A program made the translations under genes and the position numbers. Source: Nocardioides scoriae (lineage in GTDB: Bacteria; Actinomycetota; Actinomycetes; Propionibacteriales; Nocardioidaceae). Taken from it: a DNA stretch of 64,000 bases. This document shows positions 1-64,000 of this stretch, piece after piece; position 1 is the stretch's first letter, and each line of letters begins with the position of its first letter. Location of the stretch: NCBI RefSeq assembly GCF_900104965.1, contig NZ_LT629757.1, forward strand, positions 2,418,001 to 2,482,000. Direction: 5' to 3'. The notes under the pieces are model-generated. The model was not told the origin of the DNA. It did no database searches and saw nothing but the letters and a program-made list of their open reading frames with translations.

Positions 1-514
1 GCAGCGTCGTCACCGCGACGTCGGGGCGGCGGCGCGCGAAGCCACGGGTGTAGGACTCGACCTCGCTGATGTCCTTGGCGAACCCGCCGCCCGCGAGCCG
101 CTTGGCCGTCATGCCCTCGGTGAACATGGCCGGGTCGCGGTGCGAGGCGCCGTAGAACGCGGCGCTGGACTTGAGCACCAGCTTGCGCACGTCGGGCGCC
201 TGCTGGCAGGCGGCCAGGAGCTGCATCGTCCCGATGACGTTGAGCTCCTTGGTCGAGGAGCGCCCCCCGGCCGCCGCCGGGGTGGCCGTCACGCTGGCGT
301 GCACGACGGTGTCGATCCGCTCCCGCACGATCACCTTGGCGATGACCGGGTTGCGGATGTCGGCGCGCACGAAGTCCGCTCCCGCCAGGTCTCCCCGCGG
401 CGGCAGCACGTCGACCGCGATGACGCGGTCGACCACCGGTGACCTCGACAGCTGCACCGCGACGCGGCGCCCGAGATCACCGGCGACTCCGGTGACGAGC
501 ACGACCCGGCCCAT
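1..514 (-). CDS. NAD-dependent epimerase/dehydratase (extended SDR), 3' end cut by window
   Basis: The visible 171 residues are the N-terminal part of an extended short-chain dehydrogenase. A Rossmann motif TGVAGDLG is at residues 8-15, and an acidic residue closes the second strand (VIAVDV), which favours NAD binding. Members act on nucleotide-sugars or related substrates; the substrate cannot be read here. The ATG at 514 is chosen because it puts the glycine motif at the usual distance from the start. The gene lies just downstream of bS22 and the small HTH gene, the same order as Rv0501 (galE2) after Rv0500B and Rv0500A in M. tuberculosis. The C-terminus, including the rest of the active site, is outside the window. 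Confidence 0.85.
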   Translation of the reverse strand, partial: MGRVVLVTGVAGDLGRRVAVQLSRSPVVDRVIAVDVLPPRGDLAGADFVRADIRNPVIAKVIVRERIDTVVHASVTATPAAAGGRSSTKELNVIGTMQLLAACQQAPDVRKLVLKSSAAFYGASHRDPAMFTEGMTAKRLAGGGFAKDISEVESYTRGFARRRPDVAVTTL

Positions 515-525
515 GGGGCGTGGGC

Positions 526-627
526 TTACTTGCCCAGACGACGACGCTGCACGCGCGTCTTCTTCAGCAGCTTGCGGTGCTTCTTCTTCGCCATGCGCTT
601 GCGGCGCTTCTTGATGACAGAACCCAC
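526..627 (-). CDS. Small ribosomal subunit protein bS22 (AURKAIP1/COX24 domain)
   Basis: This is a 33-residue, extremely basic protein starting at GTG 627 ([20 protein letters not shown] at its N-terminus). It matches the tiny AURKAIP1/COX24-domain protein found in actinobacterial 30S subunits (Rv0500B, now bS22). It is too short for most gene finders. An AGG about 6 nt before the GTG could serve as ribosome binding site. It sits between the excisionase-type HTH gene and the epimerase, the same order as Rv0500A-Rv0500B-Rv0501. Its own promoter is probably the TAGGCT at 694-699, giving a leader of about 60 nt that begins with a strong hairpin. Confidence 0.85.
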
Positions 628-661
628 GTCGGACCTATTCGTTGTCGGAACACTCAGGCAT

Positions 662-684
662 GCCGCGTCCGGGTCGGACGCGGC
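662..684 (-). promoter_or_regulatory. 10-bp perfect hairpin in the bS22 leader or terminator of the HTH gene
   Basis: GCCGCGTCCG at 662-671 pairs perfectly with CGGACGCGGC at 675-684 across a 3-nt loop. It lies between the HTH gene and bS22, just after a TAGGCT -10 box. It could terminate the HTH transcript or be a structured 5' leader of the ribosomal protein mRNA. No U-tract follows. Confidence 0.5.
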
Positions 685-693
685 GAAGGGCCC

Positions 694-699
694 AGCCTA
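694..699 (-). promoter_or_regulatory. Candidate -10 box (TAGGCT) for bS22
   Basis: TAGGCT on the minus strand fits the TANNNT -10 pattern seen many times in this window. The predicted start near 687 would place the hairpin at 662-684 at the very 5' end of the bS22 mRNA. Confidence 0.45.
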
Positions 700-784
700 A
701 CCGTCGACCCCCGGGCGGACGAATCGGTGTCCGGCGACGGGCGCGGACCGGGGGCGAGGCGGGCTCGAGGTGGGTGCGACCGGG

Positions 785-991
785 TCAGCCGGCGTTGAAG
801 AAGCTGGTGCGGAGGTACTCGTGGACGTCGTCCTCGGAGACCCGGAAGGAGCGTCCGACCCGGACGGCGGCGAGCTCGCCGTTGTGGACGAGGCGGTAGA
901 CCGTCATCTTCGAGACCCGCATCATGGCGGCGACCTCGGCGACGGTGAGGAACTTCACCTCGGAGATGTCTCCGGGCAGGTTCGTGGGCAT
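785..991 (-). CDS. Excisionase-family helix-turn-helix DNA-binding protein (Rv0500A-like)
   Basis: A 68-residue protein made almost entirely of a MerR/excisionase-type winged HTH (residues about 14-62): LTVAEVAAMMRVSKMTVYRL is the HTH, followed by the wing VGRSFRV. Proteins of this size bind DNA as regulators. Although close to BldC in size and fold, the recognition helix is not that of BldC. Position beside proC and bS22 matches Rv0500A of M. tuberculosis, whose target genes I do not know. GGTGAG precedes the ATG by 3 nt. An AT-rich TATATT at 1058-1063 is a candidate promoter. Confidence 0.85.
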   Translation of the reverse strand: MPTNLPGDISEVKFLTVAEVAAMMRVSKMTVYRLVHNGELAAVRVGRSFRVSEDDVHEYLRTSFFNAG

Positions 992-1057
992 GGCTCACCA
1001 GGCTTTCGTCTCGCGCGTCCCCGCCGTCCGATGACGACCCTCGCGTGCGTTGGGAGA

Positions 1058-1063
1058 AATATA
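1058..1063 (-). promoter_or_regulatory. Candidate -10 (TATATT) for the HTH gene
   Basis: TATATT on the minus strand is the most AT-rich hexamer in a very GC-rich neighbourhood, about 67 nt upstream of the HTH start codon. It lies in the 159-nt gap between the HTH and acuC genes. No convincing -35 could be fixed. Confidence 0.4.
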
Positions 1064-1150
1064 GGACTGTGTGTGACCTGTGTGCCACAGATTCCCGGAA
1101 GTGACTCGTGTGGCGTCGGCGTGTCGACTTGCCACCCTGTCACACGGCTC

Positions 1151-2356
1151 TCACATCAACGGGTCGAGGCCGTGCTCGGGGAAGACGGCGTCCCGGGTGG
1201 CCTGCACCGCGCGGTCGAGCCAGGTGTCGGGGTCGAAGCCGCCCGACCAGTCCTGGTAGGCCACCGAGCGGCCGTCGGTCATCCGCGACGGGGCTCGTAC
1301 GCCGAGGCGCTCGGCGACCTGGTCGCGCCAGTCGGCCGGGGTGTCGAGCGTGGGGTCCAGCGGGTGGCCCGAGACCACGGCCAGCAGGTGGGTCCACGCC
1401 CGCGGCACGACGTCGACCACGGCGTACCCGCCGCCGCCGAAGGCCAGCCACCGGCCGCCGGCCGCCTCGTGGGCGAGGTCGTGCAGGGCGAGGTAGCTCG
1501 CGCGCTGGCCGTCGACGCTCAGCGCGAGGTGGGCCAGCGGGTCGTCGCGGTGGCTGTCGCAGCCCTGCTGGGTCACCAGCACGTCGGGCGCGAACTCGCG
1601 CAGCAGCGGCGGCACCACGGCGTGGAAGGCCCGCAGCCAGCCCGCGTCGGCGGTGCCGGGCGGGAGCGCGACGTTGACCGCCGTGCCGAGGGCCTCCGGG
1701 CCGCCGGAGTCCTGCGGGAAGCCGGTGCCGGGGAACAGCATCTGGCCGGTCTCGTGCAGCGACACCGTCAGCACGCGCGGGTCGTTGTAGAAGATCTGCT
1801 CCACGCCGTCGCCGTGGTGGACGTCGACGTCGACGTAGGCCACCTTGCGCGCGCCGTTGGCCAGCAGCCAGCGGATCGCCACGGCGACGTCGTTGTAGAC
1901 GCAGAAGCCGCTCACCCGGTCGGGCATGGCGTGGTGCAGGCCGCCCGCGATGTTGGCGGCGTGGTCGACCTCGCCGGACCACACCTGCCGCGCCGCCTCG
2001 ATGCTGGCGCCCACGACGTGGCGCCCCGCCTCGTGCATGCCGCGGAAGGTCGGGTTGTCGTCGTTGCCGAGCCCGCGGGCCAGGTCGACCTTGGTCGGGT
2101 CGTTGCTCGTGGCCATCACGGCCTCGATCAGCGCCGGGTCGTGCACGGTGACGAGGTCGTCCTCGGTGGCGTCGGGGGCGTCGACGAGCCGCAGCCCGTC
2201 GAGGACGCCGACGGCGCGGGCGAGGTCGACGGTGAGGTCCACCCGCACGGGGTTCATCGGGTGGTCGGAGCCGAAGTCGTAGCGGGTCAGCGACTCGTCG
2301 TAGACCAGGCTCGCGCGGCAGCTCCGGGCCCCGGGCCCGGCGGGCGGCTCAGTCAT
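1151..2356 (-). CDS. acuC: Acetoin utilization protein AcuC / histone-deacetylase-family enzyme
   Basis: A 401-residue class I/II histone-deacetylase-fold protein. Visible are the tandem catalytic histidines GLHHAM (141-142), the zinc/loop motif VDVDVHHGDGVEQIFY (about 175-190, with D178 and H180 as metal ligands) and SLHETGQMLFPGTG. AcuC-type enzymes remove acetyl groups from lysines, classically on acetyl-CoA synthetase; polyamine deacetylases are relatives. The ATG overlaps the proC stop by 8 nt, so the gene is translationally coupled to proC and sits last in a PRODH-proC-acuC run. Whether it deacetylates a proline enzyme is only a guess from position. Confidence 0.88.
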   Translation of the reverse strand: MTEPPAGPGARSCRASLVYDESLTRYDFGSDHPMNPVRVDLTVDLARAVGVLDGLRLVDAPDATEDDLVTVHDPALIEAVMATSNDPTKVDLARGLGNDDNPTFRGMHEAGRHVVGASIEAARQVWSGEVDHAANIAGGLHHAMPDRVSGFCVYNDVAVAIRWLLANGARKVAYVDVDVHHGDGVEQIFYNDPRVLTVSLHETGQMLFPGTGFPQDSGGPEALGTAVNVALPPGTADAGWLRAFHAVVPPLLREFAPDVLVTQQGCDSHRDDPLAHLALSVDGQRASYLALHDLAHEAAGGRWLAFGGGGYAVVDVVPRAWTHLLAVVSGHPLDPTLDTPADWRDQVAERLGVRAPSRMTDGRSVAYQDWSGGFDPDTWLDRAVQATRDAVFPEHGLDPLM

Positions 2357-3164
2357 CGGACGCGGCGAGGGCCACGGACCGGTCGCGTGCGGCCTCCATC
2401 GCGCCGATGAACGCCGCCCGGACCTTGTGGTCCTCGAGCTGCCGGATGGCCGCCGCCGTGGTGCCGCCCGGCGAGGTGACCCGCTCGCGCAGCACCGTGG
2501 GGTGCTCCCCGGTCTCGCGCAGCATCTTGGCCGAGCCCACCAGCGTCTGGACGACCAGCTCGGTGGCGGTGCTGCGGGGCAGCCCGAGGTGCACGCCGGC
2601 CTCGATCATCGACTCCACCACGAAGAACAGGTACGCCGGACCGGAGCCGCTGATCGCCGTGACCGCGTCCTGCTGCTTCTCCGGCACCCGCACCACGCGT
2701 CCGGTCGCGGCCAGCATCGCCTCGGCGCGGGCCAGGTGCTCCTCGTCGCAGTGGCTGCCGGGCGAGATCGCGGCCATGCCCTCGTCGACCAGGGCCGGGG
2801 TGTTGGGCATGACGCGGACGACGGGGACACCTGCCGGCAGTCGGCCCTCGACGTACGCCGTGGTGATGCCGGCCGCCAGGCTGACCACGAGCTGGCCGGG
2901 CACCACGTGGGGCGCGATCTCGGCGAGCACGCTGCCCATGTCCTGCGGCTTGACGACCAGCGCGACGGTGTCCGATCCCGCGACCTCGGCGAGGTCGGCC
3001 ACGACGCGCACGCCGTAGCGCTCCGCCAGCTCGGCGGCCCGCTCGCGGCGCTTCTCGACCACCAGCAACGAGCCCGGGTCGTAGCCGCCGCGCACCAGGC
3101 CCGAGAGCAGGGTCTCGCCCATCACGCCCGCACCGATGACGGCCACGGTGCCCGTGCCGCTCAC
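2349..3164 (-). CDS. proC: Pyrroline-5-carboxylate reductase
   Basis: A 271-residue protein with the N-terminal dinucleotide motif VAVIGAGVMGE (about residues 7-17) and the C-terminal P5CR signature SGSGPAYLFF (about 170-180), followed by the helical dimer domain. It reduces pyrroline-5-carboxylate to proline with NAD(P)H in the cytosol. It starts at GTG 3164, 19 nt after the PRODH stop, and overlaps acuC at its end. Having the last biosynthetic step directly behind the first catabolic step in one apparent operon is unusual and raises a possible proline/P5C cycle. In Mtb the corresponding gene is Rv0500, with the same downstream neighbours. Confidence 0.93.
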   Translation of the reverse strand: MSGTGTVAVIGAGVMGETLLSGLVRGGYDPGSLLVVEKRRERAAELAERYGVRVVADLAEVAGSDTVALVVKPQDMGSVLAEIAPHVVPGQLVVSLAAGITTAYVEGRLPAGVPVVRVMPNTPALVDEGMAAISPGSHCDEEHLARAEAMLAATGRVVRVPEKQQDAVTAISGSGPAYLFFVVESMIEAGVHLGLPRSTATELVVQTLVGSAKMLRETGEHPTVLRERVTSPGGTTAAAIRQLEDHKVRAAFIGAMEAARDRSVALAASDD

Positions 3165-3183
3165 GCGAGCCTCGCTTCCGGGC

Positions 3184-4113
3184 TCACTTCTGGGACACCA
3201 GCGAGCGCAGGAAGAAGCTGAGGTTCTGCGGGCGCTCGGCCAGGCGACGCATCAGGTAGCCGTACCACTCGTCGCCGTAGGGCAGGTAGACCCGCACCTT
3301 CTCGCCGGCGTCGGCCAGCCGCTTCTGCTCCTCGGCGCGGATGCCGTAGAGCATCTGGAACTCGTAGCTGCCGGGCGTGCGGCCGTTGCGGGTCGCCAGC
3401 GCCGAGGCGATCTTGACCAGCCGCGGGTCGTGGGTGGCCACCATCGGGTAGCCGGAGCCGGCCATCAGCACCTTGAGGCAGCGCACGTAGGACTTGTCGA
3501 CCTCGTGGCGCTCCTGGAAGGCGACCTCCTCGGGCTCCTTGTAGGCGCCCTTGCACAGCCGCACCCGGCTGCCCTCGTGGGCCAGGACGCGGCAGTCGGA
3601 CTCGGTGCGGTGCAGGTAGGCCTGCAGCACCGCGCCCGTGTCGGGGAAGTCCTTGCGCAGCTCGCGCAGCGTCGCCAGGGTCGCGTCGGTGGTGGTGTGG
3701 TCCTCCATGTCGAGGGTCACCGTCGTGCCGACCATCTGGGCCGCGCGGCAGATCCGGCGGCCGTTCTCGGTCGAGAGCTTGGCACCGACCTCGGGCAGGG
3801 CCTGGCCGATCGCGGAGAGCTTGACGCTCACCTCGGCGTGCCGGGCCAGGCCGGCGGAGCCCAGGGCCTGGAGCAGGTCGAGGTACGCCGCGACGGTCGC
3901 CTCGGCCTGGGCCTCGTCGAGGGTGTCCTCGCCGAGGAAGTCGAGGGTGACGAACAGGCCGTCGTCCGCGAGCACCTGGGTCGCGGCCACCGCCTGCTCG
4001 GTGTGCTCGCCGGGGACGTAGCGCGTGACGAGGCCGCTGCTGACCGGCATCCGGGTCACCACGTCCTTGACGCGATGGCTGCGCGAGAGCAGCAGGAGCA
4101 GTTGACGGAGCAC
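3184..4113 (-). CDS. Proline dehydrogenase (monofunctional PRODH)
   Basis: A 309-residue single-domain FAD-dependent proline dehydrogenase oxidising proline to pyrroline-5-carboxylate. The C-terminal signature YGDEWYGYLMRRLAERP with the substrate-binding arginine pair is clear, as is the barrel motif LDMEDHTTTD. I chose GTG 4113 over the in-frame ATG 4119: GGGAGG abuts the ATG but is 7 nt before the GTG. The resulting N-terminus (MLRQLLLLLSRSHRV) places the SRS at residues 10-12, as I recall for Streptomyces homologues. The gene leads a run into proC and acuC and is divergent from an aldo/keto reductase. Confidence 0.9.
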   Translation of the reverse strand: MLRQLLLLLSRSHRVKDVVTRMPVSSGLVTRYVPGEHTEQAVAATQVLADDGLFVTLDFLGEDTLDEAQAEATVAAYLDLLQALGSAGLARHAEVSVKLSAIGQALPEVGAKLSTENGRRICRAAQMVGTTVTLDMEDHTTTDATLATLRELRKDFPDTGAVLQAYLHRTESDCRVLAHEGSRVRLCKGAYKEPEEVAFQERHEVDKSYVRCLKVLMAGSGYPMVATHDPRLVKIASALATRNGRTPGSYEFQMLYGIRAEEQKRLADAGEKVRVYLPYGDEWYGYLMRRLAERPQNLSFFLRSLVSQK

Positions 4114-4144
4114 GGGCATCCCTCCCCGGGTGGGCGTTCCGGTC

Positions 4145-4150
4145 ACGGTA
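4145..4150 (-). promoter_or_regulatory. Candidate -10 (TACCGT) for the PRODH-proC-acuC run
   Basis: TACCGT on the minus strand lies about 31 nt before the chosen PRODH start and gives a short leader containing the GGGGAGGG ribosome binding site. It shares the 69-nt gap with the divergent aldo/keto reductase. Confidence 0.45.
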
Positions 4151-4182
4151 ACGCCCCCGGACCGGCTGGCACGATGAGGCCC

Positions 4183-5199
4183 GTGCCCGATCCCCTGACG
4201 ACGCCGTCCGCCCCCCGGCCCCACGCCGCCGACCTCGGCCTGGGGACGGCCGCGCTGGGCCGTCCGGAGTACCTCAACCTGGACCACGGCCGCGACCTGG
4301 CGAGCGGTGACCTGGGCGACGGCGGTGGCGCCCGCTACGACCGCCACCGCCTCGAGCAGCACGCCCACGAGGTCCTCGACGCCGCCTGGACGCAGGGCGT
4401 GCGCCACCTCGACGCCGCGCGCTCGTACGGCGCTGCTGAGGCGTTCGTCGGCAGCTGGCTGGCGGCCCACCCCGGCCGCCGCGAGCAGCTGCGGATCGGC
4501 TCCAAGTGGGGCTACACCTACGTCGCGGACTTCCGGCCCGGCGCCACGGAGCACGAGACCAAGGACCACTCCGAGCAGACCCTGGCCCGGCAGTGGCCCG
4601 AGACGCTCGCCGCGCTCGGGAGCCCGCCCGACCTCTACCTGGTGCACAGCCTCACCTCGGACAGCCCGGCCCTGGACGACGCCCGGCTGCTCGACCGGCT
4701 GCGCGGCCTGGCCGCCGACGGGGTGCGGGTCGGGCTCTCGACCAGCGGCCCCGACCAGGGCGAGGTGCTGGTGCGGGCGCTCGCGCTGGACCGCACGCCG
4801 TTCAGCACCGTGCAGGCGACGTGGAACCTCCTCGAGCCGTCCGCCGGGCCGGCGCTCCTCCGGGCGCACGAGGCCGGCTGGTCGGTCGTGGTCAAGGAGG
4901 CGATGGCCAACGGCCGGCTCGCCGCCGCCGACGGGCCGCTGGCCGCGGCCGCACGCGGGCTCGGCACCACGCCCGACGCGCTGGCGCTGGCCGCCGCCAC
5001 CCGGCAGCCGTGGGCCGACGTCGTGCTGAGCGGCGCCAGCGCCCTCGCGCAGCTCCGCTCCAACCTGGCGGCGCGGGCGCTGGTCGACGACCACGGTGAG
5101 GCGACCGGCGCGGTCCTGGACGACCTCGCGGGTCCGGGCGGCCCCGCGGAGCCGGCGGCGGCGTACTGGGCCACCCGCAAGCGCCTGCCCTGGACCTGA
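4183..5199 (+). CDS. Aldo/keto reductase family protein
   Basis: A 338-residue TIM-barrel aldo/keto reductase. The usual strands are visible: LGLGTAALGRPEY near the N-terminus, HLDAARSYGAAEAFVG (the substrate-side D and Y of the tetrad), GSKWGYTY, DLYLVHS and a C-terminal LSGAS segment in the cofactor region. It should reduce a carbonyl with NADPH; the substrate is unknown. CACGAT followed 7 nt later by GTG 4183 resembles the leaderless pattern of the window, so I prefer this start; ATG 4174 in the same frame is the alternative. It is divergent from PRODH and convergent with the dihydroxyacetone kinase. Confidence 0.8.
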   Translation: MPDPLTTPSAPRPHAADLGLGTAALGRPEYLNLDHGRDLASGDLGDGGGARYDRHRLEQHAHEVLDAAWTQGVRHLDAARSYGAAEAFVGSWLAAHPGRREQLRIGSKWGYTYVADFRPGATEHETKDHSEQTLARQWPETLAALGSPPDLYLVHSLTSDSPALDDARLLDRLRGLAADGVRVGLSTSGPDQGEVLVRALALDRTPFSTVQATWNLLEPSAGPALLRAHEAGWSVVVKEAMANGRLAAADGPLAAAARGLGTTPDALALAAATRQPWADVVLSGASALAQLRSNLAARALVDDHGEATGAVLDDLAGPGGPAEPAAAYWATRKRLPWT

Positions 5200-5221
5200 C
5201 CCCCGCGCAGCGCCCCGGGGC

Positions 5222-6931
5222 TCAGCCCAGCTCGGTCGCGACCGCCTCGGCCCAGACCACCACGGCGTGGGCGCCCGGGTCGGGCGTGCCCTTGGCCCGC
5301 TCGCCGAGGTAGCTCGACCGGCCCACCTTGGCGACGTGGTCGGCCGTGCCGGCCGTGCCCTCGCGGGCGGCGGCGAGCGCGCGCGCGACGGCGTCGCCCG
5401 AGGCGTCGCCGGCGTCCAGCCGCTCGCGCCAGGTGCGGGCCAGCGGCACCAGCGCGTCGAGCATGGTGCGGTCGCCGAGCGAGGCGCCGCCGACCTCGCC
5501 GATGCCCTCGGCGCCCGCCGCGAGCGCCTCGACCCAGCCGACCGCACCGGCGTCGGCGTCGTCGAGGACGGCCGCGGCGCGCAGCAGCAGGATGGAGTAG
5601 AGCGGGCCCGAGGTGCCGCCGATGGCCCGGCGCAGCGTCGCGGCGGCGCCGCGCAGGGCACCCGCCGGGTCGGCCGGGTAGTCGTCGAGCTCGGCCTCGA
5701 CCGCCCGGGCCCCGCGGTCCAGGCCGGTGCCGAGGTCGCCGTCGCCGACCTCGCTGTCCATCCGGGTCAGCTCGGGCTCGGCCTCGCGCAGCGCGGCGCA
5801 CGCCGCCAGGAGCCCGCGGCGCACGGGGCTGTCGGCCGCCAGGCGTCCCCCGCGCCCGGCCGGGGCCGACGGGTCGTCGGGGACCGAGGGGGCGGCGACC
5901 TCGCTCGCCTCCTGGGGGGCGACGCGGCCGCGGTGCTCCGCGGGCCAGGCGGAGGTCCGCGTCGGGGCGTCGAGCAGCGCCAGCAGCTCGTCGTCGACGG
6001 GGAGCACCGACACCGAGCAGCCCGGCATGTCCAGGGCGGTGAGGAAGCGGCCCACCCAGGCCCGCTCCACGACGGCCCCGCGCCCGCGCAGCGCGCGCAG
6101 CGCGCCCCGGGCGACCACGTCGAGCTCGCTGGGCGGGGTGGTCCCGAGGTCGTTGACGAGCAGCACCACGCGGGCGCCGTCCGCGAGTCCCGCGTCGTCG
6201 GCCACAGCCCCCACCAGCCGGTCGGCGACCTCGTCGGCGGTGACCAGCGCCCCGCGCTCGACCCCGGCCTCGCCGTGGATGCCCAGGCCCCACTCGACCT
6301 CGTCCTCGCCGAGCTCGAAGCCGGGCCGGCCGACCGCGGGCACGGTGCAGGCGCCGAGCGAGACCCCCATCGACCGGACGCCCTCGGCGGCGCGCTGCGC
6401 CAGGGCGCGCACGCCCGCCAGGTCGTCGCCGCGGGCCGCGGCCGCGCCCGCCACCTTGTGGACCAGCACGGTGCCGGCGATCCCCCGGCGCCCGGCGTGC
6501 TCGCCCTCCGCCGCCAGCGCGACGTCGTCGCCGACGACCACCATCTCCACGTCGATGCCCTCGGTGCGGGCGATCTCGGCCGCCAGCCCGAAGTTGAGGC
6601 GGTCACCGGTGTAGTTCTTCACGACCAGCAGCACGCCGGCCTCCTGCCCGACGGCGCGCACCGCGGCCAGCACCGCGTCGGTCGAGGGCGAGGTGAACAC
6701 GTCGCCCACCACCGCGCCGGTGAGCATGCCCTCGCCGACGTAGCCGCCGTGGGCGGGCTCGTGGCCCGCACCCCCGCCCGAGACCAGGGCGACCCGTCCG
6801 CCGAGCTCGGCGTGGTCGCGTCGCAGCACGACGGTCTGCCCGGCCAGCAGCACCAGGCCCGGGTCGGCGGCGACCAGTCCCTGCAGCATCTCCGGGACGA
6901 GGTCCCCGACCTGGTTGATGAGCTTCTTCAT
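5222..6931 (-). CDS. Dihydroxyacetone kinase, ATP-dependent DhaK-DhaL fusion
   Basis: A 569-residue protein joining DhaK (residues about 1-330) and DhaL (about 360-569) as in single-chain ATP-dependent kinases. DhaK shows GGGAGHEPAHGG (about 52-63) and the substrate-binding histidine in LGIHGEAGVERG. DhaL shows the metal-binding SEVGDGDLGTG and the phosphate loop GGTSGPLYS. The fusion means ATP, not the PTS phosphoprotein, is the likely donor. ATG 6931 (MKKLINQVGD) fits the family; GTG 6937 lies just upstream. A TAGGGT box 8 nt before the ATG suggests a leaderless mRNA. Neighbouring genes give no further clue to the pathway. Confidence 0.9.
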   Translation of the reverse strand: MKKLINQVGDLVPEMLQGLVAADPGLVLLAGQTVVLRRDHAELGGRVALVSGGGAGHEPAHGGYVGEGMLTGAVVGDVFTSPSTDAVLAAVRAVGQEAGVLLVVKNYTGDRLNFGLAAEIARTEGIDVEMVVVGDDVALAAEGEHAGRRGIAGTVLVHKVAGAAAARGDDLAGVRALAQRAAEGVRSMGVSLGACTVPAVGRPGFELGEDEVEWGLGIHGEAGVERGALVTADEVADRLVGAVADDAGLADGARVVLLVNDLGTTPPSELDVVARGALRALRGRGAVVERAWVGRFLTALDMPGCSVSVLPVDDELLALLDAPTRTSAWPAEHRGRVAPQEASEVAAPSVPDDPSAPAGRGGRLAADSPVRRGLLAACAALREAEPELTRMDSEVGDGDLGTGLDRGARAVEAELDDYPADPAGALRGAAATLRRAIGGTSGPLYSILLLRAAAVLDDADAGAVGWVEALAAGAEGIGEVGGASLGDRTMLDALVPLARTWRERLDAGDASGDAVARALAAAREGTAGTADHVAKVGRSSYLGERAKGTPDPGAHAVVVWAEAVATELG

Positions 6932-6952
6932 GCTCACCGACCCTAGTCAGGC

Positions 6953-7693
6953 TCAGCGCGTCTGGCGACGGAGCGTGAGGGCGCCGAGCGCGACCGCCCC
7001 CACGGCGTACGCCGCGACCACGGCGACGTCACCGCCCACCGACGGGGAGGCCGAGCGCGCCGTGGCCTGCATCGCGTCGACGGCGTACGACAGGGGCAGC
7101 ACGTCGGCGACCGCCCCGAGCACCCGCGGCAGGTCCTCGCGCGGGACGAACAGGCCGCACAGCAGCAGCTGCGGGATCACCAGCGCCGGCATGAACTGGA
7201 CGGCCTGGAACTCGGTGCGGGCGAAGGCCGACACGAGCAGGCCCAGCGCCGTGCCGAGGACCGCGTCGGCCACCGCCACCACGAGCAGCAGCCACACCGG
7301 CCCGGCGACGTCGAGGCCGAGCAGCCCGACGCACACCAGCACCGCGGCCGCCGACTGCGCGACGGCGACCAGGCCGAAGGCGAGCAGGTAGCCGAGCAGG
7401 AAGTCCAGGCGCCCCATCGGCAGCGCCAGCAGCCGCTCGAGGGTCCCGGAGGTGCGCTCGCGCAGCGTGGTCACCGAGGTGACCAGGAACATCACCACGA
7501 ACGGCACCAGCGCCAGCAGCGCGGGCCCGAGCCGGTCGAAGCCGCCCACGGCGGCGGGCAGGTCGGAGTACATCCAGGACAGCAGGGCCACCAGCAGGCA
7601 GGGCAGCACCAGCATCATCGCCAGGGTGCGGTGGTCGCGACGCAGCTGGGCCAGCACGCGCAGCGCCACCGCACCGGTGACGCGGGGGCTCAC
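6953..7693 (-). CDS. ABC-2 type transporter permease
   Basis: A 246-residue membrane protein with about six hydrophobic segments and the ABC-2 layout (N-terminal helix near residues 25-45, then LALVPFVVMFLVTSVTTLRE, then four more). The loop VTTLRERTSGTLERLLALP is typical of ABC-2 permeases. It starts at GTG 7693, overlapping the ATPase stop by 4 nt (GTGA), so the two are translationally coupled and form one exporter. The exported compound cannot be deduced. Confidence 0.88.
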   Translation of the reverse strand: MSPRVTGAVALRVLAQLRRDHRTLAMMLVLPCLLVALLSWMYSDLPAAVGGFDRLGPALLALVPFVVMFLVTSVTTLRERTSGTLERLLALPMGRLDFLLGYLLAFGLVAVAQSAAAVLVCVGLLGLDVAGPVWLLLVVAVADAVLGTALGLLVSAFARTEFQAVQFMPALVIPQLLLCGLFVPREDLPRVLGAVADVLPLSYAVDAMQATARSASPSVGGDVAVVAAYAVGAVALGALTLRRQTR

Positions 7694-8400
7694 GAGCGCT
7701 CCACCAGGGCGACGAACGCCGACTCGACGTCGGTCTCCCCCGTGGCGGCGAGCAAGCCGGCCGGGGTGTCGTCGGCGATCACCCGGCCCTGCCTCATCAG
7801 CAGCAACCGGTCGCAGCGCACCGCCTCGTCCATCACGTGGCTGGAGACCAGCACCGCGGCCCCGGCGCGGGCCAGCTCGTGGAACCGGTCCCACAGGGAG
7901 CGGCGCAGCAGCGGGTCGAGGCCCACCGTGGGCTCGTCGAGCACCAGCAGCTCGGGCTCGGCGAGCAGGGCGACCGCGAGCGAGACCCGGGAGCGCTGCC
8001 CGCCCGAGAGCCGGCCCACCAGCCGGTCGGCGAGGTCGCCGAGCGCCACCTGCGCCAGGCAGGCGGCCACCCGGTCGGGACCGACCCCGACCACCCGGGC
8101 GAAGAAGCGGAGGTTCTCGGCGACGGTGAGGTCGTCGTACACGCTGGGCTGCTGGGTGACGTAGCCGATCCGCCGCCGCAGCGACGCCGCGCCCGCCGGC
8201 TCGCCCAGCACCTCGACGCTGCCCGGCGGGTGCCGCTGCACCCCGACGAGGGTGCGCATCAGGGTGGTCTTGCCGCAGCCCGAGGGGCCCAGCAGCCCGG
8301 TGACCTGGCCGGCGGCGACGTCGAAGCGCAGGTCGTGGAGCGCGGCGCGGCCGCCACGGACGACCGTCAGGCCCTGCACCCGCACCGCGCGACCGGTCAT
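7690..8400 (-). CDS. ABC transporter ATP-binding protein (ABC-2 exporter)
   Basis: A 236-residue ATPase with Walker A LLGPSGCGKTT (about 35-45), Q-loop GYVTQQPSVYDDLTV, signature LSGGQRSRV and Walker B LLVLDEPTVGLDP. This is the drug/polysaccharide-type (CcmA/DrrA-like) ATPase that pairs with the ABC-2 permease downstream. Together they energise export of an unknown substrate across the membrane. ATG 8400 is the only sensible start. Confidence 0.9.
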   Translation of the reverse strand: MTGRAVRVQGLTVVRGGRAALHDLRFDVAAGQVTGLLGPSGCGKTTLMRTLVGVQRHPPGSVEVLGEPAGAASLRRRIGYVTQQPSVYDDLTVAENLRFFARVVGVGPDRVAACLAQVALGDLADRLVGRLSGGQRSRVSLAVALLAEPELLVLDEPTVGLDPLLRRSLWDRFHELARAGAAVLVSSHVMDEAVRCDRLLLMRQGRVIADDTPAGLLAATGETDVESAFVALVERS

Positions 8401-8431
8401 GCCTGATCAAGCACCCGTGCGGGTGCCGCCG

Positions 8432-9232
8432 TCAAGCGTCGGTGGCCGGGGCCGCGAAGTGCAGCCGCGTGAAGGCGAGCGTCTCGAGCAGGTCGGCCTC
8501 GCGCACCTCGGGGTCGGCCGCGCGACGGGTGTTGATCTCGGCCACCACGTGGCCCTCGAACCCGCGGGCGGCGAGCCCCTCGAGGAAGGGACCGCAGGGC
8601 ATCACCCCGTGCCCCGGCACCAGGTGCTCGTCCTTGGGCGAGCCGCTGCCGTCGGTCATGTGCACGTGGCGGAGCCGGTCGCCGAGCCGCTCGGCCATCG
8701 CGACCGGGTCGGACTGGGCGGTGGCGGCGTGGGAGAGGTCGACGGTGGTGTTCGCGTACGACTCCTCGGAGGGGTCCCAGCCGGGCTGGTAGACCTTTAT
8801 CTCACGTCGCGACGTCGCCCGCCACGGATACATGTTCTCCACCGCGAAGGCGATGCCCGTGCGGCGCTCGAGCTCGGCGATGCCCTCGACGAAGCCGGCG
8901 GCGTACTCGCGCTGCCAGCGGAAGGGCGGGTGGACCACCACGACGTCGGCGTCCAGGGCGTGGGCCATCTCGGCGCTCCGCTCGAGCTTGACCCACGGGT
9001 CGGTGCCCCACACCCGCTGGGTGATGAGCAGGCACGGGGCGTGGACGGCGCAGACCGGGACGCCGTGCTGGTCGCGCAGCGCCAGGATCCGGTCGGTGCT
9101 CTGGCTGACGAGGTCGATGCTGACCATCACCTCGACCGCGTCGTAGCCCAGCCGCTCGGCGTAGTCGAAGGCGTGCGCGGTGGGCTCGGGGTAGACCGAG
9201 GCGGTGGAGAGGCCGAACAGGGGTGGCGCCAC
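8432..9232 (-). CDS. Sugar phosphate isomerase/epimerase-family TIM barrel (Rv0498-like)
   Basis: A 266-residue xylose-isomerase-like TIM barrel. Metal-ligand style motifs are visible: [37 protein letters not shown] and VAEINTRR at the ends of successive strands. The family includes AP endonuclease IV, isomerases and dehydratases; the substrate is unknown. It begins 2 nt after the Ppx/GppA stop, so the two are co-transcribed, the same order as Rv0496 and Rv0498 in Mtb without Rv0497. No obvious defect in the metal-site motifs was seen. Confidence 0.82.
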
Positions 9233-9234
9233 GC

Positions 9235-10173
9235 TCAGCCCAGGGCGCTGAGCTGGTCGAGGCGGTCGAGGATGACGCCCTCACGCAGCGCCCAGGGGCA
9301 GATCTCGAGTGCCTCGAGGTCGAAGACGTCGAGCACGGCCTCGGCCACCATCGCCCCGGCCAGCACCTGGTGGGCCCGGCCCGAGGAGACCCCGGGCAGT
9401 CCGGCGACGTCGGCGAGGTCCATGTCGAGCAGCCGCGGCACCCAGGTGGCCAGCTCGTCGGCCGGCAGCACGCGGCGCACGAAGCGGCCCTCCGAGGAGG
9501 GCGCCGCCCCGCAGATGCGGGCCAGCGAGCGGAACGTCTTGGAGGTCGCGACCGCGTGGTCGGGCGCACCGCCGCGCAGCAGGGTGCCCGCGTCGCGGGC
9601 CACCACGGTGCGCAGGTCCTTGCGGAGCTCGCGCAGCGCCGCGGCCTCCGGCGCCTTCCCGCCCGGGAAGTGCGTCCGGGCCAGGCGGCCGGCGCCGAGC
9701 GGCAGGCTCCAGGCCACGTCGGGGGTCTCGGAGTCTCCTCCCGCGATCTCGAGCGAGCCGCCGCCGATGTCGAACACGGCCAGCCGGCCCGAGGACCACC
9801 CGAACCAGCGTCGTACGGCGAGGAAGGTCAGCCGCGCCTCGTCCTCGCCGGGCAGCACCCGGACCTCGACGCCGGTCTGCTCCTCGACGTGGCGCAGCAC
9901 CTCGTCGCCGTTGCCGGCCTCGCGGATCGCGGAGGTCGCGAAGGAGAAGACCTGCTCGCAGCCCTTGTCCTCGGCCGCCTCGAGCGCCCGCGCCACGAAG
10001 GCGGTCAGCGCCTCGACGCCGCGCCGGCTGATGGTGCCGTCGGCCTCGAGGTGCTCGGCGAGCCGCAGCGGCTCCTTCACCGACGACGCCGGCAGGGGTG
10101 CGGCGCCCCGGTAGGCGTCGACCACCAGCAGGTGGCCGGTGTTGGAGCCGATGTCGAGCACACCGAGGCGCAT
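9235..10173 (-). CDS. Ppx/GppA exopolyphosphatase-family phosphatase
   Basis: A 312-residue ASKHA-fold protein with phosphate-1 motif [14 protein letters not shown] (about 6-19), [16 protein letters not shown] and the second nucleotide loop [14 protein letters not shown]. Actinobacterial members such as Rv0496 hydrolyse short polyphosphate; (p)ppGpp pyrophosphatase activity is a family alternative. At 312 residues it lacks the C-terminal HD-like domain of long GppA proteins, as expected in this phylum. TAGCCT 6 nt before the ATG indicates a leaderless transcript. Confidence 0.87.
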
Positions 10174-10179
10174 GGGTCG

Positions 10180-10185
10180 AGGCTA
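10180..10185 (-). promoter_or_regulatory. -10 box TAGCCT, leaderless Ppx/GppA
   Basis: TAGCCT followed by 6 nt and then the ATG at 10173. Transcription would start at or next to the A of the start codon. Confidence 0.6.
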
Positions 10186-10218
10186 CCGGTCGGGCACGGG
10201 CCGCCTCGGGGCGCGGCA

Positions 10219-10224
10219 TAGGCT
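10219..10224 (+). promoter_or_regulatory. -10 box TAGGCT, leaderless gene at 10232
   Basis: TAGGCT followed by 7 nt and then GTG 10232. Together with the opposing TAGCCT it makes a compact divergent promoter in a 58-nt gap. Confidence 0.6.
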
Positions 10225-10231
10225 CGCGCTC

Positions 10232-10999
10232 GTGCCCGAGGTCGATCTGGTCTTCCCCCGTGCCTGGATCGAGTTCCAGGACCCCGCCGACGCCGACCAG
10301 GTCTTCCGCTGCGACCTGACCTGGCTCACGTCGAGCTGGACCTGCATCTTCGGCCAGGGCTGCCAGGGCATCTACGAGACCGCCCCCGACGCGGGCTGCT
10401 GCACCCTCGGCGCCCACTTCTCCGACGGCGACGACGAGGAGCGGGTGGCCGGCTGGGTCGCGCAGCTCGACGACGCGCACTGGCACCACCGCGACCAGGC
10501 CCTGGACCGCCGCGGCCGGCTGCAGCGCAGCGGGTGGGTCGACACCGACGACGAGGGCGAGCGCAAGACCCGCGTGGTCGACGGCGCCTGCATCTTCCAC
10601 AACCCCCGCGGCTCGGCCGCCGGCTACGGCTGCGCGCTGCACGGGCTGGCCCTGGACCGCGACGTGCACTTCGTCGAGACCAAGCCCGACGTGTGCTGGC
10701 AGCTGCCGATCCGCCGCACCTTCCGCGACGTCGAGCGCCCCGACGGCACCACCTACCTCGAGGTCGGCATCGGGGAGTACGACCGTCGCGGCTGGGGCCC
10801 CGGCGGCCACGACCTCGACTGGTACTGCTCGGGCAACACCGAGGCCCACACCGGCGTCGAGGCGGTCTTCGTCTCCAACGAGGTCGAGCTCGTCACGCTC
10901 ATGGGCCGCCCGGCGTACGACGTGCTGGCGGCGGCGTGCGAGCAGCACCTGCGCACCCGCTCGGCCCTCGCGCTCCACCCCGCCGACCCGCGGGCCTGA
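10232..10999 (+). CDS. Conserved Cys-rich protein of unknown function (Rv0495c-like)
   Basis: A 255-residue protein resembling Rv0495c, which in Mtb also lies divergent from the Ppx gene. Nine cysteines occur in clusters: [43 protein letters not shown] and DWYCSGN. Most are in the first two thirds. No signal peptide or membrane segment is present, so it is probably cytosolic and could bind a metal or Fe-S cluster, although no family with a known reaction is recognised. GTG 10232 is supported by the upstream TAGGCT at leaderless spacing. Function unknown. Confidence 0.75.
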
Positions 11000-11067
11000 C
11001 CCGTCCGCTCCGTGGACCAGTCCGACCCCGCTGTCAAGCGCGCCACGGCTCCGGGTCAGAATCAGGC

Positions 11068-11706
11068 ATGCGTCTCGACCACATCGTCTTTGCAGCCGGC
11101 CCGGGCGGCCTTGCAGGCACGACGGCACGCCTCTCGGAACTTCTCGGTGAGGACTTCGTCGGCGGCGGCATCCACCCTCGCTTCGGCACGCGCAACGCCA
11201 TCCTGCCGCTCGCGCAGGACACCTACCTGGAGGTCGTCGAGGTCCTCGACCACCCGGCCTCCGACAAGGCACCGTTCGGCCAGGCCGTGCGTGCCCGCTC
11301 CGAGCTCGGCGGTGGCTGGCTCGGGTGGGTCGTCGCCGTGGAGGACATCGCCCCCCACGAGGAGCGGCTGGGCCGCGAGGCCGCCAAGGGCAACCGGCAC
11401 CGGCCCGACGGCACCGAGCTGCTCTGGAAGCAGCTCGGCGTGAAGGGCCTGCAGGCCGACCCGCAGCTGCCCTTCTTCATCCAGTGGGACATCGACTCCG
11501 CCGAGCACCCCAGCGTGGGCGCCAGCGGTGCCGTGTCGCTGGAGTGCCTCGAAATCGCCGGCGACCCCGCCCGCGTCTCGGAGTGGCTGGGCCAGCCGGT
11601 CGACGAGCCCCTCGAGGCCGTCAAGGTCGAGTGGGTCGCCCCCAACGGCACCCCCGGCATCGTCGCCGCACAGTTCCAGACCCCGAACGGCCTCGTCCGG
11701 CTCTGA
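11068..11706 (+). CDS. VOC-superfamily (glyoxalase-like) protein
   Basis: A 212-residue protein starting MRLDHIVFAAG, the typical first strand of a glyoxalase-like domain with a possible metal-binding His5. A second half-module begins around SVGASGAVSLECLEI (about 150). EVVEV in the first module is a candidate acidic ligand. The architecture resembles the Glyoxalase_3-type single-copy proteins, whose substrates are mostly unknown. The ATG at 11068 has no good Shine-Dalgarno, so a leaderless transcript is possible. The next gene follows after 8 nt, suggesting co-transcription with a methyltransferase. Confidence 0.78.
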   Translation: MRLDHIVFAAGPGGLAGTTARLSELLGEDFVGGGIHPRFGTRNAILPLAQDTYLEVVEVLDHPASDKAPFGQAVRARSELGGGWLGWVVAVEDIAPHEERLGREAAKGNRHRPDGTELLWKQLGVKGLQADPQLPFFIQWDIDSAEHPSVGASGAVSLECLEIAGDPARVSEWLGQPVDEPLEAVKVEWVAPNGTPGIVAAQFQTPNGLVRL

Positions 11707-11714
11707 GCGCTGCG

Positions 11715-12431
11715 GTGACCACGCCGGACGAGGGTCCCGACCTCGCCCCCGGGGCGATGCCGAGCCCCAACATCTGGCACCACACCGACGTCTACGAGAT
11801 CGAGAACCGCGCGGTCGACCGCGCCGGCGCGATCGAGTCCGCCATGCGGGGGCTGGCCGACTGGGCGGGACGCGACCTGCTCGACGTGGGCTGCGGCACC
11901 GGCTTCCACCTGCCGCTGTTCGCCCGCACCGCCGCGACCGTGACCGGGGTCGAGCCGCACGGCGACCTGGCGGCCGTCGCCCGGCTGCGCACCCGACGGC
12001 TCGCCCACGTCCGCGTGCTGCACGGCTCGGCCACGGCCCTGCCGCTGGCCGACGGCTCGGTCGACGTCGTCCACGCCCGCTGGGCCTACTTCTTCGGCCC
12101 CGGCTGCGAGCCCGGCCTGGCCGAGCTGGACCGGGTGGTGCGTCCCGGCGGGCGCGCCTTCGTCGTCGACAACGACCCGACCCGCTCCACCTTCGGCGCG
12201 TGGTTCCGCCGCGGCTACCCGATGGTCGACCCGGACGAGGTCGTCGCCTTCTGGGAGGGCCACGGCTGGGAGCGCCACCCCGTCGACATGGCCTGGACCT
12301 TCGACGCGCGCGAGGACCTCGAGGCCGTGGTGCGCATCGAGTTCGCCCCCGAGGTGGCCGAGGAGGTGCTGGCCTCCCACGCCGGCACCGAGGTCGACTA
12401 CGCCGTCAACCTGTGGAGCCGGGCGTTCTGA
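11715..12431 (+). CDS. SAM-dependent methyltransferase, class I
   Basis: A 238-residue protein with the SAM motif LLDVGCGTGFHLPLF (about 54-68), the acidic end of strand 2 (GVEPH), SATALPLADGSVDVVHARWAYFF, and the strand-5 motif RVVRPGGRAFVVDND. This is the UbiE/Methyltransf_11 architecture; the acceptor is unknown. GTG 11715 is 8 nt after the VOC stop, pointing to a two-gene unit. The gene ends 37 nt before the convergent LacI-family regulator. Confidence 0.83.
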   Translation: MTTPDEGPDLAPGAMPSPNIWHHTDVYEIENRAVDRAGAIESAMRGLADWAGRDLLDVGCGTGFHLPLFARTAATVTGVEPHGDLAAVARLRTRRLAHVRVLHGSATALPLADGSVDVVHARWAYFFGPGCEPGLAELDRVVRPGGRAFVVDNDPTRSTFGAWFRRGYPMVDPDEVVAFWEGHGWERHPVDMAWTFDAREDLEAVVRIEFAPEVAEEVLASHAGTEVDYAVNLWSRAF

Positions 12432-12468
12432 CGCGGCCTCGGCCCCGGGCCAGGACCACCGCCAGGAC

Positions 12469-13545
12469 CTAGGGCGTCCAGCCCCGCAGGCTCGAGCGCC
12501 GCACGACCAGCGAGGGGGCCAGCATCCGGCCCGGCTCGGCGATCGGCTTGTGGGCCAGCACGAGGTGGAGGATCTCGACGAGGTCCTGGGCGACGCGCTC
12601 CAGCGGCTGCCGCACCGAGCTCAGGCCAGGCCAGGTCACCTGGGCCGCGGCCGAGTCGTCGAAGCCGACCACGCCGACGTCGGCGCCGGGCTGGCGGCCG
12701 CGCTCGGCCAGGGCGTGCAGCACCCCGAGGCCGAGGGTGTCGCTGGCGCACACGAAGCCGGTGACGGTCGGGTCGTCGAGCACGTGGTGGGCGGCCATCC
12801 GCGCGGCGTCGACGTTGTCGGTCAGCCGCACCCCGAGGCCGGTGGGGTCCACGCCCGCCTCGCGCAGGGTGTCCTCCCAGCCGCTGCGGCGGTCCTGGCC
12901 GATGCGCGAGGACCGCTCCCAGCCCAGCCAGGCGATCCGGCGGTGGCCCTGCTCGAGCAGGTGCCGCGTCGCCAGCCGGGCGCCGGCCGCGCCGTCGACG
13001 TCGAGCCACGCGTGGGCCGCGCCGGGCTCGTCCCACGGACGGCCGAAGGCCACGAACGGCGCCCCGCGGTCGCGCAGGAAGCCCGACTGGGGCGTGCCGG
13101 CGTAGGTGTCGGTGACGATGAAGGCGTCGACGGCGGTCGAGCGCAGCAGGTCGTCGTAGCCGTCGAGCGGGTCCTCGGGGTCGCCCGAGAAGAGCAGCAG
13201 GTGGTGCCCGGTCTCGGAGGCGGTGGCCACCAGGCTGTGCAGGAAGCGGTCCATCAGCGCGTTGCTGGTGCCCTCCAGCGCGGGCTCGAAGCGCAGCCCG
13301 ATCAGGTGGGAGGAGCGGGTGCGCAGCTGGCGGGCGGCTCGGTTGGGCGAGTAGCCCAGGCGGTCGATGACCTCCTGCACCCGCGTCAGCGTCTCGGGAC
13401 GCAGCAGCTCGGGGTTGTTGAGCGCGTTGGAGACGGTCTGGCGCGACACCCCGGCCTCGTCGGCGACGGTCGCGAGCGTCGGCGGACCGGCCGGCTGCGG
13501 ACGTGCGTCGGGCCGGTGGCCGCGACGGTCGGTCGGATGGGTCAT
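12469..13545 (-). CDS. LacI-family transcriptional regulator
   Basis: A 358-residue regulator with an N-terminal HTH (about 23-45: TLATVADEAGVSRQTVSNAL) and hinge helix YSPNRAARQLRTR, then a periplasmic-binding-protein-like effector domain (FDDSAAAQVTWPGLSSVRQP near the C-terminus). Members bind a sugar or nucleoside effector and palindromic operators with a central CG. No sugar-uptake genes are adjacent, so the regulon is not local. A candidate auto-operator overlaps its predicted transcription start. GGGGGA 8 nt before the ATG is the ribosome binding site. Confidence 0.88.
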   Translation of the reverse strand: MTHPTDRRGHRPDARPQPAGPPTLATVADEAGVSRQTVSNALNNPELLRPETLTRVQEVIDRLGYSPNRAARQLRTRSSHLIGLRFEPALEGTSNALMDRFLHSLVATASETGHHLLLFSGDPEDPLDGYDDLLRSTAVDAFIVTDTYAGTPQSGFLRDRGAPFVAFGRPWDEPGAAHAWLDVDGAAGARLATRHLLEQGHRRIAWLGWERSSRIGQDRRSGWEDTLREAGVDPTGLGVRLTDNVDAARMAAHHVLDDPTVTGFVCASDTLGLGVLHALAERGRQPGADVGVVGFDDSAAAQVTWPGLSSVRQPLERVAQDLVEILHLVLAHKPIAEPGRMLAPSLVVRRSSLRGWTP

Positions 13546-13566
13546 GTGCGTGGTCCCCCGGAGCGC

Positions 13567-13578
13567 TTAATCGTTCAA
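13567..13578 (-). promoter_or_regulatory. Putative LacI-type operator (TTGAACGATTAA)
   Basis: On the minus strand TTGAACGATTAA is an imperfect palindrome with a central CG, the form LacI-family proteins bind. It lies directly after the TACCAT -10 of the lacI-family gene, so binding would cover the transcription start and repress it. Confidence 0.5.
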
Positions 13579-13584
13579 ATGGTA
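13579..13584 (-). promoter_or_regulatory. -10 box TACCAT of the LacI-family gene
   Basis: TACCAT on the minus strand, immediately upstream of the operator-like palindrome and about 34 nt before the start codon, leaving room for the GGGGGA ribosome binding site. Confidence 0.5.
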
Positions 13585-13635
13585 GGCCATGCGGTGCGGC
13601 GCCGGTCGCGCACCGAGGCTGTCGGTGCCCTGCCC

Positions 13636-13641
13636 TAGCGT
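13636..13641 (+). promoter_or_regulatory. -10 box TAGCGT, leaderless radA
   Basis: TAGCGT followed by 7 nt and the radA ATG at 13649; no Shine-Dalgarno is present. Confidence 0.6.
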
Positions 13642-13648
13642 TCGGCCC

Positions 13649-15070
13649 ATGGCCACCAAGACCTCCCCCAAGCCGGCCCGCCCGGGCTACCACTGCCACG
13701 AGTGCGGCTGGGAGACCGGCAAGTGGGTCGGCCGCTGCGGCGAGTGCCAGGCCTGGGGCACCGTGGTGGAGAAGGCCGCCCCCCGCAGCCGGGTGCAGGC
13801 CGGTCCGGTCACCACGCCCGCCCGCCCGATCGGCGAGGTCCCCATCGAGGACTCCCAATCCCGCAGCAGCGGGGTGCCCGAGCTCGACCGGGTGCTCGGT
13901 GGCGGCCTGGTGCCGGGCGCGGCGATCCTGCTCGCGGGCGAGCCCGGCGTGGGCAAGTCGACGCTACTGCTCGAGGTGGCCGCCCAGACCGCGCGGCTGC
14001 GCCACCGGGTGCTCTACGTGACCGGGGAGGAGTCCGCGGCGCAGGTGCGGATGCGCGCCGACCGCACCGGCGGGATCTTCCCCGACCTCTACTTGGCCGC
14101 CGAGACCGACCTGGGCGCCGTGCTGGGCCACGTCGAGGACGTCAAGCCGACGCTGCTCGTCATCGACTCGGTGCAGACCATCAGCGCCGGTGACGTCGAC
14201 GGCGTGCCGGGCGGGGTCACCCAGGTCAAGGAGGTCTCGGCCGCCCTCATCCGGATGGCCAAGCTGCGCAACATCACGCTGGTGATCATCGGCCACGTGA
14301 CCAAGGACGGCTCGATCGCCGGTCCCCGCGTGCTCGAGCACCTCGTCGACGTCGTGCTGCAGTTCGAGGGCGAGCGCACCTCCCGGCTGCGGATGGTGCG
14401 TGCGGTGAAGAACCGCTTCGGTCCCGTCGACGAGGTCGGCTGCTTCGACCTCTCGGCCGCCGGCATCGTCGCCATCGCCGACCCGACCGGGCTGTTCCTC
14501 GACGCCCGGCTCTCGATCGTCCCCGGCACCTGCGTGGCCATCAGCATGGAGGGCCGCCGTCCGCTGCTGAGCGAGGTGCAGGCCCTGGTGACCGCCAGCG
14601 CCGCCGAGCGGCCCCGCCGCACCGTCTCGGGGGTCGACCCGTCGCGCGTCGCGGTGATCCTGGCCGTCCTGCAGCAGCACGCCGGCATCCGGCTCCACGC
14701 CCACGACGTGTTCGTCTCCAGCGTGGGCGGCGCCCGGCTGACCGAGCCCAGCAACGACGTCGCCATCGCGCTGGCGATCGTCTCGGCCTGGGCCGGCAAG
14801 CCCCTCAACCGCCACATCGCGGCGGTCGGCGAGCTCGGCCTCTCGGGCGAGCTGCGCCGCGTGCGCGACCTCGGGGCACGGCTCTCGGAGGCCCGCCGGA
14901 TGGGCTTCCGCTCCGCGCTGGTGCCCGCCGAGCTCGGCGGCACCCCCGGGCAGAGCAAGGTCGTCGACGGCCTGCGGGTCATCGAGTGCGACCACGTCCG
15001 CCGGGCGCTGAGCCTGCTGGAGCTCCAGCGCGAGGAGAAGCCCACGGGCGGCGAGGGCCGCTGGGGCTGA
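13649..15070 (+). CDS. radA: DNA repair protein RadA
   Basis: A 473-residue RadA. It has a C4 zinc finger (C16, C19, C30, C33; YHCHECGW...GRCGECQAW), a RecA-like ATPase with Walker A GEPGVGKST (about 102-110), the RadA-specific KNRFG motif (VKNRFGPVDE) and a C-terminal Lon-protease-like domain (SNDVAIALAIVSAWAG). RadA drives branch migration during recombination and repair. It precedes disA by 25 nt, the same pair as Rv3585-Rv3586 in Mtb, and in other bacteria RadA controls DisA activity. Each gene has its own leaderless-type -10. Confidence 0.96.
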   Translation: MATKTSPKPARPGYHCHECGWETGKWVGRCGECQAWGTVVEKAAPRSRVQAGPVTTPARPIGEVPIEDSQSRSSGVPELDRVLGGGLVPGAAILLAGEPGVGKSTLLLEVAAQTARLRHRVLYVTGEESAAQVRMRADRTGGIFPDLYLAAETDLGAVLGHVEDVKPTLLVIDSVQTISAGDVDGVPGGVTQVKEVSAALIRMAKLRNITLVIIGHVTKDGSIAGPRVLEHLVDVVLQFEGERTSRLRMVRAVKNRFGPVDEVGCFDLSAAGIVAIADPTGLFLDARLSIVPGTCVAISMEGRRPLLSEVQALVTASAAERPRRTVSGVDPSRVAVILAVLQQHAGIRLHAHDVFVSSVGGARLTEPSNDVAIALAIVSAWAGKPLNRHIAAVGELGLSGELRRVRDLGARLSEARRMGFRSALVPAELGGTPGQSKVVDGLRVIECDHVRRALSLLELQREEKPTGGEGRWG

Positions 15071-15083
15071 GCACCTGCTGCAC

Positions 15084-15089
15084 TAGACT
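15084..15089 (+). promoter_or_regulatory. -10 box TAGACT, leaderless disA
   Basis: TAGACT followed by 6 nt and GTG 15096. It lies just after the radA stop, so disA can be made independently of radA. Confidence 0.6.
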
Positions 15090-15095
15090 CCGGCC

Positions 15096-16181
15096 GTGGC
15101 CTCCCCCGACCGTGCTGACGATGCGATCCGGCTGCGGACGACGCTCGCGCGCATCGCACCCGGCACCTCGCTGCGCGACGGACTGGAGCGGATCCTGCGC
15201 GGCCGCACCGGCGCGCTGATCGTGCTCGGCCACGACAAGGAGGTCGAGGGGATCCTCACCGGCGGGTTCAACCTCGACGTGCCGTTCTCCCCGACCGCGC
15301 TGCGCGAGCTGGCCAAGATGGACGGCGCGATCGTCCTCGACCGCGACATCAGCCGCATCTTCCGGGCCAACGTGCACCTGATGCCCGACCACACCATCCC
15401 CTCGGAGGAGACCGGCACCCGGCACCGCACGGCCGACCGGGTGGCCAAGCAGACGGGCGCGCCCGTGATCTCGGTGTCGCAGTCGATGCAGATCATCGCG
15501 ATCTACGTCGGGTCCATCCGCTACGTCCTCGAGGACTCCGGCTCGATCCTGGCCCGCGCCAACCAGGCCCTGGCCACCCTGGAGCGCTACAAGGTCCGCC
15601 TCGACGAGGTCTCCAGCACGCTCTCGGCGCTCGAGATCGAGGACCTCGTCACCGTGCGCGACGTGGCCGTCGTGGCCCAGCGCCTGGAGATGGTCAGCCG
15701 GATCGCCCGCGAGATCGACGACTACGTCAACGAGCTCGGCACCGACGGCCGGCTGCTGTCGCTGCAGCTCGAAGAGCTGGTCACCGGCGTCGACGCCGAG
15801 CGGTCGCTGGTCGTGCGCGACTACCAGGCCGGCGGCCGTCGCACGCACACGGTCGAGGAGGTGCTGGCCGAGCTCGAGGGCCTCTCCCCCGCCGACCTCG
15901 TCGACATCTCCTGCGTGGCCCGCGCGCTGGGCCTGGGCCAGGGCGAGCACCTCGACGGCGCGGTCACCCCGCGCGGCCACCGCCTGCTGGCCAAGGTGCC
16001 GCGGCTGCCGGCCACCGTGGTCGACCGGCTCGTGGACCACTTCGGCACCCTGCAGAAGCTGCTCTCGGCCGGGGTCGAGGACCTCCAGATGGTCGAGGGC
16101 GTCGGCGAGCTCCGGGCCCGCAGCGTGCGCGAGGGTCTCTCGCGGCTCGCGGAGTCCAGCATCCTCGAGCGCTACGTCTAG
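15096..16181 (+). CDS. disA: DNA integrity scanning protein / diadenylate cyclase DisA
   Basis: A 361-residue protein with the N-terminal DAC domain (DGA at 76-78, RHR at 109-111: GTRHRTADR), a helical linker and a C-terminal helix-hairpin-helix DNA-binding domain ([19 protein letters not shown] near 325). It condenses two ATP to cyclic di-AMP and pauses at branched DNA. All catalytic motifs are intact. GTG 15096 is set by the -10 at leaderless distance. It ends 4 nt from the convergent stop of the secreted protein gene. Confidence 0.96.
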
Positions 16182-16185
16182 CCCG

Positions 16186-16938
16186 TCAGCGGCTCGGTGA
16201 GGCCGAGGGCGAACCGTTGGGGGACCCCGAGGGCGATCCCGACGACGAGGGCGAGGCCGTCGGCGACGGGGTCTGCGTCACGTAGCGCACCGAGGGCCGG
16301 GTCACCTCGAACTCGACGTCGGAGGGCGTCGAGCCCTGCACCGCGGCGTACACGTCGTAGAAGCCGGGCAGCGCCCAGTCGGGCACCTGGGTGCAGCCGA
16401 TGTCGGAGCCGCGGCCGCTCCAGTTGACGACGATCTCCGTCGGAGTCGAGCTGCGCACCACGACCTCGCTGCGCGAGATCGCGCGCGGGCACTCCTGGGT
16501 GGTCCAGAAGCTGTCGTCGTCCTCGGTGGCGATCTTGACCACGACGCTCTCGTGGGAGACCTCGAAGGTGCAGGCGGGCTGGGTGCCCTGCAGCTGCAGC
16601 ACGATCTGGATCCGGCCACCCCCCTCGGCCTTGGGCACCGAGGGGACCACGCTGATCTCGTCGTCGGCGCACGGACCGCTGGGGTCGGCGAGGACGGCCT
16701 GCGACTTCTTGGCCCTGGGCAGGCCGGTCACCTGCTGCGGGCCGTAGACCGCGGGCGGAGCGGAGGTGGGCTGCGCGCCGGCGGGCGTGGCCCGGGGCGG
16801 CGGAGCGTCGGCGCCGTTGCCGCCCAGCAGGTGGGCGAGGCCGACGACGAGCGCGAGCAGGACCGCGAGCACCAGACCCCGGCGGAACCAGTAGACCCGG
16901 GCCGGCAGCCGTCCCCGAGAGCGACGTGCGGCAGCCAT
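16186..16938 (-). CDS. Membrane-anchored secreted protein of unknown function
   Basis: A 250-residue protein with a basic N-terminus and one hydrophobic segment (GLVLAVLLALVVGLAHLLGG, about 24-43), then a Pro/Ala-rich linker, an extracellular beta-rich domain with four cysteines (GPCADDE, PACTFE, QECPRA, IGCTQV; two likely disulfides), and a low-complexity tail of SPSASPS/GSPSGSP type. The position between disA and mutY is that of a membrane protein in Mtb. ATG 16938 is chosen because TACGGT lies 7 nt upstream; the longer in-frame start at 16947 would remove that spacing. Function unknown. Confidence 0.78.
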   Translation of the reverse strand: MAAARRSRGRLPARVYWFRRGLVLAVLLALVVGLAHLLGGNGADAPPPRATPAGAQPTSAPPAVYGPQQVTGLPRAKKSQAVLADPSGPCADDEISVVPSVPKAEGGGRIQIVLQLQGTQPACTFEVSHESVVVKIATEDDDSFWTTQECPRAISRSEVVVRSSTPTEIVVNWSGRGSDIGCTQVPDWALPGFYDVYAAVQGSTPSDVEFEVTRPSVRYVTQTPSPTASPSSSGSPSGSPNGSPSASPSR

Positions 16939-16945
16939 GTCGAGC

Positions 16946-16951
16946 ACCGTA
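16946..16951 (-). promoter_or_regulatory. -10 box TACGGT, leaderless gene at 16938
   Basis: TACGGT on the minus strand, 7 nt before ATG 16938. Confidence 0.55.
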
Positions 16952-17036
16952 GTCGTGCACGGGGTGGCCGTCGGTGAGCAACGCCGTGCGACCCCCCTGC
17001 TCGCTGCGTCACACCCCGGGCGGGATGATCGGCGCG

Positions 17037-17897
17037 ATGAGCGAGCTGCACGACCCGGTCCTGCGCTGGTACGCCGACCACGCCCGCGAGCTGCCCTGGC
17101 GCGGGCCGGGGGCGAGCCCGTGGCGCGTCATGGTCAGCGAGTTCATGCTGCAGCAGACGCCGGTGGCGCGCGTCGTGCCCGTCTTCGAGGCGTGGCTGGA
17201 GACCTGGCCGACCCCCGCCGACCTCGCGGCCGCCCCCAGCGGCGAGGCGGTCCGGGCCTGGGGCCGGCTGGGCTACCCCCGCCGCGCGCTGCGGCTGCAC
17301 GCCGCCGCCACGGCGATCACCGAGCAGCACGGCGGCGAGGTGCCCGACGCGTACGCCGACCTGATCGCCCTGCCCGGAGTCGGCGACTACACCGCCAGCG
17401 CGATCGCGTCGTTCGCCTTCGGCCACCGGCACGCCGTGCTCGACACCAACGTCCGCCGGGTGTTCGCCCGGGCCGTCAGCGGCACGGAGTTCCCCGGCAC
17501 GGCCGTCACCCGGCCGGAGCGCGAGCTGGCCGAGTCGCTGGTGCCCGACGAGGAGCCGGCCACCTGGGCGATCGCCGTGATGGAGCTCGGCGCGCTCGTG
17601 TGCACGGCGGCGGCGCCCCGGTGCGGGAGCTGCCCGGTCCAGGACCGCTGCGCCTGGTGGGCGGCCGGCCGACCGGCGTACGACGGACCGCCGCGGCGCG
17701 GCCAGGCCTGGGCCGGCACCGACCGCCAGGTCCGCGGCCGGCTGATGGCGGTGCTCCGCGACGAGCCCGGCACCGTCTCGGCCGGTCGCCTCGAGCAGGC
17801 CTGGGCCGAGCCGGTGCAGCGCGAGCGTGCCCTGGCGAGCCTGGTCGCCGACGGCCTCGTGGTCCGCGTCGGCGACCGGTTCGCCCTGCCCGACTAG
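17037..17897 (+). CDS. mutY: A/G-specific adenine glycosylase MutY
   Basis: A 286-residue HhH-GPD glycosylase that removes adenine opposite 8-oxoguanine. Catalytic Glu35 (SEFMLQQTPV) and Asp136 (VLDTNVRR) are present, the HhH is LPGVGDYTASAIASF, and the 4Fe-4S loop is C-x6-C-x2-C-x5-C (C189, C196, C199, C205). It lacks the long NUDIX-like C-terminal domain of E. coli MutY and is normal for actinobacteria. ATG 17037 gives the standard N-terminus; GATGAT 7 nt upstream is a weak -10. In Mtb the gene is also near disA (Rv3589). It is convergent with clpC across a perfect terminator. Confidence 0.95.
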   Translation: MSELHDPVLRWYADHARELPWRGPGASPWRVMVSEFMLQQTPVARVVPVFEAWLETWPTPADLAAAPSGEAVRAWGRLGYPRRALRLHAAATAITEQHGGEVPDAYADLIALPGVGDYTASAIASFAFGHRHAVLDTNVRRVFARAVSGTEFPGTAVTRPERELAESLVPDEEPATWAIAVMELGALVCTAAAPRCGSCPVQDRCAWWAAGRPAYDGPPRRGQAWAGTDRQVRGRLMAVLRDEPGTVSAGRLEQAWAEPVQRERALASLVADGLVVRVGDRFALPD

Positions 17898-17946
17898 CGG
17901 CGACCAGCGCCCCGTCCACGACGCGCGCCGGCCCCGGGGAGCACGA

Positions 17947-17975
17947 GACCCCGCAGGCCGGGGGCCTGCGGGGTC
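17947..17975. terminator. Bidirectional terminator between mutY and clpC
   Basis: A perfect 13-bp stem (GACCCCGCAGGCC / GGCCTGCGGGGTC) with a 3-nt GGG loop lies in the gap between the convergent mutY and clpC stops. It can serve both strands. No strong U-tract follows, as is usual in high-GC actinobacteria. Confidence 0.75.
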
Positions 17976-17994
17976 GGGTGGTGGAACGGGTGGG

Positions 17995-20541
17995 TCAGTC
18001 GCCGAGCGGCTCGCCCTTGGGGACGTCGACCGGACCGTCGCTGTCGTCGGGACCGCCGACGGGCTCGAGCGGCACCGAGTCGGGCAGCTCGCCCTTGGTG
18101 TTGCCCTGGAAGGTGAAGGACGCGTCCTTCCCCTCGCCCTCGACGCCGACCAGGATGATCTGGCCGGGTCCGACCTCGCCGAAGAGCATCTTCTCGGCCA
18201 GGACGTCCTCGATCTCGCGCTGGACCGTGCGACGCAGCGGCCGCGCGCCCAGCACCGGGTCGAACCCGCGGGTCGCGAGCAGGTCCTTGGCGACCTGCGT
18301 CAGCTCCAGCGACATGTCGCGGTCCTTGAGGCGCAGCTCCACCGAGGCGACCATGTTGTCGACCATCGAGATGATCTGCTCCTTGGTCAGGGGCGGGAAC
18401 ACGATGATCTCGTCGACGCGGTTGAGGAACTCGGGCCGGAAGTGCTGCTTGAGCTCCTCCGACACCTTGGTCTTCATCCGGTCGTAGGTGCCCTCGTCGC
18501 CCGACTGGTTGAAGCCCAGGCTGACGCCCTTGGAGATGTCGCGGGTGCCGAGGTTGGTCGTCATGATGATGACGGTGTTCTTGAAGTCCACGACCCGGCC
18601 CTGGGAGTCGGTCAGGCGACCTTCCTCCAGGATCTGCAGCAGGCTGTTGAAGATGTCGGGGTGGGCCTTCTCGACCTCGTCGAAGAGCACCACGGAGAAC
18701 GGCTTGCGGCGCACCTTCTCGGTGAGCTGGCCGCCCTCCTCGTAGCCGACGTAGCCGGGGGGCGAGCCGAAGAGCCGCGAGACGGTGTGCTTCTCGCTGA
18801 ACTCCGACATGTCGAGCTGGATCAGCGCGTCCTCGTCGCCGAAGAGGAACTCGGCGAGCGTCTTGGACAGCCACGTCTTGCCGACGCCCGAGGGCCCGGC
18901 GAAGATGAACGACCCGCCGGGGCGCTTGGGGTCCTTCAGACCCGCGCGCGTGCGTCGGATCGCCCGGCTGAGCGCCTTGACGGCCTCCTCCTGGCCGATG
19001 ACCCGCTTGTGGAGCTCGTCCTCCATCTTGAGCAGCCGCGTGGACTCCTCCTCGGAGAGCTTGACGATCGGGATGCCGGTGGCGACGGCGAGGACCTCGG
19101 CGATGAGCTCCTCGTCCACCTCGGCGACGACGTCCATGTCGCCCGCACGCCACTGCTTCTCGCGCTCGCCCTTGGCCAGGATGAGCTGCTTCTCCTCGTC
19201 GCGCAGGCGCGCGGCGGCCTCGAAGTCCTGCCCGTCGATGGCCCCCTCCTTGCGCTTGCGCACCTCGGAGATCTTGTCGTCGAACTCGCGCAGGTCCGGC
19301 GGCGCGGTCATCCGGCGGATCCGCAGTCGCGAGCCCGCCTCGTCGATGAGGTCGATGGCCTTGTCGGGCAGGAACCGGTCGGAGATGTAGCGGTCGGCCA
19401 GCGTCGCCGCGGAGACCAGCGCCTCGTCGGTGATGGTGACGCGGTGGTGCGCCTCGTAGCGGTCGCGCAGGCCCTTGAGCATCTCGATGGTGTGCGCGAT
19501 CGAGGGCTCGTTGACCTGGATCGGCTGGAAGCGCCGCTCGAGGGCGGCGTCCTTCTCGAGGTGCTTGCGGTACTCGTCGAGCGTGGTGGCACCGATGGTC
19601 TGCAGCTCGCCGCGGGCCAGCATCGGCTTGAGGATGCTGGCGGCGTCGATCGCGCCCTCGGCCGCGCCGGCCCCGACGAGGGTGTGGATCTCGTCGATGA
19701 ACAGCACGATGTCGCCGCGCGTGCGGATCTCCTTGAGCACCTTCTTCAGGCGCTCCTCGAAGTCACCGCGGTAGCGGGAGCCGGCGACCAGGGCACCGAG
19801 GTCGAGGGTGTAGATCTGCTTGTCGCGCAGCGTCTCGGGCACGTCGCCCTTGACGATGTCCTGCGCGAGGCCCTCGACGATGGTGGTCTTGCCGACGCCG
19901 GGCTCGCCGATGAGCACCGGGTTGTTCTTCGTGCGGCGCGAGAGGATCTGCATGACCCGCTCGATCTCCTGGGAGCGGCCGATGACGGGGTCGAGCTTGC
20001 CCTCCTTGGCCGCCTGGGTGAGGTTGCGACCGAACTGGTCGAGCACCAGCGACGAGGAGGGGGCGGCCTCCGGCGCGGTGCCGGCGGTCTGCTGCTCCTT
20101 GCCCTGGTAGCCCGAGAGCAGCTGGATGACCTGCTGGCGCACCCGGTTGAGGTCGGCGCCGAGCTTGTGCAGCACCTGGGCGGCGACGCCCTCGCCCTCG
20201 CGGATGAGGCCGAGCAGGATGTGCTCGGTGCCGATGTAGTTGTGGCCGAGCTGCAGCGCCTCGCGCAGCGACAGCTCGAGGACCTTCTTGGCCCGCGGGG
20301 TGAAGGGGATGTGGCCGCTGGGCGCCTGCTGGCCCTGGCCGATGATCTCCTCGACCTGGGCGCGCACGGCCTCCAGGGAGACGCCGAGGCTCTCGAGGGC
20401 CTTGGCGGCGATGCCGTCGCCCTCGTGGATGAGGCCGAGCAGGATGTGCTCGGTCCCGATGTAGTTGTGCGAGAGCATGCGGGCCTCTTCCTGGGCCAGC
20501 ACGACGACTCGTCGGGCTCGGTCGGTGAACCGCTCGAACAT
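17995..20541 (-). CDS. clpC: ATP-dependent Clp protease ATP-binding subunit ClpC
   Basis: An 848-residue class I Clp ATPase: two N-terminal Clp-N repeats ([16 protein letters not shown] and [17 protein letters not shown]), AAA1 with Walker [14 protein letters not shown] (about 208-220), a UVR-containing middle domain, and AAA2 with [13 protein letters not shown]. It unfolds substrates for ClpP and is essential in mycobacteria (ClpC1, Rv3596c). GGAG 6 nt before the ATG is the ribosome binding site. A -10 TAGGCT at 20609-20614 and a ClgR-type box at 20640-20653 lie in the end of the upstream membrane-protein gene. In Mtb clpC1 and lsr2 are adjacent; here a two-component operon and two other genes are inserted. 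Confidence 0.97.
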
Positions 20542-20601
20542 GGGCTACTCCTCAAGACTCTGCAGGGTCGACCAGTGCGACCCGCACGGCCGGTTCAACC
20601 C

Positions 20602-21216
20602 TCACCTCAGCCTACGTGTTCCGGGCCAACCGGGGTTATCGCTCTCAGCGAACACGGCCGCCACCCGCCTCCTCGCACGGGCGGTGGTCCGCTCGGCGAC
20701 GAGCGCCACGCCCAGGCCCACGCCGACCAGCCCCTCGGTCGCCCAGTAGCCGGTCGAGGTGCTGGCCCGCAGCAGCGCCAGGCCGTACGCCGCCTCGGCG
20801 ACGAGCAGCCCGGGCAGGACCAGCGCGCCCAGCACCCGCCGCCACCCGCGGGCGCGACGCGACCACACGGCCCCCACCCCGAGCACCGGCCCGACCGTCG
20901 CGGCGGCCACCAGCCAGAACCCCACCGAGCCCGGGCTGACGCTGAACCCGCGCAGGTGGGCCACCGCGTAGTAGCCCGCCACCAGGGCGACCAGCGCCAG
21001 CACCGCGACCGCGGCACCCCGGGGCGCGGAACCCGCCGGCCGGGCCAGCAGCCACGCCACCAGGCACCACGACCCCGCCGAGTTGGCGAACGACGCGACG
21101 GCCGCCGGCAGCACCGTCTGCAGCAAGGAGGTCGCCGCGCCGGCCAGCCCTGCGACGACGAGCACCGTCGCCACCCGGGCCACCGACCGGGCCGGCGACG
21201 GGGTCGGCTCAGCCAC
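20602..21216 (-). CDS. Multi-pass membrane protein in a two-component operon
   Basis: A 204-residue integral membrane protein with about six hydrophobic segments (for example VATVLVVAGLAGAATSLLQ, AAVAVLALVALVAGYYAVA, GFWLVAAATVGPVLGVGAV). GTG 21216 overlaps the regulator stop by 8 nt, so it is the third gene of the kinase-regulator operon. No family is recognised. It may be the target or a sensory partner of the kinase, which is itself rich in membrane segments. Its last codons overlap the clpC promoter region. Confidence 0.75.
   Translation of the reverse strand: MAEPTPSPARSVARVATVLVVAGLAGAATSLLQTVLPAAVASFANSAGSWCLVAWLLARPAGSAPRGAAVAVLALVALVAGYYAVAHLRGFSVSPGSVGFWLVAAATVGPVLGVGAVWSRRARGWRRVLGALVLPGLLVAEAAYGLALLRASTSTGYWATEGLVGVGLGVALVAERTTARARRRVAAVFAESDNPGWPGTRRLR
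20609..20614 (-). promoter_or_regulatory. -10 box TAGGCT of clpC
   Basis: TAGGCT on the minus strand, about 67 nt upstream of the clpC ATG. The predicted start near 20603 is about 43 nt downstream of the centre of the ClgR box. Confidence 0.5.
20640..20653 (-). promoter_or_regulatory. ClgR-type activator box (GTTCGC-N5-GCG) upstream of clpC
   Basis: On the minus strand GTTCGCTGAGAGCG matches exactly the GTTCGC-N5-GCG consensus of ClgR, the actinobacterial activator of clp genes. It is centred about 32-35 nt upstream of the clpC -10, where an activator would overlap or flank the -35. It lies inside the 3' coding end of the upstream gene. Confidence 0.65.
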
Positions 21217-21856
21217 CGGGACGCACCAGGCCGTGCTCGTAGGCCCACACCACGGCCTGGATCCGGTCGCGCAGCCCGAGCTTGCGCAGCACCTCGGCGA
21301 CGTGCGACTTGACCGTCTCCGGGGCCACCACGAGGTCGGCGGCGATCTCGGCGTTGGAGCGGCCGCGCGCCAGCTCCCCGAGCACCTCGCGCTCCCGGGG
21401 ACTGAGGGGGGCCAGGTCGGCGTCCGGCGGGGCGGCTCCACGCGCCGCGAAGTCGTCGACGAGCCGCCGGGTCACCGCCGGCCCCAGCAGCATCGAGCCG
21501 TCGGCCACCAGCCGCACGCCCTCGACCAGCCGCTCGGCGGTCACGTCCTTGAGCAGGAACCCGCTGGCGCCCGCCCGGATCGCCTCGTAGACGTAGGAGT
21601 CGAGGTCGAAGGTCGTCAGGACCAGCACGCGGGTGGCCAGCTCGGCGGTGATCACCCGGGTCGCCTCGATCCCGTCGAGGTGCGGCATCCGGACGTCGAC
21701 CAGCGCCAGGTCGGGCGTCGTGCGCCGGGCCAGCTCGACCAGCTCGCGGCCGTCGGCGGCGGTGCCGACCACCTCGAGGTCGGGCTGGGCGTCGAGCAGC
21801 GCCGCGAAGCCCGCGCAGATGACCGGCTGGTCGTCGGCGACCACCACCCGCGTCAC
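21209..21856 (-). CDS. NarL/LuxR-type response regulator
   Basis: A 215-residue regulator: receiver domain with VVADDQPVICAGF (acidic pocket), phospho-acceptor Asp in LALVDVRMPHLDG (about 54) and Lys in GFLLKDV, then a LuxR HTH (LSPREREVLGELARGRSNAEIAADL...VKSHVAEVLRKL). It binds DNA once phosphorylated by the kinase encoded immediately upstream, whose stop overlaps this gene's GTG by 4 nt (GTGA). The downstream membrane protein overlaps its end. Confidence 0.92.
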   Translation of the reverse strand: MTRVVVADDQPVICAGFAALLDAQPDLEVVGTAADGRELVELARRTTPDLALVDVRMPHLDGIEATRVITAELATRVLVLTTFDLDSYVYEAIRAGASGFLLKDVTAERLVEGVRLVADGSMLLGPAVTRRLVDDFAARGAAPPDADLAPLSPREREVLGELARGRSNAEIAADLVVAPETVKSHVAEVLRKLGLRDRIQAVVWAYEHGLVRPGG

Positions 21857-23250
21857 CGGGCACCGCCCGCCACCACCGGCCCGGCGGGGCCGAGCGGCAG
21901 GGTCGCCTCCAGGGCGAAGCCGCCGTCGCGGGGCCCGGCCACCAGCCGGCCGCCGAGCGCCTCGACCCGCTCGCGCATCCCCACCAGGCCGTGGCCCACC
22001 GTCCCGCTCGGTGCCGGGTCGCCGACGGGGAGGCGCCGCGTGGGCGCCGGGAGCGGGGCGCCGGTGGCCAGGGGGGCGATGGGGGCCGTGGGCTCGTCGC
22101 CGCGCGGCCAGGTCGCGCCGCCCGTGGGCGCGGTGACCACGGAGACGACCACCAGGCCGGCCGTGCGCTCGAGCCGCACGGTCGTCGCGGACCCGGCGGC
22201 GTGCTTGCGGGCGTTGGTCAGTCCCTCCTGGACCACCCGGTAGGCGACGTAGCCCAGCGCCGGGTCGGTGCCGGCCGCCACCCGGTCGACGGGGTCGCCC
22301 ACCAGCGCCACCTGCTCGCCCGACGAGGAGGACCGCTCCACCAGCGCGGCGACGTCGGACCAGGACGGCTGCGGCGCGCGGTCCCCCACGCTGCGGCCGA
22401 GGATGCCGAGCACCCCGCGCAGCTCGTCGAGCGCGCGGCGGGCGTCGGAGGCGATCTCCGCGAGCACCGAGCGGGCCTCGGGCTGCAGCCCGGGGTGGGT
22501 GTACGGCGCGGTCTCGGCGCGGACCGCGATCAGCGAGACGTGGTGGGCCACGACGTCGTGCAGGTCGCGGGCCAGCCGGGCGCGCTCGGCGGTCACCTCG
22601 GACTGCTCCTCCACCTCGGCGCTGCGCGCGGCGACCCGCTGCCGGGCGTCCAGGCCCCTGGCCACCGCGTCCCGGCCCACGAGGGTGGCCACGAGCAGGC
22701 CGCCGAGCGCGAGGACGTAGAGCACGCCCACCACCAGCGCGTCGGTGAACCGGAGCTCGACCACGGACCCCAGCGGCGCCTCCATCGGGAGCCGCACCAC
22801 GAACCACAGCGCGACCGTCGCGAGCGCGGCCAGGGTCGCCAGCACCGAGGCGGAGGGGCTGTGCCAGGCGGCGGCGACCGTGATGCCGGCGAGGACCGCG
22901 ACCACCGCGAACGGCACCGCGCTCCCGAGCACGACCACGGCGACCAGCGGCAGCAGCGCCAGGCCCACGGCCGCGAGCGGGCGACGCACGCCGAGCAGCA
23001 CCACCGCGGCGGCGATCGCCCCCGTGGCCACCCACAGGGCCAGGGCGAGCAGCCCGACGACCGCGCCCACGACGCTCCCGACGCCAGCGAACCGGTCGAG
23101 CCCGTAGGAGGCCAGGCGGGCGACGTCGACGGGCACCCAGCGCGAGGAGGCCACGCACAGGAAGACGACGGCCGCGGCGACGCGGGAGACGAGCACCCAG
23201 GTCTCGGGCACCGGGCCGGGACGGGGATCGAGCAGGCGGGTCGGGATCAC
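21853..23250 (-). CDS. Membrane sensor histidine kinase (HisKA_3 type)
   Basis: A 465-residue kinase. Residues about 15-200 hold six or so membrane segments with almost no extracellular loops, so it probably senses a membrane-associated or intramembrane signal. The dimerisation domain has ERARLARDLHDVVAHHVSL with the phospho-His after the D-L pair. The N-box LTNARKHA and the G2-like HGLVGMRERVEALGG are present, but the usual DxGxG between them is replaced by VTAPTGGATWPRG and a Pro-rich insert, a deviation seen in some actinobacterial kinases. GGGAGGA precedes GTG 23250. It heads a kinase-regulator-membrane-protein operon. Confidence 0.88.
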   Translation of the reverse strand: MIPTRLLDPRPGPVPETWVLVSRVAAAVVFLCVASSRWVPVDVARLASYGLDRFAGVGSVVGAVVGLLALALWVATGAIAAAVVLLGVRRPLAAVGLALLPLVAVVVLGSAVPFAVVAVLAGITVAAAWHSPSASVLATLAALATVALWFVVRLPMEAPLGSVVELRFTDALVVGVLYVLALGGLLVATLVGRDAVARGLDARQRVAARSAEVEEQSEVTAERARLARDLHDVVAHHVSLIAVRAETAPYTHPGLQPEARSVLAEIASDARRALDELRGVLGILGRSVGDRAPQPSWSDVAALVERSSSSGEQVALVGDPVDRVAAGTDPALGYVAYRVVQEGLTNARKHAAGSATTVRLERTAGLVVVSVVTAPTGGATWPRGDEPTAPIAPLATGAPLPAPTRRLPVGDPAPSGTVGHGLVGMRERVEALGGRLVAGPRDGGFALEATLPLGPAGPVVAGGAR

Positions 23251-23318
23251 GGGACGATCCTCCCGGCCGCGACGTGGCCGCGGCCACCCCCGCGCGAGCG
23301 ATCTCGCCGCCGCGCGGC

Positions 23319-23334
23319 TCCCCCGCGCGGGGGA
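23319..23334. terminator. Palindrome after the DUF2071 gene, candidate terminator
   Basis: TCCCCCGCGCGGGGGA is a perfect 16-bp palindrome in the 119-nt gap between the DUF2071 stop and the kinase start. It could terminate the upstream DUF2071/flavin-reductase transcript on the minus strand. A second short GC-rich inverted repeat (CCGCGCGG) overlaps it. Confidence 0.45.
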
Positions 23335-23369
23335 CCCGACCCGGCGGTCCGGGGCCGGGCCCCGGCGGC

Positions 23370-24050
23370 TCAGCGCTGGGGCGCGCCGAACTGGGTCCGC
23401 ACCCCCGGGGACCACAGCACCGACTCGGGCGGCCGGTCGGTGACGCCCGGCAGCCCGGCCGCGGCGACCAGGCCGTCGTCGCAGTGGAGCAGCTCGGCGC
23501 GGCGCAGCGGCCACGCCGGGTGCGTGTTGGGCACCCACAGCGGCCGGCTGCCCACCCGGTGGTGCATCCCGAAGCGGGCGGTGAGGAAGACGCTCAGGTC
23601 GTCGTGGACGAGCTCGTCGGTCGGGCGGACCGCGAGGTCGGTCGACGCGCCGCGGCCGGGCGGCGTACGACGGCGCGAGGCGTAGCGGATCCGGCCGGTG
23701 GCCTCCGCCCAGCGCTCCATCCGGATCCGTGACCACCGGTAGCGCACGCCGACCGGGTTGGTCGCGGCCACGAGCGCCAGCCGCTCGGTCTCCAGCGACC
23801 GGAACACCACCCCGCGGCGGCCCTGGTCGTCGGTGGAGTAGAGACGCACGTTGATCTCGGCGAAGTCGCCCAGGTAGGGCAGGGGGTGGCCGAGGCCGAA
23901 CCCGGCCCGGCGCATCTCGAAGCCGATCAGCCCCACCCAGCTCGACCCGTCGTGGACGTCCGGGCGCGCGCCCGGCGGCATCCAGCGCTGCACCCGCTCC
24001 GGCTCGACGCGCCAGTGGAGGAAGACCAGGTCGGCCCAGACCTGGTCCAT
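23370..24050 (-). CDS. DUF2071 family protein
   Basis: A 226-residue protein with the DUF2071 (YqjF-like) layout: LVFLHWRVEPERVQRWMPPG near the N-terminus, SWVGLIGFEMRRAGF, the conserved FAEINVRLYS segment, then the C-terminal acetoacetate-decarboxylase-like beta-barrel part. Its function is unknown. ATG 24050 is preferred because GGGA lies 9 nt upstream and the first residues match the family start; GTG 24056 is possible. It follows the flavin reductase gene by 35 nt and is probably co-transcribed. Confidence 0.82.
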   Translation of the reverse strand: MDQVWADLVFLHWRVEPERVQRWMPPGARPDVHDGSSWVGLIGFEMRRAGFGLGHPLPYLGDFAEINVRLYSTDDQGRRGVVFRSLETERLALVAATNPVGVRYRWSRIRMERWAEATGRIRYASRRRTPPGRGASTDLAVRPTDELVHDDLSVFLTARFGMHHRVGSRPLWVPNTHPAWPLRRAELLHCDDGLVAAAGLPGVTDRPPESVLWSPGVRTQFGAPQR

Positions 24051-24085
24051 CACCACGCGTCCCGGCAGCGGGGGCGCCTGGTCGC

Positions 24086-24697
24086 TCAGAGCACGTCCTC
24101 GGGCTTCTCGGGCCGGGTCAGCCGGAAGACCTCCGGCGGGCGGCCCCACTCGTCGCGCCCCAGGCGCGAGACGGGGCGCAGGTGCTCGAACATCGGGTGG
24201 ACCCCGTCCTCGAGGGCGGAGGTGCGCACCGTGATCGCGGTGACGAGGCCGAAGACGACGAACGCGTGCCCGACCTCGACGATGCGCTCCAGGCGGCACT
24301 CGATCGAGGCGGGCGAGGCCGCGACCCGCTCGGGCCGCACGGTGGCCGACAGCTCGGTCGCGATGCCCAGCGCCCGGGCCTCGTCGTCGCCGTGCTCGAA
24401 CGGCGCGCTGCTCGCGTTGACCTGCTCGAAGAGCTCCTCGGAGGTCACGCTCACCACGAACTCGCCGGTCTGCTCGATGTTGGTGACGGTGTCCTTGTGG
24501 CCCAGCGAGCTGAACAGCACCACGGGCGGCCGACCGCTGGCGACGGTGAAGAACGAGTGCGGGGCGAGGTTGCCGCGGCCCTGCTCGTCGACGGTGGTCA
24601 CCCACGCGATCGGCCGGGGCACGACCAGGGAGTTGAGCAGCTTGTAGGCGTTGACGTCCTCGTCGGAGGGGTCGAACACCGTGCGGTCGTCGGTCAT
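24086..24697 (-). CDS. Flavin reductase-like domain protein
   Basis: A 203-residue flavoprotein of the flavin-reductase-like split-barrel family. PRPIAWVTTVDEQGRGNLAPHSFF (about 27-50) forms the FMN-binding strands, followed by GRPPVVLFSS, KDTVTNIEQTGEFVVSV and the C-terminal VVFGLVTAITV. Such proteins reduce FMN/FAD with NAD(P)H or bind flavin in decarboxylases; no monooxygenase partner is adjacent. TACCCT 6 nt before the ATG makes this a leaderless gene. It is followed by DUF2071. Confidence 0.85.
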   Translation of the reverse strand: MTDDRTVFDPSDEDVNAYKLLNSLVVPRPIAWVTTVDEQGRGNLAPHSFFTVASGRPPVVLFSSLGHKDTVTNIEQTGEFVVSVTSEELFEQVNASSAPFEHGDDEARALGIATELSATVRPERVAASPASIECRLERIVEVGHAFVVFGLVTAITVRTSALEDGVHPMFEHLRPVSRLGRDEWGRPPEVFRLTRPEKPEDVL

Positions 24698-24703
24698 GGC
24701 GTC

Positions 24704-24709
24704 AGGGTA
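24704..24709 (-). promoter_or_regulatory. -10 box TACCCT, leaderless flavin reductase gene
   Basis: TACCCT on the minus strand, 6 nt before ATG 24697. Confidence 0.6.
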
Positions 24710-24775
24710 GGGACCGCACCCTCAGGTGGTGGCCCGACGGGCTCGCCGACGGGGCCCCGGGGTCCGGACGTGCGT

Positions 24776-24807
24776 CGAGCCGGGCCCGCTGCTGCGGGCC
24801 TGGCTCG
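24776..24807 (-). terminator. Terminator hairpin after lsr2
   Basis: CGAGCC-G-GGCCCGC, loop TGCT, GCGGGCC-T-GGCTCG form a 14-pair stem with one G/T pair (wobble in RNA). It starts 17 nt beyond the lsr2 stop and separates it from the leaderless flavin reductase gene. Confidence 0.7.
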
Positions 24808-24823
24808 TGCGGTGGAGCTGGTG

Positions 24824-25171
24824 TCAGTGGGCGGCCGAGTAGGCGTCGCGGACCTCGGCGGAGACGCGCCCGCGCTCGGGGACGTCGAAGCCGTTCTCGC
24901 GGGCCCAGGCGCGGATCTCGGCCGGGGCGGGACCGTTGGAGGCCGCGGAGGAGGCCGAGCCGCTGCTCTTGGAGGAGCCGCGACGACCGCCGCGACCCGA
25001 GACCGGGCGGGCGTGGGCGACGTACGGCGCCAGGGCCTCGCGCAGCTTGGTCGCGTTGTCGGTGTTGAGGTCGATGGCGTAGTCCTTGCCGTCGAGACCG
25101 AACGTGACGGTCTCCTCCGCCTCGGTCTCGTCGATGTCGTCGACCAGCACGATGTGAACCTTTTGAGCCAT
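24824..25171 (-). CDS. lsr2: Lsr2 nucleoid-associated protein
   Basis: A 115-residue Lsr2. The N-terminal dimerisation domain (MAQKVHIVLVDDIDETEAEE; TFGLDGKDYAIDL) is followed by a basic Gly/Ser/Arg linker and a C-terminal DNA-binding domain whose minor-groove hook appears as RGRVSAEV rather than a stand-alone RGR with flanking Gln. It is a xenogeneic silencer of AT-rich DNA. It neighbours lysS as in Mtb (Rv3597c, Rv3598c). ATG 25171 (MAQKV) is the family start; ATG 25183 is in frame upstream with no better signal. Confidence 0.95.
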   Translation of the reverse strand: MAQKVHIVLVDDIDETEAEETVTFGLDGKDYAIDLNTDNATKLREALAPYVAHARPVSGRGGRRGSSKSSGSASSAASNGPAPAEIRAWARENGFDVPERGRVSAEVRDAYSAAH

Positions 25172-25220
25172 GGAGGGAGCCATCCTAGAAATACGCGTCG
25201 AAATGGTGCGGGATATCGGC

Positions 25221-25226
25221 ACCCTA
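25221..25226 (-). promoter_or_regulatory. Candidate -10 (TAGGGT) of lsr2
   Basis: TAGGGT on the minus strand about 50 nt upstream of the lsr2 start; a second candidate, TAGGAT, lies at 25182-25187 and would give an almost leaderless mRNA. The 149-nt gap to lysS is unusually AT-rich for this window. Confidence 0.4.
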
Positions 25227-25320
25227 ACAGGCCACATCGTGAGAAGTCGGCGGCGGCCCGGTCGTTAGCGAAAGGGGTTCCGCGGGTGCGTCAAACGGAA
25301 CGGATAAGTCCGCACACGCA

Positions 25321-26835
25321 TTACTCCGGGCGCAGCAGCGGGAAAAGGATCGTTTCGCGGATTCCGGCGCCGGTCAGCAGCATCACCAGCCGGTCCACCC
25401 CCATGCCCATGCCACCGGCGGGCGGCATGCCGTACTCCATCGCCTTGAGGAAGACCTCGTCGAGCTCCATGGCCTCGGGGTCCCCCGCGGCCGCCAGCAT
25501 CGACTGGGCGGTGAGCCGCTCGCGCTGCACGACGGGGTCGTTGAGCTCGGAGTAGGCCGGCGCCAGCTCGACGCCGTTGATGATGAGGTCCCAGGCCTCG
25601 TTGAGACCGGGCTTGCTGCGGTGGGCCTTGGCCAGCGGCTTGACCGCGGCCGGGTAGTCCATGACGAAGGTCGGCTGCACCAGGTCGTCCTCGACGAGCT
25701 GCTCGTAGAGCTCGACGACGATCTCCTCCGCGCCCCAGGCGGGCTGCAGCTCGACCTCACGCGCCGCGGCGTGCCGGCGCAGCGCCTCGACACCCGTGTC
25801 GACGGTCACCTGCTCGCCGAGGGCCTCGGAGACCAGGTCGAGGATGGAGGCCTGGCGCCACTCGGCCTCGAGGTCGATCTCCTCGCCGTTGCGACCCGGG
25901 ACGACCGTGCGGCCGACGGCGCGGGCGGCGTCGATGACGAGCGAGCGGGTGAGGTCCATCATCGTGAACTGGTCGCCGTAGGCCTCGTAGGCCTCCAGCA
26001 TCGAGAACTCCGCGGCGTGGGTGGAGTCGAGGCCCTCGTTGCGGAAGGTGCGCCCGATCTCGTAGACGCGGTCGACGCCGCCGATCATGGCCCGCTTGAG
26101 GTCGAGCTCCAGCGCGATCCGCAGCAGCATGTCCTGGTCGAGGGCGTTGAGGTGGGTGGCGAAGGGGCGGGCCGCAGCGCCGCCGTTGGTCAGCTGCAGG
26201 ATCGGGGTCTCGACCTCGGTGTAGCCGCGCTCGTCGAGGGTGCGGCGCAGGCTCTTGAGGACCGTGGCCTTGGTGCGCACCATGTCGCGGGCCTCGGGCC
26301 GGATCATCATGTCGACGTAGCGCAGCCGGATCCGGGCCTCGTCGGAGAGCGGGCGGTGCTCGTTGGGCAGCGGCCGCAGCGTCTTGGCGGCCAGCTCCCA
26401 GCCGCTCGCCGCCACGCTGAGCTCGCCGCGGCGGCTGGTGACGACCTCGCCGCGCACGGCCAGCAGGTCGCCGATGTCGACCAGGGCCTTGAACTCCGCC
26501 AGCGACTCCTCCCCCACCTCGGCCAGGCTCAGCATCACCTGGATCTCCGAGCCGTCGCCCTCGCGCAGGCGCGCGAAGCAGAGCTTGCCGGTGTTGCGCT
26601 GGAAGATGACGCGACCGGTGATGGCCACCTGCTCGCCGGTGCGGGTGTCGGGGGCCAGCTCGCCCGCCTCGAGCGGGCCGTCGTAGGTGTCCCGGAGCTG
26701 CCTGACCGTGTGGGTGCGCTGGACGGTGACGGGGTAGGCCTCGCGCCCGGAGTCCAGCACCCGCTGCCGCTTCTCGCGGCGCACCTGCATCTGCTCGGGC
26801 AGGTCGTCGGGGGGCGTCGGGGAGGCGTCGGTCAT
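25321..26835 (-). CDS. lysS: Lysyl-tRNA synthetase, class II
   Basis: A 504-residue class II enzyme. The N-terminal OB-fold anticodon domain (VAITGRVIFQRNTGKLCFARL, about 70-95) is followed by class II motif 1 (RRTLDERGYTEVETPIL), motif 2 (FRNEGLDSTHAAEFSMLEAYEAY) and motif 3 (GMGMGVDRLVMLLT). It charges tRNA-Lys. TACCCT 7 nt before the ATG indicates a leaderless mRNA. It is followed by lsr2 and is divergent from the DUF808 gene. Confidence 0.97.
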   Translation of the reverse strand: MTDASPTPPDDLPEQMQVRREKRQRVLDSGREAYPVTVQRTHTVRQLRDTYDGPLEAGELAPDTRTGEQVAITGRVIFQRNTGKLCFARLREGDGSEIQVMLSLAEVGEESLAEFKALVDIGDLLAVRGEVVTSRRGELSVAASGWELAAKTLRPLPNEHRPLSDEARIRLRYVDMMIRPEARDMVRTKATVLKSLRRTLDERGYTEVETPILQLTNGGAAARPFATHLNALDQDMLLRIALELDLKRAMIGGVDRVYEIGRTFRNEGLDSTHAAEFSMLEAYEAYGDQFTMMDLTRSLVIDAARAVGRTVVPGRNGEEIDLEAEWRQASILDLVSEALGEQVTVDTGVEALRRHAAAREVELQPAWGAEEIVVELYEQLVEDDLVQPTFVMDYPAAVKPLAKAHRSKPGLNEAWDLIINGVELAPAYSELNDPVVQRERLTAQSMLAAAGDPEAMELDEVFLKAMEYGMPPAGGMGMGVDRLVMLLTGAGIRETILFPLLRPE

Positions 26836-26842
26836 GGGCGCA

Positions 26843-26848
26843 AGGGTA
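26843..26848 (-). promoter_or_regulatory. -10 box TACCCT, leaderless lysS
   Basis: TACCCT on the minus strand, 7 nt before ATG 26835. Confidence 0.6.
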
Positions 26849-26880
26849 GAAGACCGGGGACCCCCGCCCTGCCGACGCCC

Positions 26881-26886
26881 TAGGCT
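26881..26886 (+). promoter_or_regulatory. -10 box TAGGCT for the uORF and DUF808 gene
   Basis: TAGGCT followed by 6 nt and GTG 26893, the leaderless spacing seen elsewhere in the window. The GTG opens an 18-codon reading frame and not the DUF808 gene itself. Confidence 0.55.
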
Positions 26887-26892
26887 GCGGAC

Positions 26893-26945
26893 GTGACCAG
26901 CACCCCTGCCGCCACGCGGACCGCCCCCGGCCCCGGGGACCCCCG

Positions 26946-26949
<4 letters not shown>
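26893..26949 (+). CDS. Putative leaderless 18-codon upstream ORF coupled to the DUF808 gene
   Basis: GTG 26893 sits 6 nt after TAGGCT and opens an 18-residue frame (VTSTPAATRTAPGPGDPR) ending in TGA at 26947-26949. That stop overlaps the DUF808 GTG by 3 nt (GTGA), the standard translational-coupling arrangement. The peptide is Pro/Thr/Ala-rich without a known motif, so the act of translation rather than the product may matter. It could simply be a non-translated 5' leader; ribosome profiling would decide. Confidence 0.4.
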
Positions 26950-27887
<938 letters not shown>

Positions 27888-27894
27888 CCCCGGG

Positions 27895-28674
27895 TCAGGG
27901 CCGGTTGCGCTCGAAGACCAGCTCGAGGCCCAGCAGCGTCAGCCACGGCTGGTGGTCGGTGAAGGCGACGCACTCGTCCACCACGACCGGGGCCAGGCCG
28001 CCGGTGGCCACCACGTGCACGTCGGCCGGCGGCACCCCCAGCGCCGCGATCATCCGGGCGGCGATGCCGTCGACCATGCTGGCGAACCCGAAGACCATCC
28101 CCGACTGCAGCGCCTCGACGGTGTTCTTGGCGATCACCGAGCGCGGCCGCAGCAGCTCGACCTTGCGGAGCTGGGCACCCCGGCGGCCGAGCGCCTCGAG
28201 GGAGATGTCGATGCCCGGGGCGATCGCGCCGCCGACGTACTCCCCGCGCGGGGAGACCACGTCGAAGGTGGTGGCGGTGCCGAAGTCGACGACCACGGCC
28301 GGTCCGTCGTACAGGGTTGCGGCGGCGAGGGCGTTGACCACCCGGTCGGCGCCGACCTCGCGCGGGTTGTCCATCAGCACCGGCACGCCCGTGCGCACGC
28401 CCGGCTCGACGATCACCCGCGGGACGTCGCCGTGCTGGCGGGCGAGCATGTCGCGCCACTCGTGCAGGACCGCGGGCACCGTGGCGCACACCGCGACGCC
28501 GGCCACCCGGTCGCCGACCGTGCTCTCGCGCAGCAGCCCGCCGACCAGCACCGCCCACTCGTCGGCGGTGCGGCGCTCGTCGGAGGCCACCCGCCAGTGG
28601 TCGAGCACGACGCCGTCCTCCACCAGCCCGATGACGGTGTGGGAGTTGCCGATGTCGGCGCACAGCAGCGTCAC
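27895..28674 (-). CDS. coaX: Type III pantothenate kinase
   Basis: A 259-residue ASKHA-fold kinase, with [11 protein letters not shown] (phosphate 1, about 7-17), the pantothenate-binding [26 protein letters not shown] (phosphate 2) and [11 protein letters not shown]. It phosphorylates pantothenate, the first step to CoA, needs a monovalent cation and is insensitive to CoA feedback. GTG 28674 overlaps the panD stop by 4 nt, so panC-panD-coaX is one operon covering pantothenate synthesis and activation, as in Mtb Rv3602c-Rv3600c. Confidence 0.95.
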
Positions 28675-29084
28675 GCCACCACGTCCCCCCGGACCAGACC
28701 GACGCCGGCGGGCACCGCGGCGGGGTCGGTGCCGCGCTCCAGCACCCGGTTGCGCTCGTCGACGAACACCACGTGGGGCCGGTGCGCCCGGGCCTCCTCT
28801 GTGGTCATCTGTCCGTAGCCGATGAGGATGACCAGGTCACCGGGGTGCACCAGGTGGGCGGCCGCGCCGTTGATCCCGAGCACGCCGGACCCCCGCTCCC
28901 CGGCGATCGTGTAGGTCTCGAGCCGGGCCCCGTTGGTGACGTCGACGACGTGGACCAGCTCGCCGGGCAGCAGGTCCGCGGCGTCGAGCAGGTCCTCGTC
29001 GACGGTGACCGAGCCGACGTAGTGCAGGTCGGCCTGGGTCACGGTGGCGCGGTGGATCTTGCTGGTCATCATGGTGCGCAGCAC
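28671..29084 (-). CDS. panD: Aspartate 1-decarboxylase (pyruvoyl enzyme precursor)
   Basis: A 137-residue precursor. The self-cleavage site Gly24-Ser25 ([10 protein letters not shown]) generates the pyruvoyl cofactor; Lys9, Tyr22 and the [10 protein letters not shown] segment complete the active site. It makes beta-alanine for pantothenate. GTG 29084 gives [17 protein letters not shown], the family N-terminus, with GGAGG 6 nt upstream. It lies 34 nt behind panC and overlaps coaX. Confidence 0.95.
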
Positions 29085-29118
29085 GGGCGGCCTCCGGCGG
29101 GTGGTCGGGTCGGACGGG

Positions 29119-29973
29119 TCAGGACGGGAGGTCCGGCCCGAGCTCCAGGCCGGTGTTGTCGATGAGGCGCACGCCGCCCACGCGGGCCGCCACGAGCAGC
29201 CGGGCCGGGCCGGCCGCGGGGGCGGGCCCGAGGTCGGGCGCCCCGAGCTCGAGGTAGTCGAGGTCGACGCCCGCGGCGCCGTCCAGCTCGGCACGGGCCG
29301 CCGCCAGCACGGCCGCCGCACCCCGCGGGGCCGCGTCGCGGCCGGCCGCCAGGGCGCGGGAGAGCGCCAGCGCGTGGGCGCGGGCCTCGGCGTCGAGGAA
29401 GCGGTTGCGGCTCGACAGCGCCAGGCCGTCGGCCTCGCGCACCGTCGTCGCGCCGACGACGTCGACGCCCAGGCACAGGTCCTCGGCCATCCGGCGGACC
29501 AGGGCGAGCTGCTGGTAGTCCTTCTCGCCGAACACCGCGACGTCGGGCCGCACCAGGCCGAAGAGCTTGGCCACGACCGTCAGCACGCCCGTGAAGTGGG
29601 TGGGCCGCGAGGCCCCCTCCAGGCGGGCCCCGAGCGGGCCGGGGTGGACGGTCACCTCGGGCGGGCCGCCGGGGTAGACCTCGTCGACCGACGGGGCGAG
29701 CACCAGGTCGACGCCTCCGGCGGCGCAGACCTCGAGGTCGGCGTCCAGCGTGCGCGGGTAGCGGTCGAGGTCCTCGCCCGGCGCGAACTGGAGCGGGTTG
29801 ACGAACACCGAGACGACCAGCGGGGCGTCGTCCCCGACCTCGCGGCGGGCCCGGGCCACCAGGGCGGCGTGGCCCTCGTGGAGCGCCCCCATCGTCGGCA
29901 CCAGCGCCACGCGGCCGGTCCGGCCGGCGAGGGCCTCGTGCAGCTCGGCCCGCGAGCCGACGAGACGGGTCAC
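29119..29973 (-). CDS. panC: Pantoate-beta-alanine ligase (pantothenate synthetase)
   Basis: A 284-residue enzyme of the nucleotidyltransferase fold with [14 protein letters not shown] (HIGH-type motif, about 27-40), [33 protein letters not shown] and the KMSKS-like LSSRNRFLD. It joins pantoate to beta-alanine with ATP. GTG 29973 overlaps the stop of the DUF2520 gene by 4 nt. No panB is in the window. Confidence 0.95.
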
Positions 29974-30890
29974 CGGTGGCCGGGCAGCAGGTGGGCCGGG
30001 GTCGCGCCGGTGGCGCCCCGGTGGCGGGCCAGCGCGTCGTCGAGGACGCCCACGATGCGCGAGGCCCGGATCGGCAGCAGCCGCCCGTCGAGCATCGCGC
30101 GCTCGGCGGTGGCGCGGGCCATCGCGACGTACGACGGGACGGTGGTGGGCGCGCTGGTCTCGATCTCGCGCAGGTGGTCGCGCACGGTGCGGACGTCGCC
30201 GCGCACGATCGGGCCGGTGAGGGCGGCGTCGCCGGCCGACAACGCGTTGTCGAGCGCGGCCGTCAGCAGCGGGCGCAGCACCGCGGCGGGGTCCTCGGCG
30301 CCGGACGCGGCGAGCATCTCCATCGCCTGGTTGACCAGCGTGACGAGGTGGTTGGCGCCGTGGGCCAGGCCCGCGTGGTAGAGCGTGCGCTTGTCCTCGG
30401 GCACCCACATGGCGACCCCGCGCAGGTCGGTCACCAGGGCCTCGGCCAGGCGGCGCTCCTCCGGTCCGGCGGTGACGCCGAAGACGCAGCCCGCCAGCCG
30501 GTCGAGGTCGACCTCGGTGCCGGTGAAGGTCATCGCGGGGTGCATGGCGATCGGTCGGGCCCCGGCGGCGGACACGGCGTGCAGCACGGCCAGGCCGTGG
30601 CGGCCCGAGGTGTGCACGACGACCTGGCCGGGCCGGATCGCTCCGGCGCCCACGAGCGTGGTCGCGACGTTGTCGAGCATGTCGTCGGGCACGGTGAGCA
30701 GCAGCAGGTCGCACGAGCGGGCGACGGCGGTCGGCTTGGCGACCTCGACGCCGGGCAGCAGGTCGGCGATCCGCGACCGCGAGGCGGCCGAGTCACCGGC
30801 AGCGGCCACGACCTCGTGGCCGGCGGCGCGCAGCGCTGCGGACAGGACGGCGCCGACACGGCCGGCGCCGACAACCCCGATTCGGGCCAT
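29970..30890 (-). CDS. DUF2520 / Rossmann-like oxidoreductase (Rv3603c-like)
   Basis: A 306-residue protein with an N-terminal dinucleotide-binding motif [31 protein letters not shown], and a C-terminal helical DUF2520 domain ([36 protein letters not shown]). It resembles 6-phosphogluconate-dehydrogenase-like and ketopantoate-reductase-like enzymes. Its fixed place before panC, also in Mtb (Rv3603c), suggests a role in pantoate supply, but the activity is unproven. The 166-nt gap upstream holds its promoter region; AAGGG lies about 10 nt before the ATG. Confidence 0.82.
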
Positions 30891-31004
30891 CGGTGATCAT
30901 CCCTTTCGTTCCGGTCCCCGAGGGGTACCGGACTACTTGTCGATGACGAGCACCACCAATGTACGACCGGGTCCGCGGGCCCGGGAACCGAACGGCGCCA
31001 TGGC

Positions 31005-31028
31005 CTGCGTCACACCCTGCGTCACACC
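31005..31028. repeat. Tandem 12-bp duplication at the left edge of the accessory island
   Basis: CTGCGTCACACC occurs twice in direct succession (31005-31016 and 31017-31028), with a degenerate echo just after. It lies in the gap between the DUF2520 start and the TagF-like gene stop, where conserved synteny ends. Meaning unknown. The gap otherwise holds a GGTCCCC/GGGGTACC short inverted repeat and no gene. Confidence 0.6.
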
Positions 31029-31056
31029 GGGGGTCGCACCCGGGGCCACACCGGCG

Positions 31057-34000
31057 TCAGACCGCCGGACCGGCTGCCGGCGGCGGCGGGAACCGCTCGA
31101 ACAGCGCGTCGACGACGCGACGCGAGACGTGCCCGTCGTCGTACGGCGCGAAGTCGCGGCGGAAGGCGGCCCGCCGCTCGGCCCCGGTGGTGGGGTCGGC
31201 GAAGACCGTGCGCAGCTCCTCGACGACCTCGTCGTTGGTCAGGCACACCGGGCCGGGCACCGTCTCGTGGTAGTCGACGTAGAAGCCCCGGTTGTCGTCG
31301 CGGTACGCCGCGAGGTCGGGCGCCAGGAACACCATCGGGCGGTCGATCGCGGCGAAGTCGAAGAACGCCGAGGAGTAGTCGGTGACCATCGTGTCCGCGG
31401 CGACGTAGAGCAGCGCGATGTCGGGGTAGCGGGTGACGTCGATGACGCGCGGGTCGGGGTGGCGCTCCTCCGCGGCCTTGATCGAGTTGTAGTGGCCGCG
31501 CACCAGCACGGTGCAGTCGAGGGTCTGCGCGACCTCGTCGGGCTCGAGGTAGATCACCTTGTGGTAGACCGCGCCCGAGCGCAGGTTGTCGCGCCAGGTG
31601 GGGGCGTAGAGCACCACCCGGGCGTCCTCCGCGATGCCGAGCGCCGCCCGCACCTCCGACCGGATCCGGTCGCGCTCGGGCGAGCTGAGCACGTCGTTGC
31701 GGGGGTAGCCCTCCTCCAGGATGGTGCCGGAGTAGCGGAAGGCGCTGCGCAGCTTCTCGGTGCAGAAGGGGCTCTGGCTGACCAGGAAGTCCCACTGGTC
31801 GCGGGCGGTGAGCAGCTCGCGGCGGTGGTTCCAGTTGCTGACGTCGTTGAGGATCCGGTCGTGGCCGATCCGCTTGAGCGGGCTGCCGTGCCAGGTCTGC
31901 AGCACCGCCTGGTCGGGGCGCTTGCGGAAGAAGTAGGGCAGGCCGGCGTTGACCACGACGTAGCGCGCCCGGGCCAGGAGCTCCACGTGCTCGCGCGACA
32001 TCCGCACGACCGCGCGCGACCCGGCGGGCACGGTGACGGAGTGGTCGACCACGGCCACGACCAGGTCGAGGTCGAGGCCGCGGGAGGCGATCTCGGCGCA
32101 CAGCGCACCCGGCTGGTCGCCGCTCGACTTGCCGGCGAAGGTGTCGAAGACGACCAGGTCGAGCAGCGGCAGCTCCCGAGCGGCCGGGTAGACGACGTCG
32201 CGCAGCTGCAGCCGGCCGTACGGCGGCTGGTCGCGCTCCCACTGGGGCGGGGCGATCCGCAGCCGCAGCGCTCCGTCGAGCTCGACCTCGGGCGAGATGC
32301 TCTGCTCGTCGTCGCTCATGATGCTCGGCAGCGCCAGGTGCAGGCGGCGCTCCAGCCCGACCGGCTCGTCCGGCCGGCCCTCGCGGCGCAACCGCACGTG
32401 GTAGCGGTCGCTGGGCAGGTGAGCAGGGCCGGTGCCCCACTCGTCGACGAGCAGCGGCAGCCGGAACTCCAGGGTGCCGGGCGTCCCCGTGGGGCGGCCC
32501 TCGACCCAGGGGGTGCCGGTGCGCGGGCCGCGCAGCGACAGCCGCAGGTCCTCCTCGGCGCCCCGGCGGGCGCGGCCGGGGCCCCGCCCGGCCAGCGAGA
32601 GCACGGCGACCAGGTGGTCGCCGTCCAGCGCGAACGACACCACCTCCGGTCGGCTGGGGGCGGGCGGCGGCGCCGGGTCGGCGCCGGGCCGGCGCACCAG
32701 GGAGAGGCCGCGGAAGGGCCGCCACACGGGCGTCCAGGCGGTGCCGGGCACGCCGCCCTGCTCCAGCAGGCCGGCCGCGCCCTCGAGGTGGCGGACCTGG
32801 AAGGAGCCGCGGCGCACCCGGCCGGCGGCCTCGTGCTCGACCAGGACGTCGTAGGTGGCCGGCACGTCGCGCTGCAGGCCCAGCTCCACCAGGTCGAGCT
32901 CGGCCTCGAAGGCCGCGTCGGTGAGGTCCTCGTAGCCGCGCCCGGCCCAGCGGTTGACCTCCACGTCGGGCGCGTGGCGGGTCTCCACGACCGTCTCCTC
33001 GCCGCTCCCGCGCTCCACCAGCACCAGCCGGGTCGTGGCCTCCGGGGAGGCGGCGGTCAGGTAGTCGACGAACGCCGTGCCGACCACGCGCAGCCGGGTC
33101 GGGGCGGTCCACACGGCGGCGTTGAGGCGGGTCCGCAGCCGCAGCTCGCCGTCGGCGATGGCCGTCAGGTGGTCGTCGTCGGTCTGCAGGCCGTCGAGCA
33201 TGTCCAGGTGGACGACCGGACGGCCGTGCTCGAGCGTGTAGGGGTAGCCCGCACGGTTCATGAAGGAGTGCTCGAGGAAGCGCTCGGCCGCGTCCAGCCC
33301 GCCCTCGGCGCTCAGCAGCGTGAGGATCCGCTCGAACAGCGGCAGGTGGACCCAGGCGTCGTCGTCGAGGGTGTCGGCCAGGGCCCGCACCTCGGCGCTG
33401 ACGGTCGACCAGCTGGGCTCGCCGTACACCACGGCGTAGCGCACGACGTCGGTCAGCAGGCGCACCACGCCCCGCGCGGCCGCCAGCCGCTGCTCCTCGG
33501 GAGCCTCCGAGAGCAGGGACAGCGCCAGCCGGGCCTGGACCACGCGGTCGGCCCCCAGCGCCGGGTCGCGCAGCGAGCGCTGGGCCAGGGAGCGGCCGTC
33601 GGGCCGCGACAGCTGGTGGTAGCAGGCGGCGGCGACGACGTCGAGGCTCGCGGCACCCGTGGTCGAGCGGACGACGAGGTCGAGGTCAGGAAACTGCGTG
33701 GTGGTGGAGAAGCGCAGGCCGGCCGCGTCCCAGGCACGGCGCAGGAACACCCGCGGCCCGAGGTAGAGGTGGGCCAGCAGGTCGGGGTGGGCCGCCACGG
33801 TGGTGGCCAGGCGGCGGGTGCCATTGGACTCCTCCATCCACGGCGGTCGCTGCGAGCGCCCGCCCTCCTCCAGGGTGAGTCCGCCGACCGCCTGGTCGGA
33901 GCCGCTGGAGCGCAGCGCCCGGACCAGCCGCAGGTAGCCCTGCTCGGGCACCGTGTCGTCGGCGTCGAGGAACGCCAGGAGGGTGCCGCGCGCCTGGTCG

Positions 34001-34347
34001 ACGCCGCGGTTGCGGGCCGCGCCCACGCCCTGCTGGTCCTGCTCGACGAGCCGCACCTCGCGGTGCCGCGCCGCCAGGTCCCGCGCGACCCGCAGCGAGG
34101 CCGGGTCGGCCCCGTCGGCGACCAGCACGACCTCGACGCGCAGCCAGGCCTGCTGCAGCACGCTGTCGACGCACCGCTCCAGCGTCGTCGCCGCGTCGTG
34201 GACGGGCACGACCACGCTCAGCAGCGGCAGCCGGGCCCGGCGCACGCGGCGCTCGAGGGGCGCGAGCCTGGCCCGCACCGGCCGCAGGCGCACCCGCGCC
34301 CGGCGTACGGGGCCGGAACCCAGGACCCTGTGCATGGCGGTGCTCAC
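31057..34347 (-). CDS. GT2 glycosyltransferase fused to CDP-glycerol glycerophosphotransferase (TagF-like)
   Basis: A 1,096-residue two-enzyme protein. Residues about 40-260 are a family 2 glycosyltransferase (LSVVVPVHDAATTLERC; FLDADDT as the DXD-type motif). A long middle beta-rich part follows. Residues about 740-1090 are a glycerophosphotransferase domain with intact motifs TWHGSPLKRIGHDR (about 818), YAPTWRDN (about 915) and TDYSSAFFDFA (about 990). TagF-type enzymes polymerise glycerol- or ribitol-phosphate from CDP-activated donors. GTG 34347 is chosen for the GAGGAG 9 nt upstream. It heads the minus side of a divergent pair with the TagE-like gene and implies a phosphodiester-linked wall polymer. 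Confidence 0.87.
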   Translation of the reverse strand: MSTAMHRVLGSGPVRRARVRLRPVRARLAPLERRVRRARLPLLSVVVPVHDAATTLERCVDSVLQQAWLRVEVVLVADGADPASLRVARDLAARHREVRLVEQDQQGVGAARNRGVDQARGTLLAFLDADDTVPEQGYLRLVRALRSSGSDQAVGGLTLEEGGRSQRPPWMEESNGTRRLATTVAAHPDLLAHLYLGPRVFLRRAWDAAGLRFSTTTQFPDLDLVVRSTTGAASLDVVAAACYHQLSRPDGRSLAQRSLRDPALGADRVVQARLALSLLSEAPEEQRLAAARGVVRLLTDVVRYAVVYGEPSWSTVSAEVRALADTLDDDAWVHLPLFERILTLLSAEGGLDAAERFLEHSFMNRAGYPYTLEHGRPVVHLDMLDGLQTDDDHLTAIADGELRLRTRLNAAVWTAPTRLRVVGTAFVDYLTAASPEATTRLVLVERGSGEETVVETRHAPDVEVNRWAGRGYEDLTDAAFEAELDLVELGLQRDVPATYDVLVEHEAAGRVRRGSFQVRHLEGAAGLLEQGGVPGTAWTPVWRPFRGLSLVRRPGADPAPPPAPSRPEVVSFALDGDHLVAVLSLAGRGPGRARRGAEEDLRLSLRGPRTGTPWVEGRPTGTPGTLEFRLPLLVDEWGTGPAHLPSDRYHVRLRREGRPDEPVGLERRLHLALPSIMSDDEQSISPEVELDGALRLRIAPPQWERDQPPYGRLQLRDVVYPAARELPLLDLVVFDTFAGKSSGDQPGALCAEIASRGLDLDLVVAVVDHSVTVPAGSRAVVRMSREHVELLARARYVVVNAGLPYFFRKRPDQAVLQTWHGSPLKRIGHDRILNDVSNWNHRRELLTARDQWDFLVSQSPFCTEKLRSAFRYSGTILEEGYPRNDVLSSPERDRIRSEVRAALGIAEDARVVLYAPTWRDNLRSGAVYHKVIYLEPDEVAQTLDCTVLVRGHYNSIKAAEERHPDPRVIDVTRYPDIALLYVAADTMVTDYSSAFFDFAAIDRPMVFLAPDLAAYRDDNRGFYVDYHETVPGPVCLTNDEVVEELRTVFADPTTGAERRAAFRRDFAPYDDGHVSRRVVDALFERFPPPPAAGPAV

Positions 34348-34402
34348 TCGACGGGACTCCTCACGATCGCGACGGGGTGGCGATGTCCCCCGGACGTGGC
34401 GA

Positions 34403-34408
34403 AGCCTA
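34403..34408 (-). promoter_or_regulatory. Candidate -10 (TAGGCT) of the GT2-TagF gene
   Basis: TAGGCT on the minus strand about 56 nt before GTG 34347, leaving a leader with the GAGGAG ribosome binding site. Confidence 0.45.
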
Positions 34409-34468
34409 GAGCGTGGGCGCACCGCAGCCGGCACCCTCGCGGGGCGCGCCCGCGGGCCCCGCGGTGGC

Positions 34469-34474
34469 TAGGGT
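34469..34474 (+). promoter_or_regulatory. -10 box TAGGGT, leaderless GT4 gene
   Basis: TAGGGT followed by 6 nt and GTG 34481. With the opposing TAGGCT it makes a divergent promoter between the two main glycan genes. Confidence 0.6.
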
Positions 34475-34480
34475 GACGCC

Positions 34481-36412
34481 GTGACCTCGGACCAGGCCCC
34501 GGACCCGGCTCCTCCCACCGGTGAGGTCCCCGCCTCGCCGCTGCCGGCGGGGCGCTACTTCTCGCTCACGACCCGGAGCAACCCCGAGGCCGGCGGGCAG
34601 ACGCGGGCGGTGCTGCTGCGCAACCGGCTCTTCGCGGCCGCTGGGGTCGACGCCCGGGTGCTGACGGTGCTGCCGCGCCGCGACCTGGACCACCGCCGCG
34701 AGGTGCTGCTCGAGCGCGGGCTGATCACGCCCGAGGTGCCCACGCTCAACCTCTACGAGCACTACCGCGACACCGACTGGCCCACCGACGAGGTCACCGA
34801 CGAGCGCCTGCCCGACCTGGGTCACCTCGAGGTCGTGCAGGAGACGCTGCTCGTCGACGGGTCGCCCTGGCGGCTGCGCTACCTCCAGCCCGACGGCACC
34901 GAGATCTACGACTACCAGCGCCCCGACGGCTCGGTCTTCCTCCGGACCCCGGGCTTCCTCATCGGCGACCGCGCGACCTGGCCGACCAGGATGACCCGGG
35001 TCTCGCGCGACGGGGCGGTCATGGGCCACTTCGCCAAGCCGGCCGGCTGGATCCGCCGGTGGGTCCGCGAGCTCTCCGAGGGCGAGCGCACCTTCATCGT
35101 GCTCGACTCGCGCTCGATGGTGCCGCTGGTGCCGCGCTTCGACGCCCCGCACCTGCACGTGCTCTACCTGATGCACAACGTGCACGTCTACAAGCCCTAC
35201 CGCTGGGACTCCACCCGCCCCCCGTCGTACGACGCGCTCTTCGAGCGGGCCGACGACCTCGACGCGCTGGTCACCCTCACCGACCGGCAGCGCCAGGACA
35301 TCGCGACGCTGCGCGGGCGCACCACCAACATGTACGTCGTCCCCAACCCGGTCGACCTGCCCGAGGTGCGCGAGGTGCAGGAGCGCGACCCACGCAAGAT
35401 CACCGTGGTGGCCCGGCTCGAGCCCCAGAAGCGGCTCACCCACGCGGTGCTGGCGATGAAGCGGGTGCTCGAGCGGGTTCCCGACGCCACGCTCCACATC
35501 TACGGCGACGGGTCCCGCGAGGAGGTGCTGCGACGGCTCGTCGAGAAGCACGACCTCGGCCGGTCGGTCGTGATGCACGGGTACGACGCGCACGCGCGCG
35601 AGGCGCTGTGGGACTCCTCGGCGATGCTGCTGACCAGCGTGTTCGAGGGCTACCCGCTGGCCACCCTGGAGGCGATGAGCCACGGCTGCCCGGTCGTGGC
35701 CTACGACATCAAGTACGGCCCCCGCGAGCAGATCACCGACGGCGAGGACGGCTTCCTGGTCCCGGCGGGCGACCTCGACACCATGGCCGACCGGCTGGTG
35801 ACGCTGCTCCAGGACCCCGAGCGGGTGGCCCGGATGGGCCTCGCCGCGCGCCGCAAGGCCGAGCAGCACGGCCAGGACGCGTTCGTGCGCACCTGGGCCG
35901 AGGTCTTCGAGCAGGTGGCCCGGACCCGCCCCGGCCGCACCCGTCTCGACGAGGTGCGCCTCGAGGTCCGGCGGCTGCGCGTCGGCCGGTCCGGCTCGTG
36001 GTCCTCGCGGCTGCGACCCGGCCAGCGGCTGCGGCTGTCCGCGACCCTGCACGTCGACGGCACCTCGGCGACCCTGCCGCTCAGCGACGCCGAGGTGACC
36101 CTCGTCGCCGTCCACGAGCGCAGTGGCCGCCAGGTCGACCTGCCCGTGGGCGTCTCCTGGCGCGGCGACCGGTGCCGGGTGCGGTGCACGGCCCGGATCG
36201 GCGACGTCGTGCTCCCCCACGAGCAGGCGGGGCGGGACGCCACGGGCGAGCCGACCCCGGCCGCCGACGGCCCCGAGCACGTGCGCCTGTGGCTGCGCCT
36301 GGTGTGGGCCAACAGCGTCTGGAGCACGGAGGTGCGCCGCCCGGCCGGGGCCGCCTCCGGCCTGGAGGTCGGCTACGGCCCCGACGAGCAGCTGGTGCTC
36401 ACCCGGCGCTGA
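34481..36412 (+). CDS. GT4 glycosyltransferase, TagE/TarM-like wall-polymer glycosyltransferase
   Basis: A 643-residue GT-B enzyme. The N-terminal segment YFSLTTRSNPEAGGQTRAVL and the acceptor-domain beta insert (about 80-190) recall TagE/TarM, which glycosylate polyglycerol- or polyribitol-phosphate. The donor domain shows VVARLEPQKRLTHAV (about 308-322) and FEGYPLATLEAMSHGCPVVAYD (about 388-409) with the E-x7-E pair. Residues about 490-643 form an extra beta-rich C-terminal domain that may bind polymer. Function is inferred from similarity and from its divergent TagF-like neighbour. Its 3' end overlaps the convergent PST-GT8 gene by 14 nt. Confidence 0.83.
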   Translation: MTSDQAPDPAPPTGEVPASPLPAGRYFSLTTRSNPEAGGQTRAVLLRNRLFAAAGVDARVLTVLPRRDLDHRREVLLERGLITPEVPTLNLYEHYRDTDWPTDEVTDERLPDLGHLEVVQETLLVDGSPWRLRYLQPDGTEIYDYQRPDGSVFLRTPGFLIGDRATWPTRMTRVSRDGAVMGHFAKPAGWIRRWVRELSEGERTFIVLDSRSMVPLVPRFDAPHLHVLYLMHNVHVYKPYRWDSTRPPSYDALFERADDLDALVTLTDRQRQDIATLRGRTTNMYVVPNPVDLPEVREVQERDPRKITVVARLEPQKRLTHAVLAMKRVLERVPDATLHIYGDGSREEVLRRLVEKHDLGRSVVMHGYDAHAREALWDSSAMLLTSVFEGYPLATLEAMSHGCPVVAYDIKYGPREQITDGEDGFLVPAGDLDTMADRLVTLLQDPERVARMGLAARRKAEQHGQDAFVRTWAEVFEQVARTRPGRTRLDEVRLEVRRLRVGRSGSWSSRLRPGQRLRLSATLHVDGTSATLPLSDAEVTLVAVHERSGRQVDLPVGVSWRGDRCRVRCTARIGDVVLPHEQAGRDATGEPTPAADGPEHVRLWLRLVWANSVWSTEVRRPAGAASGLEVGYGPDEQLVLTRR

Positions 36413-39002
36413 CGGCCCCCGCGGCGCGCCGCATCCGGGCGCGGCCCTCGAGCCACTCCTCCTGGCCGGGGGCGTAGTCCTCGCCCCACGGCCGGGTGGT
36501 GTCGGCCCAGTGGAGCAGCCGCGCCTCGCCGGCGGGCTCGCGCGTCGGCACCGTGTGCCAGGCCGCCGGGACCGTGGTGCGGTGCGGCCCCGCGAAGGCG
36601 TGCCACGCCTCGCGGGCGTCGAGGTCGAACTGCTCGGTCAGGCGCAGCAGCTCGTCGCGGACGCCGCGCTCGCGCATCGCCGCGAGGTCGAGGACCAGCA
36701 CGTCGGTGGCGAAGGCGGTGAAGTCGAAGGCGTGCCGGGCGTGGGCCTGGCGACGCAGCTCGATCGCGACGCTGGTGCGGGTCTGCAGCCGGTCGCCCGC
36801 GGCGTGCAGCAGGCCGAAGCCGCTGGCGGCGCCCCCGCCGGCTCCTGCTCCGGCGACGTCGGGGGCGGCGACCACGCCGTCCCCGAGGTCGAGGTCGACC
36901 AGCTCGGCGACGTCGCCGCTCACCAGCGCGTGCTGGGGCAGCACCGCCACCCGGTCGACGCCGGGCAGCAGGTCGGTGAGCAGCTCGAGGTCGAGGTCGG
37001 CGCGCAGGCGCTCGCGGCTCTCGCTCGACAGGCCGCGCAGGCCCGCACCGAGCCCGTCGACGGGGACCAGCGAGACCTGGTGGCCCTCGGCCCGGGCGGC
37101 GACCTCGGCCAGGTCGACCGAGCCCGTCTGGTCGAGCAGCCACACGTGCAGCGGCCCCGAGGCGTGGCGCACCAGGGAGTCGACCAGCACGTCGAGCACG
37201 ACGGGGCGCCGGTCGGTGACCCGGACGGCGACGTGGCGGACCTCGCCGGTCGCGGGGTCCGGGGTGGTGCCCGACGTGGCGGTCCGGGCGACGGCGCGGT
37301 CGGTCTCGGCCGAGAGGTCGACGACGGACGAGGTCACCTCGGCCACGGCCTCGCGGCGCGCCCGGGCGGTGGCCACGTCGTCGGCGCACAGCTCGCGCCA
37401 GCGGGCGTAGACCTCGTCGCGCGAGGCGCCCGAGAGGATCAGCGTCGTGGTCTCGGCCAGGCGCGCGTTGATGCCGTCGCGGATGGCGTCGAACTGCTGG
37501 TCGGTGATCTGGCCCAGCCCGGCGAAGCGGATGTCGGAGAGGTTCTTGGGCCGGAAGTCGACCTGGGCCCCGAGCGAGCGCATCGGCAGGTAGCAGTGCA
37601 GCCGCGAGGTGACGACCGCGCTGTGGTCGCGGCGGTAGGTCTCGAGCAGGTCGACCGCCTCGAACATGTTGCCGGTGAAGCTGCGGAAGCGGACCTTGTC
37701 GGAGCTGTGCTTGTAGGTCACGGCGCCCGGCTCGTCGGTGGGCGTGTCGACGTACGCCAGGGGGGCGCCGGCGGGGAACGCGTCGGCCATCGGCGGGAAC
37801 ACGGTGTCGATCGTGGTGGTGAGGCAGCCGGAGAAGAACGCCGGCACGTCCACCGAGAGCAGGATGTCGACGGTGGTCCAGTCGCGGCAGCCGATCGGGC
37901 CGTGGGCGCGGAGGTACTCGATCGCCTCGGGGGTCAGCAGGCCGCGCTTGTTGCAGTGGAAGGACACGAAGATCGGCTGCAGGTGGTGGTGCAGCGGGAA
38001 GCCGTAGCGGACGCCGAACAACGCGTGCATGTACCACCCGAAGGCCAGCATCCAGGTGTCCTCGGGCACCTCGTTGAACGCGCTGGCGTCGCGGTCGACG
38101 GTCAGCACCTGGACCCGGGCCCTCGCCCCCGGGAGCCGGCGCTCGGGCCGCACGCGGTCGGCGAGCTGGGTGACGAGGTCCACCAGCTCCTCGGGGCCCA
38201 CGAACTCGAGGTCCTCGTGGCGCACCAGGTGGCCCAGCGAGGCCAGGGTCTGGACGTGGTCGCCGATGTTAGCCGAGGCGCGACGGCGCCCGGGGTGGTC
38301 GTAGTCGACGATCGCGAAGCGCACGTCGGCGTCCAGCCGGGTGCCGTCCGGCGAGTCGGGGGTGCGGGAGGCCCAGCGCTGCATCCAGTCGCGCTTGACC
38401 AGCACGTCGTCGTCGACGCGGCGGCGGCCGGCGATCGCGGCGTCGACGGTGGTGAGCAGCTCGCGGACGAGGTCCATCTCGCCGTGGCCGAAGAGGCGCT
38501 CGAGCACCTCCATCCAGCGCGCGGGGGTCATGTGGGCGGGCGGGTCGGCCATGAGCGTGCGCACCTGCGCCAGCACCCGGTCGGGGTCGTGGACCAGCCC
38601 GGCCTTGAGGTACTCCCGGACCGCGAAGCGCGACCACAGCTCGAGCGGCACCTCGGCGAGCTCGCTCCAGGCCAGGCGCTCGAAGCCGCGGGCCGAGGCC
38701 ACGATGCCGGAGCACAGGTGGCCGAGGACCTCGGCGCTCGGGTCGCGGCGCAGCGCGGCGGCGACCGAGACGGCGCCGTCGGTGTCGCCCGCGCGCAGCA
38801 GGCCCCGGACCTCGGCGACCAGGCCGGCACCCAGGGGCTTGCCCTGGCGCAGCGCGCGGACCAGGGCGTCGTCGCCGGTCGCGGCCGGCGCGTCGCCGGC
38901 GGGACCACCCGCAGCACCGCGGACGAGGTCGCGGGCCCGCCGCAGGCCGGCCTGGGCGGTCGGCGGCAGGTGCCGCGCGACGCGGTGCGGAACGCTGGGC
39001 AT
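36399..39002 (-). CDS. Polysaccharide pyruvyl transferase-like domain fused to a GT8-like glycosyltransferase
   Basis: An 867-residue protein with three parts. Residues 1 to about 230 are helical and unrecognised. About 235-560 resemble polysaccharide pyruvyl transferases (FAIVDYDHPG, ANIGDHVQTLASL, IFVSFHCNKRG, GCRDWTTVDILLS, FFSGCLTTTIDT, VVTSRLHCYLP). About 590-840 resemble family 8 glycosyltransferases (VRVTDRRPVVLDVLVDSLV, DLLPGVDRVAVLPQHALVSGDVAELVDLDLG, DVLVLDLAAMRERG), although the DxD appears as VDLDLG. GAGGAG lies 4 nt before ATG 39002. It could add pyruvate-modified or hexose branches to the wall polymer. Confidence 0.8.
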   Translation of the reverse strand: MPSVPHRVARHLPPTAQAGLRRARDLVRGAAGGPAGDAPAATGDDALVRALRQGKPLGAGLVAEVRGLLRAGDTDGAVSVAAALRRDPSAEVLGHLCSGIVASARGFERLAWSELAEVPLELWSRFAVREYLKAGLVHDPDRVLAQVRTLMADPPAHMTPARWMEVLERLFGHGEMDLVRELLTTVDAAIAGRRRVDDDVLVKRDWMQRWASRTPDSPDGTRLDADVRFAIVDYDHPGRRRASANIGDHVQTLASLGHLVRHEDLEFVGPEELVDLVTQLADRVRPERRLPGARARVQVLTVDRDASAFNEVPEDTWMLAFGWYMHALFGVRYGFPLHHHLQPIFVSFHCNKRGLLTPEAIEYLRAHGPIGCRDWTTVDILLSVDVPAFFSGCLTTTIDTVFPPMADAFPAGAPLAYVDTPTDEPGAVTYKHSSDKVRFRSFTGNMFEAVDLLETYRRDHSAVVTSRLHCYLPMRSLGAQVDFRPKNLSDIRFAGLGQITDQQFDAIRDGINARLAETTTLILSGASRDEVYARWRELCADDVATARARREAVAEVTSSVVDLSAETDRAVARTATSGTTPDPATGEVRHVAVRVTDRRPVVLDVLVDSLVRHASGPLHVWLLDQTGSVDLAEVAARAEGHQVSLVPVDGLGAGLRGLSSESRERLRADLDLELLTDLLPGVDRVAVLPQHALVSGDVAELVDLDLGDGVVAAPDVAGAGAGGGAASGFGLLHAAGDRLQTRTSVAIELRRQAHARHAFDFTAFATDVLVLDLAAMRERGVRDELLRLTEQFDLDAREAWHAFAGPHRTTVPAAWHTVPTREPAGEARLLHWADTTRPWGEDYAPGQEEWLEGRARMRRAAGAVSAG

Positions 39003-39037
39003 GGTTCTCCTCGGGGGATCGTGGGACGCAGCGGCCG

Positions 39038-39043
39038 AGTCTA
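39038..39043 (-). promoter_or_regulatory. Candidate -10 (TAGACT) of the PST-GT8 gene
   Basis: TAGACT on the minus strand about 36 nt before ATG 39002; leader carries GAGGAG. Confidence 0.45.
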
Positions 39044-39068
39044 GGGCGCTGGCCCGCCACTGAGTTGG

Positions 39069-39074
39069 TACCGT
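39069..39074 (+). promoter_or_regulatory. -10 box TACCGT, leaderless acyltransferase gene
   Basis: TACCGT followed by 6 nt and GTG 39081, again in a short divergent gap. Confidence 0.6.
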
Positions 39075-39080
39075 CCCGCG

Positions 39081-40148
39081 GTGTCGACTTCCCCGTCGCG
39101 TCCCCGCCTCGCCGCTCTCGACGGCCTGCGCCTGGTCGCCGCCCTCGCGGTGCTCGCCTTCCACTACGTCGGCGTGAAGGTGCCCTACTGGGGGGTGCCG
39201 TCGTCGGTGGAGTTCCCCGGGCTCAACGAGGTCGCGCGCTACGGCTACCTCGGGGTCAACGTCTTCTTCGCCATCAGCGGCTTCGTGATCCTGATGACGG
39301 CCTACGACCGCAGCATCGAGTCGTTCGCGGCCTCGCGGGTCGCCCGGCTGTTCCCGGCGTACTGGGCCGTGGTGGTGATGACCGCGGTGCTGCAGCAGTT
39401 CTGGACCGAGGGCCGCAACCCCAGCTTCAGCGACGCCCTGGTCAACCTGACCATGACGCAGGAGGCCTACGACGTGGTCAACGTCCAGGGCGCCTTCTGG
39501 ACGCTGTGGATCGAGCTGAAGTTCTACCTGCTCATCGGCACCTTCATCCTGGTCGGGATGACCCGGCGCCGGGTGCTGGCCTTCGCGGTGCTGTGGCCGC
39601 TGCTCGGCCAGATCGCCGCCGTCACCGGCAGCGGCTTCCTCAACTCGCTGCTGATCCCGACCTACGCCCCCTACTTCGCCGCCGGGATGCTGCTCTACCT
39701 GCTCTTCCGGGAGCGCCACGACGTGACCACGTGGCTGGCGCTGCTGCTCAACTGGGTGCTGTGCGTGCGCCAGGCGATGGCGTACGGCGACCGCGCCAGC
39801 GACCTCGTCGGCGCCCCCGTCGTCCCGCTCGTCTCGGCCCTGGTGGTGACCGGCGGACTGCTGGCCATCCTGGTCTGCAGCGTCGGCGTGGTCTCGCGGA
39901 TCTCCTGGCGCTGGCTCACCTTCGCCGGCGCGCTGACCTACCCGCTCTACCTCGTCCACGGCCAGCTCGGCTTCTTCCTCATCGACACGCTGCAGCCCGA
40001 CATGGGCAGCTACGCGGTGCTGGCCATCGCCACGGCGGCCAGCCTCGTGCTGGCCTACCTCGTGCACGTCGTGGTCGAGAAGCCGCTCTCCCCCCGCCTG
40101 CGGCGGGCGGTCGCGGCGTCCCTCGAGCAGGAAAGCTCCCCACGCTGA
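39081..40148 (+). CDS. Acyltransferase 3 family membrane protein
   Basis: A 355-residue integral membrane protein with about ten hydrophobic segments and the acyltransferase-3 start LAALDGLRLVAALAVLAFHYVG, which carries the conserved His. LGVNVFFAISGFVI and LYLVHGQLGFF are further family hallmarks. Such enzymes O-acetylate extracellular glycans or cell-wall sugars. Its place among the glycosyltransferases suggests it acetylates the polymer made by this locus. It is divergent from the PST-GT8 gene. Confidence 0.87.
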   Translation: MSTSPSRPRLAALDGLRLVAALAVLAFHYVGVKVPYWGVPSSVEFPGLNEVARYGYLGVNVFFAISGFVILMTAYDRSIESFAASRVARLFPAYWAVVVMTAVLQQFWTEGRNPSFSDALVNLTMTQEAYDVVNVQGAFWTLWIELKFYLLIGTFILVGMTRRRVLAFAVLWPLLGQIAAVTGSGFLNSLLIPTYAPYFAAGMLLYLLFRERHDVTTWLALLLNWVLCVRQAMAYGDRASDLVGAPVVPLVSALVVTGGLLAILVCSVGVVSRISWRWLTFAGALTYPLYLVHGQLGFFLIDTLQPDMGSYAVLAIATAASLVLAYLVHVVVEKPLSPRLRRAVAASLEQESSPR

Positions 40149-40193
40149 CCGATTTGTGGGGATACTGCTGCAGTCGACCCTGGAGGTCCCGCC

Positions 40194-41294
40194 ATGACCC
40201 ACTCCTCGTCCGTCCGTCCCGCCCGCTCCCGCGGCCCTGCTCGGGCACGGCTCGGCGCCGGCGTCGGGCTGCTGCTCTCGGCCCTGGTCGGCGGGGTGCT
40301 GGGTGCCGCGCCCGCGACCCCCGCGACGGCGGCCGCCGCGCCGGCGACCGACCTGCGCGTGGGCAGCTTCAACCTGTCCAACGTCACCTTCGACACCTCG
40401 GTCGGCGGTGACCACCGCCCCTGGCGCGAGCGCCGCGACGTCGTCGCCCGGCAGATCCTCGGCGAGCGGCTCGACGTCGTGGGCGTCCAGGAGGCCAACC
40501 CCAGCACGATCTACCAGGACCGCCTCGTCAGCGGCACCACCCAGTTCGCCGACCTGCGCAACGCCCTCAACGAGCGCGGCGGCAACTACGCCCTGGCCAA
40601 CAGCTACTCCTACAACTGCGAGCGCTCCAACAGCTCGCGCAACTGCGTCTACGTCAACCGCGGCAGCGCGCTGAGCAACCGGATCCTCTACGACACCGAC
40701 ACCCTCAGCCTGGTCAGCCAGGGCTCGATGAAGTACTCCGCCCAGACGGCCGGCAAGTACGAGCGCTACCTCGAGTGGGCCGTGCTCAGGACCCGGGCGA
40801 CCGGGCGCGAGTTCCTGTTCACCAACACCCACCTGGACCCCTACAGCACCGCCAACCGGGCCTCGCAGTGGAAGCAGGCGGTCAACAAGGCCGTGCAGCT
40901 GCAGGGCGGCCGGCCGGTGATCGCCGTGGGCGACTACAACTCGACGAAGTACAGCACCTGGGCGCAGCAGATGCTGCCGTACACGAAGTCCAAGGGCTTC
41001 GGCGACGTCGTCAACCAGACCTACCGCACCAACCCGGTGACCGCCCCGCGCGCCGAGTCGACCGTCAACGGCTGGCTCAACTCGTTCAACCGCTACACGA
41101 CCGACGCCAGCGTGTGGTCCTTCAGCACCAAGCGCACCAAGTCGGGCAACAACATCGACTGGATCTTCGCCACGAACTCGCTGCGGGTGAAGCAGTGGGA
41201 GGTCGTGGCCGACGTCGACCCGACCACCCTGCGGGTGCGGGGCACGCTGCCCTCGGACCACAACCTGGTGAGCGCGACGCTGGTGCTCCCCTAG
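40194..41294 (+). CDS. Secreted endonuclease/exonuclease/phosphatase-family protein
   Basis: A 366-residue exported protein: basic N-terminus, hydrophobic core GVGLLLSALVGGVLGA, and likely cleavage after the Ala-rich TPATAAAAPA. The mature part has the EEP (DNase I-like) motifs LRVGSFNL, VVGVQEANP (metal Glu), FTNTHLDPYS, AVGDYNSTKYS, NIDWIFATNS and SDHNLVSA with the catalytic His. It could be a secreted nuclease or a phosphodiesterase acting on wall phosphodiesters. GGAGG lies 7 nt before the ATG. A TCCCCAC/GTGGGGA stem sits in the 45-nt gap after the acyltransferase. Confidence 0.88.
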   Translation: MTHSSSVRPARSRGPARARLGAGVGLLLSALVGGVLGAAPATPATAAAAPATDLRVGSFNLSNVTFDTSVGGDHRPWRERRDVVARQILGERLDVVGVQEANPSTIYQDRLVSGTTQFADLRNALNERGGNYALANSYSYNCERSNSSRNCVYVNRGSALSNRILYDTDTLSLVSQGSMKYSAQTAGKYERYLEWAVLRTRATGREFLFTNTHLDPYSTANRASQWKQAVNKAVQLQGGRPVIAVGDYNSTKYSTWAQQMLPYTKSKGFGDVVNQTYRTNPVTAPRAESTVNGWLNSFNRYTTDASVWSFSTKRTKSGNNIDWIFATNSLRVKQWEVVADVDPTTLRVRGTLPSDHNLVSATLVLP

Positions 41295-43948
41295 GCGGGG
41301 CCGCCCGGACCCGGCGCCAGCAGCGCGTCGACCACCCGGGCGGTCGCACCGCCGTCGTCGAGCCGGTCGAAGAAGCCGACCAGCTCGCGACGGCGGGAGT
41401 CCCACGTGCGGCGCAGCCCGGCGGGGTCGGCCAGCGCGCCCAGCACCTCCTCGGTGGTGCGGACCAGGGGCCCGGCGGTGGAGCGCGCGAGGTCGAAGGC
41501 GAGCCCGTCGGTCTCGACGTGGTCGTCGAGGTCGGGCACCCACAGCACCACCGGGCGCCCCGCCGCCGCGAGGTCGAAGCGCAGCGGTGACCAGTCGAGC
41601 ACCCCGACATCGCTGGCCAGCACCACGCCGGCCAGGTCGAGGGCGAGGTCCGGGTGGGTCGCGAGGTCGACCAGGCGGACGCCCGGCCCGGCGGCCGCGT
41701 GGCGGGCGCAGCGCGGCCCGAGCAGCAGCAGCACGTGGTCGGGACCGAGCTCCCGGGCCACCCGGGCCGGGTCGGGGCCGGGGCCGCCGCTGGCCGAGAG
41801 GCACTCGCCCGTGACGTCGTCGCGGCAGGTGGTGGCCCACAGGACCGCGACCTGCTGCTCCTCGACGCCCAGCCGCGCGCGCACCGCCCGCCGGTGGTCG
41901 TCGCGGTCCGGCGCGAGGACGGCGTCGAGCCGCGGCGCTCCCACGGCGACCACCGGGCCGTCGTACGCCCAGGAGTCGCGCAGGGTCTGCTCGAGCTCGG
42001 GGACGGGGACCAGCGCGGTGGTCCAGCGGGCCGAGGTGACGGCCAGCAGCTGGGCGACGTGGCTCGGCACGCGGTCCTGGCGGCGCCACCGCGGCAGGCC
42101 GGCCGCCCGGCTGGGGTGGCCGGCGCCGGTGAAGACGACCTGCTGGCCGGGACGGGGCACGAACCAGTCGTCGAGGTCGTCGCGGCCGTCCGGCAGGGGG
42201 CCGACGACGTCGGCGCGGTCGGTGACCACCCAGGCGGCCGTGGCGAGCGCGGCGTGCCAGGCGGCGCTGCGGTGCACCACGGGCTCCGCGCCGGCCGGGA
42301 CCGCGGCCGTGGGGTCGGCCACCACCCACCGCACCCGCGCGTCCGGCAGCCGGCGGGCCAGCTCGAGCCCCACGGCGACCACGTCGCCGGTGCCCTCGCC
42401 CCGGCCACGCCCCTCGGCGTCGCCGGCGTCGAGGAGCACCAGGGTGGGGTCGAGGTCGTGGGCTCCTGCCCGGACCTGCTCGCGCAGCCGGCGCTGGACG
42501 TGCGGGTCGGCCTCCTCGCCGAGCGCGCGGTGCCAGGGGTCCGGCTCGGGCGGCCGGACGGTCTCGCGGCGCACGGCCTCGCGCGCCACCGTGCCGCGGG
42601 CGGTGCCGGTGCGGCGCACGCCGCGGTCCTCGAGGGTGACCTCGACGTGCCACCGGGCCTCGCCGAGCCGCTCGGTCGGGACCCGCACGACCAGGTCGGG
42701 TGCTCCGCGGACCACCTCGAGGTCCCCCAGCTCCTCTCCCCCGGTGCCGACGAGCCGCACCCGGGCGACCGGGGCCTCGGCCTCCACCCGGCGCAGGGCA
42801 GCGCGCACCCGCACCTCGAGCACCCCGCCGGCCTCGACCTGCTCGCGGACCTCGGCGTCGACGCCGGTCTCGGCCTCGGTCAGGTCGGGCCCTCCCGTGA
42901 CGGCCAGCACCCGTCCGTCCTCCACCCGGGTCGGGGGCTCGCCCGCGTCGGCGCGCAGCCGGGCCACGAGGGCGACCAGGTCGTCGCGGCGGTCCTCGGC
43001 CGCGAGCCCCGCAGCCGCCCGCACCGCGGCGGGCACGGTCGCGAGCTCGTCGCCGGCCACCTCGAGCAGCTCGGCGGCGTGGTGGTGGAGCAGCGCCCAG
43101 CCGCGGTCGGGCAGCAGCTCGGCAGCGGCCAGCACGGGCGGCAGGTCGCGCTCCAGCGCCCCCGCCGCGCGCAGGCGGCGGTCGCGGAGCTGGTCGGGCC
43201 GCTCCAGCAGGGCCAGGCCCGCGCGGTCGCGCGCGACCCGGGCCGACAGCTCCGCCCAGGGGTCGGGCGACGTGCTGGTCCACGCGTCGGCGTCGGCACC
43301 GCGTCCGGCGAGGTCGCGGACGACGCTCGCCGCGACCACGGCGTGGCCCAGGCTGAGCACGGCGGTGGCCGCGGTCTGACCGTCCGGCTCGCCGTCGTCG
43401 AGGCAGCGCGCCCAGGCGTCGCGGTCGACCAGGACGCGGGCCAGCAGCGGTGTGCGTGCCCAGGCGGGCGGGGCCTCGCCGCCGGGCACCGGACCGCGTC
43501 GCTCGAGGCCCCCGAGGACCGCCCACGGCCCCTCGCCGCGGGCCTGAGCCAGGGCGGCCACCGCGCCGGGCAGCAGTTCGGTGCCGGGCGCGAGGAACAG
43601 CAGCCAGGGCGCGGTGGCCGCGACCGCGCCCATCGTGCGGGCCCGTGCCCGGTCCGACCCGGGCACCTCGACGATCCGGACCCGCTCGTCGCGCTCCGCC
43701 ACGGCCTCCGCCAGCGCGAGCAGCCGCGCGTCGGCCACCACGGCGACCACCTCGAGGCGGGGGCCGGACTGCGCGCAGGCCGACGTGAGCACGTCGCGGG
43801 CCGGGGCGACCGGGCCGTCGAGCACGACGACGAGGCTGACCTCGGGGTGGTGGGCCTGCAGCCGGCGGCGCAGGCGGGCCGCCCGGCGACGGGCCTTGCC
43901 GCGCCAGCGGTGCAGGCCGACGGCGTCAGGCGTCCACTCAGGGGTCAT
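41291..43948 (-). CDS. Degenerate GT2 / CDP-glycerol glycerophosphotransferase-like protein
   Basis: An 885-residue protein laid out like the GT2-TagF fusion but eroded. The N-terminal part (SLVVVLDGPVAPARDVL; LLFLAPGTELLPG) looks like a GT2 domain without a clear DXD. In the C-terminal GT-B-like half the TWHG motif has become FTGAGHPSRAAG, the APTWRD position reads LWATTCRDD, and TDYSSxxFDFA reads LDWSPLRFDLAAAGRPVVLW. It is probably not a conventional glycerophosphotransferase and may be a scaffold or transfer another group. ATG 43948 is preferred to GTG 43966 (CAGGAT 6 nt upstream). Its stop shares a CTAG with the convergent EEP gene. Confidence 0.7.
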   Translation of the reverse strand: MTPEWTPDAVGLHRWRGKARRRAARLRRRLQAHHPEVSLVVVLDGPVAPARDVLTSACAQSGPRLEVVAVVADARLLALAEAVAERDERVRIVEVPGSDRARARTMGAVAATAPWLLFLAPGTELLPGAVAALAQARGEGPWAVLGGLERRGPVPGGEAPPAWARTPLLARVLVDRDAWARCLDDGEPDGQTAATAVLSLGHAVVAASVVRDLAGRGADADAWTSTSPDPWAELSARVARDRAGLALLERPDQLRDRRLRAAGALERDLPPVLAAAELLPDRGWALLHHHAAELLEVAGDELATVPAAVRAAAGLAAEDRRDDLVALVARLRADAGEPPTRVEDGRVLAVTGGPDLTEAETGVDAEVREQVEAGGVLEVRVRAALRRVEAEAPVARVRLVGTGGEELGDLEVVRGAPDLVVRVPTERLGEARWHVEVTLEDRGVRRTGTARGTVAREAVRRETVRPPEPDPWHRALGEEADPHVQRRLREQVRAGAHDLDPTLVLLDAGDAEGRGRGEGTGDVVAVGLELARRLPDARVRWVVADPTAAVPAGAEPVVHRSAAWHAALATAAWVVTDRADVVGPLPDGRDDLDDWFVPRPGQQVVFTGAGHPSRAAGLPRWRRQDRVPSHVAQLLAVTSARWTTALVPVPELEQTLRDSWAYDGPVVAVGAPRLDAVLAPDRDDHRRAVRARLGVEEQQVAVLWATTCRDDVTGECLSASGGPGPDPARVARELGPDHVLLLLGPRCARHAAAGPGVRLVDLATHPDLALDLAGVVLASDVGVLDWSPLRFDLAAAGRPVVLWVPDLDDHVETDGLAFDLARSTAGPLVRTTEEVLGALADPAGLRRTWDSRRRELVGFFDRLDDGGATARVVDALLAPGPGGPA

Positions 43949-44068
43949 GGGCGCATCCTGCCCCACCGACGCAGCGCGCCCCGGGGCCGTCGGCCCCCAC
44001 GTGGTGGCGGGGCCGCGGCGCCGGGGCGCGCACGAGCGGTCGAGCAGGGGTGGAGCGGGGCGGGACCG

Positions 44069-45025
44069 TCAGCCGGCGTTCTTGGCCAGGTCGGCGATGG
44101 TCTCGAGGTCGAACTTCTCGGCCGTCTCCTTGGTGACCACGACGGCGTCGCTGTCCTGGGCCTCGGAGTAGTCGAGCGCCTCGAGGTTCTTCGGCAGCGC
44201 CTTGCCCAGGGCGGCGTACACGTCCTCGGGGCTGGTGGCGGTGGCGCTCTTGTCGATGTAGGTCAGGATCGTGCCGGTGTACTCCGGGAACAGGTCGAGC
44301 GAGCCCTGCTCGAGCGCCGGGTAGTACTTCTCCCGGCTGCCGATGTTGAGCTTGGTCTGCACGTCGGCGCCCTGGGCCTCGAGGGCCTGGGCGTAGATCT
44401 CGGCCAGGATGATGTTCTCGGTGAAGTTGGCCGAGCCCACGGTCAGGGAGACGCCCTCGGCCGAGTCGCCGGACGCGTCGAGGTCCTCGTCGGCGAGCCA
44501 CGTCTTGGCGACGTCCTCGGGCTTCTCCTTGTCGTTGGCCACCTTGCCGATGAGCTCGCCGAGGGTCTCGGTGTCGAGGTCGTCGGAGATCTGGTTGAGG
44601 ATCTCCTTGACGCCGTCGGTCGCCTTCTCGGAGTTGATGATCGGCACGATGTTCTGCGCCGCGAAGTTGCTCTTGGGGTCCTCGAGGATGACGAAGTCGT
44701 TGGCCTCGATGGCCGGGTCGGTGGTGAACAGGTCGGCGGCGTCGACCTGGCCGCGGAGCAGCGCGTTGACGGTCACGGGACCACCGACGTCGGTGACGGT
44801 GTACTTGCCGAACGTCACGCCGTAGTTCTCCTCCAGACCGGGGATGCCGTCGGCGCGGGTCTTGAACTCCGGCGGGCCGCCGAAGATCATCTGCTCGGCG
44901 ATGGTGCCGCCGCCCGAGGCGGACCCGGAGCCCGAGCTCGAGTCCGAGCCGGAGTCGGAGCCGCACCCGGCGAGGGTGAGCGCGAGGGTCGCAGCGGACG
45001 CTGCGGCGATGAGCGTGGTCTTCAT
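44069..45025 (-). CDS. OpuC-type quaternary-amine substrate-binding lipoprotein, circularly permuted
   Basis: A 318-residue lipoprotein (lipobox LTLAGC, Cys21, then a Ser/Gly linker). Residues about 42-182 hold what is normally the second half of OpuC/OsmoF proteins (IFGGPPEFKTRADGIPGL; GGPVTVNALLRGQVDAADLF; AAQNIVPIIN; DVAKTWLAD). Residues about 192-318 hold the normal first half (LTVGSANFTENIILAEIYA; LNIGSREKYYPALEQGSLDLFPEYTG; DAVVVTKETAEKFDL). The order is therefore swapped relative to the family and to the homologue at 49434. It is the last gene of the ATPase-permease-permease operon and should deliver a betaine-like solute. Confidence 0.88.
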   Translation of the reverse strand: MKTTLIAAASAATLALTLAGCGSDSGSDSSSGSGSASGGGTIAEQMIFGGPPEFKTRADGIPGLEENYGVTFGKYTVTDVGGPVTVNALLRGQVDAADLFTTDPAIEANDFVILEDPKSNFAAQNIVPIINSEKATDGVKEILNQISDDLDTETLGELIGKVANDKEKPEDVAKTWLADEDLDASGDSAEGVSLTVGSANFTENIILAEIYAQALEAQGADVQTKLNIGSREKYYPALEQGSLDLFPEYTGTILTYIDKSATATSPEDVYAALGKALPKNLEALDYSEAQDSDAVVVTKETAEKFDLETIADLAKNAG

Positions 45026-45107
45026 GGTCTCTCCTGGGAAGGCGGGTCGTGGGTGGTGCGGTCGAGCGGGTGGTGCTGGGGACCGGGTGGCCGGTCGGCC
45101 GTCCTGG

Positions 45108-45878
45108 TCACGTGCCCTGGGCGGCCAGCTCCTCGGTGAGGACCGCGGAGCGGGAGTCGGCTCCCTTCTGGGTGCTGGAGCGCGAGGTGCGGCCGGTGAG
45201 GCCGCGCGAGACGGTGTAGCGCTGGACGAGCGCGAGCAGCAGGTCGGTGGCCAGCGCCAGCGCGGCCACCAGCAGGCCGCCGCTGATCATCTGCGGGTAG
45301 TCCTGCTGGGCCAGGCCGTCGTAGATGAAGCGGCCGAGCCCGCCGAGGGTGACGTACGCCGCGATGGTCGCGGTCGCGATCACCTGCAGCGCCGCGGAGC
45401 GGAAGCCCGAGAAGATGAGCGGGAGCGCGTTGGGCAGCTCGACCTTGGCCAGCACCTGCGGCCCGGTCATGCCCATGCCGAAGGCGGCGTCGCGCACGGC
45501 CGGGGAGACGTTCTGCACGCCGGCGAAGGCGTTGGACAGGATCGGCGGGACCGCCAGCAGCACCAGCACGATCTCGGTCGGGATCAGGTAGCCCGCGTTC
45601 GTGCGGCCGTAGAAGTTGGGCGCGATCACCACCACGAGCAGCACGAGCACGCCGACCGTGGGCAGCGCCCGGACGGCGTTGACCACGCTCACCAGCCAGG
45701 TCGCCCGCCCGGTGTGGCCGATCCACAGGCCGAGCGGCAGGCCGATCACCAGCGCCACCGCGAGGGCCAGCGCGCTGAACCCGACGTGGGCCACGAGCTG
45801 GTCCCAGATGCCGGTGTCGAAGTTGGTGCTGCGCCAGTGGGCCGGGTCGGTGAGCCAGCCGAGGACGTCGCCGATCAT
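45108..45878 (-). CDS. OpuC-type ABC transporter permease
   Basis: A 256-residue MetI-like permease with about five to six membrane segments (FSALALAVALVIGLPLGLWIG; VNAVRALPTVGVLVLLVVVI) and the ATPase-coupling EAA loop around MGMTGPQVLAKVELPNALPLIFSG. It forms the channel with the permease upstream for glycine-betaine/choline-type substrates. ATG 45878 overlaps the previous permease stop by 4 nt. The lipoprotein gene follows after 82 nt. Confidence 0.9.
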   Translation of the reverse strand: MIGDVLGWLTDPAHWRSTNFDTGIWDQLVAHVGFSALALAVALVIGLPLGLWIGHTGRATWLVSVVNAVRALPTVGVLVLLVVVIAPNFYGRTNAGYLIPTEIVLVLLAVPPILSNAFAGVQNVSPAVRDAAFGMGMTGPQVLAKVELPNALPLIFSGFRSAALQVIATATIAAYVTLGGLGRFIYDGLAQQDYPQMISGGLLVAALALATDLLLALVQRYTVSRGLTGRTSRSSTQKGADSRSAVLTEELAAQGT

Positions 45879-46618
45879 CGCGTGACCGCCCGTCGCCAGG
45901 GGGTCAGCGCCCGGTCGAGCGCCACCACGAGCGCGTCGAGGACCAGCGCGAGCAGCACGCACAGCACGATGCCGAGCACGATCGGCGGGTAGTAGGGCTC
46001 GCTGACCGAGAGCTTGAAGCCCTCGTCGAAGAGCAGCCCGAGGTTGGTCATGCCGATGGTGCCGGCGACCGCGACGATGCTGACGTTGGCCACGATCGCG
46101 ACCCGCAGCCCGGCGGTGATGACCGGGACCGCGATGGGCAGCTCGACGGTGAAGAAGCGACCCACCGGGCGGTAGCCCAGTGCCGTGGCCGCCTGCACGG
46201 TCTCGGTCGGCACCGCGGCCAGCCCGTCGGCGACCACGCGCACCAGCAGGGCGGTCGAGTAGAGGCTCAGCGCGATCGGGACCTGGAGCGGGGTGAGCGG
46301 GTCGAGGCCCAGCAGCGGCGGGATCAGCACGAACAGCGCGATGGAGGGGATCGTGTAGAGGATGCCGGTGATCGACATCATCGGCGGGTAGACGAAGGAG
46401 TAGCGGCGCGCCACCCAGCCCAGCGGCAGCGCGAGCAGCAGGCCGACCACGACCGGCACGACCGAGAGCCAGGTGTGGGCCCACAGCCAGTCGAGCGTGC
46501 GAGCGCGGTTGTCGAGGAAGTAGCTGAAGAAGGCCCAGGGCGAGGAGCTGGCCGCCTGACCCGTGAGCTGGCCCGTGAGCTGGCCCGTGAGCTGGCCCGT
46601 CAGCTGGAGGACGCTCAT
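45875..46618 (-). CDS. OpuC-type ABC transporter permease with N-terminal LTGQ repeats
   Basis: A 247-residue permease of the same family, with the EAA loop at TALGYRPVGRFFTVELPIAVPVITAG. Residues 6-21 are four perfect LTGQ repeats encoded by 12-bp tandem units, absent from family members I know. This tail precedes the first membrane segment and is presumably cytosolic. The start codon overlaps the ATPase stop (ATGA). A start downstream of the repeat cannot be excluded, but no better signal is visible. Confidence 0.87.
   Translation of the reverse strand: MSVLQLTGQLTGQLTGQLTGQAASSSPWAFFSYFLDNRARTLDWLWAHTWLSVVPVVVGLLLALPLGWVARRYSFVYPPMMSITGILYTIPSIALFVLIPPLLGLDPLTPLQVPIALSLYSTALLVRVVADGLAAVPTETVQAATALGYRPVGRFFTVELPIAVPVITAGLRVAIVANVSIVAVAGTIGMTNLGLLFDEGFKLSVSEPYYPPIVLGIVLCVLLALVLDALVVALDRALTPWRRAVTR
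46556..46603 (-). repeat. Four tandem 12-bp units inside the permease gene
   Basis: Four adjacent 12-nt units (consensus CTGACGGGCCAG / CTCACGGGCCAG on the coding strand) encode LTGQ four times. In-frame gain or loss of units by slippage would change only the length of the N-terminal tail. Confidence 0.85.
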
Positions 46619-47721
46619 GCGCGGGTCCGGTCGGGGCCCTCGATGAGGTCGAGCGCCTCGCGGGCCGTCAGGGTGCCCAGCAGCCGCCCCTCGCCGTCGA
46701 CGACCACGCCGCGCTGGGCGGGCGAGGACAGGCAGGCGTCGAGCGCGGCGCGCAGCGTGCCGCCCTGGGTGGCCAGGGTGCCGCCGCGGAGCAGGTCGGC
46801 CTCGGTGACGACGGCGTCGCCGTCGCGGGGCCGGCCGTCGCGGCGCACGTCGAGCCACCCCTGGGGACGCCGCTGGTCGTCGACCACGAGCACCAGGTCG
46901 CCGTCGGCCTCGGTGGGGGCGGGCCGACCGAGGGTGACGGTGGGCTCCTCGTGCGTGGGCAGCTCGCCGGAGGCGGCGAACCCGAGCGCGCGGTAGCCGC
47001 GGTCGCGGCCCACGAAGCCGGCCACGAACGCGTCCACGGGTCGCGAGAGCAGCTCGGCCGGGGAGGCGAGCTGGGCGAGCGTGCCGCCGACCCGCAGCAC
47101 GGCCACCTGGTCGCCGAGCTTGATCGCCTCGTCGATGTCGTGGGTGACGAACACGATCGTCTTGCCGAACTCCTCCTGGAGCCGCAGGAACTCGTCCTGG
47201 AGCTGGTCGCGCACGACCGGGTCGACCGCCGAGAACGGCTCGTCCATCAGCATCACCGGCGGGTCGGCGGCCAGGGCGCGGGCGACGCCGACGCGCTGCT
47301 GCTGCCCGCCCGAGAGCTGCGCCGGGTAGCGCTTGGCGAAGGCCGGGTCGAGCCCCACCCGCTCCAGCAGCTCCATCGCGCGCGAGCGGGCCTGCTTCTT
47401 GTCGGTGCCGAGCAGGAACGGCACGGTCGCGACGTTGTCGACGATGGTGCGGTGCGGGAACAGGCCGGCGTGCTGGATGACGTAGCCGATCTGGCGGCGC
47501 AGCTCGTGCGCCGGCATGCTCGCGGTGTCGGTGTCGTCGAGCCAGATCGTGCCCGAGGTCGGCTCGATCATCCGGTTGATCATCCGCAGCGAGGTGGTCT
47601 TGCCGCAGCCCGACGGACCCACCAGGACGGTGATCCGTCCGGTCGGTGCCTCGAGCTCCAGCTCGTCGACGGCGACGGTGCCGTCCGGGTAGCGCTTGGT
47701 CGCCTTGTCGAAGCGGATCAT
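46615..47721 (-). CDS. OpuC-type ABC transporter ATP-binding protein with CBS region
   Basis: A 368-residue ATPase: Walker A VGPSGCGKTTSLRMIN (about 34-49), Q-loop GYVIQHAGLFPHRTI, signature LSGGQQQRVGVARAL, Walker B PVMLMDEPFSAVDP, then a C-terminal extension (about 240-368). The extension ends in a CBS-like pair (LRAALDACLSSPAQRGVVVDGEGRLLGTLT), the usual osmotic or c-di-AMP-responsive module of OpuCA proteins. DisA-made c-di-AMP is therefore a possible regulator, though that is inference. It is the first gene of the four-gene transporter operon. Confidence 0.92.
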   Translation of the reverse strand: MIRFDKATKRYPDGTVAVDELELEAPTGRITVLVGPSGCGKTTSLRMINRMIEPTSGTIWLDDTDTASMPAHELRRQIGYVIQHAGLFPHRTIVDNVATVPFLLGTDKKQARSRAMELLERVGLDPAFAKRYPAQLSGGQQQRVGVARALAADPPVMLMDEPFSAVDPVVRDQLQDEFLRLQEEFGKTIVFVTHDIDEAIKLGDQVAVLRVGGTLAQLASPAELLSRPVDAFVAGFVGRDRGYRALGFAASGELPTHEEPTVTLGRPAPTEADGDLVLVVDDQRRPQGWLDVRRDGRPRDGDAVVTEADLLRGGTLATQGGTLRAALDACLSSPAQRGVVVDGEGRLLGTLTAREALDLIEGPDRTRA

Positions 47722-47776
47722 GCGTCTGTCCCCGTTCGGGGGTCAGGCCCGGCGGGTCGCCAGGCGTTCTCGAGAG

Positions 47777-47796
47777 CATTCCACAGCCGTGGAGTG
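47777..47796. promoter_or_regulatory. Inverted repeat between the transporter operon and the lyase gene
   Basis: CATTCCAC-AGCC-GTGGAGTG has 8-nt arms with one mismatch and lies in the 140-nt divergent gap. A TAGTCT hexamer on the minus strand is just beyond it, so the repeat could be an operator for the transporter promoter. The regulator is not known. Confidence 0.4.
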
Positions 47797-47861
47797 CAGT
47801 TTCGGTTCCCGAGACTAGGACACGCCGCCCAGCGCACCGTTCGTCGTCCGCAGGGAGGACG

Positions 47862-49337
47862 ATGGAGCCTCGGGTCATCGAGGCGGGAGAGGGGTCGGTC
47901 GTGCCGGTCGTCGACGGGCAGCACCTGGGGCTGGCGGACATCGTCGCGGCATCGCGGCGCACCCATCCGGTGACGCTGGCGCCCGATGCCCGGGCACGCG
48001 TCGCCCGCTCCCAGGCGTACGCCGCGCAGGCGGCCTCCGAGCGTCCCGTCTACGGCCGCTCCACCGGCGTGGGCGCCAACCGCGACGTGGTCGTGCCCGA
48101 CCCGGACGCCCAGTCGCTGCGGCTGCTGCGCTCCCACGCCACCAGCTCCGGCGAGCGCCGCTCCACGCCGCGGGTGCGGGCGATGCTCACCATCCGGCTC
48201 AACCAGCTCGCCGCCGACGGCAACGGCATCCGCCCCGAGGTCCTCGACGCCCTGGCCGCGATGATCGCCGCCGACGCCCTGCCCCCGGTGCGCGAGGGCG
48301 GCAGCGTCGGCACCGCCGACCTCGCGGCCCTGGCCACCACCGCGCTCGTCCTGGCCGGCGAGGTCCGCAGCGTGCCGCCCGCCCCGCAGACCGCCACCTT
48401 CGGGCCCGGCGACGCGCTCACCTTCATGTCGAGCAACGCCGCCGTGCTCGCCGACGCCGCCCTCGCCGTGGCCGACCTCGACCGGCTCGCCCGCGCCTCC
48501 CTGGTGGTGGCCGCGATGGACCTCGCCGCCGTCCGCGGCAACCTCGAGGCCTTCAGCCCCGCCGTCGAGGTCGCCACGCCGTTCCCCGGCGCCCAGTGGG
48601 TGTGCCGGGCGGTCCGCGAGATGTCGGACCCGACGGCCGAGCCCGCCCGCATCCAGGACCCCTTCGGGCTGCGGACCCTGCCGCAGGTGCACGGCGCGCT
48701 GATGGACCGGCTGGCGTTCGCCGAGACCGTGGTGACCACGATGGCCAACGCGCCCTCGGAGAACCCGATCGTCTCGGCCGAGCTGGGCGTGGCCCACCAC
48801 GGCGGGTTCCACGCGGCGTACCTCGTGCAGTCCCTGGACGCCCTCGTCCTCGCCCTGGCCCAGGCCGCCCAGCTCAGCCTGGCCCGGCTGACGATGCTGG
48901 CGGAGCCGGCGTACACCGGGCTGCACCCGTTCCTCGGCGACGGCACCCCGGCCGCCTCGGGCGTGATGATCGTGGAGTACTCCGCCGCCTCCGCCCTCGC
49001 CGAGCTCCGCGCCCTGGCCACGCCCGCCGGCACCCAGGTGGTCACGCTCTCGCGCGGCGTCGAGGAGGACGCCTCCTTCGCCACCCTGGCCGCCCGCCAG
49101 GCCCTCGACGCCGTCGCCCGCTTCCGCGCCGTCATCGCCGCCGAGCTGGTCGCCTCGCTGCGCTGCCTGCGGATGCAGGACTCCCACCCCCCGGCCCTGG
49201 CCCGTGCCCTGAACTGGCTCGACGAGCAGGACGGCGGCGTCCCCGACACCCACGACCGCGACCTCACCTCCGACCTGCTCCTCGCCGAGGAGCTGGTCGG
49301 CGGCCTCCCCGACCTGGTGCCCGCCGTACGACGCTGA
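47862..49337 (+). CDS. Histidine/phenylalanine ammonia-lyase-family protein lacking the MIO triad
   Basis: A 491-residue protein with the fold signatures of HutH/PAL: YGRSTGVG (64-71), QDPFGLRTLPQVHG, NAPSENPIVS and LSRGVEEDASFATLA. The Ala-Ser-Gly that cyclises into the MIO cofactor (canonical GSVGASGDLAPL) is missing: residues 147-156 read GSVGTADLAA, one residue shorter. Normal ammonia elimination is therefore unlikely. Ergothionase, a MIO-less relative, instead eliminates trimethylamine from ergothioneine, and the divergent neighbour is a quaternary-amine importer. ATG 47862 follows GGGAGGA closely; GTG 47901, 7 nt after a GAGAGGGG stretch, is a serious alternative. Confidence 0.82.
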   Translation: MEPRVIEAGEGSVVPVVDGQHLGLADIVAASRRTHPVTLAPDARARVARSQAYAAQAASERPVYGRSTGVGANRDVVVPDPDAQSLRLLRSHATSSGERRSTPRVRAMLTIRLNQLAADGNGIRPEVLDALAAMIAADALPPVREGGSVGTADLAALATTALVLAGEVRSVPPAPQTATFGPGDALTFMSSNAAVLADAALAVADLDRLARASLVVAAMDLAAVRGNLEAFSPAVEVATPFPGAQWVCRAVREMSDPTAEPARIQDPFGLRTLPQVHGALMDRLAFAETVVTTMANAPSENPIVSAELGVAHHGGFHAAYLVQSLDALVLALAQAAQLSLARLTMLAEPAYTGLHPFLGDGTPAASGVMIVEYSAASALAELRALATPAGTQVVTLSRGVEEDASFATLAARQALDAVARFRAVIAAELVASLRCLRMQDSHPPALARALNWLDEQDGGVPDTHDRDLTSDLLLAEELVGGLPDLVPAVRR

Positions 49338-49368
49338 GCGCCCGGCCGCTCCGCCCCCCTCGGTCCCT

Positions 49369-49420
49369 GAGGAACGACGACGTCGTGTCTCGAAGGGCCC
49401 CGAGGAACGACGACGTCGTG
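49369..49420. repeat. Two 19-bp direct repeats with internal palindrome
   Basis: GAGGAACGACGACGTCGTG occurs at 49369-49387 and 49402-49420. Each copy contains the palindrome ACGACGTCGT. They occupy the 96-nt gap between the convergent lyase and substrate-binding-protein genes, so they may act as terminators or be a small dispersed repeat. Confidence 0.7.
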
Positions 49421-49433
49421 CCCCAGGGCGGGG

Positions 49434-50368
49434 CTAGAGCAGGCCCTCCTCCTCCAGCCACGCCTGGGCGGCCTCGCGGGGGCTCGCGCCGCGGAGGTCG
49501 ACGTCGGCGTTGAGGGAGCGCAGCGCGGGGGTGGTCAGGACGTCGGCGAGGCGGGCCAGCTCGGCACGGACGCGGGGCTGCTCGCGCAGCCAGGCGGCGT
49601 TGGCCACGGGGACGAGGTTCTGGGCGTCCTGGAGGCTGCGGTCGTCCTCGAGCAGGACGACGTCGCGGCCGAGCCGGCCGTCGGTCGCGGCGACCTGGGC
49701 GACCTGGACGTCGCCGCGCAGCAGCATCTCCAGGGTGTCGCCGCCGTCGATGCCGACGGGCACGATGCGGGCCGGCCGGATGCCGTAGACACGGGCCAGG
49801 CCGCGGGCGCAGTCGTCGCGGGTGGCGCACTCGGTGTCGGCGGCGAGCACGAGCCGGCGGTCGAGGCGCCCGAGGTCGCCCAGCGTGGTCAGGTCGTGAC
49901 GGCGGGCGAAGGCGCGGGTGACCGCGAAGGACCGGACGTCCTCGGCGAGGGCGGGCTTCAGCGGCGCCAGCCCCAGGGGGCGGGCGAGGCCGTCGAGCAG
50001 CTCCAGGGTGGCGGCGGGGTCGTCGGTGGCGACGCTCGGGGCGTCGGCGCCGTCGGTCTCGCGCTCGAGGGCGTCGGTCAGCTGGCCGAGGTAGTCGGCG
50101 GCGAGCTGCACCTCCCCGCGACGCAGCTCGGGCAGGAAGAGGTCGCGCGGACCGAGGTCCTCGACCCGGGTGCGGTATCCCTGCTGCTCGAGCAGCAGCC
50201 GGTAGAGCTCGGTGACCACGTCGGCCTCGGTCGAGCTCTGGCCGGCCAGGACGACCCGCTGCACCTGGGCGGGCTCGGCGGGGGGTCTCCCCCGCAGCCG
50301 GCGAGCAGGCCGGCGAGGGCGAGGCCGGCGCCCACGACCCGGGCGGCGACCAGCCGTCGGCACCCCAC
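49434..50368 (-). pseudogene. OpuC-type substrate-binding lipoprotein with frameshift after the signal peptide
   Basis: The body (49434 to about 50280) encodes a standard-order OpuC/ProX protein: VVLAGQSSTEADVVTELYRL, LGPRDLFLPELRRGEVQLAADY, SFAVTRAFARRHDL, ADTECATRDDCARGLARVYGI, GDVQVAQVAATD, DAQNLVPVAN. Its lipoprotein signal (MGCRRLVAARVVGAGLALAG, then LLAGCGG) is in another frame, starting at ATG 50368. The frames meet in runs of six G (50280-50285) and five C (50289-50293); one added base there would restore a full gene. This is either a sequencing error, a true inactivation or a slippage switch. The substrate could overlap with that of the operon at 44-47.7 kb. Confidence 0.75.
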
Positions 50369-50375
50369 GGGCGGC

Positions 50376-50960
50376 TCAGGCCTGCTGGCGGCGTGACCTG
50401 CCGGCAGCGGCGCGCATCGTGTCGCGGACCTTCTCGTCCCACGCGGCGAGCTCGACGACCGAGTCGCGGCTGTCGGACTCCCAGGTCGAGAGCGCCTCGG
50501 CCTCCTGGGCCTGGCGGGCGAGCGCGGCCTGCTCGAGCTCGTCGACGCGCTGCTGCTGCCGGGCGACCCGGCCCTCGAGCTCGCGCTGCGAGAGGTGGGC
50601 GCGGGCCAGCCGCTCGGTCATCGTCGAGGTGAACTCCGCGTGCTCGGCGGCGCGGGTGGCGAACAGCTGCTGGTAGGCGTACGCCGCGGCGGCGCGGTCG
50701 CGGGCGTTCTCCTGGCGCGACTGCAGCACCTCGGTCCACATCACCCGCAGCGAGGCCCAGGCGAGCACGAGCGCGGCCACCGAGGCCAGGCCGGTCCACA
50801 GCGCCGATCCGGTCGGCAGGCTCGCCAGCACCAGGCCCGTGGCCACCACGAGCAGCGCCACCGAGAAGGTCACCCGGACGCTGCGCTGGCGCCGCCGACG
50901 GGGAGCACGCCGCGTGGTGCGGCCGGCGGTGGCGGGGGCGTGCGGGCGTGAGGCGGCCAT
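50376..50960 (-). CDS. Membrane protein with C-terminal coiled coil (Rv3604c-like position)
   Basis: A 194-residue protein: an Arg-rich N-terminus, two membrane segments (VTFSVALLVVATGLVLASL and ALWTGLASVAALVLAWASL), then a long helical, probably coiled-coil cytosolic tail (HLSQRELEGRVARQQQRVDELEQAALARQ). No enzymatic motif is visible. It sits before DUF3180 and folK in the place of Mtb Rv3604c, an alanine/arginine-rich membrane protein. TACGCT 6 nt before the ATG indicates a leaderless mRNA. Confidence 0.75.
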   Translation of the reverse strand: MAASRPHAPATAGRTTRRAPRRRRQRSVRVTFSVALLVVATGLVLASLPTGSALWTGLASVAALVLAWASLRVMWTEVLQSRQENARDRAAAAYAYQQLFATRAAEHAEFTSTMTERLARAHLSQRELEGRVARQQQRVDELEQAALARQAQEAEALSTWESDSRDSVVELAAWDEKVRDTMRAAAGRSRRQQA

Positions 50961-50966
50961 GGGCGC

Positions 50967-50972
50967 AGCGTA
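50967..50972 (-). promoter_or_regulatory. -10 box TACGCT, leaderless gene at 50960
   Basis: TACGCT on the minus strand, 6 nt before ATG 50960, located between it and the DUF3180 stop. Confidence 0.6.
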
Positions 50973-50977
50973 GGTCG

Positions 50978-51472
50978 CTAGCGCCGACGGCCCGGGACGC
51001 GACACGCGTGCTCCAGGAGCAGCGCGGTGACGGTCACGCCGAGGGCCCCCAGGACGCCCAGGCCCGAGCGCCACAGCCGGGTCGTGGCGGCGGGGTCGCC
51101 GACGCCGAGCTGGGCGACGGCGTAGCCGGCGTACCCGCCCAGCAGCAGCGCGCCGACCAGGGCGCAGGCCTTGCCGAGGACCAGCCGGTTGACGGCCGTG
51201 TGGTGCGGCAGCGCCCCGCGGTCGCGGCGCACGACGCGCCGGGTGAGCAGCGCCGTACCGCCCAGCAGCAGCGTGGCGACGACCAGCAGGACCAGCGAGA
51301 GCCAGCCGACGTCGGGCTCGGCGCGGCCGGTGCGCAGCGAGACCACCCGCAGCGACCAGCCACCCACCAGGCCCAGCACCCCGAGCACGACCAGGGGCGC
51401 CGGCCCCGTGGTGCGCACGGTCCCGCCCGGGTCCTCGCCGTCGGGGCCCGGGTCGGGTCCGCGGGAGCTCAC
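50978..51472 (-). CDS. DUF3180 membrane protein (Rv3605c-like)
   Basis: A 164-residue membrane protein with four hydrophobic segments (PLVVLGVLGLVGGWSLRVV; WLSLVLLVVATLLLGGTALL; ACALVGALLLGGYAGYAVAQL; GLGVLGALGVTVTALLLE), the DUF3180 layout. It lies just after folK, as Rv3605c does after Rv3606c. Function unknown. GTG 51472 begins 3 nt after the folK stop, so it is part of the folate operon transcript. Confidence 0.83.
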   Translation of the reverse strand: MSSRGPDPGPDGEDPGGTVRTTGPAPLVVLGVLGLVGGWSLRVVSLRTGRAEPDVGWLSLVLLVVATLLLGGTALLTRRVVRRDRGALPHHTAVNRLVLGKACALVGALLLGGYAGYAVAQLGVGDPAATTRLWRSGLGVLGALGVTVTALLLEHACRVPGRRR

Positions 51473-51475
51473 GAC

Positions 51476-52045
51476 CTACTGCACCTCGAGGGTGATGTCC
51501 TCGCGCAGGCGCACGCCGTCGCGACCGGTCTTCTCGACCAGCTCGGCCACCGGGCCCACGCCGGGGATCTCGGCGTCGGGCTCGACGTCGAGCCACGGCA
51601 CCAGCACGAAGGCGCGCTCGCCGGCGCGCGGGTGCGGGAGCCGCAGGTGGGGCTCGTCGGAGCGGCGGTCGCCGAGCACGATGAGGTCGACGTCGAGGGT
51701 GCGGGCCTCGTTGACGGCGTCGGTGCGCTCGCGGCCGTAGGCCGCCTCGACGGCCAGCGCCCGCTCGAGCAGCATCTGGGCCGAGAGCGTCGTGTCGAGC
51801 AGCACGACGGCGTTGAGGTAGTCGCGCACGCCCTCGGGCGAGTCGACCGGCTCGGTCTCGTAGACCGGCGAGACGTCGGTGACCCACACCTCGGGGGTGT
51901 CCGCGAGCGAGTCGAGGGCGCCCTGGAGGTTGTGGCGGCGCTCGCCGAGGTTGCTGCCGATGGAGATCACGCCGCGACGGATCGGGTGCATCTCGCCGGT
52001 GAGGCTGTCGGCGTCGACGATGTTCGGGTTCGGGGACTCGGTCAC
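51476..52045 (-). CDS. folK: Hydroxymethyldihydropterin pyrophosphokinase
   Basis: A 189-residue HPPK: SIGSNLGERRHNLQGAL (start of the fold), SPVYETEPVD, RTLDVDLIVLGD (metal-binding Asp pair in the signature) and LRLPHPRAGERAFVLVP. It transfers pyrophosphate from ATP to 6-hydroxymethyl-dihydropterin. An N-terminal extension of about 24 residues precedes the fold. GTG 52045 directly follows the folB stop codon. Confidence 0.94.
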   Translation of the reverse strand: MTESPNPNIVDADSLTGEMHPIRRGVISIGSNLGERRHNLQGALDSLADTPEVWVTDVSPVYETEPVDSPEGVRDYLNAVVLLDTTLSAQMLLERALAVEAAYGRERTDAVNEARTLDVDLIVLGDRRSDEPHLRLPHPRAGERAFVLVPWLDVEPDAEIPGVGPVAELVEKTGRDGVRLREDITLEVQ

Positions 52046-52450
52046 TTATCGGCTCCGGTTGATGGTCAGGGCGACGTCGTGGAACGTGGCCTGGATCGGG
52101 GCGTTCGGCTTGTGCACGGTGATCTCTGCCTCGAGGACCGACGGGGACCGGAGGCAGACCTCCGCGACCCGCTGTGCCAGGGTCTCGATCAGGTCCACTG
52201 GCTCTCCCTCGACGACCGCGCGCACCTGGTCGACGAGACTCCCGTAGTCGACGGTGTCCCGCAAGTCGTCGCTGGCGGCCGCGACCGAGGTGTCCAGGCG
52301 CAGCACCAGGTCGAGGACGAAGTCCTGGCCGTCACGGCGCTCGAAGTCGAGGACGCCGTGGTGGCCCCGGAACACGAGCCCGCGGACGGCCAGCCGGTCG
52401 GTGGCGCCGGTGGCGCGACCGGGTGAGGGGTCCGAGACGGGGTGGCTCAT
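52046..52450 (-). CDS. folB: Dihydroneopterin aldolase
   Basis: A 134-residue aldolase with the tunnel-fold motifs LAVRGLVFRGHHGVLDFE (catalytic Glu region), VDYGSLVDQVRAVVEGEPVDLIETLAQRVAE and VTVHKPNAPI-like ITVHKPNAPI with the active-site Lys. It cleaves dihydroneopterin to the folK substrate. The first 20 residues are an extra tail. The ATG overlaps the folP stop by 4 nt. Confidence 0.94.
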   Translation of the reverse strand: MSHPVSDPSPGRATGATDRLAVRGLVFRGHHGVLDFERRDGQDFVLDLVLRLDTSVAAASDDLRDTVDYGSLVDQVRAVVEGEPVDLIETLAQRVAEVCLRSPSVLEAEITVHKPNAPIQATFHDVALTINRSR

Positions 52451-53316
52451 GGTCCCTCGACCCTACCGGCGGGCCCGGACCACCGCTCCACCACCCGGAC
52501 GGCGTCGCAGCTGCCCCGCACCTGGTGGACGCGCACGCCCCAGACCCCCTGGATGGCCGCGATCGTGGTCAGCGCCACTCCTGCGTCCTCGCGGTCCTCG
52601 ACCGGCCGCGGCGTCCCGTCCGGCGCCGCCAGCAGCGTCCCGAGGAACGACTTGCGGCTCGACCCGACCAGCACGGGCAGGCCCAGCGCGACCAGCTCGG
52701 GCAGCCGCGCGAGCAGCTCCCAGTTGTGGGCGGCGGTCTTGGCGAAGCCCAGCCCGGGGTCCAGGACCAGCCGGTCGGGGTCGACGCCCGCGGCCACGGC
52801 GGCGTCCACCCGGGCGGACAGCTCGTCGCGGACCTCGACCAGCACGTCGGCGTACGTCGCGTGGCGCTGCATCTCGGTGCTGTGCGCGCGCCAGTGCATC
52901 GCGACGTACGCCGCCCCGCGCTCGGCCACGACCCGCAGCACGTCGGGGTCGGCCAGGCCGCCCGAGACGTCGTTGACCAGCACCGCGCCGGCGTCGAGCG
53001 CCGCCAGGGCGACCTCGTGGCGCATGGTGTCGACCGAGACCGCGACGCCCTCGGCGGCCAGGGCCGCGATGACCGGGACCACCCGGTCGAGCTCCTCCGC
53101 GACCAGCGGCCGGGTGGCGCCGGGCCGGGTGGACTCGCCGCCCACGTCGAGGACGTCGGCGCCCTCGTCGCGCAGCGCCAGCCCGTGGGCGATCGCCCGG
53201 TCGGTGGTCTCGAAGCGGCCGCCGTCGGAGAAGGAGTCGGGCGTGACGTTGACGATCCCCATCACCAGTGGCCGGTGCGGCTGCGGCAGGCCGTGCTGCC
53301 AGTCGGTGCGGGTCAC
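52447..53316 (-). CDS. folP: Dihydropteroate synthase
   Basis: A 289-residue TIM-barrel enzyme with LVMGIVNVTPDSFSDGG (pterin and phosphate binding), DVLDVGGESTRPGA, LVNDVSGGLADPDVL, DPGLGFAKTAAHNWELLARL and LVGSSRKSFLGTLL. It is the sulfonamide target. All key motifs are intact, matching FolP1 (Rv3608c). GTG 53316 is 13 nt downstream of the folE stop; the gene overlaps folB. Confidence 0.95.
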   Translation of the reverse strand: MTRTDWQHGLPQPHRPLVMGIVNVTPDSFSDGGRFETTDRAIAHGLALRDEGADVLDVGGESTRPGATRPLVAEELDRVVPVIAALAAEGVAVSVDTMRHEVALAALDAGAVLVNDVSGGLADPDVLRVVAERGAAYVAMHWRAHSTEMQRHATYADVLVEVRDELSARVDAAVAAGVDPDRLVLDPGLGFAKTAAHNWELLARLPELVALGLPVLVGSSRKSFLGTLLAAPDGTPRPVEDREDAGVALTTIAAIQGVWGVRVHQVRGSCDAVRVVERWSGPAGRVEGP

Positions 53317-53329
53317 GGGGCCGCCCGGC

Positions 53330-53938
53330 TCAGCGGGAGGCCAGGATGAGCGACATCGCCTCGGCGCGGGTGGCGGGCTGGTGCATCATGCCGCGCACGG
53401 CCGAGGTCATGGTGCGGGCGCCGGCCTTGCGGACGCCGCGCATCGTCATGCACAGGTGCTCGGCCTCGATCACCACGATGACGCCCCGCGGGGTGAGGAT
53501 GCGCACCAGCGCGTCGGCGACCTGGGTGGTCAGCCGCTCCTGCACCTGGGGCCGCTTGGCGAAGACGTCGACGACGCGGGCCAGCTTGGACAGGCCGGTG
53601 ATCTTGCCGTCGTCACTGGGGATGTAGCCGACGTGGGCCTTGCCGGTGAACGGCACCAGGTGGTGCTCGCACATCGACCACAGCTCGATGTCGCGCACCA
53701 GCACCATCTCGTCGTGGCCCAGGTCGAAGGTCGTCGTCAGGACGTCCTCGGGCTCCTGGTGCAGGCCGAGGGTGAGCTCGGCGTACGCCCGCGCCACCCG
53801 GGCCGGGGTGTCCTGCAGGCCCTCGCGGTCGGGATCCTCGCCGATGGCGAGGAGCAGCTCGCGCACGGCTGCGGCCGCACGGTCGTGGTCGAAGGGGGCG
53901 ATCGCCCGCTGGCCCTCGCCGATCCTGTCGACTCCCAC
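53330..53938 (-). CDS. folE: GTP cyclohydrolase I
   Basis: A 202-residue type IA enzyme with the zinc ligands [11 protein letters not shown] (Cys and His) and [14 protein letters not shown] (second Cys), [23 protein letters not shown] in between, and [14 protein letters not shown] near the N-terminus. It makes dihydroneopterin triphosphate from GTP. I start at GTG 53938, 4 nt after the ftsH stop; the ATG at 53983 would overlap ftsH by 41 nt and add an atypical Pro/Thr-rich tail. Confidence 0.94.
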
Positions 53939-53942
53939 GGCC

Positions 53943-55952
53943 TCAGACCTGACCGGGGGTGGCGTCGCCGTGGGTGTCGCCACCGGCGCCGGGCGGGGTC
54001 AGCACGACCGCGCCCTGCTCCTCGGGGACGGCGCCCTGGGCAGCGGCCTGGCGGACCTTCTCGGGGATCTCGACGGGCGGGATCTCCGAGGGGTTGCGGG
54101 TCGGCGACCCGGTCCAGGCGGGGCGCACGGCGCGCCGGCGCAGCGGCTCGAACACCTCGGCGACCTGCTCCTTGTCGAGGGTCTCCTTCTCCATCAGCGC
54201 GAGCACCAGCGAGTCGAGGACGTCGCGGTTCTCCTCGAGGATGTCGAAGGCCTCCTGGTGGGCGGTCGCCAGCAGCTTCTTGGTCTCCTCGTCGACCATC
54301 GAGGCGACGTCCTCGGAGTAGTTGCGGCTGTGGCCCATGTCGCGGCCCATGAACGGCTCGCCCTGGGCGTCGCCCAGCTTGATGGCGCCCAGGCGCTCGG
54401 TCATGCCGTACTGCGTGACCATCGCGCGGGCCAGGGAGGTGGCCTTCTCGATGTCGTTGCCGGCGCCCGTGGTCGGGTCGTGGAAGACCATCTCCTCGGC
54501 GGCGCGGCCACCGAGCATGTAGGCCAGCTTGTCGAGCATCTCCGAGCGGGTCTGGCTGTACTTGTCCTCGTCGGGCAGCACCATCGTGTAGCCCAGCGCC
54601 CGGCCGCGCGGCAGGATCGTGACCTTGTGCACCGGGTCGGTGCCGGGCAGGGCCGCGGCGACCAGCGCGTGGCCGCCCTCGTGGTAGGCCGTGATGAGCT
54701 TCTCCTTCTCGCTCATCAGGCGGGTGCGCTTCTGCGGGCCGGCGATGACGCGGTCGATCGCCTCCTCGAGGGCGTACTTGTCGATCTGGAGCTTGCCCTC
54801 GCGCGCGGTCAGCAGGGCCGCCTCGTTGAGCACGTTGGCCAGGTCGGCGCCGGAGAAGCCGGGGGTGCGTCGCGCCACCGAGCGCAGGTCGACGTCGGGC
54901 GCCATCGGCTTGCCGCGGGCGTGGACCTTGAGGATCTGCTCGCGACCCACCAGGTCGGGGGCGTCGACCGAGATCTGGCGGTCGAAGCGGCCCGGGCGCA
55001 GCAGAGCCGGGTCGAGGATGTCGGGACGGTTGGTCGCGGCGATGAGGATGACGCCGCCGCGGACGTCGAAGCCGTCCATCTCGACCAGCAGCTGGTTGAG
55101 GGTCTGCTCGCGCTCGTCGTGGCCGCCGCCCATGCCGGCACCGCGGTGGCGACCCACGGCGTCGATCTCGTCGATGAAGATGATCGCGGGGGCGTTCTCC
55201 TTGGCCTGCTCGAACAGGTCGCGCACGCGCGAGGCGCCCACGCCGACGAACATCTCGACGAAGTCGGAGCCCGAGATCGAGTAGAACGGCACCCCGGCCT
55301 CACCGGCCACGGCGCGCGCCAGCAGGGTCTTGCCGGTGCCGGGGGCGCCGTACAGCAGGACGCCCTTGGGGATCTTGGCGCCGACGGCCTGGAACTTGGC
55401 GGGCTCCTGGAGGAACTCCTTGATCTCGCCGAGCTCCTCGATGGCCTCGTCGTTGCCGGCGACGTCGGCGAACGTCGTCTTCGGCATGTCCTTGCTGATC
55501 AGCTTGGCCTTGGACTTGGCGAACTGCATGACGCGACCGCCGCCGCCCTGCACGTTGTTCATCAGGAAGAAGAACAGCAGCAGGATCAGGCCCACCGGGA
55601 TCAGGAACGACAGCAGGCTGCCCAGGATGCTGGGCTGGGGGTTCTCGACGTTGTAGCTCTCGATGGTGCCCTGGTCGACCTGCTCCTGGACCAGGCGCAC
55701 CAGGCCCCGCTGCTGGCCGGCCACCCAGGTGGCCATCTCCTTCTCGCCGTTGTCGAGCGTCGCGCGCAGCTGCTGGTCACCGCCGTCGACGAAGGTGATC
55801 TGCTTGACGTCACCGTCGTTGATGCGGCTGATCATGGTCGAGGTCTTGACCTCGGTGTACCCGCCGTTCGGCACGAGGAACTGCAGCGCCAGCAGGACCC
55901 CGACCACCGCGACGGGGATCCAGAGCCATGGACTACGCACGTATCGCTTCAC
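53943..55952 (-). CDS. ftsH: ATP-dependent zinc metalloprotease FtsH
   Basis: A 669-residue membrane protease: one membrane segment near residues 10-25, a periplasmic domain, a second segment ([19 protein letters not shown]), then AAA with Walker [32 protein letters not shown] region, and the zinc site [13 protein letters not shown]. The C-terminus carries a Pro/Gly-rich tail. GTG 55952 ([12 protein letters not shown]) is preferred since GAGAGG is 9 nt upstream; ATG 55961 abuts that sequence. It degrades misassembled membrane proteins and matches Rv3610c before folE. Confidence 0.96.
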
Positions 55953-56018
55953 GCGCGCCATCCTCTCAGGTGTCCCCACACCTCACGAAGAGACGTGCGA
56001 GTCGGGGCCTGCGGAGCG

Positions 56019-56570
56019 TCAGGAGTAGACGTGGGGCGACAGCGTCCCGATGTCGCGCAGGTTGCGGTAGCGCTCCTGGTAGTCGAGGCCGTAGCCGACG
56101 ACGAACTCGTTGGGGATGTCCCACCCGACGTACTTGACGTCCATCTCGGTCTTCATCGCCTCGGGCTTGCGCAGCAGGGTCCCGATCTCGACCGAGGCCG
56201 GGTTGCGGGAGGCGAGGTTGGAGGTGAGCCACGACAGGGTCAGGCCGCTGTCGATGATCTCGTCGATGATGAGGACGTGGCGGCCGCTGATGTCGGTGTC
56301 GAGGTCCTTGAGGATGCGGACCACGCCGCTGCTCTTGGTGCCGGAGCCGTAGGACGAGACGGCCATCCAGTCCATCTCGACGTGGCGGGTCAGCGCCCGC
56401 GAGAGGTCGGCCATGACCATGACCGCACCGCGCAGCACGCCGACGACGAGCAGGTCCTTGCCCTCGTAGTCGACCTCGATCTGCCTCGCCATCTCCCCGA
56501 GCTTGGCCTGGATCTCGGCCTCGGTGAACAAGATGTCGACGAGGTCGCCCTCGACGTCGGCTGCGTCCAT
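56019..56570 (-). CDS. hpt: Hypoxanthine(-guanine) phosphoribosyltransferase
   Basis: A 183-residue purine salvage enzyme with the PRPP loop VLIIDEIIDSGLTLSWL, the flexible-loop motif VSSYGSGTKSSG, LLVVGVLRGAVMVMADLSRAL near the N-terminus, and VGYGLDYQERYRNL. It converts hypoxanthine and guanine to IMP and GMP. In many genomes it lies between tilS and ftsH, as here, although a luciferase-like gene and a mobile-looking cassette now separate it from tilS. GAGGCT 6 nt before the ATG is a weak leaderless-type -10. Confidence 0.95.
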   Translation of the reverse strand: MDAADVEGDLVDILFTEAEIQAKLGEMARQIEVDYEGKDLLVVGVLRGAVMVMADLSRALTRHVEMDWMAVSSYGSGTKSSGVVRILKDLDTDISGRHVLIIDEIIDSGLTLSWLTSNLASRNPASVEIGTLLRKPEAMKTEMDVKYVGWDIPNEFVVGYGLDYQERYRNLRDIGTLSPHVYS

Positions 56571-56641
56571 GGGACCAGCCTCGCACAGGTCGGGAGGGTC
56601 GGCGGCGGAAGGGTTGGGCGGCGTGCGGCGTTACAGCCACC

Positions 56642-57679
56642 ATGCAGCTCTCCGTCCTCGACCTCGTGCCCGTCCGCTCCGACCAGACCTCCGCCGACGC
56701 CGTCGCGGCGGCCCGGGGGCTGGCGCAGGTGGCCGACGCCAGCGGCTACACCCGCTACTGGGTGGCCGAGCACCACAACATGCCGGCCGTCGCGGCCACG
56801 AACCCGCCCGTGGTGATCGCCCTGCTCGCCGCCGCCACCGAGCGGATCCGCGTCGGCTCGGGCGGCGTGATGCTGCCCAACCACGCGCCGCTGGTGGTCG
56901 CCGAGCAGTTCGCGCTGCTCGAGGCCGCCTTCCCCGGGCGCATCGACCTCGGCATCGGCCGCGCCCCTGGCTCCGACCCCGTCACCTCGTGGGCCCTGCG
57001 CCACGGCGCGGGCGGCGTGGAGGAGGACGCGGTCGCGCGGTTCCCGTCGTACGTCGACAACGTGATCGCCATGATGAGCCCCGAGGGCGTGGGCCTCCAG
57101 GTGCAGGGCCGCAATCACCCCCTCACCGCCACTCCGCGCGCGACCTCGGTGCCGCCCGTGTGGCTGCTCGGCAGCTCCGACTACTCCGCCCGGCTCGCCG
57201 CCGAGCGGGGCCTGCCGTACGTCTTCGCCCACCACTTCTCCGGGCACGGGACGGCCGAGGCGATGGACCTCTACCGCTCGCAGTTCCGCCCCTCGGAGCA
57301 CCTCGACCAGCCGCGCACCTTCCTCACCGTCAACGCGGTCGTCGCCCCGACCCGCGAGGAGGCCGAGCGCCTCGTGCTGCCCAACCTGCACTCGATGGTC
57401 GCCCTGCGCACCGGCGGGCAGCTCGCCCCCCAGCGCACCGTCGAGGAGGCCGAGGCCGACCCGCTGCCCGACGCCCACCGCGCCCTGGCCGAGTCGATGC
57501 TCCAGCGCTGGGTCGTCGGCACCCCCGAGGACGCCGCCAAGCAGGTCCGCGAGCTCGCCACGACGTACGACGTCGACGAGGTGATGATCCACCCCGTCGC
57601 CGGCGCCCTCACCGGCACCGACCCCCGCACCGCCCCCGCCCGGGAGGCGACGCTCCGGTTGCTCGCCGAGGCCGTCTGA
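56642..57679 (+). CDS. LLM class (luciferase-like) flavin-dependent oxidoreductase
   Basis: A 345-residue luciferase-fold protein of the YhbW/MsnO8 type: LDLVPVRSDQTSADAVAAAR near the N-terminus, RYWVAEHHNMPAVAATNPPV, GSGGVMLPNHAPLVVAEQFALLEAAFPGRIDLGIGRAPGSD, and VWLLGSSDYSARLAAERGLPYVFAHHF. It should use reduced FMN (or F420) with an unknown substrate. It is transcribed against its neighbours hpt and tilS and is an insertion relative to Mtb order. Its stop lies 6 nt before the left inverted repeat of the cassette. Confidence 0.87.
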   Translation: MQLSVLDLVPVRSDQTSADAVAAARGLAQVADASGYTRYWVAEHHNMPAVAATNPPVVIALLAAATERIRVGSGGVMLPNHAPLVVAEQFALLEAAFPGRIDLGIGRAPGSDPVTSWALRHGAGGVEEDAVARFPSYVDNVIAMMSPEGVGLQVQGRNHPLTATPRATSVPPVWLLGSSDYSARLAAERGLPYVFAHHFSGHGTAEAMDLYRSQFRPSEHLDQPRTFLTVNAVVAPTREEAERLVLPNLHSMVALRTGGQLAPQRTVEEAEADPLPDAHRALAESMLQRWVVGTPEDAAKQVRELATTYDVDEVMIHPVAGALTGTDPRTAPAREATLRLLAEAV

Positions 57680-57684
57680 GCGGT

Positions 57685-57764
57685 GCTGATCACCCGGACG
57701 TCCGGGTAATCAGCTACTGGACGTCTGTTGCAACGGACGTCCAGTAGCCGAAAAGGACGTCAAG
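57685..57764 (+). repeat. Left terminal inverted repeat (about 80 bp)
   Basis: Starts GCTGATCACCCGGACGTCC. It contains a 28-bp palindrome (57686-57713, one mismatched pair) and a 36-bp palindrome (57713-57748) with arms GCTACTGGACGTC and GACGTCCAGTAGC. The second palindrome lies 11 nt after the AbiEi-like stop and could double as its terminator. Confidence 0.8.
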
Positions 57765-58728
57765 CAGGCGGTCGCAGCTGGTGGACCGGCGCTCCCCGCA
57801 GCACCTCGAGGACGTACGCCGCGGTCGCCTCGGGCCGGTGGAGGTCGGCCCAGGTGAGCCGTAGGCACCTCCAGCCGGTGAGCCGTGCGATGCGCTCCTC
57901 GCGCCGCTTCTCGCGCAGCACGGCGTCGACCACGCTCTCGCCGGGACGGCGGTGGCGCAGGTACTTCTCCTTGCCGTCGAACTCGACCCACACCCGTGCC
58001 TCGGGCCAGGCGAAGTCCAGGCGGGCGATCTCGCGGCCGTGCTCGTCGTGGACCGGCCACTGCAGCTGCGGTCGCGGCACCCCGCCTCGGAAGAAGCACA
58101 GGGCGCTGCGTGACTCGCCGACCGACTCCCGCCGGCCGTCGCTGAGCCGGACCGCGAGGTCGGAGACGAGCGTGCCCGGCCACGCGTTCATCCGACGCCG
58201 GCACGCGTCGAGCTCCGTGCGCGTCGTCAGCCGGCGCCGGAGGAAGTCGTCGAGCACGGGGAGCGATCGATCGAGCCCCAGCAGCATCACCAGGTCCATG
58301 GCCGTGCGGGTGGCGCTGGTGAGGGCGACCCCGTCGCTCTCGACGACATCGTCGGCGGCGAGCTCTCCCCGGTGCTGGACCACCCCCGCTGCCGTGCGTC
58401 CGCCGCGCCGGTCGACGCGGGTGACGTGCACCGCTGCGAGGGGCAGCTCCCAGAGCGGACCGTCGTGGAGCACGACGGCGCTCATGTGGGACACCACGAC
58501 CTCGGTGCCGGCCTTGAGCACCACCCCGCGAGCCACCACCGCGTGGCGCTCGCGGGACGTGAGCTCCCTCCACGCTGCCGCCCACGCGTAGGTGCCGGCC
58601 CGGATCCGCACCAGCTCGCCGGAGCGGACGCCCGCGCGCAGGTCACGGTCGTCGCAACCGGCGGCGAGCGCCGCCGACCTCATCAGCAAGCCGTCCGCGT
58701 CCGTCGCTCGTGCCAGTCCTGGGTGCAT
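57760..58728 (-). CDS. AbiEi-like N-terminal domain plus DUF559 (PD-(D/E)XK-like) nuclease domain
   Basis: A 322-residue protein. Residues about 10-150 resemble the type IV AbiEi antitoxin winged helix and its follow-up domain (AALAAGCDDRDLRAGVRSGELVRIRAGTY; SHMSAVVLHDGPLWELPL; VALTSATRTAMDLVML). Residues about 210-315 are a DUF559/Vsr-like domain with GESRSALCFF, ARLDFAWPEARVWVEFDGKEKY (the D and E-x-D candidates) and LTGWRCLRLTWADL. Such pairs are common single genes in actinobacteria with no partner toxin. CAGGGT 6 nt before the ATG may be a leaderless promoter. The gene is wholly enclosed by inverted repeats. Confidence 0.82.
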   Translation of the reverse strand: MHPGLARATDADGLLMRSAALAAGCDDRDLRAGVRSGELVRIRAGTYAWAAAWRELTSRERHAVVARGVVLKAGTEVVVSHMSAVVLHDGPLWELPLAAVHVTRVDRRGGRTAAGVVQHRGELAADDVVESDGVALTSATRTAMDLVMLLGLDRSLPVLDDFLRRRLTTRTELDACRRRMNAWPGTLVSDLAVRLSDGRRESVGESRSALCFFRGGVPRPQLQWPVHDEHGREIARLDFAWPEARVWVEFDGKEKYLRHRRPGESVVDAVLREKRREERIARLTGWRCLRLTWADLHRPEATAAYVLEVLRGAPVHQLRPPA

Positions 58729-58817
58729 GTGCCGACCCTGCGCGATCCGTCGCGAGGCCGCACCCCGCGTCGGCGTACCTGTGGACGACGCCGGACGCGT
58801 TCGTCACACCGGCACCA

Positions 58818-58897
58818 CTGGACGTCCTTCTCGACCACCTGACGGCTGTTGCAACAGACGTCCAGTCACCAATTACCCGGACGTCCGGGTAATCAGC
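58818..58897 (-). repeat. Right terminal inverted repeat (about 80 bp)
   Basis: Reverse complement starts GCTGATTACCCGGACGTCC. It contains the perfect 22-bp palindrome at 58872-58893 and CTGTTGCAACAG at 58846-58857. The outermost bases include the TGA stop codon of tilS. Confidence 0.8.
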
Positions 58898-59870
58898 GCG
58901 GCGCCGCCTCGAACCGGACCACCCCACCCGCACGCACGCCGCGGAGGTGGCCGGGGAGGTCGACCCACTGCTGGCCGTGCCAGCGGGTGACGAGGGCGTC
59001 GAGCTCCTCGAGGTGGACGGTGGCGAGCTCGGCGGGCAGGGCGCCGGCCTCGAGGGCGGCGGAGCGCAGGACGCGCAGCCGGACGGCGGCGTGGAGGTCG
59101 GCGAGGACGGCCGCGGAGAGGCCGTCCTCGAGGCGGGCGGAGGCGAGGGCGGAGGCGCTGACCTCGTCGAGGTACGCCGTGTCGACGCGCAGCTGGTCGG
59201 CCGTGCGAGCCAGGGTGGCCGCGACGCCGGGGCCGAGCTCGTCCTCGAGCAGCGGGAGCACCCGGGTGCGGACGCGGACGCGGGTGAACCGTTCGTCGCT
59301 GTTGTGGGGGTCGGTCCAGGGCTCGAGGCCCTCGACGAGGCAGGCGGTCTCGGTCTGCAGCCGGGTGACGTCGAGCAGGGGGCGGCGGAAGCCGTCGAAG
59401 GAGCGGCGCATGCCGGCCAGCGACCGGGCGCCGGCACCGCGGGCCAGCCCGAGCAGGACGGTCTCGGCCTGGTCGTCGAGGGTGTGCCCGAGCAGCACGA
59501 CGGCGGCGCCGAAGTGGCGGGCCATCTCGCCCAGCACGGAGTAGCGCGCCTCCCGGGCGGCCGCCTCGGGCCCCATCCCCTCGCCCTCGACCGCCACCCG
59601 CGCCGAGACCGTCTCGTCGGCCCCGAGCGCGGCCATCTGCTCCACCACGCGGGTCGCGTGGGCGGCGGAGCCCTCCTGGAGGCCGTGGTCGACGGTGGCG
59701 CCGACGACCCGCAGGGCGCCCCGGCGCGACTCCGCGACCGCCGCGCTCACCAGGGCCAGGGAGTCGGCGCCGCCGGAGCAGGCGACGAGCACAACCGAGT
59801 TGGGGGCGAGGTCGGACAGTGCACGCCGTACGCCGAGGCGCACGGCCGCGACCGCGGGGTGCAGGGCCAC
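58893..59870 (-). CDS. tilS: tRNA(Ile)-lysidine synthase
   Basis: A 325-residue N-type ATP pyrophosphatase with the PP-loop VLVACSGGADSLALVSA (about 28-44), GATVDHGLQEGSA, VVLLGHTLDDQAETVLLGL and RRPLLDVTR. It converts C34 of tRNA-Ile2 to lysidine and is essential. Length is normal for actinobacterial TilS, which lack the extra C-terminal domains. GTG 59870 follows the DUF2342 stop by 13 nt. Its stop codon falls inside the right inverted repeat of the neighbouring cassette, so the original C-terminus may have differed slightly. Confidence 0.94.
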   Translation of the reverse strand: MALHPAVAAVRLGVRRALSDLAPNSVVLVACSGGADSLALVSAAVAESRRGALRVVGATVDHGLQEGSAAHATRVVEQMAALGADETVSARVAVEGEGMGPEAAAREARYSVLGEMARHFGAAVVLLGHTLDDQAETVLLGLARGAGARSLAGMRRSFDGFRRPLLDVTRLQTETACLVEGLEPWTDPHNSDERFTRVRVRTRVLPLLEDELGPGVAATLARTADQLRVDTAYLDEVSASALASARLEDGLSAAVLADLHAAVRLRVLRSAALEAGALPAELATVHLEELDALVTRWHGQQWVDLPGHLRGVRAGGVVRFEAAPR

Positions 59871-59883
59871 AGCAGCCGGCCGC

Positions 59884-60948
59884 TCAGCCGTGGACGCGGG
59901 CGACCCACAGGGCGGGGTCGAGGATCTCGGCCTTGTCGGGCAGGTGGGCCGGCTCGGCCCACACGGCGTTGAAGCCGTCCATGCCCACCTTGTCGACCAC
60001 GGCGCGCACGAAGACGGCGCCGTCGCGGTACTGCGCCATCTTCTGGTCGAGGCCGAGCAGCCGCCGCAGCAGCTTGTCGAGCGCCCCGACGCCCTGGCGG
60101 CGCTGGGTGAAGGCGCGGCGGATCGAGGCGACCGAGGGGATGACCTCCGGCCCGACGCCGTCCATGACGACGTCGGCGTGGCCCTCGAGCAGGCTCATCA
60201 CCCCGGTCACGCGGTCGATGACCTGCTTCTGCTCGGGGCTGGCGAACAGCTCCATCAGGCTGCCGTCGGACCGGCCCGTCACCAGGTCGCCGACCTTGCG
60301 GGCCAGGTCGCCCAGGATCTCCGAGGGGTCGGTCGAGACCGTGGAGAGCAGCTGGTCCATCTCCGAGCGCAGGTGGTCGGTCATCCACGGCACGGCCGTG
60401 AACTGCACCCGGTGGGTCTCCTCGTGCAGGCACACCCACAGCCGGAAGTCGCTGGGGTCGGCGCCGAGCTCGCGCTCGACGTGGACGATGTTGGGCGCCA
60501 CGAGCAGCAGCCGGCCGTGCTCGCCGGGCGCGTCGTGGAACGGGTCGAACTGGCCCAGCACCTTGGAGCCGAGGAAGCCCAGCATGGCGCCGAGCTCCAC
60601 CCCGGTGACGCGCGAGCCGATGGCCTCGGTGACGGGGCCGGGGGCGCCCTTCTTCTCGGTCAGCTTGTCCAGCAGCGGCGCGATGATGCTCGCGAAGCCG
60701 TCGGCGTTGGCCTGGATCCAGCCCGGGCGGTCGACCACGAGCACCGGGGCGCTGTGCTCGGTGGCCTCCAGGCCGGTGAAGTCGCGCACCAGCCCGGTCG
60801 ACCGGTCGGCACCGGCCCGCAGCTCGGCCACGGCGTCGGCTGCCTCGCGGCGGCTGACCTTGGGGCCCTCACCGACCAGCTTGGACCCCACGCGCACGGC
60901 GAGGTCCCAGTCCACCATGCCGGCCCGCCGGGCCCGTCCCTCGCTCAT
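59884..60948 (-). CDS. DUF2342 zinc-dependent metallohydrolase-like protein (Rv3626c-like)
   Basis: A 354-residue protein of the family annotated as zinc-dependent metalloprotease or coenzyme F420 biosynthesis-associated. It has an HExxH-like motif FRLWVCLHEETHRVQF (about 170-185) and a downstream LLEGHADVVMDGVG with Glu and His (about 250), the classic minigluzincin-like spacing. GAMLGFLGSKVLGQFDPF is the family helix before it. No F420 genes are nearby. The ATG overlaps the dacB stop by 4 nt; tilS follows, as in Mtb Rv3625c-Rv3627c. Confidence 0.86.
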   Translation of the reverse strand: MSEGRARRAGMVDWDLAVRVGSKLVGEGPKVSRREAADAVAELRAGADRSTGLVRDFTGLEATEHSAPVLVVDRPGWIQANADGFASIIAPLLDKLTEKKGAPGPVTEAIGSRVTGVELGAMLGFLGSKVLGQFDPFHDAPGEHGRLLLVAPNIVHVERELGADPSDFRLWVCLHEETHRVQFTAVPWMTDHLRSEMDQLLSTVSTDPSEILGDLARKVGDLVTGRSDGSLMELFASPEQKQVIDRVTGVMSLLEGHADVVMDGVGPEVIPSVASIRRAFTQRRQGVGALDKLLRRLLGLDQKMAQYRDGAVFVRAVVDKVGMDGFNAVWAEPAHLPDKAEILDPALWVARVHG

Positions 60949-62390
60949 GACGGCGACCCTACGCCGCACCGGCACGCACCCAGGGCGGCCGCGATCCGGT
61001 CGACCCGGACCCGCGCGTCGAGGTCGACGGCCGCGTCCACGCGGTCGGCGACGACCACGAACGCCATCCGCGCCCCGCTCGGGTCGTCGGCCACGCCCGC
61101 GAGCCCGTGCACGCCCATGAGGGTGCCGGTCTTGGCCCGCACCCGGCCCAGGGCCTGGGCGGGCCCGGCGTCGAAGCGGTACTGCAGCGACCCCGTGAAG
61201 CCGGCCACCGGCAGCCCGGTGAGCACCTGCCGCAGCTCGGGACGCCGCGCCGACTCGCTCAGGCGCAGCACCCCGGCCAGGGTGTCGGCGCTGAGCCGGT
61301 TGCTGCGCGAGAGCCCGCTGCCGTCGAGCAGCCGGTCGCCGTCGACGGGCACCCCGAGCTCGCGCACGGTGTCGAGCACGGCGGCCGCACCGCCGGCGAA
61401 GGAGCCCTGCCCACCCGTGGCCACGCCGACGTGGCGGGCCAGCACCTCGGCGGCCTGGTTGTCGCTGACCGCGAGCGTGCGCTCCACGATCTCGCCGACG
61501 GTGGCGCTGCGCACGGCCGCGACCTCGCGCGCCCCGGCGGGCGCCGCGGCGTCCGAGGGGCTGCCCACGACCGTGACGCCCGCCTGGCGCAGCGCCCGCG
61601 CGAAGAAGGTGCCCGCACCGGCGGCCGGATCGGCCACGAAGCCGTAGCCGGAGTCGGCCCGGGCCTCGTCGACCCACAGCGCGCTGATGGGCGAGGTCAC
61701 GTCGTCGAGGTACGCCGCGGGCCAGGTCGGGTTGACCTCGGGGCCGCTGAACAGGTGGTCGTCGAAGGACAGCCGGACGCGGCTCACGCCGTCGGCCTCG
61801 AGGGCGGCGGCCGTCCTGCGGGCGAGGGTCGTCAGGTCGGCCCGCTGCGGGTAGAGGCCCTGCCCGGAGGCGGGCGTGCGCACCAGGAAGGGGTCGCCCC
61901 CGCCCACCAGCGTCAGCCGGCGCGACTGCGGCGACCAGCGGACCGTGGTGGCGAAGCGCGTGGTGGGCCCGAGCGTCTCGAGCGCGGCGACCGAGGTCAG
62001 CAGCTTGGTGGTCGACGCCGGGATGATGCTGGAGGCGCCGGCGCGGAAGACCTCGCGGCCGGTCGCGAGGTCCTGCACCAGCACGGCGTAGTGCGGGCCG
62101 AGCACCTTGCCCCTGAGCAGCGGATTGACCGCGAGCGCCACCTGGGCGGGGTCGACGTCGACGTGGGCCCCGGCCTTCGCCACGGCGGGAGCGGGCCTCG
62201 ACACCGGCAGCCGAAGCCCCTCGGGGGGCAGCACGAGGGCGGGCTCGGCGGCCGGGTCGACCGGTCCCCAGCCGAACCAGCGCTCGCCCAGGTCGAAGCG
62301 GTAGCTCGCCACGGCGGCCGCCAGCAGGGCCAGGACCAGGAGCTCCGCGGCGAACCTGACGGGCAGGCTGTGACCTTGGTCACGGGCCAT
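60945..62390 (-). CDS. dacB: D-alanyl-D-alanine carboxypeptidase/endopeptidase, PBP4 type
   Basis: A 481-residue class C penicillin-binding protein with an N-terminal membrane anchor (VRFAAELLVLALLAAAVASYRF reduced to one helix). It shows SxxK in IPASTTKLLTS (about 122-132), SxN in AVSDNQAAEVL and KTG in VRAKTGTLMGVHG. It trims or cleaves peptidoglycan peptides outside the membrane. A TAGTCT -10 and a GAGAGGGG ribosome binding site lie upstream. It is divergent from ppa, as Rv3627c is from Rv3628. Confidence 0.93.
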   Translation of the reverse strand: MARDQGHSLPVRFAAELLVLALLAAAVASYRFDLGERWFGWGPVDPAAEPALVLPPEGLRLPVSRPAPAVAKAGAHVDVDPAQVALAVNPLLRGKVLGPHYAVLVQDLATGREVFRAGASSIIPASTTKLLTSVAALETLGPTTRFATTVRWSPQSRRLTLVGGGDPFLVRTPASGQGLYPQRADLTTLARRTAAALEADGVSRVRLSFDDHLFSGPEVNPTWPAAYLDDVTSPISALWVDEARADSGYGFVADPAAGAGTFFARALRQAGVTVVGSPSDAAAPAGAREVAAVRSATVGEIVERTLAVSDNQAAEVLARHVGVATGGQGSFAGGAAAVLDTVRELGVPVDGDRLLDGSGLSRSNRLSADTLAGVLRLSESARRPELRQVLTGLPVAGFTGSLQYRFDAGPAQALGRVRAKTGTLMGVHGLAGVADDPSGARMAFVVVADRVDAAVDLDARVRVDRIAAALGACRCGVGSPS

Positions 62391-62491
62391 GCGTGCGGCC
62401 CCTCTCGATGTGCAGACCGGCGGGATGTGCGCGAGACTAACCCGGTCGTGCCCCCAGGAGGCTGCGACGACGCCTGCTGGAAGGAAGTGCC

Positions 62492-63040
62492 GTGGAGTTC
62501 GACGTGCTCGTGGAGATCCCCAAGGGTCAGCGCAACAAGTACGAGGTCGACCACGAGAGTGGCCGCATCCGACTCGACCGGACGCTCTTCACCTCCACGC
62601 AGTACCCCGCGGACTACGGCTACATCGAGGAGACCCTCGGCCTCGACGGCGACCCCCTCGACGCCCTGGTCATCCTGCAGGAGCCGACCTTCCCCGGCTG
62701 CCTGATCAAGTGCCGCGCGATCGGCATGTTCCGCATGACCGACGAGGCCGGCGGCGACGACAAGGTCCTGTGCGTCCCGGCGACCGACCCGCGCCTGGAG
62801 CACCTGCGCGACATCAACCACGTCTCGAAGTTCGACCGCCTCGAGATCCAGCACTTCTTCGAGGTCTACAAGGACCTCGAGCCCGGCAAGTCCGTCGAGG
62901 GTGCCGAGTGGGTCGGCCGCACCGAGGCCGAGGCCGAGGTCCGCCGCTCGTTCAAGCGCTTCGAGGACGAGCCGCACGGTCACGGCTCCGCGGTCAAGGG
63001 CGACGCCGCCCCCGAGGCCGGCCGCACCACCGACAACTGA
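62492..63040 (+). CDS. ppa: Inorganic pyrophosphatase (family I)
   Basis: A 182-residue soluble pyrophosphatase with [41 protein letters not shown] (the DxDxxD-type metal site) and [17 protein letters not shown]. It pulls biosynthetic reactions by hydrolysing PPi. It is slightly longer than usual, with a Glu/His/Ala-rich C-terminal tail of about 20 residues. GTG 62492 has GGAAGGAAG about 5 nt upstream. Confidence 0.96.
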
Positions 63041-63058
63041 GCCGGGCGGGCGCCCCGG

Positions 63059-63739
63059 TCAGCCCCGTCGTACGCCGCGGAAGTAGACGACCGCGCCCGA
63101 GGGCGAGAGCGTGACCTCGTCGAGGCCGGCCTCGTCCAGCCATGCCCGCACCTGCCGCGAGTCGGCGCCGGGACCCAGCAGCCCGGCCATCCGACCGCCG
63201 CGGCGCACGGCTTCGTAGCGCCACCCGGTGTCCTGCAGCAGCGCGCTCCCGGTCAGCACGCCGCCGGGCCGCAGCACCCGGCCCATCTCGTGGACCGCGG
63301 CGCGCGGGTCGGGGAAGCAGTGCAGGCCGGTGAAGCTGGCGACCAGGTCGAAGGTCGCCCCAGCGAAGGGCAGCGCGGCGACGTCGGCCGCCACCGGCTC
63401 CACGACCGCGGTCACACCGTGGCGCCGGGCCGCCGCGAGGGTGCGGGCGAGCATGGTCGGCGCGATGTCGGCGGCGACGTAGCGCACCCGCTGGCCGGGG
63501 CGCAGCCCGCGCAGCGCCACGCCGCCCCCGCTCGGCACGTCGAGCACCACCGCGTCGTCGGGCAGGCGGCCGATCTCGGAGGCCGCGGCGTACAGCCGGC
63601 GCAGGTCGCTGCCGATCCCCCACCGCCACAACCACCCGCCCGGACCGGGGTGCTCGACGCTCCAGTCGTAGACCGTGGCCCACAGGGGGTCCTGCTCCCA
63701 GCCGCCCAGACCGGGAAGGCGCAGGCCCGGGAGCTGCAC
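63059..63739 (-). CDS. SAM-dependent methyltransferase, class I
   Basis: A 226-residue methyltransferase with VVLDVPSGGGVALRGL (SAM loop, the usual second Gly pattern altered to PSGGG), YVAADIAPTMLARTL, AADVAALPFAGATFDLVASFTGLHCF and GRVLRPGGVLTGSALL. GTG 63739 lies 5 nt after the stop of the next upstream gene, so the two are co-transcribed. The N-terminal stretch QLPGLRLPGLGGW is unusual. The acceptor is unknown. Confidence 0.82.
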   Translation of the reverse strand: MQLPGLRLPGLGGWEQDPLWATVYDWSVEHPGPGGWLWRWGIGSDLRRLYAAASEIGRLPDDAVVLDVPSGGGVALRGLRPGQRVRYVAADIAPTMLARTLAAARRHGVTAVVEPVAADVAALPFAGATFDLVASFTGLHCFPDPRAAVHEMGRVLRPGGVLTGSALLQDTGWRYEAVRRGGRMAGLLGPGADSRQVRAWLDEAGLDEVTLSPSGAVVYFRGVRRG

Positions 63740-63744
63740 GGGGC

Positions 63745-64000
63745 TCAGTAGCCCTGCTCGAGCATCTCCGCGCGCAGCATCTCCGGCGGGATCGCGAAGC
63801 CGTCGACGAGGTCGTCGGCGACCGGCCGCAGCCGGCGGCACAGCGCGTTGACCTCGCGGGTCACCGCCTTGCTGCGGGCGCTGGAGAGCCGGCCGTGCTC
63901 CATCCACCAGGCGCGGTCGGCCTCGATGGTCGACAGGGCGTAGAGGTCGCGCACCGCCGCCAGCACGTCGTGGTTGGGGTCCTCGCTCGCAGCCGCCACC
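63745..64000 (-). CDS. C-terminus of an acyl-CoA oxidase/dehydrogenase-family protein (5' end outside window)
   Basis: The visible 84 C-terminal residues (RDLYALSTIEADRAWWMEHG, RLSSARSKAVTREVNALCRR, FAIPPEMLRAEM) match the end of the long actinobacterial acyl-CoA oxidase-like dehydrogenases (ACOX). These use FAD in fatty-acid beta-oxidation. The GTG at 63999 is probably internal and not the start. Identification rests on a short segment. It precedes the methyltransferase by 5 nt. Confidence 0.6.
   Translation of the reverse strand, partial: VAAASEDPNHDVLAAVRDLYALSTIEADRAWWMEHGRLSSARSKAVTREVNALCRRLRPVADDLVDGFAIPPEMLRAEMLEQGY

Follow-up and report, generated by a model that had tools for sequence, protein, structure and literature searches.

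Dispersed hairpin-repeat families of Actinobacteria appear often to have their own partner gene, placed between two repeat copies

The window analysed here, a 64-kb stretch of a 4.06-Mb single-contig genome (G000), was found to carry a single gene enclosed by a pair of inverted repeats at 57680-57764 and 58818-58902. The two arms are 85 nt long and 82% complementary, with 1053 nt between them. The gene (57760-58728, minus strand) encodes a 322 aa AbiEi-like protein with a C-terminal nuclease-like domain, and the reading frames disclosed no second gene inside the cassette in the window or at the same site in two related genomes, G008 and G009. To the left, a gene on the plus strand (56642-57679), which we take to encode an LLM-class flavin oxidoreductase, has its stop codon 5 nt from the repeat unit. 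To the right, the minus-strand gene at 58893-59870, presumably tilS as the original prediction also had it, ends within the repeat unit on that side. The stop codons of these convergent neighbours, both of which we assume to be housekeeping-type genes, are 1213 bp apart. The inverted repeats are above chance, as 296 sliding spans of the window scored 17 or less on a strict flank score; the six loci of this protein family in the genome, that of the window included, all scored 18 or more. The repeats and the lone nuclease-like gene between them, both put forward in the original prediction, were thus confirmed, and this is not an ordinary two-gene toxin-antitoxin pair. hpt and tilS are indeed apart, as had been stated, and between them lies not the cassette alone but also one more gene, the LLM-class oxidoreductase.

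Residues 8-179 of the protein matched the AbiEi models of PADLOC (E 1.1e-16), and the AbiEi-like domain is therefore well supported; the same models matched 68 of 69 aligned proteins. Pfam AbiEi_4 matched 54 of the 69 at E<=0.01 and gave 22.2 bits with the window protein, under its curated cut-off of 25. In the C-terminal part of about 140 residues, E205, D238, E249, D251, G252, K255, E273 and R276 are invariant in the 69 aligned proteins, and the acidic residues together with the lysine are read by us, on assumption, as the PD-(D/E)XK motif pattern. The DUF559 label proposed for this part proved weak, since the window protein had no match to that Pfam family at E<=1 and PF04480 matched 2 of the 69 proteins at E<=0.01. 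REase_MTES_1575 was matched weakly (E 0.034) by one of eight paralogs and orthologs, and the ZorE2 nuclease and mREase_II models of PADLOC matched eight and two of the 69 proteins at E<=0.01, the window protein itself matching AbiEi only. A search of solved structures with the protein returned nothing significant (best E 0.31), and none of the 69 proteins matched an NCBIfam model. Judging from the motif and the weak profile matches, the C-terminal domain is a putative nuclease of PD-(D/E)XK type, akin to DUF559 and Vsr. The Y1_Tnp / RAYT / IS200 transposase domain (PF01797) is absent from the protein, and no match to it was found in the window genome at E<=0.001.

Searching the genome with one arm disclosed 28 units of the same kind, two at the window locus and 26 elsewhere; the latter are all without the gene, and none coincides with any of the six loci at which the protein family is encoded. 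A gap-free alignment of the 28 copies spans 83 columns, defining a unit of about 83 bp composed of a palindrome (P1), a hairpin (P2) and a half-site (P3); the nested internal palindromes described for the arms are present. The left unit (57685-57767, plus strand) consists of P1 at 57685-57714, P2 at 57711-57750, with its core at 57715-57746 and an extended stem that overlaps the end of P1, and P3 at 57755-57767, which overlaps the end of the gene. The right unit (58815-58897, minus strand) is inverted, with P1 at 58868-58897, including the tilS stop codon (58893-58895), P2 at 58832-58871 and P3 at 58815-58827. P1 is a 30-bp palindrome with the invariant centre CCCGGACGTCCGGG; it starts with GCTGAT, replaced by ACTGAT in 2 of the 28 copies. 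The centre of P2 is TTGCAA (TCGCAA in one copy), and P3 resembles the 3' arm of P2, with 228 of 280 positions identical over the 28 copies. The window arms are 82% identical to each other over the 83 columns, the family mean being 84%, and each has 18 closer relatives among the other units, the best at 94%. The arms thus resemble other members at least as much as they resemble each other, unlike the private ends of a transposon; they had been taken for the terminal repeats of a mobile cassette and are instead two members of a dispersed REP-like family.

The hairpin is reflected in the covariation of the copies. Over the extended P2 stem (columns 27-66) there were 46 double-change cells versus 22.6 in shuffles, cells which are not independent events because the copies are related. 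The covariation score was 0.268 against 0.187 after shuffling, with none of 500 shuffles as high, and slid controls gave 0.066 or less. Pairing of P3 with the 5' arm of P2 was considered and discarded, for it gave no excess covariation (264 of 500 shuffles reached the score and 334 of 500 the percentage paired), and P3 is accordingly read as a half-site copy. Over the P1 and P2 pairs 62 G-T versus 32 A-C wobble cells were counted, an asymmetry which hints at selection on the strand running from P1 to P3; in the outer extension of P2 alone the ratio was 13 to 14, and here too the copies are related. No Rfam family was matched by the units at E<=1.

With respect to the orientation of the unit, the nearest upstream reading frame points towards P1 in 20 of the 28 units, and in 9 of the 28 a reading frame ends 8 nt or less from the start of P1. 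These frames were called simply, by length and GC3, and the oxidoreductase before the left window unit was missed. P1 of the tilS-side unit supplies the stop codon of tilS both in the window genome and in G009, while in G008 the stop is just ahead of this P1. Elsewhere in the window genome, the same repeat array was seen in register at the start of the single contig (G000:C1:1-396) and at 4051813-4052221, some 6.7 kb short of its end; this would point to a circular assembly whose overlap had not been trimmed.

The window genome contains six paralogs of the protein at six different places. All six are between inverted repeat copies, and the repeats differ from paralog to paralog. The family was found in all 23 genomes of the genus that are at least 90% complete (74 places) and, in a phylum-wide draw, in 117 of 296 genomes, own genome included. 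The flanks were examined at 72 of the 74 genus places (one at a contig edge and one second piece of a split gene being left out), at 80 loci from named genomes, which are the best 80 of 539 confirmed stretches, and at 29 loci from the phylum-wide draw; four duplicate loci and three with less than 250 bp of flank were excluded from strict scoring. Matching inverted flanks, with a strict score of 18 or more, were found at 119 of 174 usable loci (genus 55/72, named genomes 51/73, phylum-wide 13/29), leaving 55 loci below this threshold; shared ancestry inflates all of these counts. None of 470 control spans reached the threshold, namely 296 sliding spans of the window, 150 neighbouring spans and 24 tilS spans, the latter set at fixed offsets, a few of them not exactly at gene ends. 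Among shuffled pairs of left and right flanks 12 of 1728 passed, presumably since some loci have their repeat family in common. An earlier scoring scheme, in which 50 of 77 loci from named genomes and 13 of 29 from the phylum-wide draw reached 36 or more, was set aside; in it, sliding controls of the window reached 46 (99th percentile 40). The stricter scheme was used for the counts because long GC-rich coding alignments also score in the earlier one. There is thus a recurrent gene-repeat partnership across Actinobacteria, overlooked by the original prediction, and dispersed hairpin-repeat families of this phylum appear often to have a partner gene of their own between two repeat copies. Internal stops occurred in 12 of the 55 loci below the threshold versus 7 of 122 that comprise the 119 above it and the 3 with short flanks, in reading frames that are rough, their starts being set from tblastn extents; this excess is a hint that the gene decays once the repeats are lost.

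The design of the units varies. Many are of the P1-P2-P3 type with private sequences, others are tandem arrays, and some are single long hairpins (L247, L252). The paralog L060 has arrays with a 32-bp period, of 5.5 and 4.7 copies on its two sides. All four repeat families that were searched for in their own genomes proved to be dispersed, namely that of the window, those of the paralogs L058 and L060, and L226 from a different genus. The unit of L058 occurs at at least 9 other sites and the tandem-type array of L060 at at least about 12; both are lower bounds, 40 of 59 and 40 of 80 candidates having been scored. The L226 unit occurs at 16 other sites. All site counts are our own grouping of the matches listed. 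A period of 32 bp corresponds to roughly three helical turns, the spacing to be expected if proteins bind along one face of the DNA. Inverted arrays of this period were also seen to enclose an ordinary gene in L280 (1543-1655 and 2606-2750) and in L281 (1602-1682 and 2577-2657), the enclosed genes being, by eye, dehydrogenase-like and membrane-protein-like. A reading of these genes as cargo was rejected, and no such claim is made, because in L280 each array starts beside the stop codon of a neighbouring gene.

Protein and repeat have diverged together. Of 108 loci whose reading frame is uninterrupted and whose repeats scored 36 or more in the earlier scheme, 103 were retained, and over 5162 non-syntenic pairs the similarity of the proteins correlated with that of their repeats (Spearman 0.37; no value as high among 500 permutations). 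For the N-terminal part the coefficient was 0.370, versus 0.341 for the C-terminal part, a small difference on which no weight is placed. Among the candidates scored, which were part of the total in genomes with more than 15 of them (for example 15 of 29, and 15 of 27 in G005), the window unit turned up in 3 of 58 genomes, that of the window among them. These are G000, G008 and G009, the three genomes of the genus with a close ortholog (71-100% identity); in the other 20 genus genomes the best identity to the window protein is 50%. At the same site in G008 and G009 the arrangement is kept; the units on either side of the gene are lineage-specific variants, and versions of the unit are also present elsewhere in both genomes. 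With this conservation and with the 26 further units of the window genome, two of the conditions that the original prediction had named as refuting were not borne out. The clearest such changes are in G009, where the flanking units have CCCC/GGGG in P1 and P2 and P3 are altered together; dispersed copies of this variant occur in G009 beside copies of the window type.

Close relatives of the gene (at least 71% identity) were found in 3 of 24 genus genomes, each time at the tilS end and nowhere else, and the multiple genomic sites that a mobile cassette had led one to look for were not borne out. The gap between the tilS and oxidoreductase stop codons is 1213 bp in G000, 1220 bp in G008 and 1215 bp in G009, all with the cassette. 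In G017, G012 and G002, which are without it, the stop codons overlap and the gap is -8, -8 and -4 bp; such junctions without the cassette had been foreseen. Gaps of 49, 53, 110 and 539 bp were measured in G011, G005, G020 and G015, and in the remaining 14 of the 24 no oxidoreductase was detected next to tilS within the sequence examined. By eye, no target duplication was seen at the junctions, the cassette-free genomes being too diverged for a firm test, and no transposition event was seen. In G017 and G012 (L258, L259) the convergent stop codons overlap as TCAGCTGA; the window units start with GCTGAT and often end with ATCAGC, a likeness to this overlap that may be due to chance.

The tilS junction of G020 (L269) holds a solo unit of another family, which matches the flanks of a paralog in the same genome, L089 (score 22; next 13). 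In G019 a tandem array behind tilS matches the flanks of genus paralogs, best those of L129 of G011 (43) and then those of its own L125 (26). The tilS end has therefore been occupied more than once, by different families. Sixteen unit loci of G008 and G009, partial units included and one of them not recovered by the P1 pattern, were compared with those of the window genome: 5 share their position with a unit there, four by both flanks and one by one flank, so that some units are old, and 11 match none. A further solo unit in G009 (L074, 2254-2350), by eye like that of another paralog (GGGCAGTTTCCCCGG type), is just behind a dehydrogenase-like stop codon and about 200 bp from a window-family unit.

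The closest known arrangement is that of REPs and RAYTs. According to PMC2817692, RAYT genes are always between two inverted REPs, and, by analogy, the gene and the repeats are taken here as one system. REP families with RAYTs are described in PMC3733652, together with CGTC repeats that are reported to be without a dedicated transposase. The common features are one gene between two inverted palindromic repeats and scattered further copies. RAYTs, however, carry the PF01797 domain, whereas an AbiEi part and a PD-(D/E)XK-type domain are predicted here. Likewise, the known repeats are tagged hairpins of 20-40 bp and the present unit is a P1-P2-P3 structure of about 83 bp; it has no GTAG/CGTC tag at the foot of such a hairpin, and the GTAG present behind P2 in some copies only is within the covarying stem. 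The CGTC-tagged REPs, assigned to five phyla in PMC3733652, Actinobacteria not among them, are also dispersed hairpin repeats, but here a cognate gene was found. With the AbiE type IV toxin-antitoxin systems the protein shares its N-terminal 180 residues or so, and known AbiEi antitoxins bind pairs of 23-bp inverted repeats, two of them being described as not binding each other's sites (PMC7319586). The present system differs in its extra C-terminal nuclease-like domain and in repeats that are on both sides and dispersed, and no adjacent AbiEii (DUF1814) toxin gene was found among the reading frames of the cassette in the window, G008 or G009. Vsr-like or PD-(D/E)XK homing endonucleases resemble it in having a nuclease-like gene and cassette-free junctions in relatives; the present system is set apart from them by its small palindromes, which are dispersed, and by its several paralogs, each with repeats of its own. 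Unlike the closely matching private ends of a classical insertion sequence, the arms here are 82% alike, and either of them resembles solo copies at least as much as it does its partner.

It seems rather probable to us that the locus represents a REP/RAYT-like partnership in which an unrelated AbiEi-PD-(D/E)XK-type protein takes the place of the HUH transposase. The AbiEi-type DNA-binding part would recognise its own hairpin-forming palindromic unit, and the PD-(D/E)XK-type domain would probably nick or cut at or beside the hairpin. Repair or replication would then give rise to new copies of the unit elsewhere, in many cases directly after a stop codon, and the protein may drive the spread of the units. 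The gene would persist because it is between two inverted units, and the other dispersed units would be non-autonomous copies.

As the chief alternative, the protein would regulate genes by binding DNA, or organise the chromosome, and its many functional sites would drift with its specificity and not move today; we hold this to be unlikely, though it deserves serious weight. Co-divergence could also arise if the units were merely binding sites of such a regulator, AbiEi antitoxins do bind inverted repeats (PMC7319586), the five units at shared positions in G008 and G009 are old, and the upstream reading frame points towards P1 in 20 of 28 units. Against a regulator speak the invariant nuclease-like residues, the 11 of 16 unit loci that match no unit locus of the window genome, and the unit of another family, matching a paralog of the same genome, at the tilS junction of G020; moreover, the gene is between two inverted units as RAYTs are, and not beside an operator at its promoter alone. 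A homing-like selfish gene, whose nuclease cuts cassette-free chromosomes and which is itself copied in whole by repair, the units being targets or remnants, would agree with the clean junctions of G017, G012 and G002 (overlaps of 8, 8 and 4 bp) and with the gene being at the same site in three genomes. It is nevertheless improbable, because the repeats are scattered far more widely than the genes, the six paralogs are at six places with different repeats, and homing itself leaves the solo copies of about 83 bp unexplained.

Still less probable is a defence or toxin-antitoxin gene, that is an AbiEi relative directed against foreign DNA or acting together with a toxin, the repeats serving as terminators or operators. 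The AbiEi match at residues 8-179 speaks for it, as do the ZorE2 and mREase_II matches of 8 and 2 of the 69 proteins at E<=0.01; against it are the missing second gene in the window, G008 and G009, the match of the window protein to AbiEi only in PADLOC, and neighbours that are taken to be of the housekeeping type. Hardly credible, finally, is a chance flanking of the gene by ordinary terminators or by miniature elements of an unrelated transposase. The units do form hairpins, with a reading frame ending 8 nt or less from P1 in 9 of 28, yet flanking repeats occur at 119 of 174 loci and in 0 of 470 control spans, and the repeat sequence tracks the enclosed protein; as for miniature elements, no Y1_Tnp gene was found in the window genome, in a search for transposases of the Y1 type.

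To our knowledge, the only enzyme so far connected with dispersed palindromes in bacteria is the RAYT, and families without one are not known to have any. Among the matches listed in open-access full text, no AbiEi or DUF559 protein with such palindromic repeats was found. The gene-repeat pairing looks new, though it would work like REP/RAYT, because no repeat-mobilising enzyme family that is known or was found fits it. As to the broader proposal, that AbiEi-PD-(D/E)XK proteins have co-diverged with private dispersed palindromes and also create and spread them, as a second, RAYT-independent REP system, our judgement is evenly poised. If this is true, a PD-(D/E)XK enzyme would be a mobiliser of bacterial palindromic repeats, and a widespread actinobacterial family, now filed as AbiEi or as of unknown function, could be assigned a definite role that is open to testing. 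The 103 loci provide about a hundred candidate protein-DNA pairs from which the reading of targets by AbiEi could be learned, and, again if the proposal is true, the origin of many repeats found between the genes of high-GC genomes would be explained.
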